Assembly (NCBI GenBank): GCA_012520975.1
Contig: JAAYNF010000116.1
Location: forward strand, 1 to 42,081
Source of the DNA: Clostridiaceae bacterium
Lineage (GTDB): Bacteria; Bacillota; Clostridia; Saccharofermentanales; UBA5734
Reading direction: 5' to 3'
Length of the DNA stretch: 42,081 bases
Shown here: piece after piece, positions 1-42,081 of the stretch
Position numbering within the stretch: position 1 is the first letter of the stretch
How the letters are laid out: each line of letters opens with the position of its first letter
Program-made: the position numbers and the translations under genes
The notes under the pieces: generated by a model
What the model was told of the DNA's origin: nothing
Databases searched by the model: none
What the model saw: the letters and a program-made list of their open reading frames with translations, nothing else

Positions 1-55
1 AAAGTCATAAAATCGACTAAAATATAACGTATATACTCAAAATTCTAAACATTAA

Positions 56-96
56 AAACGCCCGAAAGCCTTACATTTCAAGGACATTGGGCGTTT
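56..96. terminator. Hairpin, possible bidirectional terminator
   Basis: An inverted repeat pairs AAACGCCC (56-63) with GGGCGTTT (89-96) around a 25-nt loop. Read on the minus strand the stem is followed by TTTTT, which fits a weak intrinsic terminator or a backup to the strong one at 158-216. On the plus strand the tail is only TTTCTCTTCC. It may also end a gene lying beyond the left edge. Confidence 0.45.
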
Positions 97-157
97 CTCT
101 TCCTCTAAACTGTCAAAGACGGGATATTATTCTATCGATAAACAGGACGCAATGTCA

Positions 158-216
158 ACAAAAAAAATAACAACGCCTGCCCGGAGAGGATTGCCATCTC
201 TTCCCGGGCAGGCGTT
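158..216 (-). terminator. Intrinsic terminator of the hydCBA operon
   Basis: A 13-bp perfect stem pairs AACGCCTGCCCGG (172-184) with CCGGGCAGGCGTT (204-216). The loop can itself pair AGAG with CTCT. On the minus strand the stem is followed directly by an interrupted T run (complement of the A run at about 158-168). It lies about 35 nt past the hydA stop codon, in the right orientation to end that operon. Confidence 0.9.
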
Positions 217-250
217 TGCTGTTGTTAGGGTTTAGGCAAGACTTCAGCCG

Positions 251-2023
251 TTACTCATCCAGTACGCTGTTCGGATAAACCGCGCGGGCTCGATAATGGG
301 TGTGCAGCAACTCATGGGACAGACGGCCATTAGGCTCACCAAGGAAATTTTTATACAACGCCTCAACATCGGCGTTTTTATGGGACTTGCGCTTTGTCAT
401 GAGAGAATCTTCTTCATACAGCGCCTTTGCACGCAATGTTCTCAGATCGATGTCCATCAGATCAGACGCTGAAACCTGCGGTTGACCTCCGCCACAGACA
501 CAGCCGCCGGAACAACCCATGATTTCAATAAAATGGTATTCGGGGGCTGTACCGGCTCGGATCGCATCCAGAAGTTTTCGGGCGGCAGCCGTACTGTGGG
601 CCACAGCAACTCTGATCTTCAGGCCGCCAACCACAACCTCGGCCTCTTTGACGCCCTGATCAACACCCCGGACCGTGGTGTATTCAAACTCGGGCAGATC
701 ATCTTCTTCAAGAATATCGGCAACGGTTCGCAAGGCGGCTTCCATGACACCGCCGGTCGCGCCAAAAATAACCGCGGCGCCGGTGTATTCGCCCATCATA
801 TCCATGTCCGGACCCTCATCCGGGAGCTTTAAGAAATCAATGCCGGTCTGTTTGATCATTCGGGCCAGTTCCCGTGTCGTTAAAACAGCGTCGACATCCC
901 GGAGGCCGGTTTTTTCATTGATCATTTCTTCCCGGGCCGCCTCGGTTTTTTTGGAGGTGCAGGGCATGACCGAAACAACAAAAATGTTTTTGGGATCAAT
1001 CCCCTTGCGTTGAGCATAATAGGTTTTTAAGATTGCTCCTTCCATCTGATGAGGAGATTTACAGGTCGAGAGATTGTCAAGAAAATCCGGATAATAAAAC
1101 TCGGCAAACCGGATCCAACCCGGTGAACAAGAAGTAATCATCGGTAGCTTGCCGCCATTTTTGATCCGATTTAACAATTCCGTTCCTTCTTCCATGATGG
1201 TCAGGTCGGCACCGAAGTTCGTATCGTATATTTTGTCGAAACCCATGCGACGCAAAGCCGCGAACATTTTCCCGGTGGAACGTGTTCCGATCGGCAATCC
1301 GAACTCTTCACCAATTGCAGCCCGAACAGCCGGAGCAACCTGAACCACCACATGCTTTTCCGGATCGTGGATGGCGGCCCAGACCGACTCAATTTCTTCC
1401 CGCTCGTGCAGCGCACCGACCGGACAGGCAATGATGCACTGGCCGCAGTAGATGCAGGGAGCATCGGCCATGCTGATGTCAAATGCCGGTCCTACGCTCG
1501 TGTTGAATCCACGATTGAGGAAAGACAGCACACCGATCTCCTGTTTCTGACAGGCGGCTACACAGCGGCCACATAAGATACATTTGCTTGAATCACGAAT
1601 GATGGACGCAGATTTGCCGTCAACGATCGACGGGCTCTTTTCCCCCTGAAATCTGTTTTCACGAATGGCAAAAAGCTCGCAAAGATCCTGCAGCTCGCAA
1701 TTTCCATTGCGAATACAAGCCAAACAATCTCTGTTGTGATCCGACAAGATCAACTCCAAAGTTGACCTGCGTGTAGCGCGCACCCGCGGCGAATTTGTCA
1801 TAACATTCATTCCTTCGGCCACCGGACTGACGCAGGAAGCCACCAGAGATCGGCCACCGACCACCTCCACCAAACAAATACGACAAGCACCGACCTCATT
1901 GGTTCCTTTCAGAAAGCAAAGCGTCGGAATTTTGATTCCGGCATGCCGGGCGGCTTCGAGGATCGTATAACTGGAAGGTACGTTGACCTTGATACCATCG
2001 ATTGTCAGATTGACCATGTTCAC
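251..2023 (-). CDS. hydA: [FeFe]-hydrogenase catalytic subunit of an electron-bifurcating complex (HydA/HndD type)
   Basis: Catalytic subunit of a cytoplasmic, probably electron-bifurcating, [FeFe]-hydrogenase that couples ferredoxin and NADH oxidation to H2 production. The N-terminus has a [2Fe-2S] plant-type ferredoxin domain (Cys36, 47, 50, 64), then a His96-Cys100-Cys103-Cys109 cluster site and two [4Fe-4S] CxxCxxCxxxC sites (Cys148-158 and 190-200). The H-cluster domain shows all three signatures: TSCSPGW (Cys299), MPCTSKK (Cys355) and the motif with Cys504 and Cys508. The length of 590 aa is normal. The annotated start is GTG at 2023, with AAAGGAG about 11 nt upstream; an in-frame ATG at 2017 is the alternative. 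It is last of the three genes hydC-hydB-hydA, 31 nt after hydB. Bifurcation is inferred from the NuoE/NuoF-like partners. No maturase genes (hydE, F or G) occur in this window. Confidence 0.95.
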   Translation of the reverse strand: MNMVNLTIDGIKVNVPSSYTILEAARHAGIKIPTLCFLKGTNEVGACRICLVEVVGGRSLVASCVSPVAEGMNVMTNSPRVRATRRSTLELILSDHNRDCLACIRNGNCELQDLCELFAIRENRFQGEKSPSIVDGKSASIIRDSSKCILCGRCVAACQKQEIGVLSFLNRGFNTSVGPAFDISMADAPCIYCGQCIIACPVGALHEREEIESVWAAIHDPEKHVVVQVAPAVRAAIGEEFGLPIGTRSTGKMFAALRRMGFDKIYDTNFGADLTIMEEGTELLNRIKNGGKLPMITSCSPGWIRFAEFYYPDFLDNLSTCKSPHQMEGAILKTYYAQRKGIDPKNIFVVSVMPCTSKKTEAAREEMINEKTGLRDVDAVLTTRELARMIKQTGIDFLKLPDEGPDMDMMGEYTGAAVIFGATGGVMEAALRTVADILEEDDLPEFEYTTVRGVDQGVKEAEVVVGGLKIRVAVAHSTAAARKLLDAIRAGTAPEYHFIEIMGCSGGCVCGGGQPQVSASDLMDIDLRTLRAKALYEEDSLMTKRKSHKNADVEALYKNFLGEPNGRLSHELLHTHYRARAVYPNSVLDE

Positions 2024-2054
2024 GAAATCACACGCTCCTTTTCACGGTAAAATA

Positions 2055-3857
2055 TCACTGCCTGACGACAGCATTGAATTTGCAGGCCTGCTCACAGGCG
2101 CCGCACCGAATACAGCGGGAACTGTCAATAACATAAGGCTCCTTGCCCAGAACACCGCTGATACAATCGGCCGGACATTGTTTGGCGCACAGTCCGCATT
2201 TCCGGCAGTTTTCCGCAACAATCGCATAGGCCAGCAAATTCTTGCAGACATGGCAGCGGCAGCGGCGCTCAGTGACATGCTCTTCGTATTCCTCTCGGAA
2301 ATATTTAAGCGTGGATAAAACCGGATTGGGAGCGGTCTGGCCGAGAGCACACAAAGACCCTTCCTTGATGGCTGTCGCCAGGTGTTCTAATTCCGGAAGA
2401 TCCTCGGGCTGACCCCGACCATCGGTTATCTTCTCCAGTATTTCCAGCATTCGGCGCGTACCGATACGACAGGGAGCGCATTTTCCGCAGGACTCATCAA
2501 CGGTAAATTCCAAGAAAAACTTGGCAATATCGACCATGCAGGTGTCCTCATCCATGACGATCATGCCTCCCGATCCCATCATGGAACCGGCTGCCACAAG
2601 ATTGTCATAGTCGATCGGAACGTCGAGCATTGAGGCCGGCAGACAGCCGCCTGAGGGGCCACCGGTCTGGACAGCCTTAAAAGCTTTGCCGCCGGGGATT
2701 CCTCCGCCGATATCATAAACAATTTCGCGTAGGGTTGTTCCCATCGGAATCTCAATCAAACCGACATTGTTCACTTTTCCACCGAGAGCAAAGACCTTTG
2801 TCCCCTTGCTGCGCTCGGTACCCAAACCGGAGAACCACTCGGCACCTTGGAGAAGGATGACCGGAATGTTGGCAAAGGTTTCGACATTGTTAAGGATGGT
2901 TGGTTGACCAAACAGCCCTTTGATCGCCGGGAACGGCGGCCGTGGCGTCGGGTTGCCGCGCTTACCTTCGATTGAGCGCATAAGGGCGGTCTCTTCACCG
3001 CAAACAAAAGCTCCGGCGCCCAGTCGGATCTCAATATCAAAATCAAAACCGCTGTCAAAAATGTTCTGACCAAGCAGTCCTAGGTCTCTCGCCGCATCGA
3101 TCGCCAGCTGCAAGCGCCTGACCGCAATGGGATATTCGGCGCGGACGTAGGCATAACCTTGGTTGGCCCCGATCGCATAACCGGCGATGGCCATGGCCTC
3201 GACAATGCTGTGCGGATCTCCTTCCAATACCGAACGATCCATAAAAGCGCCGGGGTCGCCTTCATCCGCATTACAGCAGACATACTTTTGCCCGCTGGGC
3301 TGGTTGGCGGCAAACTCCCACTTTAATCCGGTTGGGAAGCCACCGCCGCCTCGTCCTCGCAAGCCGGATTTTTTGATGACGTCAATCACATCCATGGGAG
3401 GAGTTTTTTCGGACAGAATTCGGCCCAAAGCCAGGTATCCGTCTTGAGCAATGTACTCGTCGATGGATTCCGGGTTGATCAAACCGCAGTTGCGGAGCGC
3501 AACCCTTAATTGTTTGGCAAAAAACCGTGATTCCTCAATATTTTTTGCCTGATCTGAGAGCAGATCGGCCTGACTTGTCATCAGTCGCCGGACATAGCGA
3601 CCTTTTTCCAAATGTTCCGAAACAATTTCGCTGACATCGGCCGGTTGAACCCGATAATACATCACGCCTTCCGGGTAAACAACAACAATCGGTCCTTCGG
3701 CACAAAGTCCAAAACATCCTGTTTGAACAACTTTGACCTCCCGATCAAGTCCCAGAGAGGCTATTTCCCGCTCCATCTCCTCGATAATCTGAGGAGACTT
3801 CGATGCCGTGCATCCCGTACCACTACAAACCAGCACATGTGCCCTGTACAAGTTCAT
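2055..3857 (-). CDS. hydB: NuoF-like NADH-binding subunit of the bifurcating hydrogenase (HydB/HndC)
   Basis: NAD(H)/FMN-binding subunit that passes electrons between NADH and HydA. A thioredoxin-like [2Fe-2S] domain comes first (Cys11, Cys16, Cys48, Cys52). The NuoF core follows, with the glycine-rich GRGGGGFPTG loop, the CNADEGDPGAF FMN site and the ESCGKCAPCR [4Fe-4S] site. The C-terminus adds a two-cluster ferredoxin domain (CRKCGLCAKQC and CIRCGACEQAC), as expected for hydrogenase HydB rather than Complex I NuoF. The length is 600 aa. The ATG start has AAGGAGG 9 nt upstream. The gene begins 4 nt after the hydC stop, so the two are probably translationally coupled. Confidence 0.94.
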   Translation of the reverse strand: MNLYRAHVLVCSGTGCTASKSPQIIEEMEREIASLGLDREVKVVQTGCFGLCAEGPIVVVYPEGVMYYRVQPADVSEIVSEHLEKGRYVRRLMTSQADLLSDQAKNIEESRFFAKQLRVALRNCGLINPESIDEYIAQDGYLALGRILSEKTPPMDVIDVIKKSGLRGRGGGGFPTGLKWEFAANQPSGQKYVCCNADEGDPGAFMDRSVLEGDPHSIVEAMAIAGYAIGANQGYAYVRAEYPIAVRRLQLAIDAARDLGLLGQNIFDSGFDFDIEIRLGAGAFVCGEETALMRSIEGKRGNPTPRPPFPAIKGLFGQPTILNNVETFANIPVILLQGAEWFSGLGTERSKGTKVFALGGKVNNVGLIEIPMGTTLREIVYDIGGGIPGGKAFKAVQTGGPSGGCLPASMLDVPIDYDNLVAAGSMMGSGGMIVMDEDTCMVDIAKFFLEFTVDESCGKCAPCRIGTRRMLEILEKITDGRGQPEDLPELEHLATAIKEGSLCALGQTAPNPVLSTLKYFREEYEEHVTERRCRCHVCKNLLAYAIVAENCRKCGLCAKQCPADCISGVLGKEPYVIDSSRCIRCGACEQACKFNAVVRQ

Positions 3858-3861
3858 GATG

Positions 3862-4353
3862 TCAAGCCTCCTTATATTTAGCCAAAATCGCCGGTATCTT
3901 ATCCGCGGTCAGACGACCGTAGACATCGTCATTAATCATCATGACCGGTGCCAGACCACAGGCACCAACACAGCGACAAGGATTGATGGAAAATTTCATG
4001 TCATCGGTGCACTCGCCGGACTTAATTCCCAGCTCGGATTCCACCTTCTCCAAGATGGCCTGCGCACCCTTGACGTAACAGGCTGTTCCCAAGCATATGC
4101 TGATCATATATTCTCCCTTGGGTTCGGTGGAAAAGAAAGAATAGAAAGAAACAACGCCATAAACCTCAGCCACCGAAACGCCCAAGCCGAAGGCAATTTC
4201 CCGTTGCACATCAAGCGGCAAATAGCCGTAGATATTCTGAGCTTCTTGCAACACTTGTATCAGCCCTTGGCGACCCTGCGCGTTGTGCTGACTTAGCACC
4301 TCGGCCAACATTTGCTTTTTTACATCCTGAGTCAGTGTTTTCATAATTACCAT
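3862..4353 (-). CDS. hydC: NuoE-like subunit of the bifurcating hydrogenase (HydC/HndA)
   Basis: Small [2Fe-2S] electron-transfer subunit with a helical N-terminal domain and a thioredoxin-like C-terminal domain. Its cluster ligands are visible as CLGTAC and CRCVGAC. It is the first gene of the three-gene hydrogenase operon. The reading frame is open further upstream, but the ATG at 4353 is preferred because GAGGGGGTGA sits 8 nt before it. This gives a 163-aa protein beginning MVIMKTLTQ, normal for NuoE-like proteins. An ATG three codons later (4344) is a less well-spaced alternative. Confidence 0.93.
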   Translation of the reverse strand: MVIMKTLTQDVKKQMLAEVLSQHNAQGRQGLIQVLQEAQNIYGYLPLDVQREIAFGLGVSVAEVYGVVSFYSFFSTEPKGEYMISICLGTACYVKGAQAILEKVESELGIKSGECTDDMKFSINPCRCVGACGLAPVMMINDDVYGRLTADKIPAILAKYKEA

Positions 4354-4423
4354 GCGTTGACTCACCCCCTCGACTTTATACAATAACATGATTCTTTTTT
4401 ATCAGCAACACAACCCATGAAAG

Positions 4424-4453
4424 ATTGTAACATTTTGCGCGCCACTTGATGAA
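4424..4453 (-). promoter_or_regulatory. Weak candidate promoter for hydCBA
   Basis: On the minus strand TTCATC (complement of 4448-4453), 18 bp, then TACAAT (complement of 4424-4429). The -10 box is good and the -35 box poor. It overlaps the rluA promoter region in the opposite direction, so one of the two may be used in preference. Confidence 0.3.
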
Positions 4454-4464
4454 TGGGATATACT
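4435..4464 (+). promoter_or_regulatory. Candidate promoter of the RluA-family gene
   Basis: TTGCGC (4435-4440), 18 bp, then TATACT (4459-4464), about 30 nt before the ATG at 4497. The -10 box is near consensus. It lies in the divergent gap between hydC and the pseudouridine synthase. Confidence 0.45.
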
Positions 4465-4496
4465 TATATGATAACAAAGAATGGAGGCTCGCTAAA

Positions 4497-5396
4497 ATGC
4501 ATCTTTGCTGGTCGGTCGGCCATGAGGATCATGGTCAGCGCGCCGTGGATGTTCTGATCCGACGAACAGATATGTCTCGTTCAATGGCCAAAAAAATCCG
4601 CCTTTATGGACGACTGACCTGCAACGGTCGTGAACACCGAATGATTGATCCGGTTTATACCGGCGATCAGCTGGTGGCCATCTATCAGGCAAATCCGGAC
4701 ACGCCCTCCACCCTGCATTCCAATCATTCTTTGGACATCTGCTACATTGACGATTGGCTGTTGGTAGTCAACAAGCCCGCCGGCATGGTTACACATCCCA
4801 CTTACCTTCATGATCAAGGATCATTGACCAGCTTGCTGGCTGATTTTCCCTTGCATCCTGTCAATCGTCTGGATCGCGACACATCAGGATTGGTGCTTAT
4901 TGCCAGAAACGGACATGCGCACTATGTGATCGCCCGCAACCCCATGCGCAAGATATATGTCGGATTGGTTCATGGCCAAACCGGCGACCGCGGAACAATC
5001 GACGCGCCGATTCGTCGGTCGGATGGCAGCATCATACTGCGCGAGGTTCATGACGAAGGAGTTCCCGCCCAAACACGTTGGCGCCGTATCCACTACTTTC
5101 CTCACTCGGATATCTCTTTTTTAAAATTCGAGTTGTTGACCGGCCGAACGCATCAAATCCGCGTCCATTGTCATTATGCCGGTTTTCCCTTGGTCGGTGA
5201 CGGTCTCTACGGCCGTCGGTCTCTTCAGGAGTTGGCTTTGCCGGATTCATTTGATCCGGATAAAATAATCGGCCGACAGGCATTACATGCCGCCGGCCTG
5301 ACCTTTCACCATCCGATTTCCCGCAAAGAGATGACCGTCAACGCCACATTACCTGCCGATTTTCGACGGCTGATGACATGTCTTTTTTCGATTTAA
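4497..5396 (+). CDS. RluA-family pseudouridine synthase
   Basis: Isomerises specific uridines in rRNA or tRNA to pseudouridine. The RluA/RluD catalytic signature HPVNRLDRDTSGL is present, with the catalytic Asp in RLDRDTSG. The family's second block GRTHQIRVH and the closing LVGDGLYG are also clear. The N-terminus resembles an S4-like RNA-binding segment (AVDVLIRRTD...IRLYGRLTCNG). The start is set at 4497 because GGAGG lies 9 nt upstream; the frame extends to 4446 without a ribosome binding site. The resulting 299 aa is typical. The gene runs tail-to-tail into recN with a 4-nt overlap. The exact RNA target cannot be read from the sequence. Confidence 0.92.
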   Translation: MHLCWSVGHEDHGQRAVDVLIRRTDMSRSMAKKIRLYGRLTCNGREHRMIDPVYTGDQLVAIYQANPDTPSTLHSNHSLDICYIDDWLLVVNKPAGMVTHPTYLHDQGSLTSLLADFPLHPVNRLDRDTSGLVLIARNGHAHYVIARNPMRKIYVGLVHGQTGDRGTIDAPIRRSDGSIILREVHDEGVPAQTRWRRIHYFPHSDISFLKFELLTGRTHQIRVHCHYAGFPLVGDGLYGRRSLQELALPDSFDPDKIIGRQALHAAGLTFHHPISRKEMTVNATLPADFRRLMTCLFSI

Positions 5397-7111
5397 ATCA
5401 AATTAGATTTGCTCGTTGCCGCCTGATCAAGCAATTTGCTTGCCAAAATTTCGGCCTCCTTTTCGCCACTGCTTCCGGCAAGGAGCCGAGCAATTTCCCG
5501 GCGTTGACCGGCGTGGTCCAAAGGATGGAGCCGGGTCCGGGTCTGATCGCTCCGAACGGTTTTTTCGATCAGAATATGCTGGTCGGCCATGGCGGCGATT
5601 TGTGCCAGATGTGTAATGCAGAAAATCTGCCGGGTCCGAGACAGCCGCATCAATTTGTCGGCAACTTTCTCAGCCGTATGGCCGCTGACACCGGCATCGA
5701 TTTCGTCAAAGATCAAAACCGGTATCCGATCGGCCTCGGCCAAAATTGATTTGATAGCCAACATAATGCGCGACGCTTCACCACCGGAAGCGATCCGGAC
5801 CAAGGGCTTCATAGGTTCACCGGGATTAGCCGAAATCAAGAATTCAACCTGATCCAGACCATAACGCCCGGCAAGGTCCGGATTATCTTGAACCGGAGCA
5901 AAACAAACGGCAAACCGAACATCTTTCATCCCCAGATCATGAAGCTCCCGGGTAATATGCCGCTCCAATCCGGCTGCGGCTTCTTGTCGGCACCGGCTCA
6001 AATGATGTCCTTGGTCGATCAATTGCCGGCCGAGCTGATCTTTTTGTTTTGTCAGATTATTGAACAAAGCTTCACTGTCTTCAAGTTCGGCCAGTTCTTC
6101 CCGAGCGATTTGTTGAAATTGCAAAACAGAGGTTAACGTACCACCGTACTTTCTTTTCAACATCGTCAACTGGTCAATGCGTTCATCAAGTTTTTCCAAT
6201 TCCCCCGGCATGATTTCCAAATCGTCCAATGCAGCCCGGATGTCACCGGTTGCGCTTTGCAGATTATAAAGCGATTCCCTGACCTGATCCGCGGTTTCGG
6301 CCAAATCCGGCAGATGCGCGGCAACGATGTCCAGACGAGAGGATGTGCGGGATAGTCCGTTTAAAATGACCGTTTCATTCTCTCCGCTCAAGGTTTCCAA
6401 CGCTTCTGCCAAAGCACTTTTTATTTTTTCGGTATTGGCCAAAACCCGGCGGCGCAGTAAAAGTTTTTCGTCTTCGCCTGCATAAATTCCCGCCGCCTCG
6501 ATTTCTCTGATTTGGTACTCCAAAATGTCGACTCGTCTGGCACGTTCCGCCGGATCTGTTCCCAAGGTCTGAAGCTTGCGACGGCAGGTTTGGTAATCGA
6601 CGTAAATTTCCTGCCAGGCTGTCAATGCGTCAGCCAAGGGCTGTGCGCCATATCGGTCAAGGAGGTGAAGATGGGTCTCGGTTTTGAAAATAGCTTGTTG
6701 ATCATGTTGACCATGAATATCAATCAGATAGGACGCCACATCACGCAAAAGACCAAGCGGAACCACACGACCGTTGATGCGACAGATGGTCTTTCCGGAC
6801 GCCAGAATCTCTCTGGACAGCAGCAACTCCTCCGTATCAGGGTCATCGTCCGGACTCAAGCCCAGCTCATCAAGGAGGTTTGTTGGAAGGGCGATTGTAT
6901 AATTGGTAAAAACCGCTTCTATTGTTGCTCGATCTTGGCCGAAGCGAATCATGTCTCGATTGGTCTTGTTCCCGGTCAAAGCACCGATGGCATCAATCAA
7001 AATGGATTTGCCCGCACCGGTCTCACCGGTCAAAACCAGCAGGCCGTCGCCGGGATGCAAAACGGCGGTTTCAATAAGCGCAACATCATGGATTTCAATC
7101 CGCTCAAGCAT
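5393..7111 (-). CDS. recN: DNA repair protein RecN
   Basis: SMC-like ATPase that acts at DNA double-strand breaks. The N-terminal Walker A is GETGAGKS (about residues 30-37). The long middle (about 160-380) is charged and helical, as expected for the coiled-coil arms. The C-terminal half carries the ABC signature region (IASGGEASRIMLA) and Walker B with the D-loop (VLIFDEIDAGVSGHTA). The 572-aa length is normal. It is the last gene of the long efp-to-recN run, starting 2 nt after the argR stop. The argR-recN order is conserved in Firmicutes. No convincing ribosome binding site precedes the ATG, which suggests coupling to argR translation. Confidence 0.95.
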   Translation of the reverse strand: MLERIEIHDVALIETAVLHPGDGLLVLTGETGAGKSILIDAIGALTGNKTNRDMIRFGQDRATIEAVFTNYTIALPTNLLDELGLSPDDDPDTEELLLSREILASGKTICRINGRVVPLGLLRDVASYLIDIHGQHDQQAIFKTETHLHLLDRYGAQPLADALTAWQEIYVDYQTCRRKLQTLGTDPAERARRVDILEYQIREIEAAGIYAGEDEKLLLRRRVLANTEKIKSALAEALETLSGENETVILNGLSRTSSRLDIVAAHLPDLAETADQVRESLYNLQSATGDIRAALDDLEIMPGELEKLDERIDQLTMLKRKYGGTLTSVLQFQQIAREELAELEDSEALFNNLTKQKDQLGRQLIDQGHHLSRCRQEAAAGLERHITRELHDLGMKDVRFAVCFAPVQDNPDLAGRYGLDQVEFLISANPGEPMKPLVRIASGGEASRIMLAIKSILAEADRIPVLIFDEIDAGVSGHTAEKVADKLMRLSRTRQIFCITHLAQIAAMADQHILIEKTVRSDQTRTRLHPLDHAGQRREIARLLAGSSGEKEAEILASKLLDQAATSKSNLI

Positions 7112-7113
7112 AA

Positions 7114-7605
7114 TCAGTCACGGGGAGGGTTTTTACCGCTTAGACCCTGCAGGGCGATCCGACTCAGTGTTTGACTCAAAGCCACCGCCTGCTCGGCGGA
7201 TCGTGTCGCGACAAAAACCGTGTCATCGCCGGCAATGCTGCCGGCCACTTCGGGCAGCCGCATCGAGTCCAAGGCCGAGGCGCAGGCTTGGGCCATGCCG
7301 GGTAAGCTTTTAATGATGACCAGGTTGACGGCCAAATCAACCTGAACGACGGCTTCGGAAAACACCTTCATCAAACGGCCGGACGCAACCTCACCGCTGC
7401 GTTCCATGGGAACATATTTTTGCAGGCCATGACCGGAGGTAACTTTAATGATACCCAACTCCTTGATATCTCTGGAGATCGTAGCCTGCGTAACTTCCAA
7501 TCCAATTTTATTGAATGCAACGACCAGCTCTTCCTGCGTACTGATGTCGGCTTCACGAATCAGTTGCAGCAGCTTGGCTTGTCGTTCGCTTTTGGACATT
7601 CTCAT
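7114..7605 (-). CDS. argR: Arginine repressor ArgR
   Basis: Arginine-responsive hexameric transcriptional repressor. The N-terminal winged helix (about residues 5-70) includes the family segment TQATISRDIKELG. The C-terminal oligomerisation and arginine-binding domain ends with AGDDTVFVATR, containing the GDDT motif that contacts arginine. The length is 163 aa, slightly longer than usual. The ATG at 7605 overlaps the nadK stop by 4 nt and has GGGGGAG 6 nt upstream. No arginine biosynthesis genes lie in this window, so its targets are elsewhere. Confidence 0.95.
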   Translation of the reverse strand: MRMSKSERQAKLLQLIREADISTQEELVVAFNKIGLEVTQATISRDIKELGIIKVTSGHGLQKYVPMERSGEVASGRLMKVFSEAVVQVDLAVNLVIIKSLPGMAQACASALDSMRLPEVAGSIAGDDTVFVATRSAEQAVALSQTLSRIALQGLSGKNPPRD

Positions 7606-8462
7606 CGGGCTCTCCCCCTAGCTTGGATTTTTTGCGGCAAAGCAACATAAAAATCATCGTTCCCCAGTCGAATAACTTGCAAAGATTTGGTTGATCGCCG
7701 TATGACAACGGTTCCGCCGCTTTCAACGTAGATATCCCGCCGACCATCAATGGAAACCAAGGCTTGGTAGGGATAATCTCCGATTTTGACGACAATCCGG
7801 CTGTGGTCGGCGGCGATATAACTTCGATTGTGCAACGTGTGTGGGCAAATCGGCGTAATCAGAATCAAGGACAGCTCCGGATGAATGATCGGACCACCGG
7901 CGGAAAGAGAGTAGGCTGTTGAGCCGGTAGGAGTAGAAACAATCAGGCCGTCGCCGGGTATTCGATCAACGGTTTCCTGATTAATCGTCAATTCAAGGGT
8001 CACTATTCTGGGCGAGGCACCACGAGAAACAACCGCATCATTGAGAGCAAAACCCTCGCCCAGCAATACTTGGTTATGGTCGAAACACGAAACATCCAGC
8101 ATCATCCGCTGTTCCAGTTGATAATCGCCGGACACCAACCTTGCGATCGCAGGTCGCAGTTGGTCGGGAAGTATTTCCGGCAAAAAGCCGACACTGCCAA
8201 GATTGACTCCTATCACCGGTATGGATTCATGACCCACCAAGTGAACGAGGGAAAGAAAGGTTCCATCTCCTCCTAAACAGACCGCCAGATCACAGGTGGC
8301 ATAATCAGCCAATTCAACCTGCCCCGACCCAGCCAACAAGGATCCTTTATAATCGGGGCCGGCAACAGCGGTCGCACCGGCCTGCCGGATATAATCTGCG
8401 GCACGAATCGCCAATGAGTAGTCCGGATCCTTGTCAGGGTTTGAAAAAAGCCCGATTCGCAT
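7602..8462 (-). CDS. nadK: NAD kinase
   Basis: Phosphorylates NAD to NADP in the cytoplasm. The diagnostic GGDGTFLS motif is at about residues 65-72, and the nucleotide-binding segment TPTGSTAYSLSAGGP is near residue 180. The family NE motif appears as ND (FALNDAVVSRG). The length of 286 aa is normal. The ATG has GGGAGG just upstream. It is followed by argR with a 4-nt overlap. In many Clostridia an rRNA methyltransferase gene (tlyA) lies between dxs and nadK; here only 51 nt separate them. Confidence 0.95.
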   Translation of the reverse strand: MRIGLFSNPDKDPDYSLAIRAADYIRQAGATAVAGPDYKGSLLAGSGQVELADYATCDLAVCLGGDGTFLSLVHLVGHESIPVIGVNLGSVGFLPEILPDQLRPAIARLVSGDYQLEQRMMLDVSCFDHNQVLLGEGFALNDAVVSRGASPRIVTLELTINQETVDRIPGDGLIVSTPTGSTAYSLSAGGPIIHPELSLILITPICPHTLHNRSYIAADHSRIVVKIGDYPYQALVSIDGRRDIYVESGGTVVIRRSTKSLQVIRLGNDDFYVALPQKIQARGRAR

Positions 8463-8513
8463 GGTTCCTCCCAGCTCGTTAATCAGGAATCATCAGATCG
8501 CGTGTGAGTCTCA

Positions 8514-10397
8514 TTATAACATGAGATTCTTTGCCCGCGCGACAATTCCTTCCGGCGTCAGTCCGTGTATTTCCAGCAACTGTTGCCGGCTTCCCTGCGA
8601 AACCTTGTCTCCATCGACCGCCAGAATCGAGGCGCGAATTGTCGGTTTTTGAGCCAGCAGCGCCGGCAGAATCATTTGACCAAAGCCACCGGTTGTCACA
8701 ACCTCTTCCACAAACAAAACTCGGCCGGTTATGGCGACCGACCGGAATATCGGTTGAAGATCCGCCGGCTTGGCGCAAACCACCGCAATAACTTCGGCTT
8801 GAAAACCTTGGTCGGCAAGCAGCGCAGCAGCGCGCAAACAAGGGCCGATCATTGTACCTAGGGCAACGATCGAGATGTCTTTTCCGCCCTTAAGCTGCGT
8901 GGTTCGCAAGGATAACTGCTCAGGCAACGGATCCGGCCACTCTTGACCCCGCGGATATCGGATGGCAACCGGATGCTCGGCCGTAGCGGCATAGGCCAGA
9001 ACCTCGCCTAATCTTCGGCAATCCGGCGGACAGAAAACCTCAAGACCGGGCAGGGGCAGCAGAAGGCTCAGGTCGTAAATCCCCTGATGTGTTTCGCCAT
9101 CCTCGCCGACCAGTCCGGCACGGTCGATGCTCAGGACCACCGGCAGCTCCTGCAAGCAGATGTCATGGAGCAATTGATCGTACGCTCTTTGCAAAAAAGT
9201 GGAATACAACGCAACAAAAGGCTTCATGCCGCCGGCAGCCAAACCGGCAGCCATCGTGACCGCATGCTGCTCGGCAATCCCCACATCAAAGAATCGATCC
9301 GGAAACCGCCGGGCAAAATCCGAAAGGCCGGTGCCGGCCGTCATCGCCGCGGAAATCGCACAGATTTTGGGATCTTTTGCAGCCAAATCGGATAAGGATC
9401 GACCAAACATCTCCGAAAAAGTACGCCCGCCGCTTATACCGTTAGCCACGCCATTTTCAATGACAAAGGGCGCCACACCGTGATAGACATCCGGTGATTC
9501 CTCGGCAAAAGAATAACCTTTTCCTTTTTGCGTTAATACATGGAGCATCACCGGACCTTTAAGCAGACGGATCGAGCGCAAGTGCCGGCGAAGGGTGTCC
9601 AGATCATGCCCGTCAATAGGACCGTAGTAGCGAAAGCCGAGCTGCTCGAAGAAAATCCCCTGGCGTTGGAAGAGCTGGCGTAGATATCGTTTGAACAATT
9701 GCAGGAGATTATAGATCGGTCGGCCGATCAACGGAGTTTTCGGCAACACAGTATCGATCCCCGACTTCAGCCGGATATAGTTGGGGGAAATGCGTAATTT
9801 TTCCAAATGACGCGACAAACCGCCGACATTGCGACCGATTGACATTTGATTATCGTTGAGAACAACCAGCAGGTTTTCACGAGCTTGGCCGGCGTCATTC
9901 AATGCCTCGAAAGACATGCCGCCTGTCAGGGCACCGTCACCGATCACGGCAACGGCTCGTCCGGCCTTCCCCAGCCTCCGCATGGCTCGACTCAGTCCGA
10001 GAGCAGCCGAGATCGAAGTGCTGCTATGGCCGGTATTAAAGCAATCAAAGGGACTTTCACAGCATTTTGGGAATCCGGACAACCCCTCTTTTTTCCGTAG
10101 TGTAAAAAAACGATCCAGCCGGCCGGTCAAAATCTTCCAAGTATAGCTCTGATGGCCCACATCAAAAATGATGCGATCATTTTCCGGATCAAACTCCAGC
10201 AACAAGGCCATGGTCAACTCAACCACGCCCAAGTTGGAGGCAAGATGCCCACCGTTGCGAGCTACAGTGCGGATGATCAGATTCCGGATTTCGCTGGCAA
10301 CCTGCGCAAGTTCAGCTTTTGAAAGTGATTTTAGTTGGTCGGGCAGTTGCAGGTTTTCAAGCAGATTTTGCCCAGATTTTTGATCGAAAGACTTCAT
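8514..10397 (-). CDS. dxs: 1-deoxy-D-xylulose-5-phosphate synthase
   Basis: Thiamine-diphosphate enzyme that condenses pyruvate and glyceraldehyde 3-phosphate in the first step of the MEP isoprenoid pathway. Clear features are the GHSSTSISAALG block, the ThDP/Mg site GDGALTGGMSFEALNDAG, the transketolase pyrimidine-domain segment SIDRAGLVGEDGETHQG, and a C-terminal transketolase domain. The start is set at ATG 10397 (627 aa, MKSFDQ...), 1 nt after the ispA stop (TGATATG), which fits translational coupling. A TTG at 10448 would lie inside ispA and is less likely. It pairs functionally with the upstream ispA. Confidence 0.96.
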   Translation of the reverse strand: MKSFDQKSGQNLLENLQLPDQLKSLSKAELAQVASEIRNLIIRTVARNGGHLASNLGVVELTMALLLEFDPENDRIIFDVGHQSYTWKILTGRLDRFFTLRKKEGLSGFPKCCESPFDCFNTGHSSTSISAALGLSRAMRRLGKAGRAVAVIGDGALTGGMSFEALNDAGQARENLLVVLNDNQMSIGRNVGGLSRHLEKLRISPNYIRLKSGIDTVLPKTPLIGRPIYNLLQLFKRYLRQLFQRQGIFFEQLGFRYYGPIDGHDLDTLRRHLRSIRLLKGPVMLHVLTQKGKGYSFAEESPDVYHGVAPFVIENGVANGISGGRTFSEMFGRSLSDLAAKDPKICAISAAMTAGTGLSDFARRFPDRFFDVGIAEQHAVTMAAGLAAGGMKPFVALYSTFLQRAYDQLLHDICLQELPVVLSIDRAGLVGEDGETHQGIYDLSLLLPLPGLEVFCPPDCRRLGEVLAYAATAEHPVAIRYPRGQEWPDPLPEQLSLRTTQLKGGKDISIVALGTMIGPCLRAAALLADQGFQAEVIAVVCAKPADLQPIFRSVAITGRVLFVEEVVTTGGFGQMILPALLAQKPTIRASILAVDGDKVSQGSRQQLLEIHGLTPEGIVARAKNLML

Positions 10398-10398
10398 A

Positions 10399-11295
10399 TC
10401 AACTGGTACGAATCTGGAGATAATCGGCCAGATCATGCAAAAATTCAATCGCTAATCCGCCCTCAAGCAAGGGTTGAAGAGCATCTTTGGCTTGCTCAAC
10501 GGTCAATGCCAGCTGACGGCGCGCTTCGTAAAGGCCTAGCAGGCTGACATAGGTCGGTTTGCCGTCACGATGATCCTTGCCGGCGCTTTTACCTAAGGTA
10601 AGGCGATCGGCTGTGGCGTCTAGGATATCATCTTGAATCTGGAAAGCCAAACCGATGCCATCGGCGTAACACTGCAGCGCATCGAGAACCGGCGGAGGCT
10701 GCTGGGCCAGCAAGGCAGCGGCAATGACTGCTGCTTTCAGCAAAGCGGCGGTTTTTTTGCCGTGTAAAACACGCAATTGATTTAAGGTTAAAACATCACC
10801 TGCAGCCGAAAGATCGAGGATTTGCCCGCCGATCATGCCGCTGCTGCCGGCGGCCTTCGCAATGTAGCCTGCCGCCCGGATTGTTCCCGGTCGTTCAAGA
10901 CGAATCGCCGACAACATCACTTCGTAGGCTCTGTTAAGCAGTGCATCTCCTGCTAGGATGGCAACGGCTTCGCCAAATTTAACATGGCAGGTCGGTCGTC
11001 CGCGCCTCAAATCATCGTCATCCATGCTGGGCAGATCATCATGGATCAAAGAATAGGTATGAATCATTTCCAGAGCGCAGGCAAAGGGCATGGCTTCTGT
11101 TTCCGGCAATTGCAGCATTGTCGCCGTAGCCAAAAGCAATACCGGACGAATTCGCTTCCCACCACCTAAAAGACTGTAACGGGCCGCCTCAACCACAAGG
11201 CCGCCTTCATCATCGGGGATTGATGGAAAGTATTGCGGTAGCCATTCCTCCACCCGGGTTTGGAGTACGGCGAGTTGTTCGTTGAATGAATTCAT
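10399..11295 (-). CDS. ispA: Polyprenyl synthetase, farnesyl diphosphate synthase type
   Basis: Builds farnesyl (or geranylgeranyl) diphosphate from IPP and allylic diphosphates. The first aspartate-rich motif lies in DDLPSMDDDDLRRG (about residue 85) and the second in FQIQDDILD (about residue 225). The GGKRIRP block is near residue 45. The length of 298 aa matches IspA. The ATG overlaps the xseB stop (ATGA) with GAGG 7 nt upstream. The xseA-xseB-ispA-dxs order is a common Firmicutes arrangement. Chain length cannot be fixed from sequence alone. Confidence 0.95.
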   Translation of the reverse strand: MNSFNEQLAVLQTRVEEWLPQYFPSIPDDEGGLVVEAARYSLLGGGKRIRPVLLLATATMLQLPETEAMPFACALEMIHTYSLIHDDLPSMDDDDLRRGRPTCHVKFGEAVAILAGDALLNRAYEVMLSAIRLERPGTIRAAGYIAKAAGSSGMIGGQILDLSAAGDVLTLNQLRVLHGKKTAALLKAAVIAAALLAQQPPPVLDALQCYADGIGLAFQIQDDILDATADRLTLGKSAGKDHRDGKPTYVSLLGLYEARRQLALTVEQAKDALQPLLEGGLAIEFLHDLADYLQIRTS

Positions 11296-11570
11296 CAGCC
11301 GTCCTCACCAAAAGGCTTTTCTTCGAAACCGCCGTCGGATTTTTCAATGAGCTCCGTGATCTGGCGTTCAATTTCCCGGAGTTTTCCGGCACAAATTTCG
11401 GTCAAGGCCATTCCCCGACGAAAAAGAGCCATGGAAGCCTCCAGGCTGATATCTCCGGACTCCAAGCTGTTAACAGTCTGCTCAAGCTCCTTCAGCGCTT
11501 CTTCATAACTGAGGTTACGCAGGTCCGCCGAATTCTCATCGAGATTGTTGGTCTGATCATCCATATTCAT
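11295..11570 (-). CDS. xseB: Exodeoxyribonuclease VII small subunit
   Basis: Small subunit of ExoVII, the single-strand exonuclease whose large subunit is encoded just upstream. The family signature is visible in LSYEEALKELEQTVNSLESG, followed by LEASMALFRRGMALTEICAGKL. The start is set at 11570 (MNMDDQ), with GGAGG 7 nt upstream and the xseA stop 1 nt before it, giving 91 aa. The frame is open to 11606 but those codons belong to xseA. Confidence 0.93.
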   Translation of the reverse strand: MNMDDQTNNLDENSADLRNLSYEEALKELEQTVNSLESGDISLEASMALFRRGMALTEICAGKLREIERQITELIEKSDGGFEEKPFGEDG

Positions 11571-11571
11571 T

Positions 11572-12783
11572 TTATCGCCTCCAGTCCCGCACTTGGCGGA
11601 CATCACAATTAATTATTCCGTCACGCAGCCAGACCTCGATATTTTCGCCCGGTTTGACCAACGCAGTCGATAAAAGCACGCTGTTGTCTGCGGCCCTTGT
11701 CACAACGCCGTACCCTCGCGCGAGCACCTTGAGGGGGCTTAAGGCATCCAGTTTGCCCGCGAGAATGGAAAACCGCCGTTCCGCCTGGCGAACGTTGGTC
11801 TGAGTCACGGTTACCAACCGCTGAACCAAGCGGTCGACATCCAAACGACGTCGATCGGTTATTTCCAAAGGCCGGCGCAGGACCCTGTTGACCAAAAGAT
11901 GATCAAGCCGCAGACGTTGTCGTTCCAGTCGCCGACTCAAGGCTTGCCTGAGGCGGATTTGGGCTTGCAAGATTAAATTTTCCTGCTCGCTCTTGACCGG
12001 AACAGCCAATTCCGCAGCCACCGATGGCGTTGATGCCCGAACGTCGGCCACAAAATCGCAAATTGTGAAATCGGTCTCATGACCAACCGCAGAAATAACG
12101 GGAATCTTTGAACGATAGACCGCCCGGGCAACAATCTCTTCATTAAAAGCCCAGAGATCTTCCAGCGATCCACCGCCACGACCGACGATCAGGACATCGG
12201 CCTGACCCAATTCGTTGAATCGGTCGATCGCAGCAGCGATGGCTGCCGCCGCCCCCTCTCCCTGAACCGCGACCGGTATCAACTGCAACCGAAAGTTTGG
12301 AAAGCGCCGGGTCAGAACCTGTAAAATATCGCGAATGACAGCACCCGAAGGCGATGTAACCACACCAATCAAACGGGGCAGTAACGGCAATTGTTTTTTG
12401 TGCTCCGGGTCAAACAGACCTTCGGTCTCCAATTTGCTTTTCAGCTGCTCAAAGGCCAAATAGAGATCCCCTACGCCGTCAGCCGACATGCTCTGAACAT
12501 AGAGTTGAAAACGGCCATCCCGGTCATAAATCGACGCCTTCGCGGTTACAATGACTTTCAGGCCATCGGCCGGTCGAAATTGCAGACGGCCGGCATAGCC
12601 CTTAAACATGACGCAGCTGACCGCGGCTTCATCATCTTTCAGCGTAAAATACAAATGACCGGATGCGTATGATTTAAATCCCGAAATCTCGCCCCGAACC
12701 AGCACCGGATTCAAATTGCCGTCCCGTTCCAGGAGGGTGGCAACATAACGATTTAATTGAGCAACGGAAATCGGTTGGCTCAT
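11572..12783 (-). CDS. xseA: Exodeoxyribonuclease VII large subunit
   Basis: Catalytic subunit of ExoVII. An N-terminal OB-fold (VLVRGEISGFKSYASGHLYFTLKD, about residues 23-46) is followed by the catalytic domain with PSGAVIRDIL, DVLIVGRGGGSLEDLWAFN and PVISAVGHETDFTI. A basic helical stretch follows and the protein ends in a short beta domain (LARGYGVVTR). The 403 aa match the family. It overlaps nusB by 4 nt. Confidence 0.96.
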   Translation of the reverse strand: MSQPISVAQLNRYVATLLERDGNLNPVLVRGEISGFKSYASGHLYFTLKDDEAAVSCVMFKGYAGRLQFRPADGLKVIVTAKASIYDRDGRFQLYVQSMSADGVGDLYLAFEQLKSKLETEGLFDPEHKKQLPLLPRLIGVVTSPSGAVIRDILQVLTRRFPNFRLQLIPVAVQGEGAAAAIAAAIDRFNELGQADVLIVGRGGGSLEDLWAFNEEIVARAVYRSKIPVISAVGHETDFTICDFVADVRASTPSVAAELAVPVKSEQENLILQAQIRLRQALSRRLERQRLRLDHLLVNRVLRRPLEITDRRRLDVDRLVQRLVTVTQTNVRQAERRFSILAGKLDALSPLKVLARGYGVVTRAADNSVLLSTALVKPGENIEVWLRDGIINCDVRQVRDWRR

Positions 12784-13181
12784 TCGGTCCCTCCACTGAT
12801 GCGTCCCAAGATGGCATTGATGTACGATCTTGATTCTTCGCTGCTGAATTTTTTACTCAGCAAGACCGCTTCGGATATGGCTACACTGGCCGGAACATCA
12901 TCTCCGTAAAGCATCTCAAAGATCGCCAGTCTCAAAATAATCAGATCGATTTTGGGCAGTCGTTCCTTGCTCCAGCGTTTCAGCAAGGGCTCAAATTGCG
13001 CATCCAGATCGATCTGACGCGCACGAACCCCCCGCACCAGCGACATCATATATGACTGGTCTTGAGCTTTGACATTCCTATCAATGAGAAACGTATTGAT
13101 CTGGTCTTCCTCGTCTCCCTTTTGTAATTCCAGCTGATACAACAGCATAAATGCTTTTTCGCGGGCCACGCGGCGACTCAT
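12780..13181 (-). CDS. nusB: Transcription antitermination factor NusB
   Basis: Small all-helical RNA-binding protein of the rRNA antitermination complex. Recognisable segments are the N-terminal SRRVAREKAFMLLYQ, the central LPKIDLIILRLAIFEML and the C-terminal VAISEAVLLSKKFSSEESRSYINAILG. The 133-aa length is normal. A GGGGGGAG box lies close to the ATG. It follows the asp23-amaP-DUF2273 trio, as in many Clostridia. Confidence 0.95.
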   Translation of the reverse strand: MSRRVAREKAFMLLYQLELQKGDEEDQINTFLIDRNVKAQDQSYMMSLVRGVRARQIDLDAQFEPLLKRWSKERLPKIDLIILRLAIFEMLYGDDVPASVAISEAVLLSKKFSSEESRSYINAILGRISGGTE

Positions 13182-13192
13182 ATTCTCCCCCC

Positions 13193-13429
13193 TTACCGGA
13201 ACATGCCGGGGGGCAAAATTTTGTCCAGCAGGTCGAGGAATGCCTGACGATTACGGAAATAGCGAACCCCCAAAAAGTAGCCAAGAAACGTCATGGCAAT
13301 CAAGAACAAGGTCTTGAGAATACCAAAAATAACCAAAGACAAGGCCAGCACAAAGCCGACCAAGGCACCGATGGCGCCGGGACTTTTGTTTTTTAGGTTT
13401 TCGGCAAGTTGCTGCCAGATCTTTTTCAT
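13193..13429 (-). CDS. DUF2273 small membrane protein
   Basis: A 78-aa protein with a hydrophobic core (about residues 17-55, GAIGALVGFVLALSLVIFG...) that should form one or two membrane segments with short basic ends. The pattern KSPGAIGALVGF is typical of DUF2273, found next to Asp23 and AmaP in Gram-positive bacteria. It lies directly after amaP and before nusB. A role in envelope stress is inferred from these neighbours; no biochemical activity is known to me. The ribosome binding site is weak. Confidence 0.85.
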   Translation of the reverse strand: MKKIWQQLAENLKNKSPGAIGALVGFVLALSLVIFGILKTLFLIAMTFLGYFLGVRYFRNRQAFLDLLDKILPPGMFR

Positions 13430-13434
13430 ATTGT

Positions 13435-13986
13435 TTACCGTTCAATGCGGGCGGCTACCGGTTCTACCCGGCTGACCCTGACGACGACCTGCGCCACTTC
13501 AATGCCGGTATACCGCTCCACGTCTTTTTTGATCCGATCCTGGACTTTGGCCATCATAGCCGGCACCTCGACATCCGAATACAGCACCGCGCTGATCTGT
13601 ATGGAAATTTTATCTCCCTTGAAGGGCGCCACGTGCGCTTTGGCGGTTTTGATGCCGCATTGCGCTGATTTGGCAGCATTCAATGCGATGCTTTCGATCG
13701 CATCCACTCCTATATCAATGTTGCCGATCTCCGTGCTTCGAATCCGGGTACGACGCAACCGACCGCTCATGATTCCATAAACCATGGTTATCAAGCTGAC
13801 AACAAGTACAAACAAGGCCAAAAAAATGACGATGATCCGCGATGATGCCCGGCCCGGCAGAGTGATCAGGAAATCCAACATTCCCGCATAAACGGAATCG
13901 AATAACATCATCATCATCAGGACAAGAGAAAAGACAGCTAAAATAAATGCCAAGACAATAAGTGTAAAGCGAACAAGCCGGTTCAT
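13435..13986 (-). CDS. amaP: Alkaline shock response membrane anchor protein AmaP
   Basis: Membrane protein that tethers Asp23 to the cell membrane in staphylococci. Two hydrophobic segments at about residues 6-28 and 47-69 are joined by a short loop (the hairpin anchor). A soluble C-terminal Asp23-like domain follows (IDIGVDAIESIALNAAKSA... and VEVPAMMAKVQDRIKKDVERYTGIE). The 183-aa length fits. The ATG overlaps the asp23 stop (ATGA), with AAGGAG 7 nt upstream, so the anchor and its client are translationally coupled. Confidence 0.9.
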   Translation of the reverse strand: MNRLVRFTLIVLAFILAVFSLVLMMMMLFDSVYAGMLDFLITLPGRASSRIIVIFLALFVLVVSLITMVYGIMSGRLRRTRIRSTEIGNIDIGVDAIESIALNAAKSAQCGIKTAKAHVAPFKGDKISIQISAVLYSDVEVPAMMAKVQDRIKKDVERYTGIEVAQVVVRVSRVEPVAARIER

Positions 13987-14360
13987 TTTTTGTCTCCTTC
14001 CCCGGTCACAACCCCTTTGACGTGGACGTGGACGGCCTCGACCATCAGGCCGGTATATTTTTCAACATCCGACTTAACCTGTTCCTGCAGATTCCACGCC
14101 ACCTCCGGAATGATATTGCCAAAGTAAACGATCGGATAAACAGTGATGGCGACCATCTCCTCGTTGCCTTCATGAAAATCCACCTTGACGCCTTTGCCTT
14201 CATGCAAAGCGCCGACCGATTCTTTCAGAAGAACAATGTTGCTGGTATGCAGACCGGCGACACCCGGTGTCTGCAGCGCAGCTTCGGCGGCATACTGAGC
14301 GACGAACCCACGAGACATGGTTCGTTCGCCCTTAATTGAAGCCCGAGGATAATCAGCCAT
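13983..14360 (-). CDS. Asp23/Gls24 family envelope stress protein
   Basis: Small soluble Asp23/Gls24/YloU-type protein. The C-terminal half has the family signature in NLQEQVKSDVEKYTGLMVEAVHVHVKGV; the N-terminal half (MSRGFVAQYAAEAALQTPGVAGL) matches the usual start of the domain. It is expected to form membrane-associated assemblies through AmaP, whose gene overlaps it. It lies 8 nt after efp. The ATG at 14360 has no strong ribosome binding site; an internal ATG at 14318 preceded by AGGG is possible but would cut into the domain. Confidence 0.88.
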   Translation of the reverse strand: MADYPRASIKGERTMSRGFVAQYAAEAALQTPGVAGLHTSNIVLLKESVGALHEGKGVKVDFHEGNEEMVAITVYPIVYFGNIIPEVAWNLQEQVKSDVEKYTGLMVEAVHVHVKGVVTGEGDKK

Positions 14361-14368
14361 GGCGATAA

Positions 14369-14926
14369 TCAGGCGCGCTCCATGTACTCGCCTGTTCGGG
14401 TGTCGACACGGACGCGGTCTCCTTGGTTAACAAACAGCGGAACCTTGATGACCGCGCCGGTTTCTAGGGTGGCGTTTTTCGTGGCGTTTTGAGCGGTATC
14501 CCCTCTTACGCCGGGCTCACAATCCGTAACCTCCAACTCAACGAAGATCGGTAGTTCGATCCCAAAAACCTCGCCCTTGTAAGACAGGACCTTGCAAACC
14601 ATTTCCTCTTTGAGAAATTTAAGGGAGTCACCTAAGGCCTCGGCGGAAAACGGGATCTGCTCGTAGGTTTCAACGTTCATAAAGTGGTAAAGATCACCAT
14701 CGGTATACAGATAGGTCATGTCAGCGCGGTCGAGCTGGGCTCTTTCAAATTTCTCGCTTGGATTGAAGGAGCGTTCAACAACCGAACCGGTCTTGACATT
14801 GCGGTATTTGGTCCGGACAAACGCCGCCCCCTTTCCGGGTTTGACATGCTGGAACTCGACGACCTGAAAAACCTGTCCGTCCATCTCAAAGGTGACACCG
14901 TTGCGGAATTCGCCTGCGCTGATCAT
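14369..14926 (-). CDS. efp: Translation elongation factor P
   Basis: Relieves ribosome stalling at proline stretches. The three-domain EF-P sequence is complete at 185 aa: KOW-like N-terminal domain ([17 protein letters not shown]...), the loop [13 protein letters not shown] that carries the modifiable lysine, and the C-terminal OB domains ending [12 protein letters not shown]. The ATG has GGAGG 10 nt upstream and a good promoter 60-90 nt upstream. It heads the 12-gene minus-strand run that ends with recN. Confidence 0.97.
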
Positions 14927-14960
14927 AGTATTGTTTCCTCCGTTTTTGCCTCATCCGGCG

Positions 14961-14976
14961 TTTGACGATGGTCAAA
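14961..14976. promoter_or_regulatory. Small palindrome in the efp leader
   Basis: TTTGAC-GATG-GTCAAA is a perfect 6+6 inverted repeat about 10 bp downstream of the efp -10 box. It could be an operator or a small leader hairpin. No function is known. Confidence 0.3.
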
Positions 14977-14985
14977 TTCGTAACT

Positions 14986-15015
14986 ATTTTAGTCCATGCC
15001 TAGCCGAAGCGTCAA
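14986..15015 (-). promoter_or_regulatory. Promoter of the efp-recN operon
   Basis: On the minus strand TTGACG (complement of 15010-15015), 18 bp, then TAAAAT (complement of 14986-14991). It lies between the endonuclease IV-like gene and efp. Confidence 0.6.
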
Positions 15016-15018
15016 GGT

Positions 15019-15882
15019 TTAGGACCCCCTTTTGGCTTTCTCATAGAGGCTTTTCATCACCACGGCGTCGGCAGCCTGTGTACCGTCCGATTCACAGATG
15101 ATTATCGGTTTAAGATTCAGTTCCACCATGACTTGGGAAAAAGGCTCAAAATCGGGGCCAAACTGGCGATCGGCCAATGTATGGTGCCGTTTTTCACCAC
15201 CGGCGGTAAACTCAATCCGACTGAAATGAACATGCATGTTGGTTAGTCTTTCCTGCCCCAGTTCATTGGCTATCTGCCGACAGATGTACCGGTAATCATC
15301 GATTGTCTGCAGTTGGCCCTGCGTACGGGCGTTGAGATGGCCAAAATCTAGGCAAGGAAGCAGGCGATCGTCCAGTTGACATAACCGAATGACCTCCTCC
15401 AGATTCCCAAGCTGATTGATTTTCCCCATTACCTCGGGACAGAGTGTACAATCGCGGAGCAGATTCTGCTCATCGGCTCGTTGAATGGCTGTTTGCAGCA
15501 GGCCGAGAGCCAGCTCCAACGCCTCCTGCCTCGACCCGGCCTTGGCCGCGCTGCCCGGATGGAACACAACACGTTCGGCGCCCATTTGCCCAGCCGCCAT
15601 CAGACTATCCAGAATATAGCCAATCGTTTTTTGTTGTTTTTCCGGCTCATTACTGGCCAGATTGATGTAGTAAGGCGCATGCAAACTGAGTCGGATGTTG
15701 TTTGCGCGAGCAGCCTCCCCCAAATTCTTTGCTGTGGCTTCACCAATATTGACGCCGCGCCCGCTCTGATATTCATAGGCGGTTAAACCCTGCTCTTTGA
15801 GCCAAGCCGGCATTTGTATCGATGCTTTGTATCCTTGATCATAAAAAGCCTGCGGGTTGCCGGCAGGACCGAATCTTGGCAT
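15019..15882 (-). CDS. Endonuclease IV-like TIM-barrel protein (putative AP endonuclease)
   Basis: Resembles Nfo/endonuclease IV, a three-metal enzyme that cleaves DNA at abasic sites. Candidate metal ligands appear in order: LHAPYYINLAS (His), VVFHPGS (His), CPEVMGK (Glu), CLDFGHLNAR (Asp, His), MHVHFS (His), EKRHHTL (His) and IICESDGT (Glu). The DRHENIG block of classical Nfo is replaced by EKRHHTL, so this belongs to a divergent clade and its DNA activity is inferred. The start at 15882 (MPRFGPAG) has AGGAGG 5 nt upstream; the frame is open ten codons further. It follows yqeG by 26 nt. There is no AP site-specific signature to exclude a sugar isomerase-like role. Confidence 0.8.
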   Translation of the reverse strand: MPRFGPAGNPQAFYDQGYKASIQMPAWLKEQGLTAYEYQSGRGVNIGEATAKNLGEAARANNIRLSLHAPYYINLASNEPEKQQKTIGYILDSLMAAGQMGAERVVFHPGSAAKAGSRQEALELALGLLQTAIQRADEQNLLRDCTLCPEVMGKINQLGNLEEVIRLCQLDDRLLPCLDFGHLNARTQGQLQTIDDYRYICRQIANELGQERLTNMHVHFSRIEFTAGGEKRHHTLADRQFGPDFEPFSQVMVELNLKPIIICESDGTQAADAVVMKSLYEKAKRGS

Positions 15883-15908
15883 TCTTACCTCCTGATCTTG
15901 GCCTTGGT

Positions 15909-16427
15909 TCAATCAAGATGATCCCTGCGGCCCCAAAAAAAATTTTCCAGTTTGCGCCTTGCCTGGATTGTCCAAGGTTCCTTGGTCGTACGCGGACGAA
16001 CGAGAATGGCTAGGCAACCGGCCCGGCGTGCGGCGAGGACATCGGTCAGCAACTGGTCGCCGATCATGACACATTGCTCGGGTGCGATACCGGCCGCCAG
16101 ACAGGCTTTACGAATCCCATATGTTGATGGTTTCCCGGCCTGCGCGCGCACCGAAACATCCAGCCCCGCGGCATATTGCCGGGCCCGTTTCCACATCGCA
16201 TTGGTGATAATCTGACATACGAGTCCGGCTTCCTGAACCCGACCTATGACCTGACGAGCATAGTCGTCTGCCACAGACGCGCCGTGCAGCGCCAATGTGT
16301 TGTCGATATCAAGCAGAATGAGTTTGTAGCCCTGATCTGCAAGTGTTTGAAAATCCACCTGCAAAAGATCAGGAAACATATAATCCGGAGTGAAAAGCTT
16401 TTTCAATCGCTTCGTCATTAACTTCAT
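15909..16427 (-). CDS. yqeG: YqeG-family HAD phosphatase
   Basis: HAD subfamily IIIA hydrolase. The nucleophile motif is LLDIDNTLA (DxDxT), motif II is in QIITNAM, and the C-terminal motif is VMIGDQLLTDVLAARRAG. The N-terminus KKLFTPDYMFPDLLQVD is the usual YqeG opening. Family members occur near translation genes; the substrate is unknown to me. The start is set at 16427 with GGGAG just upstream, giving 172 aa. An upstream frame to 16499 overlaps the promoter and is rejected. It is divergent from lysC. Confidence 0.88.
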   Translation of the reverse strand: MKLMTKRLKKLFTPDYMFPDLLQVDFQTLADQGYKLILLDIDNTLALHGASVADDYARQVIGRVQEAGLVCQIITNAMWKRARQYAAGLDVSVRAQAGKPSTYGIRKACLAAGIAPEQCVMIGDQLLTDVLAARRAGCLAILVRPRTTKEPWTIQARRKLENFFWGRRDHLD

Positions 16428-16470
16428 TCCGCTCCCATGCTGCCGACATGATTTTTTGCTACATAACACT

Positions 16471-16499
16471 AGTATCGGAGTTTTATCCTTCCCCGTCAA
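16471..16499 (-). promoter_or_regulatory. Candidate promoter of yqeG
   Basis: On the minus strand TTGACG (complement of 16494-16499), 17 bp, then GATACT (complement of 16471-16476). It lies back-to-back with the lysC promoter. Confidence 0.45.
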
Positions 16500-16524
16500 C
16501 CGTTAAACCAATCCAAACCGGTTG

Positions 16525-16540
16525 CTTGATTGAAATCAAG
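16525..16540. promoter_or_regulatory. Palindrome over the lysC -35 box
   Basis: CTTGATT-GA-AATCAAG is a perfect 7+7 inverted repeat that covers the lysC -35 hexamer (16530-16535). It could be an operator that controls lysC, and possibly the divergent yqeG. The binding protein is unknown. Confidence 0.45.
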
Positions 16541-16558
16541 GTTAGAGTTGACTATAAT
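16530..16558 (+). promoter_or_regulatory. Promoter of lysC
   Basis: TTGAAA (16530-16535), 17 bp, then TATAAT (16553-16558), about 30 nt before the ATG. This is a near-perfect sigma-A-type promoter. The leader is too short for a lysine riboswitch. Confidence 0.75.
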
Positions 16559-16589
16559 TGGAGTGTTGAAATTAAGGGGGAGCACAAAC

Positions 16590-17942
16590 ATGAAAGTTTG
16601 TAAATTCGGAGGTTCGTCTTTATCCAATGCTGAGCAGATTCGTAAAGTATGTGACATTATGCTCAGCGATCCCGACCGGCGGGTCATGGTGGTGTCGGCT
16701 CCGGGAAAACGCACACGTGAAGACACAAAGGTTACCGACCTTTTGATCGCGTTGGCCAATGCCCGCATTCAGGGCTATGACGGTCAAACAGAATTGACGG
16801 CGGTTGTCCGCCGCTTTGCCATTATTGCTAATGAATTGGGCCTTCCCGATTCTTGTCTGGCCGCCATCAAGACCGATTTAACGAAACGAATGCACGCTGA
16901 TCACACGAATTCGCTCAAATTCATGGATTTGCTTAAAGCCGCCGGGGAAGACAATTGCGCCCGGCTGGTCGCGGAATATTTTAAAACCCTTGGCTGTGAG
17001 GCAGCCTATTTCGATCCGAAAGAGGCCGGCATGTTTCTGACCGAAGAATTCGGCAACGCCCAGATTCTTCCGGACTCCTACGGTAATTTAGCCAAACTTT
17101 CCGATTATCCGGGACTGATCATTTTCCCCGGATTTTTCGGCTATACTCTGACGGGAGAAATTGTGACATTTTCTCGAGGCGGCTCGGACATTACCGGCTC
17201 TATACTGGCAGCGGCCCTCAATGCCTCGGTGTATGAAAACTGGACGGACGTGGATTCCGTCTATGCTGTAAGCCCCAGCTTGGTAAGCAATCCGCATCCC
17301 ATCACGGAAATAACCTACGATGAAATGCGCGAACTGGCCTATGCCGGCTTCACGGTTCTGCATGACGAAGCGCTGACCCCGGCTTACCGGAACGGCATCC
17401 CGGTCAATATCCGCAACACCAACAATCCGACAGCCAAAGGCACGCTGATCGTGCGTCAGCGCGTTAATTTTGAAGGTGTTGTCACGGGGATTGCCGGCGC
17501 AAAGGGTTTTTGCACCCTCAATATGAGCAAATACCTGATGAATCGCGAAGTCGGCTTTGCCCTCAAAGTACTCCAGATTCTGGCTGACGAAAAAATACCC
17601 TTTGAGCATATGCCTTCCGGAATCGACTCGTTGTCGATCGTCCTGCGCCGCGACGTCTTTACACCCGACAAAGAAAAAATCGTCACCCGGCGTCTGGTCA
17701 AAGAGCTGGGCATCGAAAAGATCTCGGTCGATCGTAGTCTGGCCATTGTCATGATCGTCGGCGAGGCCATGGCCCGCACCGTCGGCGTCACCGCCAGAGC
17801 CTGTACCGCTTTAAGCAAAGCCGGCGTCAACCTGGAAATCATCAACCAAGGCTCATCGGAAATCAGTGTTATGTTCGGCGTTCGCGAGGAGTATTGCAAT
17901 TACGCGGTCAAAGAACTTTACAAGGAGTTTTTTCAGCGTTAA
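16590..17942 (+). CDS. lysC: Aspartate kinase
   Basis: Phosphorylates aspartate in the first step toward lysine, threonine, methionine and diaminopimelate. The N-terminal motif is KFGGSSL; the substrate and nucleotide segments FSRGGSDITGSILAAAL and YENWTDVDSVY follow. Two ACT domains form the C-terminus (about residues 300-450), ending in NQGSSEISVMFGV, so feedback regulation by an amino acid is expected. The start at 16590 (MKVCKFGG) has GGGGGAG 7 nt upstream; the open frame from 16530 overlaps the promoter. The protein is 450 aa, single-function. It stands alone, with no other pathway genes nearby. Confidence 0.95.
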   Translation: MKVCKFGGSSLSNAEQIRKVCDIMLSDPDRRVMVVSAPGKRTREDTKVTDLLIALANARIQGYDGQTELTAVVRRFAIIANELGLPDSCLAAIKTDLTKRMHADHTNSLKFMDLLKAAGEDNCARLVAEYFKTLGCEAAYFDPKEAGMFLTEEFGNAQILPDSYGNLAKLSDYPGLIIFPGFFGYTLTGEIVTFSRGGSDITGSILAAALNASVYENWTDVDSVYAVSPSLVSNPHPITEITYDEMRELAYAGFTVLHDEALTPAYRNGIPVNIRNTNNPTAKGTLIVRQRVNFEGVVTGIAGAKGFCTLNMSKYLMNREVGFALKVLQILADEKIPFEHMPSGIDSLSIVLRRDVFTPDKEKIVTRRLVKELGIEKISVDRSLAIVMIVGEAMARTVGVTARACTALSKAGVNLEIINQGSSEISVMFGVREEYCNYAVKELYKEFFQR

Positions 17943-17960
17943 GGTGCTTGACCTCGATTT

Positions 17961-19835
17961 TTAATAATCTTTCCGCAGGGTCGCGTCGTACACTTTGCTC
18001 GGATCTAACAGCCGCTCCAGTTGATAGGTTCGGCTGTTTCTCAGGGAATAGCCGCTGATGGGTGTTTTGTCGGCATACAAATATCCATAGCCGCTATACA
18101 TATAAGCCTTTGTTCCTTGCCCGCAAAAAAACCTGAACCCTTGCTCGCGCAACCAGATCGCTCGAGGATCGGATCCGTTTAGAAAGGCGCCGAATGGATA
18201 GTTGTAAAATCCAACCGGACCGGTCAGCGCGCCGATCTGATCCAGCCATTTGGATGTATCATCTTGTATGCGTTCAAAGCTTGCGTCGCGCACATTGATC
18301 AGGCCGTAGGTAAAGCAGGCAAATTGCCAACCGGTATTTTGCAATCGAGTCACGATGGCCTCAGCCTCTCGTCGATTGTCAGCAATGTCCGCCGCCGACA
18401 GCCGGAGTTCTTGATAACCCATATCCCGCAGCGCCTTGTTTCGATCAGGCAATTGATTGGAATGAATGACCTTGCCGAAAAGGCATTCATAGCCTGTAAC
18501 GGCGATGGTCCCTTTGGCTCCATCATAGGAAAAATCCCGATGCGTCTCGACAAACAAATCCAGAATACCGATGGCCTCGTCTTCCCGGCTGATCACCATT
18601 TGCCGACCGGATTGCGGTCTGGTGGCACATACGTTGCCGCTCTCGTCCAGTACCAGATCCCAATTTGTTCCCAAGGCACGACGCGAGGCATAATAATTCA
18701 AGCCTTCGATGACCAAGACAAGCGGTTTTTTATTTTCCGGCAGCCATAACGTTTTCCGGTTGCCATTTTCATCATAGATCCGATCATGATCGATTAAGAT
18801 AAAATGATTGCCATACAATTGCTCCAGCAACCGCCTGAATTCGCCGGTGGTCAGCATGACATCCCGGACAGCTGCCAGATTCGGTCCGCCGGAAAAAGCT
18901 GTTTCGGCATCAGCAATGAGGGGCAGGATCGAAATGATCTCAATCGGGCCGAAGTATTCAACCAAAACTTTCGGTACGTTGTTCTCGCAAACAGCCAGAT
19001 CCGCCGCAATAGCAGGGTCGTCAACAAAAACAGCCTGCAAGGCCTCAAGGGCGGATTGGGCCGACATATAGCGCCCACCTTCCATCAAATTCCTAGCGGC
19101 CATGAGGAGCGGCTCATACATCGTCGATTCACACTCCGATTGCATCAGGAGCAATTGGTCATAAACAAAACCGGTCTGCGCAGGATCTTTCGTAAGATTG
19201 TTGAATTGCTGCCAAGCATCCCAGTAATCCCCAGCAGCCCACGAGCTTAACGCCGATTTAATCATTGGCTGCACCGCGGTCATCTGATCGAATTCTGCCG
19301 GAAGGTGCCCGATCGCATGCTTTAAATTGTCAAAATCCGCCAGCTGATCAAAAGCATTCCTGACGACAAAGAAGGATTGCGTTCCCCGAAGATAATCCAC
19401 GCATAGGTTTCGTAAAAAAGATATCAGCCGGGTCGCGGAGATCTCAGCCATCTGCGAGGAGAATTCCAATTCGGTCTTGGTCAGCCGTTTTCCTTGCCCA
19501 AGCCGATATTCGATCCGGTCCAGCCTTTCATTGCTGAGCTTTTCCATTGCGGTCAGGGCCTTGCGGTATTTTTCCTGATGCCGGTCGAGCCAACCGTCGG
19601 CCAAAGCCTTATCCTGCGCCAAACGATAAAGATTCATGGCTTGCGAATAATCGGCCTTCTCCAAAGCCTCCTCAAAAGCTGTCAAAATGGTGTCCACCTG
19701 TCTTTGACCGAACATCAAGAAGCCGCCAACCAAAAGAAAGCCAAGCAAGGCCAGCAGCAGCAGCACAACGAGAATCCTGCTCATGACCGGCTTGGGCCGC
19801 TCATTTGTCGCGTTGACCTGCCAGTCCTTTACCAT
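17961..19835 (-). CDS. Membrane-anchored protein with a degenerate polysaccharide deacetylase-like domain
   Basis: A 624-aa protein with an N-terminal membrane segment (about residues 20-42), a helical region (about 45-290) and a C-terminal domain that matches a clostridial polysaccharide deacetylase family. Family landmarks are FGPIEIISILPLIADAE, LNYYASRRALGTNWDLVLDE, FVETHRDFSYDGAKG, TIAVTGYE and the late YPFGAF block. The metal-binding sites appear lost: where family members I know have a DD pair before NYY, this protein has EG (375-382, VIEGLNYY), and the usual SHxxGH is CFTYGL. It is therefore probably a non-catalytic wall-binding or structural protein. The ATG at 19835 follows the topoisomerase A stop (TGATCATG) with GAGG 7 nt upstream. 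It is the third gene of the topoisomerase operon and converges on lysC. Confidence 0.7.
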   Translation of the reverse strand: MVKDWQVNATNERPKPVMSRILVVLLLLALLGFLLVGGFLMFGQRQVDTILTAFEEALEKADYSQAMNLYRLAQDKALADGWLDRHQEKYRKALTAMEKLSNERLDRIEYRLGQGKRLTKTELEFSSQMAEISATRLISFLRNLCVDYLRGTQSFFVVRNAFDQLADFDNLKHAIGHLPAEFDQMTAVQPMIKSALSSWAAGDYWDAWQQFNNLTKDPAQTGFVYDQLLLMQSECESTMYEPLLMAARNLMEGGRYMSAQSALEALQAVFVDDPAIAADLAVCENNVPKVLVEYFGPIEIISILPLIADAETAFSGGPNLAAVRDVMLTTGEFRRLLEQLYGNHFILIDHDRIYDENGNRKTLWLPENKKPLVLVIEGLNYYASRRALGTNWDLVLDESGNVCATRPQSGRQMVISREDEAIGILDLFVETHRDFSYDGAKGTIAVTGYECLFGKVIHSNQLPDRNKALRDMGYQELRLSAADIADNRREAEAIVTRLQNTGWQFACFTYGLINVRDASFERIQDDTSKWLDQIGALTGPVGFYNYPFGAFLNGSDPRAIWLREQGFRFFCGQGTKAYMYSGYGYLYADKTPISGYSLRNSRTYQLERLLDPSKVYDATLRKDY

Positions 19836-19837
19836 GA

Positions 19838-22036
19838 TCAAGCCTCATCTAAACGCAACTGTCGTTTTTCCAGTGTATTTTCGCGAATGTTTGAACCGAC
19901 CGCCGGCAAGGTTCGTGTACGGTAAAATTTGGGTTCGGTGATTCCTGATTCTGACAACCGTTGCAATGAAATCACCTGACTGCCTTTGCGGGACAGCATA
20001 ATCTGGACGCCCTGAGCCGTTCGCGTCGCCTTCACCGGAACCGAACCGCTGTTGAAAACAAGGCCTTTTCGGGTGTCGCTGCTGAGGAAAAAATCTTCGT
20101 CTTCTTCAAGATGGTACATATTGACAAGTGGAGAAACCACACTAAACGCATTGATCAGCTTTTTGCGGTTGGTTTTTGTCTGATAGGCCTCAAGGGGGAT
20201 CCGGGCGACCTTGCCGTTGGCAAATCCCAAGAGCAGCCAACCGGAATAATCTTCGGTCAGATGAACGAACAGGATCCGTTCGTCTTCTTCGAGTTCGAGC
20301 AGGTTTGGGGTGTATTCCCCGAATTCCGAAGGCTTATGGTCCTTAATATCATAACTCTTCAGCTTATAGACAAGGCCGCGGTCGGAAAAAAGTAGCAGAT
20401 CCGATTTGTTTTTTCCCTCCAGCTCCTGAATGATTTGATCCTCTTCCTTGGTTTTCAACTCACCGGCACTTCGCAAGGATGTCAAGGGCAGTTTTTTCAG
20501 ATAACCATGTTCGGTCAGGAAAAATTTCAAGCGGTAATCCTCGATCATCTCATGATCCGACAGTTCTTCGACATCGGCTTCATGTATCAGTCGGGTCTGA
20601 CGCGGCCGACCGTATTTTTTGCTGACGTCTTCCAGTTGTTTGATGATGAGCCGATCGATGCGTTCCCGACGCTCCAATGTCTGTTGCAGGTCATTAATTT
20701 CATCGGTGAGGGCTTGAATATCGGCGATCCGCTGAAGGATGTACTGCCGATTGAGTTGGCGAAGCCGAATTTCAGCCACAAATTCAGCTTGCACCGCATC
20801 AATATCAAATCCAGCCATCAGATTGGCGATAACATCAGCCTCTTTTTCGGTACCCCTGATGATTCGGATGGCCTTATCGATATCCAAGAGAATTTTTTCC
20901 AATCCTTTCAGTAAATGCAGACGCTCTTGCTTTTTTTCCAAATCAAAACCGATTTCCCGCCTCAGGCAATTGCGCCGCCAAGACAACCACTCTCCTAAAA
21001 TGGCTTTGACACCCAAAACACGGGGCATCCCGTTGATCAGGATATTAAAATTACAAGAAAAATTGGCTTGCAGGTTGGTCAAGCGGAAAAGTTTTTGCAT
21101 CAGGGCGTCCGGATCGGCGGATTTTTTATAATCCAGCGTCAATTTCAAACCGTTCAGATCGGTTTCATCACGTACGTCGTTAATTTCTTTGATCCTTCCG
21201 GATTTAACCAAGGCGGTAATATCGTCGATGATGGCTTCGACCGTTGTGGAGTATGGGATTTCTTTGATCTCGATGAATCCATTCTTTTTATCCACTTCAT
21301 AAACCGACCGCAACCGGATACTGCCCCGCCCGGTCTTATAAATCTGCTCGATATCACGACGATTATAAATGATCTCCGCACCGGTGGAAAAATCCGGAGC
21401 CGGCATGATATCCGTCAGGTTGACGCCGGGGTCGCGAATATAGGCGATCGTGGCCTGACAGACCTCCTGCAGATTAAAGGAACAGATGTTGCTGGCCATG
21501 CCGACCGCGATGCCTTGGTTGCTGTTAATCAGGATGGTCGGAAAAGATGCCGGCAAAAGGATCGGCTCCTGCATGGTTCCGTCATAGTTGTCGACAAAAT
21601 CAACGCTGTTTTTGTCCAGGCCACGGAAGATTTCTTCGCAAATTTTGTCCAGACGGACTTCGGTGTAACGTGAGGCGGCATATTGCATATCCCGCGAATA
21701 CTGCCGGCCGAAATTGCCTTTGGAATCAATGTATGGGTGCAACATGGCGCCGTTGCCCCGGGTCAATCGAACCAGTGTTTCATAAATTGCCTGATCGCCG
21801 TGAGGATTAAGTTTCATCGTCTGTCCGACGACATTGGCGGATTTGGTCCGGTTGCCGGTCAGCAAGCCCATCTTGTACATTGTATAAAGCAATTTGCGAT
21901 GTGAGGGTTTAAAACCGTCGATTTCGGGTATAGCCCGTGAAACAATGACGCTCATCGCGTAAGGCATATAGTTTTTTTCCAAAGTCTCGGTAATCACCTG
22001 ACGGTGCAGATGCCCGGGCACCTGTTCTTTTTTCAT
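19838..22036 (-). CDS. Type II DNA topoisomerase subunit A (topoisomerase IV/ParC-like)
   Basis: Breaks and rejoins DNA through a tyrosine. The breakage-reunion domain is intact (MPYAMSVIVSRAIPEIDGFKPSHRKLLY, then Tyr124 in SRYTEVRL). A coiled-coil stretch at about 360-470 and a beta-propeller-like C-terminal domain follow. The GyrA-box of true gyrases (QRRGGKG) is not visible, and the 732 aa are short for GyrA (about 820), so decatenation rather than supercoiling is more likely. The ATG at 22036 has AGGAGG 6 nt upstream. It follows its B-subunit gene by about 60 nt. Confidence 0.9.
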   Translation of the reverse strand: MKKEQVPGHLHRQVITETLEKNYMPYAMSVIVSRAIPEIDGFKPSHRKLLYTMYKMGLLTGNRTKSANVVGQTMKLNPHGDQAIYETLVRLTRGNGAMLHPYIDSKGNFGRQYSRDMQYAASRYTEVRLDKICEEIFRGLDKNSVDFVDNYDGTMQEPILLPASFPTILINSNQGIAVGMASNICSFNLQEVCQATIAYIRDPGVNLTDIMPAPDFSTGAEIIYNRRDIEQIYKTGRGSIRLRSVYEVDKKNGFIEIKEIPYSTTVEAIIDDITALVKSGRIKEINDVRDETDLNGLKLTLDYKKSADPDALMQKLFRLTNLQANFSCNFNILINGMPRVLGVKAILGEWLSWRRNCLRREIGFDLEKKQERLHLLKGLEKILLDIDKAIRIIRGTEKEADVIANLMAGFDIDAVQAEFVAEIRLRQLNRQYILQRIADIQALTDEINDLQQTLERRERIDRLIIKQLEDVSKKYGRPRQTRLIHEADVEELSDHEMIEDYRLKFFLTEHGYLKKLPLTSLRSAGELKTKEEDQIIQELEGKNKSDLLLFSDRGLVYKLKSYDIKDHKPSEFGEYTPNLLELEEDERILFVHLTEDYSGWLLLGFANGKVARIPLEAYQTKTNRKKLINAFSVVSPLVNMYHLEEDEDFFLSSDTRKGLVFNSGSVPVKATRTAQGVQIMLSRKGSQVISLQRLSESGITEPKFYRTRTLPAVGSNIRENTLEKRQLRLDEA

Positions 22037-22099
22037 CAACGACCTCCTGGTTGATCAAGACAAGATTGAGTGTAAGTAGTTTTCCAAGGAGAAATGCTA

Positions 22100-24085
22100 T
22101 CAGCCGATATCCAGCATATCCAGATACAGATGACCGTTCTGCTCAATGTGTGATTTTCGTCCGGCCAGATTATCTCCCAACAGCAGATCAAAGGTGGCGA
22201 AAGTTACGGCGGCTTCATCAGGAAGAATTTGGATCAACCGGCGTGTTTCCGGATTCATTGTGGTTTCCCACATCATTTCCGGTTCATTCTCGCCCAATCC
22301 TTTCGATCTTTGAATATGACATTTATCAGCTCCAAGCATGGCTAGCAATTGACTTTTTTCTCGTTCATTGTAAGCAAAATAGGTCCGTTCCTCCCGTTTG
22401 ACCCGCTGCGTAATTTCAAAAAGAGGTGACTCGGCAATATAAACCTTGCCCTTTTCGATCAAGGTCGGCGTCAATCGGTAGAACATGGCCAAGATCAATG
22501 TCCGAATCTGGAAACCGTCCACATCCGCATCGGTGCAGATGATGATTTTGTTCCAACGCAAAGCCGACAGATCAAAGGCCGACAAATCCTTATTGTGTCG
22601 GGTTCTTATCTCTACACCGCAACCGAGAACTTTAATCAAATCAACGATAATTTCATTTTTAAAAATGGCTTCATAATCGGCCTTCAGGCAATTGAGGATT
22701 TTGCCCCGAACCGGTATGATCGCCTGAAATTCCGCATCACGTCCCATCTTGCAGGAACCAAGCGCCGAATCACCCTCCACGATATAAAGTTCACGCCGAT
22801 CGACATCACGTGTCCGACAATCAACAAATTTTTTCACTCTGTTGGTCATGTCGATGTTGCCCATCAGTTTCTTTCTTATGTTAAGCCGCTGCCTCTCGGC
22901 ATTTTCACGGCTTCTTTTGTTGATCAGGATCTGTTCGATAACCTTGTCGCCTTCGGCTTTATTCTCGATAAACCAAACTTCCAGCTTGCTACGCAACAAA
23001 TCGGTTATGAATGTCTGAATAAACCTGTTGTTGATAGCCTTTTTGGTTTGATTTTCATAGCTGGTTTGTGTGGAAAACGAACTTGAAACCAGAATCAGAC
23101 TGTCTTGGACATCGGTAAAAGTAATTTTTGATTCATTGGCTTTGTATTTATCCAAGGCCCTGATTTGTCGGTCGATTTCGCCGACAAAAGCATTGCGAAC
23201 GGCTCTGTCCGGTGAGCCGCCGTATTCCAGCCAACTGGAATTGTGATAATATTCCAAACGATTGATCTCGTTATTGAAACAAAAGGCTATGGAGGCCTTG
23301 ACCTTATACTCTTGTTTATCCTTCCGGTCGCGTCCGCTTCCTAATCCATCAAAGAGCACCGGCGTGCTGATTCCCTTTCCCTGATCCAGTTCATGGACAT
23401 AGCCCAGAATGCCTTCAGGATAGTAGAACTTGTCGGTTTCCCCGCTTTCCTGATCATTCAGGACAAACGTAATGCCGGCGTTGACCACCGCCTGACGCTT
23501 GAGCATATCCTGAAAATATTCCAACGGAATGATGATTTCTGTGAAGACATCCCGATCCGGACGCCATTTTTGGATCGTTCCGGTTTTCTTCTGTCGCACA
23601 GGCTCCTTGCTTAAACCGCCGATGTTTTCACCCTTCTCAAAGTGAAGATCAAATCTGAAGCCGTCCCGAAAAACAGTCACATCAAAATATTCCGAAGCAT
23701 ATTGCGTGGCACAAGCGCCGAGTCCATTGATTCCAAGGCTGAACTCATAGGAGTCACCGATCAGGTTGTTATATTTACCGCCGGCATAGAGCTCGCAATA
23801 GACCAATTCCCAATTGTAGCGCTCTTCTTTGTTGTTATAGTCGAGTGGAATCCCGCGGCCGTCATCCTTAACCTCAATCGAACCGTCACGAAACCGGGTC
23901 ACTTCAATCTGGTTGCCGAATCCTTCCCGGGCTTCATCGATCGAATTGGATAGGATTTCAAAAAACGAATGTTGACATCCAACCAAATCATCTGAACCAA
24001 AAATCACGCCGGGCCGCAGACGAACCCGATCGGCTCCTTTCAGTGAGGAAATGCTTTCGTTATCATATGCCTTGCTTTTGGCCAT
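22100..24085 (-). CDS. Type II DNA topoisomerase subunit B (topoisomerase IV/ParE-like)
   Basis: ATPase subunit of the topoisomerase. It has a GHKL ATPase domain (EILSNSIDEAREGFG and VKDDGRGIPLD), a TOPRIM domain (YIVEGDSALGSCKMGRD and TDADVDGFQIRTL) and a C-terminal KGLGENEPE block. All Mg-binding acidic residues are present. The start at 24085 (MAKSKAYDNES) has GGAG 8 nt upstream, giving 661 aa. The sequence SSLKGADRVRLRPGVIFGSDD marks a clostridial ParE-like group distinct from the housekeeping GyrB, which should be encoded near the origin elsewhere. Confidence 0.9.
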   Translation of the reverse strand: MAKSKAYDNESISSLKGADRVRLRPGVIFGSDDLVGCQHSFFEILSNSIDEAREGFGNQIEVTRFRDGSIEVKDDGRGIPLDYNNKEERYNWELVYCELYAGGKYNNLIGDSYEFSLGINGLGACATQYASEYFDVTVFRDGFRFDLHFEKGENIGGLSKEPVRQKKTGTIQKWRPDRDVFTEIIIPLEYFQDMLKRQAVVNAGITFVLNDQESGETDKFYYPEGILGYVHELDQGKGISTPVLFDGLGSGRDRKDKQEYKVKASIAFCFNNEINRLEYYHNSSWLEYGGSPDRAVRNAFVGEIDRQIRALDKYKANESKITFTDVQDSLILVSSSFSTQTSYENQTKKAINNRFIQTFITDLLRSKLEVWFIENKAEGDKVIEQILINKRSRENAERQRLNIRKKLMGNIDMTNRVKKFVDCRTRDVDRRELYIVEGDSALGSCKMGRDAEFQAIIPVRGKILNCLKADYEAIFKNEIIVDLIKVLGCGVEIRTRHNKDLSAFDLSALRWNKIIICTDADVDGFQIRTLILAMFYRLTPTLIEKGKVYIAESPLFEITQRVKREERTYFAYNEREKSQLLAMLGADKCHIQRSKGLGENEPEMMWETTMNPETRRLIQILPDEAAVTFATFDLLLGDNLAGRKSHIEQNGHLYLDMLDIG

Positions 24086-24147
24086 GCCATACGCTCCATA
24101 TCTCTTTTTCTTGCTCTCGAACAAAATAAAACACTCTCATCCTTATT

Positions 24148-24177
24148 ATTATATCGGATAGCCGGGTGAAAGTGAAA
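24148..24177 (-). promoter_or_regulatory. Candidate promoter of the topoisomerase operon
   Basis: On the minus strand TTTCAC (complement of 24172-24177), 18 bp, then a perfect TATAAT (complement of 24148-24153). The -35 box is weak. Confidence 0.45.
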
Positions 24178-24230
24178 CAGTCAGTAAAAAGAACCAATGT
24201 TATGTGAACCAATGTCCGATCCCAAACATT

Positions 24231-24260
24231 TAAAAAGTTCCCCGGACCGATCGTCCGGGG
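24231..24260 (-). terminator. Terminator after tRNA-Arg
   Basis: An 8-bp stem pairs CCCCGGAC (24240-24247) with GTCCGGGG (24253-24260) around a 5-nt loop. On the minus strand it is followed by a T run (complement of 24232-24236). It lies just downstream of tRNA-Arg. Confidence 0.75.
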
Positions 24261-24273
24261 ATCTCCAATCCTT

Positions 24274-24350
24274 TGGCGAGCCTAGCAGGACTCGAACCTG
24301 CGACCCACAGCTTAGAAGGCTGTTGCTCTATCCAACTGAGCTATAGACCC
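24274..24350 (-). tRNA. tRNA-Arg (anticodon TCT)
   Basis: Full cloverleaf on the minus strand with encoded CCA (77 nt). The acceptor GGGTCTA pairs with TAGGCTC (two G-T pairs), the D arm is TAGCTCAGTTGGATAGAGCA, the anticodon loop is CTTCTAA and the T arm carries TTCGAGT. It reads AGA and AGG arginine codons. It has its own promoter and terminator. Confidence 0.95.
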
Positions 24351-24365
24351 ACATCGGCCGATCTC

Positions 24366-24394
24366 ATTATACCCGAACCGGTTAAATGTGGCAA
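24366..24394 (-). promoter_or_regulatory. Promoter of tRNA-Arg
   Basis: On the minus strand TTGCCA (complement of 24389-24394), 17 bp, then TATAAT (complement of 24366-24371), 15 nt before the mature tRNA 5' end. Confidence 0.65.
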
Positions 24395-24457
24395 TTTTTA
24401 TTAACGTATCAACCGGTACAAAGACCGGAGGCAGATTATCTGGTTTGCCTTCGTACG

Positions 24458-24490
24458 AAAAAAAGCAGCAGATTTTTTATCAAAATCTGC
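24458..24490 (-). terminator. Terminator after tRNA-Gly
   Basis: A 9-bp stem pairs GCAGATTTT (24468-24476) with AAAATCTGC (24482-24490). On the minus strand the T run (complement of 24458-24464) follows it. It separates tRNA-Gly from tRNA-Arg, so the two are independent units. Confidence 0.75.
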
Positions 24491-24499
24491 CGGCTTCTT

Positions 24500-24573
<74 letters not shown>

Positions 24574-24592
24574 ATGATTTGCTTGCCTGCTG

Positions 24593-24621
24593 ATTTTACC
24601 GTACGGTCGTGTCTTTGTCCA
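24593..24621 (-). promoter_or_regulatory. Candidate promoter of tRNA-Gly
   Basis: On the minus strand TGGACA (complement of 24616-24621), 17 bp, then TAAAAT (complement of 24593-24598), 20 nt before the tRNA. Confidence 0.5.
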
Positions 24622-24626
24622 GTGTT

Positions 24627-24654
24627 TTGACAATTAAAATCCTCATGTTAGAAT
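24627..24654 (+). promoter_or_regulatory. Promoter of the methyltransferase/MTHFR gene
   Basis: TTGACA (24627-24632), 16 bp, then TAGAAT (24649-24654), 33 nt before the ATG. The leader is too short for an S-box riboswitch. Confidence 0.65.
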
Positions 24655-24687
24655 ATGAAAATCAGGTAAATCGGAGGATTCGCATTC

Positions 24688-26454
24688 ATGAGACCCGCCC
24701 GGGAATTGCTTGAAGACAAGCTTGTTTTGGCCGATGGCGCAATGGGCACCTATTATGCCCAGTTGGCCGCCCGCGATGCCGATTTCTGCGAAAGAGCCAA
24801 TGTCACCAACCCGGAACTGATTCGTCGTATTCACCAGGAATATCTGGCCGCCGGCGCACGCTTGTTGCGCACCAATACATTTGCCGCTGCGGCATTGTTC
24901 GGTATGAGCGACCCGGCCGGCTTGAAAGAAGTCGTGTCCGGCGGATTTAAATTGGCCGTTGCCTGTGCCGGAAATCTGGCCTTTGTCGCTGCCGATTGCG
25001 GACCGGCTTACAATTTGGATCCTGAAGCAGCCGTGGCGGCCGAGCGCATCGTGGTCGATACTTTTCTTGAAAACGGTGCCGAGTTGTTTCTTTTTGAAAC
25101 TTATGCTGACCCGGATGAATTCCTTGGACAATGTCGGTATATTAAAAACGCCGAACCTTCTGCTGTCATTATCGCGTCCTTTACCTTGTCGGCTGATGGC
25201 TATACCCGCAAGGGACTCTCGATCTCCCATCTGTCCGATGTGATGCAAAACTGCGACTTGATCGACATCTGGGGTTTCAATTGCGGGGTGGGTCCGACGC
25301 ACTTGGCTGAGCAGCTTAAACGACTGCCGGTGGATGGCAAGCCCCTTACGGTTATGCCCAACAGCGGTTACCCCAAACAGGAAAACAGTCGGTTGGTTTT
25401 CGTTTCATCGCCGGACTATTTCGCTCAGACAACAGCCGAGCTTGTCACCTGCCGCACCCGCCTCATTGGTGGCTGTTGCGGCACAACACCTCACCACATT
25501 CATGCCTTGCGCCAAGCCTTGGTCGGTGTCGAGCCTGCAAAAGCCCATCCTCAAGCATCGATCCGGCCACCGATCCTTCCCCAAGTTCCTGCCCACCCGC
25601 GGCTGGTTGACGGTTTGACGCAAAACAAATTCACGATCGCTGTCGAGCTCAATCCTCCCCGAACCAGTCAAATGGAACCGCTGATTGCTGCGGCCCGCCA
25701 ACTTCAATTGGCCGGTGTTGATACCATAACGGTGACCGATTCGCCCCTCGCCCGTGTCAAAATGGATTCGGTTTGCTGCGCCTCTCGCTTGGCCAGAGAG
25801 ACCGGCCTGCCGATCTTGCCTCATATTTGCTGTCGAGATCGAAACGTTAATGCCCTTCGTAGCAGTTTGTTGGCTGCCCACAGCGAAGGAATACGCCAGA
25901 TTCTTGCTATCACCGGCGATGCCATACCGGAATCAGATAAAGGCTTTGTAAAACCTGTCTTTAATCTTGGCAGCCTCGGCTTAATTCAACTCATCCAACA
26001 AATGAATCAGGACGAGTTCGCCGACGATCCTATGCTGATCGCCGCCGCACTGGATCCGGGAGTTGCCAAACCGGAAGTGGAGCTTTCCAGAGCAATGAAA
26101 AAAATAGAGGCCGGCGCCACCTTGTTTTTGACTCAGCCGGTTTATGATACCCGGGGCTTGTCGTTGATCCGCCAGGTCCGCCGGACGGGTGGCAAAGTTT
26201 TAATTGGTCTGTTGCCTCCGATCAGCTATCGTAACGCGCAATTTCTAAGTCAGGAAGTTCCCGGTATTCGCATCCCGGCCGAGCTGTTGCGCCGTTTTCA
26301 TCCGGACATGACCCGCGAAGCCGCTGTCGAAGCCGGCCTTGAAGCCACCGTGGAAGTCGCCCGGATCATGCAGCCGGATGCCGACGGATTTTATTTGATT
26401 GCGCCATTTAATCGCGCGGATATCATGGTTCAACTTCATGAAAGGCTGCGCTAG
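24688..26454 (+). CDS. Bifunctional homocysteine S-methyltransferase / methylenetetrahydrofolate reductase
   Basis: Two-domain enzyme like Bacillus YitJ, linking one-carbon and methionine metabolism. Residues 1-285 are a homocysteine methyltransferase barrel (VLADGAMGTYY near residue 15), with the zinc cysteines in WGFNCGVG and LIGGCCGTTPHH. Residues about 315-588 form a MetF-type flavin barrel (AVELNPPRTSQMEPL, TVTDSPLARVKMDS, LAITGD and FLTQPVYD). The start has GGAGG 10 nt upstream. The separate cobalamin-binding domains of MetH are absent, so methionine synthesis must be completed by a protein encoded elsewhere, or the domain uses another methyl donor. It is a single gene, convergent with the PHP gene (16-nt gap). 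Confidence 0.92.
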   Translation: MRPARELLEDKLVLADGAMGTYYAQLAARDADFCERANVTNPELIRRIHQEYLAAGARLLRTNTFAAAALFGMSDPAGLKEVVSGGFKLAVACAGNLAFVAADCGPAYNLDPEAAVAAERIVVDTFLENGAELFLFETYADPDEFLGQCRYIKNAEPSAVIIASFTLSADGYTRKGLSISHLSDVMQNCDLIDIWGFNCGVGPTHLAEQLKRLPVDGKPLTVMPNSGYPKQENSRLVFVSSPDYFAQTTAELVTCRTRLIGGCCGTTPHHIHALRQALVGVEPAKAHPQASIRPPILPQVPAHPRLVDGLTQNKFTIAVELNPPRTSQMEPLIAAARQLQLAGVDTITVTDSPLARVKMDSVCCASRLARETGLPILPHICCRDRNVNALRSSLLAAHSEGIRQILAITGDAIPESDKGFVKPVFNLGSLGLIQLIQQMNQDEFADDPMLIAAALDPGVAKPEVELSRAMKKIEAGATLFLTQPVYDTRGLSLIRQVRRTGGKVLIGLLPPISYRNAQFLSQEVPGIRIPAELLRRFHPDMTREAAVEAGLEATVEVARIMQPDADGFYLIAPFNRADIMVQLHERLR

Positions 26455-26470
26455 CGCCCCCTTTGCTTGA

Positions 26471-27193
26471 TCACAGATCCGAAATCCAAGGTTTTCTCTC
26501 TTTTAGCCAAGCTGAAAAGATCGAATAATCTCGATTAATGATCAGTTCTTCGGGGAAATCAATTTCATTCAATAACTTCAATGCCGCGCTTACCTCACCG
26601 AGATGGCCGGAAAAGTGCGCATCGCTATTAACCGCCACCAACACACCATGTCGACGGCAGGCCTTGGCGATTTCCAAACAATTGTGTTGCATAAATCCTG
26701 ATGACAACGTGTGATTGTTGATTTCCAATACCTTGTTGTTTTGCTTGCAGGCCTTTAAGACCGTATCCACATCGAAGAGAAACGGGCCACGGCCGATATG
26801 ACCGAGAATATCAACCAGCGGATTGTCGATCACGGCCAGCCAAGCCTCCGTGTGTTCTGCCTTGCCGGCGGGCGGCAATGTGATTTCATGATAACTGGCA
26901 ATACATAGATCCAAGCGCTTCAACGCGGATTCCGGCAAATCAAGTGAACCGTCATGACCGATTATATTGGCCTCAACGCCTCTGAGAACGCGAATGCCGT
27001 CAATCAGGCGCGGCAGGGCGACTAAATTATAAAAATAGATCAAATCCGTCGACCCGATCATTGCCGGGCCATGCTCCGTGGTGGCAAAACCTTCAAGACC
27101 GAGCCGTTTACAGGCTGCAACATATTCTTCCAATGTGCTGAATGCATGTCCGCTTACAATGGTATGGGTGTGGGTGTCAAATAATTTTGTCAA
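26471..27193 (-). CDS. PHP-domain phosphoesterase (YcdX-like)
   Basis: Metal-dependent phosphatase of the PHP superfamily. The metal motifs are visible: DTHTHT (residues 6-11), the ATTEHGP block, a Glu in GVEANIIG, the DILGHIGRGPF block and NSDAHF. This spacing matches the YcdX/histidinol-phosphatase-like group with a trinuclear site. The 240 aa match the family. It begins with TTG (27193), with AAGGA 10 nt upstream and no earlier ATG. The substrate is unknown. It follows the SH3b gene by 32 nt and may be cotranscribed with it. Confidence 0.85.
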   Translation of the reverse strand: MTKLFDTHTHTIVSGHAFSTLEEYVAACKRLGLEGFATTEHGPAMIGSTDLIYFYNLVALPRLIDGIRVLRGVEANIIGHDGSLDLPESALKRLDLCIASYHEITLPPAGKAEHTEAWLAVIDNPLVDILGHIGRGPFLFDVDTVLKACKQNNKVLEINNHTLSSGFMQHNCLEIAKACRRHGVLVAVNSDAHFSGHLGEVSAALKLLNEIDFPEELIINRDYSIFSAWLKERKPWISDL

Positions 27194-27225
27194 TTTGAAG
27201 TAATCCTTTCAGGTCAGGTTATAGC

Positions 27226-28473
27226 TCAATCATCTATGGATGAAACATAGTCAAAAAATACGTATCCCTCTCGGCCGGACAATGTTCGCACCTTGACCCA
27301 GCCTTCACTTTCGGCCTCCAGTTGATAAAGCAAATCATCTCGAACCAGCGTGAGGATCAGCTCGGAATTACGGGTGGGTTGGCTGCGAAGGTTTAATTGC
27401 CGAACCGAAACCACCAACCCGGGTGCGGGTGTCGGCTCGGGAGGCTGAGTCGGTCGGGCGGTCGGCGTGGGGGTCGGCGACAGAGCTTGGGTCGATGTTG
27501 TTTCGGGCGCCGGTGTTGTTGATGCGGGAGGTGCTGCCGGAGGGTGGAAAAAAAGCATAATTAAGACCACGATTACAACCAGCAGCAATATAGCCCCGCT
27601 CAGAGCAATCGGCAGCCAACGCCTATTTGCTAGGCAAGCCATCAGGCCCCGTCCGGTCATATTTGTGTCCTTACCGACTCCTGATTGCGACTCCAGACTG
27701 GACGAATGACTGTCCGGTTCGTCTTCCAAGCTATCCCGACGTCGGCCGCCAAACAGACCGGCCAAAGTCCTCAATCTGCCTTGAGCACCGGAATCAGGCC
27801 GGCTTTCGGTCTGCAATAAGTTGATCTGAATCCCAAGCCAAGAAAAATCCTGACTGTAACCTCGCAAACGTGCCAGACGAATCAATTCGCCGACTTTGGC
27901 CGGTTGTTGCCGAAGACCAAGCAACAGATCGGTTACCTCTTGGGCAGAGAATAAACTCAGCAGATCCGGGGGCAGAATAAAAAACTGATCGTGTTGACCG
28001 AGCAACACTTGGTAATAGACACGTGGCTCAGCGGAGGTGATGTCGGCTGCATCCGGCTGAACCCTCGGCGGAACCGGTTCAAGCCGATGAAGCTCCAAAT
28101 TTCGCAACAGGTAAAAACCGGCGGCTTCCGGTAGCCAAGCCTGCAGCTTCCTGTCATCGTAGCACACCAGCCAGTCGGGAAATAAGCGATATTTCTGCAT
28201 CAACAGGTTCAGGTCCTTGGTTCCGTTCCGCGAGATAATATGGAGAAATTCCTGCCAGGCTTTGATCTGCTGCTTTTGCCTAACCAGCGGGGCGTCGGCC
28301 ACATCGTCTTGATTGCGCAAGGCCACAATCATCTGAACTTGACGACTGGATGTCTGGACGTGCGCACTTTGCGAGCGGGGAGCCAACAGTCCCAAATGTG
28401 TGCCATTGACGAGATAGCTGGTGTTTTGGGCATCATGAGAACATAAGCTAAGGGTCAAAGATGATCTGATCAA
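27226..28473 (-). CDS. Membrane protein with a PP2C-like N-terminal remnant and an extracellular SH3b domain
   Basis: A 415-aa protein whose layout is easy to read. Residues 1-225 are probably cytoplasmic, about 286-309 form one membrane helix, about 310-350 are a Pro/Thr-rich linker, and the end (about 351-415) is a bacterial SH3 domain (VRQLNLRSQPTRNSELI... WVKVRTLSGREGYVFFDYV) likely to bind the cell wall. The stretch 163-217 (QFFILPPDLLSLFSAQEVTDLL... GYSQDFSWLGIQI) resembles the end of PP2C phosphatases, where family members have an SDGL...DNIT pattern. The acidic metal ligands are not visible, so it would be inactive. It starts at TTG 28473 with GGGAGG 8 nt upstream. The PP2C link is my inference from pattern; the TM-linker-SH3b reading is firm. 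Confidence 0.65.
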   Translation of the reverse strand: MIRSSLTLSLCSHDAQNTSYLVNGTHLGLLAPRSQSAHVQTSSRQVQMIVALRNQDDVADAPLVRQKQQIKAWQEFLHIISRNGTKDLNLLMQKYRLFPDWLVCYDDRKLQAWLPEAAGFYLLRNLELHRLEPVPPRVQPDAADITSAEPRVYYQVLLGQHDQFFILPPDLLSLFSAQEVTDLLLGLRQQPAKVGELIRLARLRGYSQDFSWLGIQINLLQTESRPDSGAQGRLRTLAGLFGGRRRDSLEDEPDSHSSSLESQSGVGKDTNMTGRGLMACLANRRWLPIALSGAILLLVVIVVLIMLFFHPPAAPPASTTPAPETTSTQALSPTPTPTARPTQPPEPTPAPGLVVSVRQLNLRSQPTRNSELILTLVRDDLLYQLEAESEGWVKVRTLSGREGYVFFDYVSSIDD

Positions 28474-28626
28474 ACGCGCATCCTCCCGTCAACGCCACCT
28501 GTAATCCTCATTTTGAAGTCCACGCCTATTGTAACGCAAAACCGGCTTTCTGCACAGCCTGACAACCGCAAAATAAATCATTGAATCACTTCTATGTTAA
28601 AATAACAGTGTAATTGGTTCTGCTCA

Positions 28627-28640
28627 CTTGAGTACTCAAG
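28627..28640. promoter_or_regulatory. Palindrome in the moxR leader
   Basis: CTTGAGTACTCAAG is a perfect 14-bp palindrome, followed closely by GTTCAAGG and the AAGGAGGAG ribosome binding site of moxR. A repressor site is plausible. I could not place a convincing -35/-10 pair in the 183-nt gap to the divergent SH3b gene. Confidence 0.4.
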
Positions 28641-28656
28641 GTTCAAGGAGGAGTCT

Positions 28657-29595
28657 ATGGATATACATCCTCTGTTGCAGGCTATTCGCGATAATATTGC
28701 CAAAATTATGATCGGGAAACAGCACGTTGTTGATTTGTTGTTGATTGCCCTTCTCAGCCGTGGTCATGTCTTGATCGAGGATGTTCCCGGCGTCGGTAAA
28801 ACAACGTTAGCGCAAGCTTTTGCCCGATCCCTTAACCTTTCTTACAATCGGATCCAGTTTACTCCGGACGTGTTACCATCGGATATCACGGGCTTCAATC
28901 TGTTTTCCTTGCAGCACGGCAACATGGAGTTTATTCCCGGTGCAATCATGAGCCAGATTGTTCTGGCAGACGAAATCAATCGCAGCAGCCCCAAAACTCA
29001 ATCCAGCTTGCTCGAGGTCATGGAGGAAAGGCAGGTAACCGTCGATGGTGTAAGTCGCCCGGTTCCTCAGCCATTTATGGTTTTGGCCACACAGAACCCG
29101 ATCGAATACACCGGAACTTTCCCCTTGCCGGAAGCCCAGCTCGATCGATTTATTCTGCGGACTCATCTGGACTATCCAAACCATATCGAAGAGCTTGCCA
29201 TTCTCGAACGTCACCGCCATCCCCCGCAATTGTCTGATCTGCAACCGGTTGCGGATCGCGATGACATCACGAATTTGCAACAGCGAACCGATGACATCAT
29301 TGTTTCTGATCCGGTACTGGAGTACATTGCCCGGATAGCTGAAAAAACAAGAATACATGAAGCCTTGGTCCTCGGAATGAGCCCGCGTGCCAGCATCGCC
29401 CTTATGCAGGCGGCCCGAGCCCGAGCCGTGCTGCTCAGCCGTTCCTTCGTCACCCCGGATGACATTCAGGCGCTGGCTCAACCGGTACTGCTTCACCGTT
29501 TGGTTCTTCGCCCGGAAGAAGTAAAAAATCGTCATTCGGCCGCAAAAATCCTGATCGATCTGATTGGTTCAATCCCCGTTCCGGCAGTCCGATGA
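28657..29595 (+). CDS. MoxR-family AAA+ ATPase
   Basis: AAA+ chaperone-like ATPase of the MoxR group. Walker A is GVPGVGKTT in the IEDVPGVGKTTLAQAFA segment (about residue 40-55), Walker B is in LADEINRSSPKTQSSLLEVMEE, and sensor 1 is ATQNPIEYTGTFPLPEAQLDRF. The 312 aa are typical. It heads a three-gene operon, MoxR-DUF58-TgpA; MoxR proteins usually act in maturation of complexes with vWA-like partners, and the DUF58 protein is that likely partner. The ribosome binding site is strong but only 3 nt from the ATG. Confidence 0.93.
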   Translation: MDIHPLLQAIRDNIAKIMIGKQHVVDLLLIALLSRGHVLIEDVPGVGKTTLAQAFARSLNLSYNRIQFTPDVLPSDITGFNLFSLQHGNMEFIPGAIMSQIVLADEINRSSPKTQSSLLEVMEERQVTVDGVSRPVPQPFMVLATQNPIEYTGTFPLPEAQLDRFILRTHLDYPNHIEELAILERHRHPPQLSDLQPVADRDDITNLQQRTDDIIVSDPVLEYIARIAEKTRIHEALVLGMSPRASIALMQAARARAVLLSRSFVTPDDIQALAQPVLLHRLVLRPEEVKNRHSAAKILIDLIGSIPVPAVR

Positions 29596-30785
29596 AAATT
29601 TGGCGCACAACCTTTATTTGTTTGATGTTTGCTTGGCTCTTGGCCGGATTAATCAGCGGCCAGCGCATCTTTTTTATCCTTTTTTTATTGCAGCTTCTGC
29701 TGCTGGCCAGTGCTGTTGTTGTCAACATCTGGGGCGCCTTGAGCTTCGCCTACACCCAAAAATTAAGTGAAGAACAAATCATTCGCGGACGGCAAACCTA
29801 TCTGCATCTGGAGCTTCATAACGAAAAACCGATTCCTTACCCGATGATGCAGATTCATCTGGCTACCGCCGATCCGACCAATCCCAAAAGGCTAAACATC
29901 AACCTAGGTTCCAAAGACCGACTCCTTTTTGACCTGACACTGGAATGCCCCCATCGGGGTGAGTTCTTGATTGGCATGACCACAATTGATTTTGTCGATC
30001 TTTTCGGGCTGATCCGTTTGCCTTTTGATATGCGCCTTCTGCCCTATTATCGGGAAAAACGGCTGCTGGTGCTCCCGCGTTTGATTGAGTTGGAAAGCCC
30101 TTCACTGCAAGGATCCGGAAGCCGGATGCCGGATCAAAGATTTTTCGCTACGGACCAGACACAGGATCCTTTTTCTTCGGTTCGCGCGTATCGTCCCGGC
30201 GATCCGCGCAAACTCATTCATTGGAAATTATCATCACGTCACCGTTCTTTGCTCACCCGACAGTTTGATCATCTCAGCGAGCCATGCGTCCTGTTGCTTT
30301 TGGATCTCTCTCTCCCAAAGGGTGGTTCAAAAAAGGATGTGTTGTCGGCGATTGATTCTTGTTGCGAGGCCACCTGTGCCATTATTCTCTCCATGCTAAA
30401 ACGGGGCTGGCCGGTTCAACTGGTCACCCACGATCAATCCAGAGAGAGATTAAACATTGAAAATCTGAGTGGATTTGAAAGAATTCACAATTGGCTGGCA
30501 AAAGTTCCATTTTCCGGACACTATTCTTTCTCCAAGCTGTTAGCCGACGAGTTGGCAACCGCTTCCCACGTCCGAGGAGTTTTGGCTGTCACCCATGATG
30601 CTTCTTACGATTTAATCCCGGTTTTGTTAAATGCACGGCACAGCCCAACTCCGGTTCAGACTTTTTTTACCGGGCCGGCCGCCGAAGATCCGGTCTTGAT
30701 TTCACAAATCCGGCAAAATACAATACCGGCTCATTTCTTTCGCAACTGTGACGACTTGGCCGAGCAATGGAGGGTTGTACCGTGA
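29592..30785 (+). CDS. DUF58 family protein (vWA-like partner of MoxR)
   Basis: Two N-terminal hydrophobic segments (about residues 8-22 and 25-48) are followed by a cytoplasmic region. The DUF58 signature DPFSSVRAYRPGDPRKLIHWKLSSR is at about residues 196-221. The remaining C-terminal part is vWA-like (VLLLLDLSLP... includes the start of a metal-site-like segment). The start overlaps the moxR stop (ATGA). The exact role is unknown; in this gene order the three products are thought to work together on membrane-linked protein or envelope processing. Confidence 0.88.
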   Translation: MKIWRTTFICLMFAWLLAGLISGQRIFFILFLLQLLLLASAVVVNIWGALSFAYTQKLSEEQIIRGRQTYLHLELHNEKPIPYPMMQIHLATADPTNPKRLNINLGSKDRLLFDLTLECPHRGEFLIGMTTIDFVDLFGLIRLPFDMRLLPYYREKRLLVLPRLIELESPSLQGSGSRMPDQRFFATDQTQDPFSSVRAYRPGDPRKLIHWKLSSRHRSLLTRQFDHLSEPCVLLLLDLSLPKGGSKKDVLSAIDSCCEATCAIILSMLKRGWPVQLVTHDQSRERLNIENLSGFERIHNWLAKVPFSGHYSFSKLLADELATASHVRGVLAVTHDASYDLIPVLLNARHSPTPVQTFFTGPAAEDPVLISQIRQNTIPAHFFRNCDDLAEQWRVVP

Positions 30786-33100
30786 CGCCAAAATCGTTTT
30801 CAGCATCTTCCAAGCCAATTCGGCCCAAATTCTCCGAATTGACGGTCGATGTCCTTGTTGCGGGCCTGTTGGCCGGCGGCACATCGTATGGCATCCTGAT
30901 TTGGCTGCAACTGGCATGGTCCCTTCCGGCCGTCCTAGCCGTGTCTTTATTGCTATGCGCTTTTTTGGCCGGTGCAAGCAGAAGATGGTATATCGCGCCC
31001 CTCCTGCTTTTTTTATCGTTGCTCGTGCTTTTCATTCGGTTCTGGTCTGCCGATCGGCTCAATGACGTTTACCACCAATTATCCGCTTTCATACTTTGGA
31101 GTCGAACCTGGTTGCGAATCGGCCAGATTCAACCGGATCACGAACAGTGGTTACCCTTGCTGCGACTAATCCTGATTCTACCGGCAAACCTCTTCTGGTT
31201 TTTGCTTGGCCTGCGTTTTCGTCATCTGATCGGCTATGCTTTTTTAATGCTGCTGATCTTTACGCCGTTAATGCTTTATTATCCCGAAACATTACCCGGA
31301 TTGCTTGTCGCCTTGGCCGGCTTCATCATGTTGCTTCCACGTCATTTTATCCGCCTGGCCGAAAAAGAAACGTTTGAAGAAAAACGAATCTCCCGTGTGC
31401 CGTTGCAACTTCTGGCCCTGCCAATCGCCGTTATTTGCCTGCTGTTGGCCCAAACACTGATACCCGATCAGACACGTAGTTGGCGTGTGCCGGCGATCAT
31501 TCTGCCGCTGAACGACATTGGCGATCTGATCCGTATGCCCTTTGGTCAGTCCCGAACATACATCCCTTTTGATATCAGTTTCTACGGCTATCCGACAACC
31601 GGCGCACGGTTGGGCGGTCCGGTTGTTTTATCTGAAAACCGGATCCTGCTGATCAGCTCCGATCAGCCGTTCCTGCTCAAAGGCAGCAGCCGAAGTATTT
31701 ATACAGGTTACAGTTGGTTGAGCACGGATAGCCGTTCGTATCGCCTGAACAGCGGCATCTGGCGGCAGCTTCAACAGTATGCATTAGGAATCGACCCCCT
31801 TAGGGGGAAGACCGGAAAAGCCTTTAAAGAAGCATTTCAGAGAAAGATATCCTTAAACATCGAACCGTTAGTGCACGGTATGTCTCCTGTTTTTACCATC
31901 GGCCGGGTCCGCCGCGTCGAATTGGATAATCTGTTGGATTATCCGATCTTTTTTACCGATACAGGTAATTTGTTTGTCTTTGGCGGATTGCCCCGTGGTA
32001 TGACCTACCGAGTCACTGCGGATTATTTTGATCGGCATCTTCCCGGTTTTGATGATGCCCTGCTGGCTTTGGAAGCTGATGGAACCACCGGCAATGATCA
32101 AAATTGGCCTGATGTGCGTCGACGCTATCTGCAATTACCGGATCTGTTGCCCCGGCGAATTTACGATCAGGCCAAAACCATTGTTCATGAGGCAAGGAGC
32201 CCTTACCAAAAGGCACTGGCCCTGGAAAGCTTCTTGTCGAAAAACTTTCGTTATACCTTGAAGCCTGAGCATGATTGGGAGACAGTGGATTTTGTCGATG
32301 GGTTCCTGCAAGCCGGCGAAGGCTACTGTGTCCATTTTGCTTCCGCCATGGTTGTTTTAGCTCGGACACAGGGTATTCCGGCGCGATATGTCGAAGGATT
32401 CGCACTTAAACCTTTGAGGGAAAATCAAGGAAACAATAAACGTTGGCTGGCAGATGGAACCGGAGCTCACGCTTGGGCTGAATTATATTTTGAAGGTATT
32501 GGCTGGTTGACCTTCGATCCGACGCCAAACCGTGAAAACGACAAGCCTCCGCAATCAACGACAACTCCGGCTGTTACCTCCGAGGCAACTCCGTCTCCGT
32601 CAACCGATCTCCCGTTCCCGACACCTATGTCTGACGTCGAAGCCGCCGACACGCCGATTGCTCCTTTTATACTCCTGATCGGCGGACTCGTTTTGCTGGC
32701 GATCGGTTTCCGTTATTTCCCATTTCTTGCCGGTCGGTACCATCAGCGCCTGTTCAAAACAACTTGGATCAATCGGCGCTACTCCGACTCGACTGATTTG
32801 TTGGAGTTTTATTATCACGATATTCTCCGTCAGCTGGCCTGCATTGATGTTCAGCCGGAAACCGGCGAAACCTTGAACGGCTTCGCCGGCCGGGCGGATC
32901 AACATTTGCGCTTTTCCACACTTAGATTGCCCGATGTGCTCTGGCCGGTCGTGCAATGGCGCTACGGCAAAATCGCACCTGCTCCGACCGATCTGGACAA
33001 ACTAAAGGAGATGCGACGGCTTTTAGAGGAGCGTCTGTTGGAGTCAATGAGCCGAAAAGATTACCTTTTTAAGCGGATCTTGCGTGCCTGGCGGGTTTGA
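30782..33100 (+). CDS. Membrane transglutaminase-like protein (TgpA type)
   Basis: Large membrane protein with about six N-terminal hydrophobic segments (first 215 residues), an extracytoplasmic transglutaminase-like domain, a Pro/Thr-rich linker (about residues 600-625), one more membrane helix (about 630-650) and a cytoplasmic tail. The catalytic triad is visible: Cys in GEGYCVHFASAM, His in GAHAWAELYF and Asp in WLTFDPTPN. The start is taken as GTG 30782, which overlaps the DUF58 stop (GTGA) and has GGAGG 8 nt upstream; an ATG at 30767 is itself part of that site. The resulting protein is 772 aa. It could be a protease or a crosslinking enzyme acting on the envelope. Confidence 0.88.
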   Translation: MTPKSFSASSKPIRPKFSELTVDVLVAGLLAGGTSYGILIWLQLAWSLPAVLAVSLLLCAFLAGASRRWYIAPLLLFLSLLVLFIRFWSADRLNDVYHQLSAFILWSRTWLRIGQIQPDHEQWLPLLRLILILPANLFWFLLGLRFRHLIGYAFLMLLIFTPLMLYYPETLPGLLVALAGFIMLLPRHFIRLAEKETFEEKRISRVPLQLLALPIAVICLLLAQTLIPDQTRSWRVPAIILPLNDIGDLIRMPFGQSRTYIPFDISFYGYPTTGARLGGPVVLSENRILLISSDQPFLLKGSSRSIYTGYSWLSTDSRSYRLNSGIWRQLQQYALGIDPLRGKTGKAFKEAFQRKISLNIEPLVHGMSPVFTIGRVRRVELDNLLDYPIFFTDTGNLFVFGGLPRGMTYRVTADYFDRHLPGFDDALLALEADGTTGNDQNWPDVRRRYLQLPDLLPRRIYDQAKTIVHEARSPYQKALALESFLSKNFRYTLKPEHDWETVDFVDGFLQAGEGYCVHFASAMVVLARTQGIPARYVEGFALKPLRENQGNNKRWLADGTGAHAWAELYFEGIGWLTFDPTPNRENDKPPQSTTTPAVTSEATPSPSTDLPFPTPMSDVEAADTPIAPFILLIGGLVLLAIGFRYFPFLAGRYHQRLFKTTWINRRYSDSTDLLEFYYHDILRQLACIDVQPETGETLNGFAGRADQHLRFSTLRLPDVLWPVVQWRYGKIAPAPTDLDKLKEMRRLLEERLLESMSRKDYLFKRILRAWRV

Positions 33101-33118
33101 ATCCGGTCCAGAACCTTC

Positions 33119-35146
33119 TCAGGTAATAGATAAGGCGGCGGTATAGCCCTCCTGAACAGCTTCACCGACCTTGGCGGCCCGGACGCAATCGCCGATTTCG
33201 AAGACCGGAATGTTGCCTGCGGCCTCTCTTAATGCTTGAACCACGTCTCGGCGTGCCTTCATGCCCAAACAATTGACCACGGTATCCGCCGGGATTATTT
33301 TTTCAACCCCCTCACCGTCACGGACACGTACGCCCTTTTCTAGAACCTCAAGGGCGGTTGTGTCGACCATGGATCGAATGCCAAACTCATCCATTTTATC
33401 CAGCAAAGCCGTCCGATGAATGCCAATGGCCTCGGCCACCAAACGTTCTTTCATTTCAACGACCATAACTTCACGGCCCTTATGCGCCAGCTCCAAGGCC
33501 ACTTCACAGCCGACCAGACCGCCGCCCAGCATAACCACTTTTTCGCCGACCGCCTGGTCCGGCAAGAAGTATGTGTCGATGGCGTTCATGGTCCGATCGA
33601 TTCCCGGCAACGATGGCATCATTGGTTCGGCACCGATGGCAATCACCAAGGCTTCGGGATTGATTTCGCGGATGAATTCCGGTGTGGCCGTCGTGTTCAG
33701 GCGGACCTCGATGGACTTGCGCTTGGCGACTTCACGAACCAATAATTCTTTAAAATTAAACAAATCGCGTTTGAAATAATCGAAATCAGTCAGGCGCAGG
33801 ATGCCGCCCAGTCGCTCATGATCATCCACGAGCGTAACTTGGTGTCCACGGTCAGCGGCATCAATGGCAGTCTGCATTCCGCCCGGTCCGCCGCCGATGA
33901 TCAGGACGCGGCGTGAGCCTTCCGGTTCGGGCATTTCTTCCGGCAATATCTTATGGTGGGAAAAAGAATTCACATTGTACGGGTTAATGGTGCACGACCC
34001 GAGACCCGGTAAATACTGGGAATCCGGATCGGTGGCGTGTTCACCGTAGGGTCCGGGATAGCAGATGCAGCAACGCAGGCATTCGCGAATCTCATCACCT
34101 CTGCCCGAGCAGGCTTTCAAAGCAAAATCAGGATCAGCGATCATCTGCCTGCCCATGGAAACAATATCGGCCTTACCCTCGGCAATGATCCGCTCCGCCA
34201 CCTCGGCGGATGTAATGCCGCCGACAACCGCCACCGGGATGCTTACGGCTTTCTTGACGGCGGCCGCATAATCGGCATTCAGACCATGAGGCAGGAAAAT
34301 TGTGGAGAACTCATGTGAACGAGCCGGGCTGTAATAATGGCCGGCGGAAATATGGATAAGATCGACCAGCCCGCGGCCTTCAAGCATACGGCAAAACTCC
34401 ACGGTCTCGTCTATGGTAATTCCATTGGGCATATTTTCTTCGCCGCTGAGTCGGATTTCAATCAGAAAATCCGGGCCGCATTGCTCGCGAATGCGTTCCA
34501 GAATCTGTAACGGGAAACGCGCGCGATTTTGAATGCTGCCGCCATATTCATCGGTCCGCCTATTGTTTCGCAATGACAAGAATTGGCCAATTAACCAACC
34601 GTGACCGCAGTGCACAAACACACCGTTAAAGCCGGCCTTCTGCATGTAAACGGCAGCGGTGGCAAAATCGTTGGCGACTTTATCCATATCGGCCTTGTCA
34701 AAGCCCTTGACCGGGGTTCCGTCCGGTTTTGTGTAAGAGACCGGACCCAACGGCAGAATCCCATCGTCCAAAAGAGGTTTTTCCTCACCAAAATGGGAAA
34801 GCTCCGCGATGGCCACCGCGCCATGCTTTTTAATGGATTGGGCATTTTTTTGAAAGACTTTAAAATTTTCATCGGTGTAATTGTGATAATCAATGATAAT
34901 ATTGAGAAACTTACCTTCACCGACCACAACCGGCCGCAAGGAGTCATCAAAGTTAACCGGAATTTCACCACTAATGACGCTGGCGCAACCACCTTTGGCT
35001 CGGTCTTCGGTCATGCGAATCACGCGGTCGGAAATGGCCGGGACAAGGGCAAGGCTGGCAAAAATCGTTGGCGCCGCTTCGATGCGGTTTCGATAAGTGA
35101 ATCGGCCGATCTGAATTGGACTGCAAAGATTGGGATATTTTTTCAT
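33119..35146 (-). CDS. Old Yellow Enzyme-type FMN/Fe-S/FAD oxidoreductase (enoate reductase-like)
   Basis: A three-part flavoenzyme like 2-enoate and 2,4-dienoyl-CoA reductases. The N-terminal barrel (about 1-350) binds FMN and includes FVHCGHGWLIGQFLSLRNNRRTDEYGG. A cysteine cluster (CLRCCICY... CTINP) should hold [4Fe-4S]. The C-terminal half binds NAD(P)H and FAD, with VLIIGGGPGGMQTAI and VVMLGGGLVGCEVAL. The 675 aa fit the family. The cysteine spacing is unusual: C-x2-C-C-x-C, then 22 residues to the last Cys, where E. coli FadH has 11. The start has AAAGGAAG upstream and a promoter. The substrate is unknown. Confidence 0.9.
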   Translation of the reverse strand: MKKYPNLCSPIQIGRFTYRNRIEAAPTIFASLALVPAISDRVIRMTEDRAKGGCASVISGEIPVNFDDSLRPVVVGEGKFLNIIIDYHNYTDENFKVFQKNAQSIKKHGAVAIAELSHFGEEKPLLDDGILPLGPVSYTKPDGTPVKGFDKADMDKVANDFATAAVYMQKAGFNGVFVHCGHGWLIGQFLSLRNNRRTDEYGGSIQNRARFPLQILERIREQCGPDFLIEIRLSGEENMPNGITIDETVEFCRMLEGRGLVDLIHISAGHYYSPARSHEFSTIFLPHGLNADYAAAVKKAVSIPVAVVGGITSAEVAERIIAEGKADIVSMGRQMIADPDFALKACSGRGDEIRECLRCCICYPGPYGEHATDPDSQYLPGLGSCTINPYNVNSFSHHKILPEEMPEPEGSRRVLIIGGGPGGMQTAIDAADRGHQVTLVDDHERLGGILRLTDFDYFKRDLFNFKELLVREVAKRKSIEVRLNTTATPEFIREINPEALVIAIGAEPMMPSLPGIDRTMNAIDTYFLPDQAVGEKVVMLGGGLVGCEVALELAHKGREVMVVEMKERLVAEAIGIHRTALLDKMDEFGIRSMVDTTALEVLEKGVRVRDGEGVEKIIPADTVVNCLGMKARRDVVQALREAAGNIPVFEIGDCVRAAKVGEAVQEGYTAALSIT

Positions 35147-35231
35147 AAAAAATCTTCCTTTCGCGGTATCATTAGCGGAATCGTGTTCCCGATGCTGATA
35201 TTGAACATGGTCTTATCTGCCGTCTGGATTT

Positions 35232-35261
35232 ATTTTAACACGGAGTTGGAAAATCCATCAA
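35232..35261 (-). promoter_or_regulatory. Candidate promoter of the OYE-family gene
   Basis: On the minus strand TTGATG (complement of 35256-35261), 18 bp, then TAAAAT (complement of 35232-35237), giving a leader of about 80 nt. Confidence 0.45.
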
Positions 35262-35278
35262 TGTAAAAAGGAGTCGCC

Positions 35279-35452
35279 ATGTTAAAATCCCCCCATATTA
35301 AAATCGATGACCTTTCTTTATTATATTATTCATCTAAATATACAGGCCGAATTACGCATACCGTAGCCTATAAACATAAAAAGCCAATGCTTGTGCTAAT
35401 TACGCCCCAAATAATAAATTACGACCACCGCCGGCGAAATGCTGTTGTTTGA
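35279..35452 (+). CDS. Possible 57-aa small protein
   Basis: A short open frame (MLKSPHIKIDD... ending RRRNAVV) inside the 350-bp gap between the OYE and SDR genes. AAGGAG lies 5 nt before the ATG, which is the main support. The C-terminal end is basic. I do not recognise it, it has no clear promoter, and the AT-rich stretch may simply be a decayed gene. The rest of the gap (35147-35278 and 35453-35496) holds the OYE promoter and nothing else I can identify. Confidence 0.25.
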   Translation: MLKSPHIKIDDLSLLYYSSKYTGRITHTVAYKHKKPMLVLITPQIINYDHRRRNAVV

Positions 35453-35496
35453 ATTCGCACCTTTTTCCCTGACATTCTATGGTCTCACAACAGTAA

Positions 35497-36504
35497 TTAT
35501 TTCAGGACATCCTGCCAAGCCTTGATAATATGATCGGTCATCCGATTATTTTCCTCATCGATCCGACGCGCCTCCGGATGGTTCCAATACCAATTAACCG
35601 AGCGGGTCAATCCCTCTCTGAGGAGGATTCGCGTACGGTAACCCGGAACAAATTTTTGCAATTTTCGAATGTCAAAAATCGCGTTTTCACTCATATCGCC
35701 CAAAATGGCGTTATATTTTTCCGGGTAGAGCTTGCCGATAAAGGTGGTCGGAACATGAACGATTTTGGGTTCAACGCCCAGGATTTGCCCGTACATGCTC
35801 ATAATTGCATCCCAAGTATGCGGATCGTCATTGGTAATGTGAAATGCGTGCCCGATCGCCTCGTGATTACCCATCAAGCCGCAAAAAGCATAAGCAAAAT
35901 CATCACTGTGGGTCGCCGTCCAGAAGGTTCGCCCCAGGTCATGGACGATGATCGGTTCGCCCTTAAGAATCCGGTCGGCCAGCGTCCAATGGGGTACGGC
36001 CCATCCCATCAAGGGACCGACAACCAGTTTGGTCTCACCATAAGTATGAGAAGGACGCACAATGGTGATGGGAAAGTTGTTGTCACGATACTGTTTGGTG
36101 AAGTAATCTTCACAGGCTATTTTATTGCGGGCGTACAGGCTGTAAGGGTTCCTCAAAGGTGTGTCCGGTGTGATCGGTAGCTTTAAAATCGGTTTTTGAT
36201 AAACGGTACAGGAACTGATGAAAAAATACTGTCCGGTCCGGCCGGCAAACACCTCATAATTCATCTGCGCTTGTTCGGGTGTGAACAGAATGAAATTGGC
36301 AACAACATCGAATTTCTGATCACCAACCTTAGCTTTGAGATCGGCCGAGTCGAAGGCATCGCCAATGATGTAATGAGCGCCCAGAGCCTCACATTCTCGA
36401 TTGTTGCCACGATTAAAAAGGTAAACCTCATCGCCGCGTTCCAACAATCGTTTGGTAATAGACATGCTGATATTACCGGTTCCGCCGATTAATAGAACTT
36501 TCAT
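35497..36504 (-). CDS. NAD-dependent epimerase/dehydratase (extended SDR)
   Basis: Extended short-chain dehydrogenase. The N-terminal NAD-binding motif is GGTGNIS (residues 6-12), and the catalytic YxxxK is present as YARNK (about residue 127-131) after SSCTVY. The protein is 335 aa from the ATG at 36504, which has GGAG 9 nt upstream. The overall pattern (LLIGGTGNISMSITKRLLERGDEVYLFNRGN) is that of nucleotide-sugar epimerase-like proteins of Firmicutes. The substrate is unknown. It is not in an obvious sugar operon. Confidence 0.85.
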   Translation of the reverse strand: MKVLLIGGTGNISMSITKRLLERGDEVYLFNRGNNRECEALGAHYIIGDAFDSADLKAKVGDQKFDVVANFILFTPEQAQMNYEVFAGRTGQYFFISSCTVYQKPILKLPITPDTPLRNPYSLYARNKIACEDYFTKQYRDNNFPITIVRPSHTYGETKLVVGPLMGWAVPHWTLADRILKGEPIIVHDLGRTFWTATHSDDFAYAFCGLMGNHEAIGHAFHITNDDPHTWDAIMSMYGQILGVEPKIVHVPTTFIGKLYPEKYNAILGDMSENAIFDIRKLQKFVPGYRTRILLREGLTRSVNWYWNHPEARRIDEENNRMTDHIIKAWQDVLK

Positions 36505-36557
36505 CTTCAACAACTCCTTCTGTGAGAAAATAGTTTTCTGAACTTACATCCATTCAA

Positions 36558-36587
36558 ACAGTACTGATAAATGGAACAAATTGTCAA
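36558..36587 (-). promoter_or_regulatory. Candidate promoter of the SDR gene
   Basis: On the minus strand a consensus TTGACA (complement of 36582-36587), 18 bp, then TACTGT (complement of 36558-36563). The -10 box is poor. Confidence 0.4.
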
Positions 36588-36616
36588 GCCTGGGTTGATT
36601 CGAACCGGAAAAACAT

Positions 36617-36646
36617 AAAAGCCTCAAGAAGCAATGTTCTTGAAGC
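36617..36646 (-). terminator. Terminator of the tRNA-His/Gln/Lys operon
   Basis: A 10-bp stem pairs GCCTCAAGAA (36621-36630) with TTCTTGAAGC (36637-36646), one G-T pair. On the minus strand it is followed by TTTT and more T's. It lies right after tRNA-Lys. Confidence 0.8.
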
Positions 36647-36650
36647 TTTC

Positions 36651-36726
36651 TGGTGATCCACCGGAGATTCGAACTCCGGACCCCCTGATTAAAAGTCAGG
36701 TGCTCTACCTACTGAGCTAGTGGATC
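36651..36726 (-). tRNA. tRNA-Lys (anticodon TTT)
   Basis: Full cloverleaf with encoded CCA (76 nt). The acceptor GATCCAC pairs with GTGGATC. The anticodon loop is CTTTTAA and the T loop is TTCGAAT. It is the last gene of a three-tRNA operon, 3 nt after tRNA-Gln. Confidence 0.95.
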
Positions 36727-36729
36727 GTT

Positions 36730-36804
36730 TGGCTGGGGTGGCAGGATTTGAACCTACGCATGCGGGAGTCAAAGTCCCGTGCCTTACCGCTTGGCGACAC
36801 CCCA
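36730..36804 (-). tRNA. tRNA-Gln (anticodon TTG)
   Basis: Full cloverleaf with encoded CCA (75 nt). The acceptor TGGGGTG pairs with CACCCCA. The anticodon arm is CGGGA-CTTTGAC-TCCCG and the T loop is TTCAAAT. It is the middle gene of the tRNA operon. Confidence 0.95.
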
Positions 36805-36859
36805 ATGACGTAATTTGTCCAAGGATCCGATTGACTCATCAGGATCCCGCCGGGAATTT

Positions 36860-36937
36860 TGGGGTGGGATATGGGAATCGAACCCACGACTTCCAGAGCC
36901 ACAATCTGGCACTCTAACCAACTGAGCTAATCCCACC
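36860..36937 (-). tRNA. tRNA-His (anticodon GTG)
   Basis: Cloverleaf with encoded CCA (78 nt). The acceptor is 8 bp, GGTGGGAT with ATCCCACC, so the extra G-1 opposite C73 that identifies tRNA-His is genome-encoded. The anticodon loop is TTGTGGC. It is the first gene of the tRNA operon, 55 nt before tRNA-Gln. Confidence 0.95.
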
Positions 36938-36990
36938 GTATCGTGCAAGAATGATCCGGCCGCTTACCGGCTTTTCGCCGGCACGAATGA

Positions 36991-37019
36991 ATTATACGGA
37001 TGTACGGCTACCTTGTCAA
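36991..37019 (-). promoter_or_regulatory. Promoter of the tRNA-His/Gln/Lys operon
   Basis: On the minus strand a perfect consensus: TTGACA (complement of 37014-37019), 17 bp, TATAAT (complement of 36991-36996). The -35 box overlaps that of the divergent GNAT gene. The leader holds a small CCGGC/GCCGG hairpin. Confidence 0.85.
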
Positions 37020-37041
37020 GGGTCGATCGGCAGATTATACT
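37013..37041 (+). promoter_or_regulatory. Promoter of the GNAT gene
   Basis: TTGTCA (37013-37018), 17 bp, TATACT (37036-37041), 31 nt before the ATG. It shares five base pairs of its -35 hexamer with the divergent tRNA promoter. Confidence 0.7.
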
Positions 37042-37071
37042 GGCCTTATCAAAGCTCTGGGAGCGTGATCA

Positions 37072-37659
37072 ATGTTGACAACCAATAACTCTCGATCCGG
37101 ACTGCCGTTGCGTGGTCCCCGTGTTGATCTGACCGCCATTCACGAGTCCGATATCCCGAACCTGCTGCCATTTTTTCAGGATATGGCCTCCCTCACCTAC
37201 TTTATTCCGACAACGGCTCGACCACTGAATGCCACACAGATCGGCCACCTGATGACAGATTGGAATGACGGTGTGGAAAACTTTATCTTCGCCGTTCGTG
37301 TTGACGGTTGGTTGGTCGGACTGCTGAATCTGGACGGTCTCGACTGGCCGAACGGGCACAGCGAAATCGGCATTGCGCTGACCGAACCTGCGGCTCGCGG
37401 ACACGGTCTGGCTGCCGAAGCTTTGACCTTGATGATCCGTTACGCTTTTGATGAACTGGGCCTAAAACGCATCTGGGCACGCGTCATCGAACCGAATACG
37501 GCATCCCGCAAGCTGTTTGAGACCTTGAATTTTACCCTTGAAGGGCGATTGCGGCAACATATTCTTCGCCGTGGTGATTATCATGATATGCTGATATACG
37601 GTTTGCTCAACACCGATCAACAACCTGCCCTGAGCGGACACCATGATTCGGACAGATAA
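37072..37659 (+). CDS. GNAT family N-acetyltransferase (RimJ/RimL-like)
   Basis: Acetyl-CoA-dependent N-acetyltransferase. The acetyl-CoA-binding loop is LTEPAARGHGLAAEALTLMIRYAF (about residues 102-126), followed by the family's RVIEPNTASRKLFETLNFTLEGRLR. This matches RimJ/RimL-type enzymes that modify protein N-termini or small amines. The 195 aa are typical. GGGAG lies 8 nt before the ATG. The substrate is not predictable. It is a single gene in front of pfk, which has its own promoter. Confidence 0.88.
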   Translation: MLTTNNSRSGLPLRGPRVDLTAIHESDIPNLLPFFQDMASLTYFIPTTARPLNATQIGHLMTDWNDGVENFIFAVRVDGWLVGLLNLDGLDWPNGHSEIGIALTEPAARGHGLAAEALTLMIRYAFDELGLKRIWARVIEPNTASRKLFETLNFTLEGRLRQHILRRGDYHDMLIYGLLNTDQQPALSGHHDSDR

Positions 37660-37669
37660 TTTTAAGCAT

Positions 37670-37694
37670 CGAAAGCGAACCGAAAGCGAACCGA
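37670..37694. repeat. Short 11-bp tandem repeat
   Basis: Two copies of CGAAAGCGAAC followed by CGA, just after the GNAT stop codon. It is short and may be chance. Confidence 0.5.
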
Positions 37695-37706
37695 TATCTT
37701 TTTTTC

Positions 37707-37735
37707 TTGAAACCATCCGGATGTGATGGTAGAAT
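37707..37735 (+). promoter_or_regulatory. Promoter of the phosphofructokinase gene
   Basis: TTGAAA (37707-37712), 17 bp, TAGAAT (37730-37735), about 50 nt before the ATG at 37786. Confidence 0.65.
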
Positions 37736-37785
37736 AGCCCTGCTATGCAAACTTTGAGCTACATATGTCACCTAGGAGGATTCAA

Positions 37786-39030
37786 ATGAGTAAGTTAATC
37801 GGCAATGCGGTTTTCGGCCAATCCGGCGGACCGACCTCGGTCATCAACGCCAGTGCAGCCGGTGTTTTTACCGAAGCCCTGCGGCAAACCGGCGTCATCG
37901 AAAAGGTCTACGGCGCGGCCAATGGAATCGTCGGCATCCTAAACGAGAAGTTTTACGATATTGGCCAGGAGGACCCGGCTGAATTGGAGCTGCTCAAAAC
38001 CACCCCCTCTTCGGCATTGGGGTCCTGTCGTTATAAATTGGCGGATCCCGACGTCGACGATACGGATTATAAGCGCATTCTGGAAGTGTTTCGTAAACAT
38101 AATATCCGTTATTTTTTCTATAACGGCGGTAATGACTCCATGGACACCTGCAACAAGATTTCCAAGTTCATGCAAAAGGCCGGCTATGATTGTCGCGTCA
38201 TGGGTGTTCCCAAAACCGTAGACAATGATTTGTATGGCACGGATCACTGCCCCGGCTTTGCCTCGGCCGCCAAATACATCGCCACCACATGTATGGAAGT
38301 CTATTTGGACGCACGCGTCTATGACACCGGCATGATCACCGTTATCGAAATCATGGGGCGCAATGCCGGTTGGCTGGCAGCATCGGCTGCTTTGGCCAGT
38401 TACAAAGGCTACGGACCGGATTTGATCTATCTGCCTGAGGTTGATTTTGATCTCGAAAAAATGTTGAGAGATGTCCAGCGCATCTATCAAAAGGAAAATA
38501 AAGTTATTGTTGCTGTTTCCGAGGGTGTTAAGACCCGCGAAGGCAAGTATATCCCCGAGCTGGTCGGCGAATTAAGGGTGGATGCCTTCGGACACAAGCA
38601 AATGGGAGGTACCGCCAGCGTTTTGGCAGATTATTTAAGAGATAAAATTGACTGTAAAGTGCGTGCCATCGAATTTTCCCTGATGCAACGCTGCGCCGCC
38701 CACCTAGCTTCTCTGACCGATGTCGAGGAGGCATTCCTTGCCGGACAGACCGCTGTCCGTTGTGCTGTTGATGGCATGACCGACTTGATGGTCGGTTTTC
38801 AGCGGCCGGCCGAAGGACCGTATCAATGCGAAATCAACCTGGTTCCTCTCAGCAAAGTAGCCAACACCGAAAAGAAAGTGCCGCGTGAGTGGATTAATGA
38901 CGAGGGGAACTTTGTTAATAAACAATTTATTGACTACGCATTGCCGCTGATTCAGGGAGAGTCCAGGATCGCCTTGAAAGATGGCCTGCCCAGATTTGCC
39001 AAGCTCAAAAAAGTGCCGGTCAACGGCTGA
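37786..39030 (+). CDS. Phosphofructokinase, PPi-dependent type
   Basis: Phosphorylates fructose 6-phosphate in glycolysis, probably with pyrophosphate. The N-terminal motif is GQSGGPTSVINAS. The donor-site loop is GGNDS (residues 114-118), where ATP-type enzymes have GGDGS. The PKTVDND motif (142-148) has the Lys characteristic of PPi enzymes where ATP enzymes have Gly. EIMGRNAGWLAA follows. The protein is 414 aa from the ATG at 37786, which has AGGAGG 6 nt upstream. The donor is inferred from these residues. It is monocistronic. Confidence 0.92.
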   Translation: MSKLIGNAVFGQSGGPTSVINASAAGVFTEALRQTGVIEKVYGAANGIVGILNEKFYDIGQEDPAELELLKTTPSSALGSCRYKLADPDVDDTDYKRILEVFRKHNIRYFFYNGGNDSMDTCNKISKFMQKAGYDCRVMGVPKTVDNDLYGTDHCPGFASAAKYIATTCMEVYLDARVYDTGMITVIEIMGRNAGWLAASAALASYKGYGPDLIYLPEVDFDLEKMLRDVQRIYQKENKVIVAVSEGVKTREGKYIPELVGELRVDAFGHKQMGGTASVLADYLRDKIDCKVRAIEFSLMQRCAAHLASLTDVEEAFLAGQTAVRCAVDGMTDLMVGFQRPAEGPYQCEINLVPLSKVANTEKKVPREWINDEGNFVNKQFIDYALPLIQGESRIALKDGLPRFAKLKKVPVNG

Positions 39031-39053
39031 AATCAGGCTTTGTTTTGAAAAAG

Positions 39054-39079
39054 CATCTGCCGCAAATTTGCGGCAGATG
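39054..39079. terminator. 26-bp perfect palindrome, likely terminator at the core/cassette boundary
   Basis: CATCTGCCGCAAA is followed directly by its reverse complement. It lies 24 nt after the pfk stop. On the plus strand no T run follows. On the minus strand CTTTTTC follows, so it best serves as a terminator for the leftward accessory cassette and may also stop pfk transcription. Confidence 0.65.
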
Positions 39080-39115
39080 TCATCCTGCTCCACAAAAATA
39101 TCATAAAGCAAATCT

Positions 39116-39300
39116 CTATTTCACGCCCACAGCATTCCGGTTAATACTCATTGCTCCGATACGGAGCATGGTTCTATCCATATCGTAACCTGTAAGCATG
39201 GCATTGTCATCGTGCGCTTTTGCTTGTCTATCATAGAATATTTCTTCCAGGTGATGCTCTTTTAGGTATTCCCCAGCAGGCACCAGAAAGCCGCTGGTAC
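39116..39300 (-). CDS. Unrecognised C-terminal coding fragment
   Basis: The end of a 119-codon open frame (39116-39475) reads like real protein (FLVPAGEYLKEHH... ending in SINRNAVGVK) and stops at TAG. The upstream part of that frame is not convincing, because the DNA there is coding in another frame (the repeat at 39301-39425). It is probably the tail of a broken gene. I cannot name the family. Confidence 0.3.
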
Positions 39301-39425
39301 CCTGAGAAAAAGTCGAGAATAAAACGCTGGTTTTGACTGTTTTGACATTCATAGAATCCTGTGAAATCAAGCTTTTCCGACTATAGCATTTGTTTGATAT
39401 CAGGGGTGTCGGCAAACTCAGGTAC
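39301..39425 (-). pseudogene. Decayed gene fragment, left copy of the flanking direct repeat
   Basis: This segment aligns without gaps to 41895-42019, 101 of 125 bases identical by hand. In the shared frame it reads TPDIKQML-stop-SEKLDFTGFYEC..., matching TPDVKQMLHSEKVDFTRFYEC in the right copy. A TAG replaces the His codon, so this copy is dead. Most differences are conservative at protein level, so the common ancestor was a real gene. It ends 14 nt before the stop codon of the acyltransferase gene. Confidence 0.75.
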
Positions 39426-39438
39426 AACAGACTAAAAT

Positions 39439-40284
39439 CTATATCCACATAATCCCACACGCAAAGCCAAGCCATTCCGGATGTTCAAATGCCAATTTTT
39501 GAAGAGAACTCGCATTTTCAGGGATTACTTTTCTCTTGCTATAGCCCAAAATAAATTCTGTTGCCTGTTCCGAATCAGGACAATCTCCAATAATAAAGAA
39601 CTTATCAGCAAACAGCTTAATATTTGATTTTTCGGATAGCTTTTCCAACATGGGCGGATATAGCATCCAACTATAACACAGAAAAGCTTTATACTCTTGT
39701 TTCGGATAAATTTCCGAGAAAAATACTTTTGCTTTTTGAAAAGATAATTCAACTGATTTCGGATTTAAATCTGCACCTCGTTGAATGTGGCAGTTAATAA
39801 CGGGTGAGCCGTTTGGCAATGACTCTTTCTGCTCTTTGGTAAATGCCATATAAGGTTCGCCAATTGTATCTTCATCCAAATATATCATCTCAAATGGCTG
39901 AAACTGCAAAGAACCTATTTTGAATATCGAAACATTCATAATATGTCGGAACCAGATAACATCGTCCTTTGAAATACCCGCCTTGCCTGTTTTCTTATAA
40001 TATAAATTAGCTCGTAGAGAAACATCTTCAAATGTGTCAAAAATAATCTCGTCCGTAATCCCTTTTGTACTGTATTCATCATATTTCCTAATCAAAAGAT
40101 ATGTAACAACAGATAAACGGGTTAAGGGCATGCGCTTAAGTAATGCAAAATCAAAATTCTCTCCCTGATATGCGGTTTTTGCAATCTCTTTAATTGTCTT
40201 TTCATCTTTTTTGATTTTTTTAAACACAGATTGCTCCACATATTTTTCATAATGCAGTTCTGAAATTATTTTTTCTAAAGTCAA
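39439..40284 (-). CDS. Acyltransferase domain protein (DUF5596 / GNAT-like C-terminal)
   Basis: A 281-aa protein matching a Firmicutes family with a helical N-terminal DUF5596 domain and a GNAT-like C-terminal domain. Recognisable blocks are LLKRMPLTRLSVVTYLLIRKYDEYSTKGITDEI, DVIWFRHIMNVSIFKIGSLQFQPFEM, VINCHIQRGADLNPKSVELSFQKAKVFF and AFLCYSWMLYPPMLEKLSEKSNI; the end (ASSLQKLAFEHPEWLGFACG) also fits, so it is full length. The start is TTG at 40284: AAGGAGA lies 5 nt before it, whereas a TTG at 40302 has no ribosome binding site. It lies 40 nt after the AlbA_2 regulator and is likely cotranscribed. Its substrate is unknown. The codon and base use are AT-rich compared with the rest of the window. 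Confidence 0.75.
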   Translation of the reverse strand: MTLEKIISELHYEKYVEQSVFKKIKKDEKTIKEIAKTAYQGENFDFALLKRMPLTRLSVVTYLLIRKYDEYSTKGITDEIIFDTFEDVSLRANLYYKKTGKAGISKDDVIWFRHIMNVSIFKIGSLQFQPFEMIYLDEDTIGEPYMAFTKEQKESLPNGSPVINCHIQRGADLNPKSVELSFQKAKVFFSEIYPKQEYKAFLCYSWMLYPPMLEKLSEKSNIKLFADKFFIIGDCPDSEQATEFILGYSKRKVIPENASSLQKLAFEHPEWLGFACGIMWI

Positions 40285-40324
40285 ATAATATCTCCTTTTC
40301 AACCCGGAATTTAATCATATATCT

Positions 40325-41659
40325 CTATTTCAATACTTTCCATACCGGATTCTGTTTAGAGCCGACTCGCCTGATATAACCCTTCTCTACAAGAGAATTG
40401 AGTGCTCTTTGAACCGTTCTTACAGTTTTAGAAATCTTATCAGCTATTTCTTCTCTTGAAGAATCCGATTTTTGTTTTAAAATAGCATAAACCGCTTTCT
40501 CTGTTCCGTTCAAAGTGACATTCAAAGTGACATCTAAAATGTCACTTTGAATCTGTGGTCGGTATATTATAAATTTGAATCCATTATTCTTGTTTTCATA
40601 AGAATACTTGATTCCGGAATCTTTACATAGGCTATCTATTCTCTTGAAACCGCTACCAAATTGCTCTATATATTTGCTCAAGTACAGAATTTTCGAGATT
40701 GTTGCGTTTCTTATCTCAGATTCCACATTGCCTTTTATATATTCTTCCGGCTTATATCTACTGGCATAATCTCCGGGGCTATATATAGTTATCATACTCG
40801 GATGAATACATATCTCATGATTTGTCCTGCTTCCATACACTGCGTGAGCAAAGCTGTTTGCCAAAACCTCTCTTATCACTGCAGTCGGAATTTCAGGAAT
40901 CTCACTTCTTTCCGATTCAATAATTTCAACTTTCCATCGTATATTCTTAAATATGTAATCTTCTGCTTTCTTCAACAAATTATAAATATTGTCCTCATAT
41001 AATTTCATATCAAGAATTGTCAATTTTTCATCCGATGCAAATATACCGACTTTTAGAGAAACGGGTCTTGTATCACCAAAGAGAACCTCACCGGCATTTG
41101 TCAAATACTCATCTTTAACAAGACCGAACCTCTTTAAAATAATCGGCGTTGTATACCTGCCTTCGGGTAATCTTCCGGCACTTATTGCCTTTTGCCAAAA
41201 CGACTTTACTGAAAACTTATCAACTTGTTTTGATAAAGTGTCAGATTTGCCATTTTCCCATTTCGTACGGTATTTATTTGCTTCAAAAAAAGTCTTTAAT
41301 TCTTCGGGACTTACTTCTCTGTCTTCATCTGCGGTTCGCAAGTAGTATCTGCCCGCCGCGGAATATGGCTTGCTATCACCGCTGAATTCAACCTTTATCA
41401 ATTGTTTTCCATCTATCACAATTTCATCAATTGCAGGATATATCTGCGGTTTAATGCTTTCATAAACCGCTCTTGAAACATCTCTTAAAGATGATTCCGA
41501 CACATTCTGTCCAACAACATCACCATTAGGCTTGACCCCGAAATACAATGTGCCGATACCGTGCTTATTTAATATAGACGCTATGGAAATCATAGCAGCT
41601 TTTATCTCACTCGTCGATTTTTTAAATTCAAGAGTTTCAGTTTCTTTTCCGAGATTCAT
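40325..41659 (-). CDS. AlbA_2 (Schlafen-like) / HATPase_c_4 / winged-helix putative transcriptional regulator
   Basis: A 444-aa protein with an N-terminal AlbA_2 domain (ETLEFKKSTSEIKAAMISIASILN... GTLYFGVKPNGDVVGQ, about residues 5-125), a HATPase_c_4 domain formerly called RecG-related (AVIREVLANSFAHAVYG... IEQFGSGFKRI, about 265-365) and a C-terminal winged helix (SREEIADKISKTVRTVQRALNSLVEKGYI). Between the last two lies a VTLN-VTLN repeat (about residue 377-384). The DNA that encodes this repeat contains the same AAGTGACA/TGTCACTT element found in its promoter, so it probably represses itself. The ATG at 41659 has AGGTGGT 6 nt upstream. It is first in a two-gene cassette. Confidence 0.85.
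   Translation of the reverse strand: MNLGKETETLEFKKSTSEIKAAMISIASILNKHGIGTLYFGVKPNGDVVGQNVSESSLRDVSRAVYESIKPQIYPAIDEIVIDGKQLIKVEFSGDSKPYSAAGRYYLRTADEDREVSPEELKTFFEANKYRTKWENGKSDTLSKQVDKFSVKSFWQKAISAGRLPEGRYTTPIILKRFGLVKDEYLTNAGEVLFGDTRPVSLKVGIFASDEKLTILDMKLYEDNIYNLLKKAEDYIFKNIRWKVEIIESERSEIPEIPTAVIREVLANSFAHAVYGSRTNHEICIHPSMITIYSPGDYASRYKPEEYIKGNVESEIRNATISKILYLSKYIEQFGSGFKRIDSLCKDSGIKYSYENKNNGFKFIIYRPQIQSDILDVTLNVTLNGTEKAVYAILKQKSDSSREEIADKISKTVRTVQRALNSLVEKGYIRRVGSKQNPVWKVLK
40509..40552. repeat. Operator-like repeat inside the AlbA_2 gene
   Basis: Two tandem copies of TTCAAAGTGACA (40509-40532) followed by T, then an inverted copy. A perfect 14-bp inverted repeat pairs ATTCAAAGTGACAT (40520-40533) with ATGTCACTTTGAAT (40539-40552) around 5 nt. 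It has the same core as the promoter palindrome at 41701-41720. Confidence 0.85.
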
Positions 41660-41679
41660 TATCTTACCACCTCTTTCCA

Positions 41680-41687
41680 AAGTGACA
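41680..41687. promoter_or_regulatory. Single operator half-site near the cassette transcription start
   Basis: AAGTGACA, identical to the half-site of the palindrome at 41701-41720. It lies about where transcription from the promoter at 41690-41718 should begin. Confidence 0.55.
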
Positions 41688-41689
41688 TT

Positions 41690-41718
41690 ATTGTACCACG
41701 AAGTGACACTTATGTCAC
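41690..41718 (-). promoter_or_regulatory. Promoter of the AlbA_2 cassette
   Basis: On the minus strand GTGACA (complement of 41713-41718), 17 bp, TACAAT (complement of 41690-41695); each box is 5 of 6 to consensus. The -35 hexamer is itself part of the operator palindrome. Confidence 0.65.
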
Positions 41719-41720
41719 TT
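41701..41720. promoter_or_regulatory. Operator palindrome over the cassette promoter
   Basis: AAGTGACA-CTTA-TGTCACTT, a perfect 8+8 inverted repeat covering the -35 box and part of the spacer. The most likely binder is the winged helix of the cassette's own regulator. Confidence 0.65.
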
Positions 41721-41747
41721 AGAATTATTTAGTCGAATGCTGTCTGA

Positions 41748-41786
41748 AATCGGTGCCATAATCGGTGTCACTTTATGGCACCGATT
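41748..41786. repeat. 14-bp perfect inverted repeat upstream of the cassette promoter
   Basis: AATCGGTGCCATAA (41748-41761) pairs with TTATGGCACCGATT (41773-41786) around 11 nt. One more TGTCACTT (41766-41773) lies in the loop and touches the right arm. It may be a second operator or a leftover terminator of the upstream fragment. Confidence 0.75.
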
Positions 41787-41794
41787 ACAAAGTA

Positions 41795-42034
41795 TCATAA
41801 TTGTGCAGTATTTTTGAATTTAGAATTTTGTGGAAACTCTGAAACCCTGTTTGTTGCTGCGTTTTTCGCCTTTAGCATTATTATGACATACTCCCCGGAG
41901 AAGAAGTCATAAATAAAACGCTCTTTTTGACTGTCTTTACATTCATAAAACCTCGTAAAATCAACCTTTTCCGAGTGTAGCATTTGTTTGACATCAGGGG
42001 TATACGAATACTCATGTACTCTTATTATTTGCAA
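41795..42034 (-). pseudogene. Gene fragment, right copy of the flanking direct repeat
   Basis: A 79-codon open frame starting at TTG right after a stop codon, with no ribosome binding site. Positions 41895-42019 match 39301-39425 (about 80%). The shared protein part is VHEYSYTPDVKQMLHSEK... ending FIYDFFSGE; beyond it the two copies are unrelated. It is probably a truncated gene rather than a functional small protein. I do not recognise the family. Confidence 0.5.
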
Positions 42035-42081
42035 TTACAATTCGAATTTAAATATATTAGGAATAACTCCTGTCCCAAATG

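Follow-up and report, generated by a model that had tools for sequence, protein, structure and literature searches.

PplD from Streptococcus pyogenes is a CE4 protein of the NodB2 type (6dq3), and its description (PMC8807736) presents an active zinc enzyme with an N-terminal transmembrane helix and an external CE4 barrel, in which D168, H223 and H227 are the zinc ligands, H105 is the acid/base and D167 is held by R302. CE4 proteins with no measurable deacetylase activity have also been described, such as BA0330 and BA0331 of Bacillus anthracis, lipoproteins which retain the Asp-His-His triad, bind peptidoglycan and stabilise the wall (PMC4505593), and Ba0150 (4M1B) and EcCDA (2VYO) are catalytically inert or probably inactive CE4 proteins which have lost active-site residues and kept the fold, EcCDA being without both metal His (PMC10967932). 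In the window analysed here, which is the whole stretch of 42,081 nucleotides, a gene referred to below as q follows parE and parC (Table 1), the same order as in topoisomerase IV operons, where ParC is also without a GyrA box. Its product is, on the predicted model, a single-pass membrane protein in which a TPR-like segment is followed by a C-terminal domain of CE4/NodB deacetylase fold. The arrangement of helix and barrel is that of PplD, and the differences from PplD are that the five matching catalytic positions are replaced in q and that PplD lacks a TPR-like segment and, in the accessible part of the source, is not reported to lie beside a topoisomerase (PMC8807736). Unlike q, BA0330 and BA0331 are not part of a topoisomerase operon (PMC4505593), while Ba0150 and EcCDA, which share with q the loss of active-site residues in a retained fold, belong to other CE4 branches for which order-wide operon linkage was not described (PMC10967932).

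Table 1. Positions of the features discussed (window coordinates unless a locus is named)
Feature	Position	Strand	Remark
Pseudo-deacetylase coding sequence (q)	17961..19835	minus	624 aa; ORF list and sequence
N-terminal tail, short, basic, residues 1-20	19776..19835	minus	predicted cytoplasmic; DWQV motif
Single transmembrane helix, about residues 20-42	19710..19778	minus	predicted from hydrophobicity; model helix 16-59
TPR-like helical segment, residues 60-290	18966..19658	minus	model; Foldseek TPR matches; weak TPR Pfam matches
Predicted CE4/NodB-fold domain without catalytic residues, residues 291-624	17964..18965	minus	Foldseek PplD 6dq3
L304, position of PplD catalytic H105	18924..18926	minus	alignment of relatives
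E377-G378, replacing Asp pair (PplD D167-D168)	18702..18707	minus	sequence and alignment
F508-TYG-L512, replacing HxxxH (PplD H223, H227)	18300..18314	minus	alignment; profile search with AngCDA 7bly
ParC-like topoisomerase A subunit, no GyrA box	19838..22039	minus	stop 2 nt ahead of q start
ParE-like topoisomerase B subunit	22100..24124	minus	ORF list and family profiles
Promoter-like site upstream of parE, TTCACT-17-TATAAT, 10 of 12	24148..24176	minus	consensus match only
Intact-motif paralogs in f3 genomes	L053:5838-7352, L054:5695-7173, L055:5994-7529	minus	

The coding sequence of q starts with ATG at 19835, with an alternative TTG start 6 nt upstream, and ends with the stop at 17961-17963; the orientation of the tail was inferred from the basic residues ahead of the helix. 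The initial annotation had claimed that a deacetylase-family fold is kept over more than 300 residues and had proposed a structure prediction, and the AlphaFold2 model, which was built on a 47-sequence ortholog alignment (mean pLDDT 91.4, pTM 0.79), agreed with it by giving a CE4-type barrel at about residues 291-624. PplD was the best solved match, as both chains of 6dq3 stood at the top of the Foldseek results (E 2.0e-05 and 4.3e-05, TM 0.61 to 0.64 on the target, probability 1.00), and the next matches were TPR proteins; weak TPR Pfam matches were found in several members of the q family. The similarity of q to Pfam Polysacc_deac_1 (PF01522) is marginal, with an E value of 0.057 and 13.8 bits in comparison to the curated cut-off of 23.1, and the same profile was matched at E <= 0.01 in 8 of the 47 orthologs; the CE4 assignment therefore rests on the relatives and the predicted fold. 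Sequence searches of solved structures matched CE4 enzymes in the MT2 region only, and in the profile alignment to the solved chitin deacetylase AngCDA (7bly) the MT2 columns of q fall on SHTYDH. L134, a relative which is unlinked and keeps its motifs, has the same predicted layout as q, so the architecture is probably older than the loss of catalysis; for the L134 model no CE4 match at E <= 0.001 was found by Foldseek, and its CE4 assignment is based on motifs and Pfam.

The correspondence between q and PplD was inferred from motif order and spacing, and for MT2 also from direct profile alignment. The window protein carries L304, E377, G378, F508, L512 and K590 at the CE4 columns, and all five positions which match PplD catalytic residues are replaced, with G378, F508 and L512 in place of the Asp-His-His metal triad (D168, H223 and H227) and, by motif order and spacing, L304 and E377 in place of the catalytic His and Asp (H105 and D167). 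The replacement of the Asp pair by EG and of SHxxGH by CFTYGL, as read in the initial annotation, was confirmed as E377-G378 and C507-F508-T509-Y510-G511-L512, and the alignment indicates beyond this that the His matching PplD H105 is lost as well, being Leu in the window and Arg/Lys in most orthologs. The alignment with relatives that had been suggested at the outset showed that His is missing from 508 and 512 in all topoisomerase-linked proteins with letters there (0/48 with His at either position), in comparison to 100% for H508, H512 and R590, 98% for H304 and D377, and 84% for D378 (otherwise Asn) in the 43 unlinked motif-bearing relatives. These unlinked relatives share with PplD (PMC8807736) the motif order of N-terminal His, Asp pair, HxxxH and late Arg.

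Of 58 close relatives, 51 have a homolog of q, as do 171 of the 188 genomes searched from the window's order, including 101 of 106 high-quality ones. Relatives were present in many families of a class-wide draw, and among 300 genomes drawn from the phylum 2 had matches, one of them being the window's own genome. None of the 41 relatives outside the order adjoins ParE-ParC, and 40 of them keep both metal His. ParE-ParC is widespread in the class (69 of 118), and outside the order no related or consistent gene was found behind parC in the 20 genomes read, whereas here a pseudo-deacetylase takes that place. A maximum-likelihood tree made with the catalytic columns left out sets the linked proteins apart from the others at a branch with SH-aLRT 99, which indicates a single clade of one origin that has been inherited vertically. 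Three f3 genomes carry, besides the linked q, a paralog with intact motifs (SVDDVNYY, FASHSWGH) away from the topoisomerase; these paralogs fall with proteins of other orders, and their being recent duplicates of q was ruled out because the tree gives two separate lineages. Two further observations concern relatives elsewhere. The one exception among the 41 proteins outside the order, from genome G281 (L159:5147-6373, plus strand) and not beside ParE-ParC, has lost both MT2 His (ACNTYGNI) in what looks like a second, independent loss, and four full-length relatives of family f42 (L155, L156, L169 and L170) have Asp-Asn for the Asp pair with HxxxH intact, their activity being uncertain. No association with sporulation was found, since Spo0A-type domains occurred in nearly all relatives sampled, whether or not they had q.

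The main selection comparison was made between the window and a congener (L032, 90% amino acid identity). The dN/dS of q was 0.103 overall, 0.052 for the CE4 domain and 0.128 for the TPR-like segment, in comparison to 0.055 for ParC and 0.042 for ParE, and the MT1 and MT2 regions showed zero amino acid changes. Across ten close pairs the dN/dS of q was 0.05 to 0.17 with full-length frames. These values show strong purifying selection on the dead CE4 domain, whose rate of change between congeners is as low as that of ParC.

No GyrA box is present in the A subunit preceding q, whereas a GyrA encoded elsewhere in the genome (C168) carries one, QHRGGRG, and the partner subunit is accordingly topoisomerase IV-like rather than gyrase. 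It falls well short of all the NCBIfam equivalog cut-offs, with 425.7 in comparison to 813.25 for parC_Gpos and 551.9 in comparison to 877 for gyrA; taken together with the missing box and the separate GyrA, the most fitting identity is that of a divergent topoisomerase IV, a type IIA enzyme and, by its family, a decatenase. The window also holds, at 24688-26454, homocysteine S-methyltransferase and methylenetetrahydrofolate reductase domains fused in one ORF.

The reading we moderately favour is that q is a pseudo-deacetylase kept for a non-catalytic envelope role and made together with the decatenase. A CE4/NodB domain of the PplD type would have lost metal and catalysis in the common ancestor of one Clostridia order, and q would since have been retained as the last gene of the ParE-ParC operon for a non-enzymatic job. 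The bulk of the product would lie outside the membrane and may bind wall glycan or a partner, glycan binding being plausible by analogy to BA0330/BA0331, and coupling to ParC may set the dose or timing of q with the decatenase. The most likely purpose would be that of an envelope or septum factor made alongside the enzyme that separates sister chromosomes. Selection for a non-catalytic role had been suggested in the initial annotation and is supported by the clade-wide loss of His, the low dN/dS of the CE4 domain and the finding of no replacement site.

The coupling of q to the A subunit, the other part of that annotation, holds with the 2-nt spacing in the window and with a linkage that extends through four families of the order. 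A topoisomerase stands ahead of q in 58 of 58 order genomes with readable gene order, and wherever ParC lies on the same piece, in 47 of 47 order loci, q comes immediately behind it with a gap of -11 to +69 nt (median 1). Another set of order loci, 11 of them from new genomes, agrees throughout (34 of 34); chance adjacency was ruled out by this order-wide linkage. A different account is that q acts in the envelope without catalysis and has no functional connection to the topoisomerase, the two sharing a growth-linked transcript in slowly rearranging genomes. AspK, HAD and EF-P also stay together near q in families f1 and f3 and in part of f4, and with gene order so conservative, some of the linkage may reflect inertia. 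Moreover, ParE-ParC is kept without q in four f4 genomes (G028, G036, G041 and G052), where genes other than q come after ParC (L096 to L099) and a full-sensitivity profile search near ParE-ParC found no divergent copy. ParE-ParC thus does not need q, and the partnership is persistent but non-obligate. Against the account without a tie, however, 43 of the 47 loci, spread over four families, keep the gap within -11 to +10 nt, and in family f2 the genes AspK, HAD and EF-P are replaced by others with the ParE-ParC-q trio intact; we regard it as possible but rather unlikely. Three products are encoded downstream of the trio in f2 (loci L067, L068, L069, L071 and L036): one small and conserved (about 150 aa), one sirtuin-like, and another conserved one of about 600 aa.

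It is also conceivable that q serves topoisomerase IV as its dedicated transmembrane adaptor. An aromatic-x-[VI] motif of the tail would then dock ParC/ParE or a segregation partner and the dead CE4 domain would read septal wall glycan, so that decatenation would be coupled to where, or at which stage, the cell divides. An aromatic residue followed by Val/Ile (adjacent or one residue apart), about 6 to 9 residues in, was found in 30 of 48 linked tails, in comparison to a mean of 10.5 and a maximum of 19 by shuffling, and in 3 of 42 tails of unlinked relatives, in comparison to 4.5 by shuffling; in these counts start codons were chosen by rule and relatedness was ignored. The variants include LYV, IYI, YTI, YKV and WQV, the last being part of DWQV in the window, and some linked members have no such motif. 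A docking peptide for a cytoplasmic partner fits these counts and is a speculative lead, and the adaptor as a whole we consider doubtful.

Pseudoenzymes often regulate active enzymes by heterodimerising with them or shielding their substrate, and q could act in this manner on an active deacetylase or another wall enzyme. The genome does encode, besides q, two proteins which exceed the PF01522 cut-off (G000:C2 and C147), but no conserved deacetylase gene accompanies q and most of its orthologs sit in genomes without an intact close paralog, which makes such a regulator improbable.

A rebuilt active site, with other metal ligands or metal-free chemistry, could be read from the new conserved Arg/Lys at position 304 (47 of 50 linked proteins), Glu or Asp at 377 (48/50) and Arg/Lys at 590 (40/48). 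The window protein, however, has Leu at 304, and positions 378, 508 and 512 vary freely among the linked proteins. Alternative metal ligands had been named at the outset as what would speak against a pseudo-deacetylase, and in the column statistics the linked clade had gained no conserved His or Cys, which makes a replacement metal site unlikely, and we hold the rebuilt enzyme as a whole to be very improbable. Decay of q after the loss of its active site, for which one could point to catalytic residues that are gone and vary between lineages, was ruled out by the dN/dS values, and the full-length frames and the near-universal presence in high-quality order genomes also oppose it.

Pseudoenzymes of the CE4 type as such are known, and order-wide fixation of one behind a topoisomerase is apparently unreported in the open literature searched, as our search of open-access literature found no pseudo-deacetylase in a topoisomerase operon. 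Inactive CE4 proteins were known singly, whereas here an entire dead clade has become fixed throughout one order beside a single chromosome-untangling enzyme, in contrast to relatives elsewhere which look active and are unlinked to topoisomerase. If the link is functional, it would offer a natural experiment in the change of a catalytic domain into a binding module and a route by which the envelope is coordinated with chromosome segregation in Clostridia. The conservation of q behind ParE-ParC suggests that the envelope and the untangling of chromosomes are connected in a non-enzymatic way.
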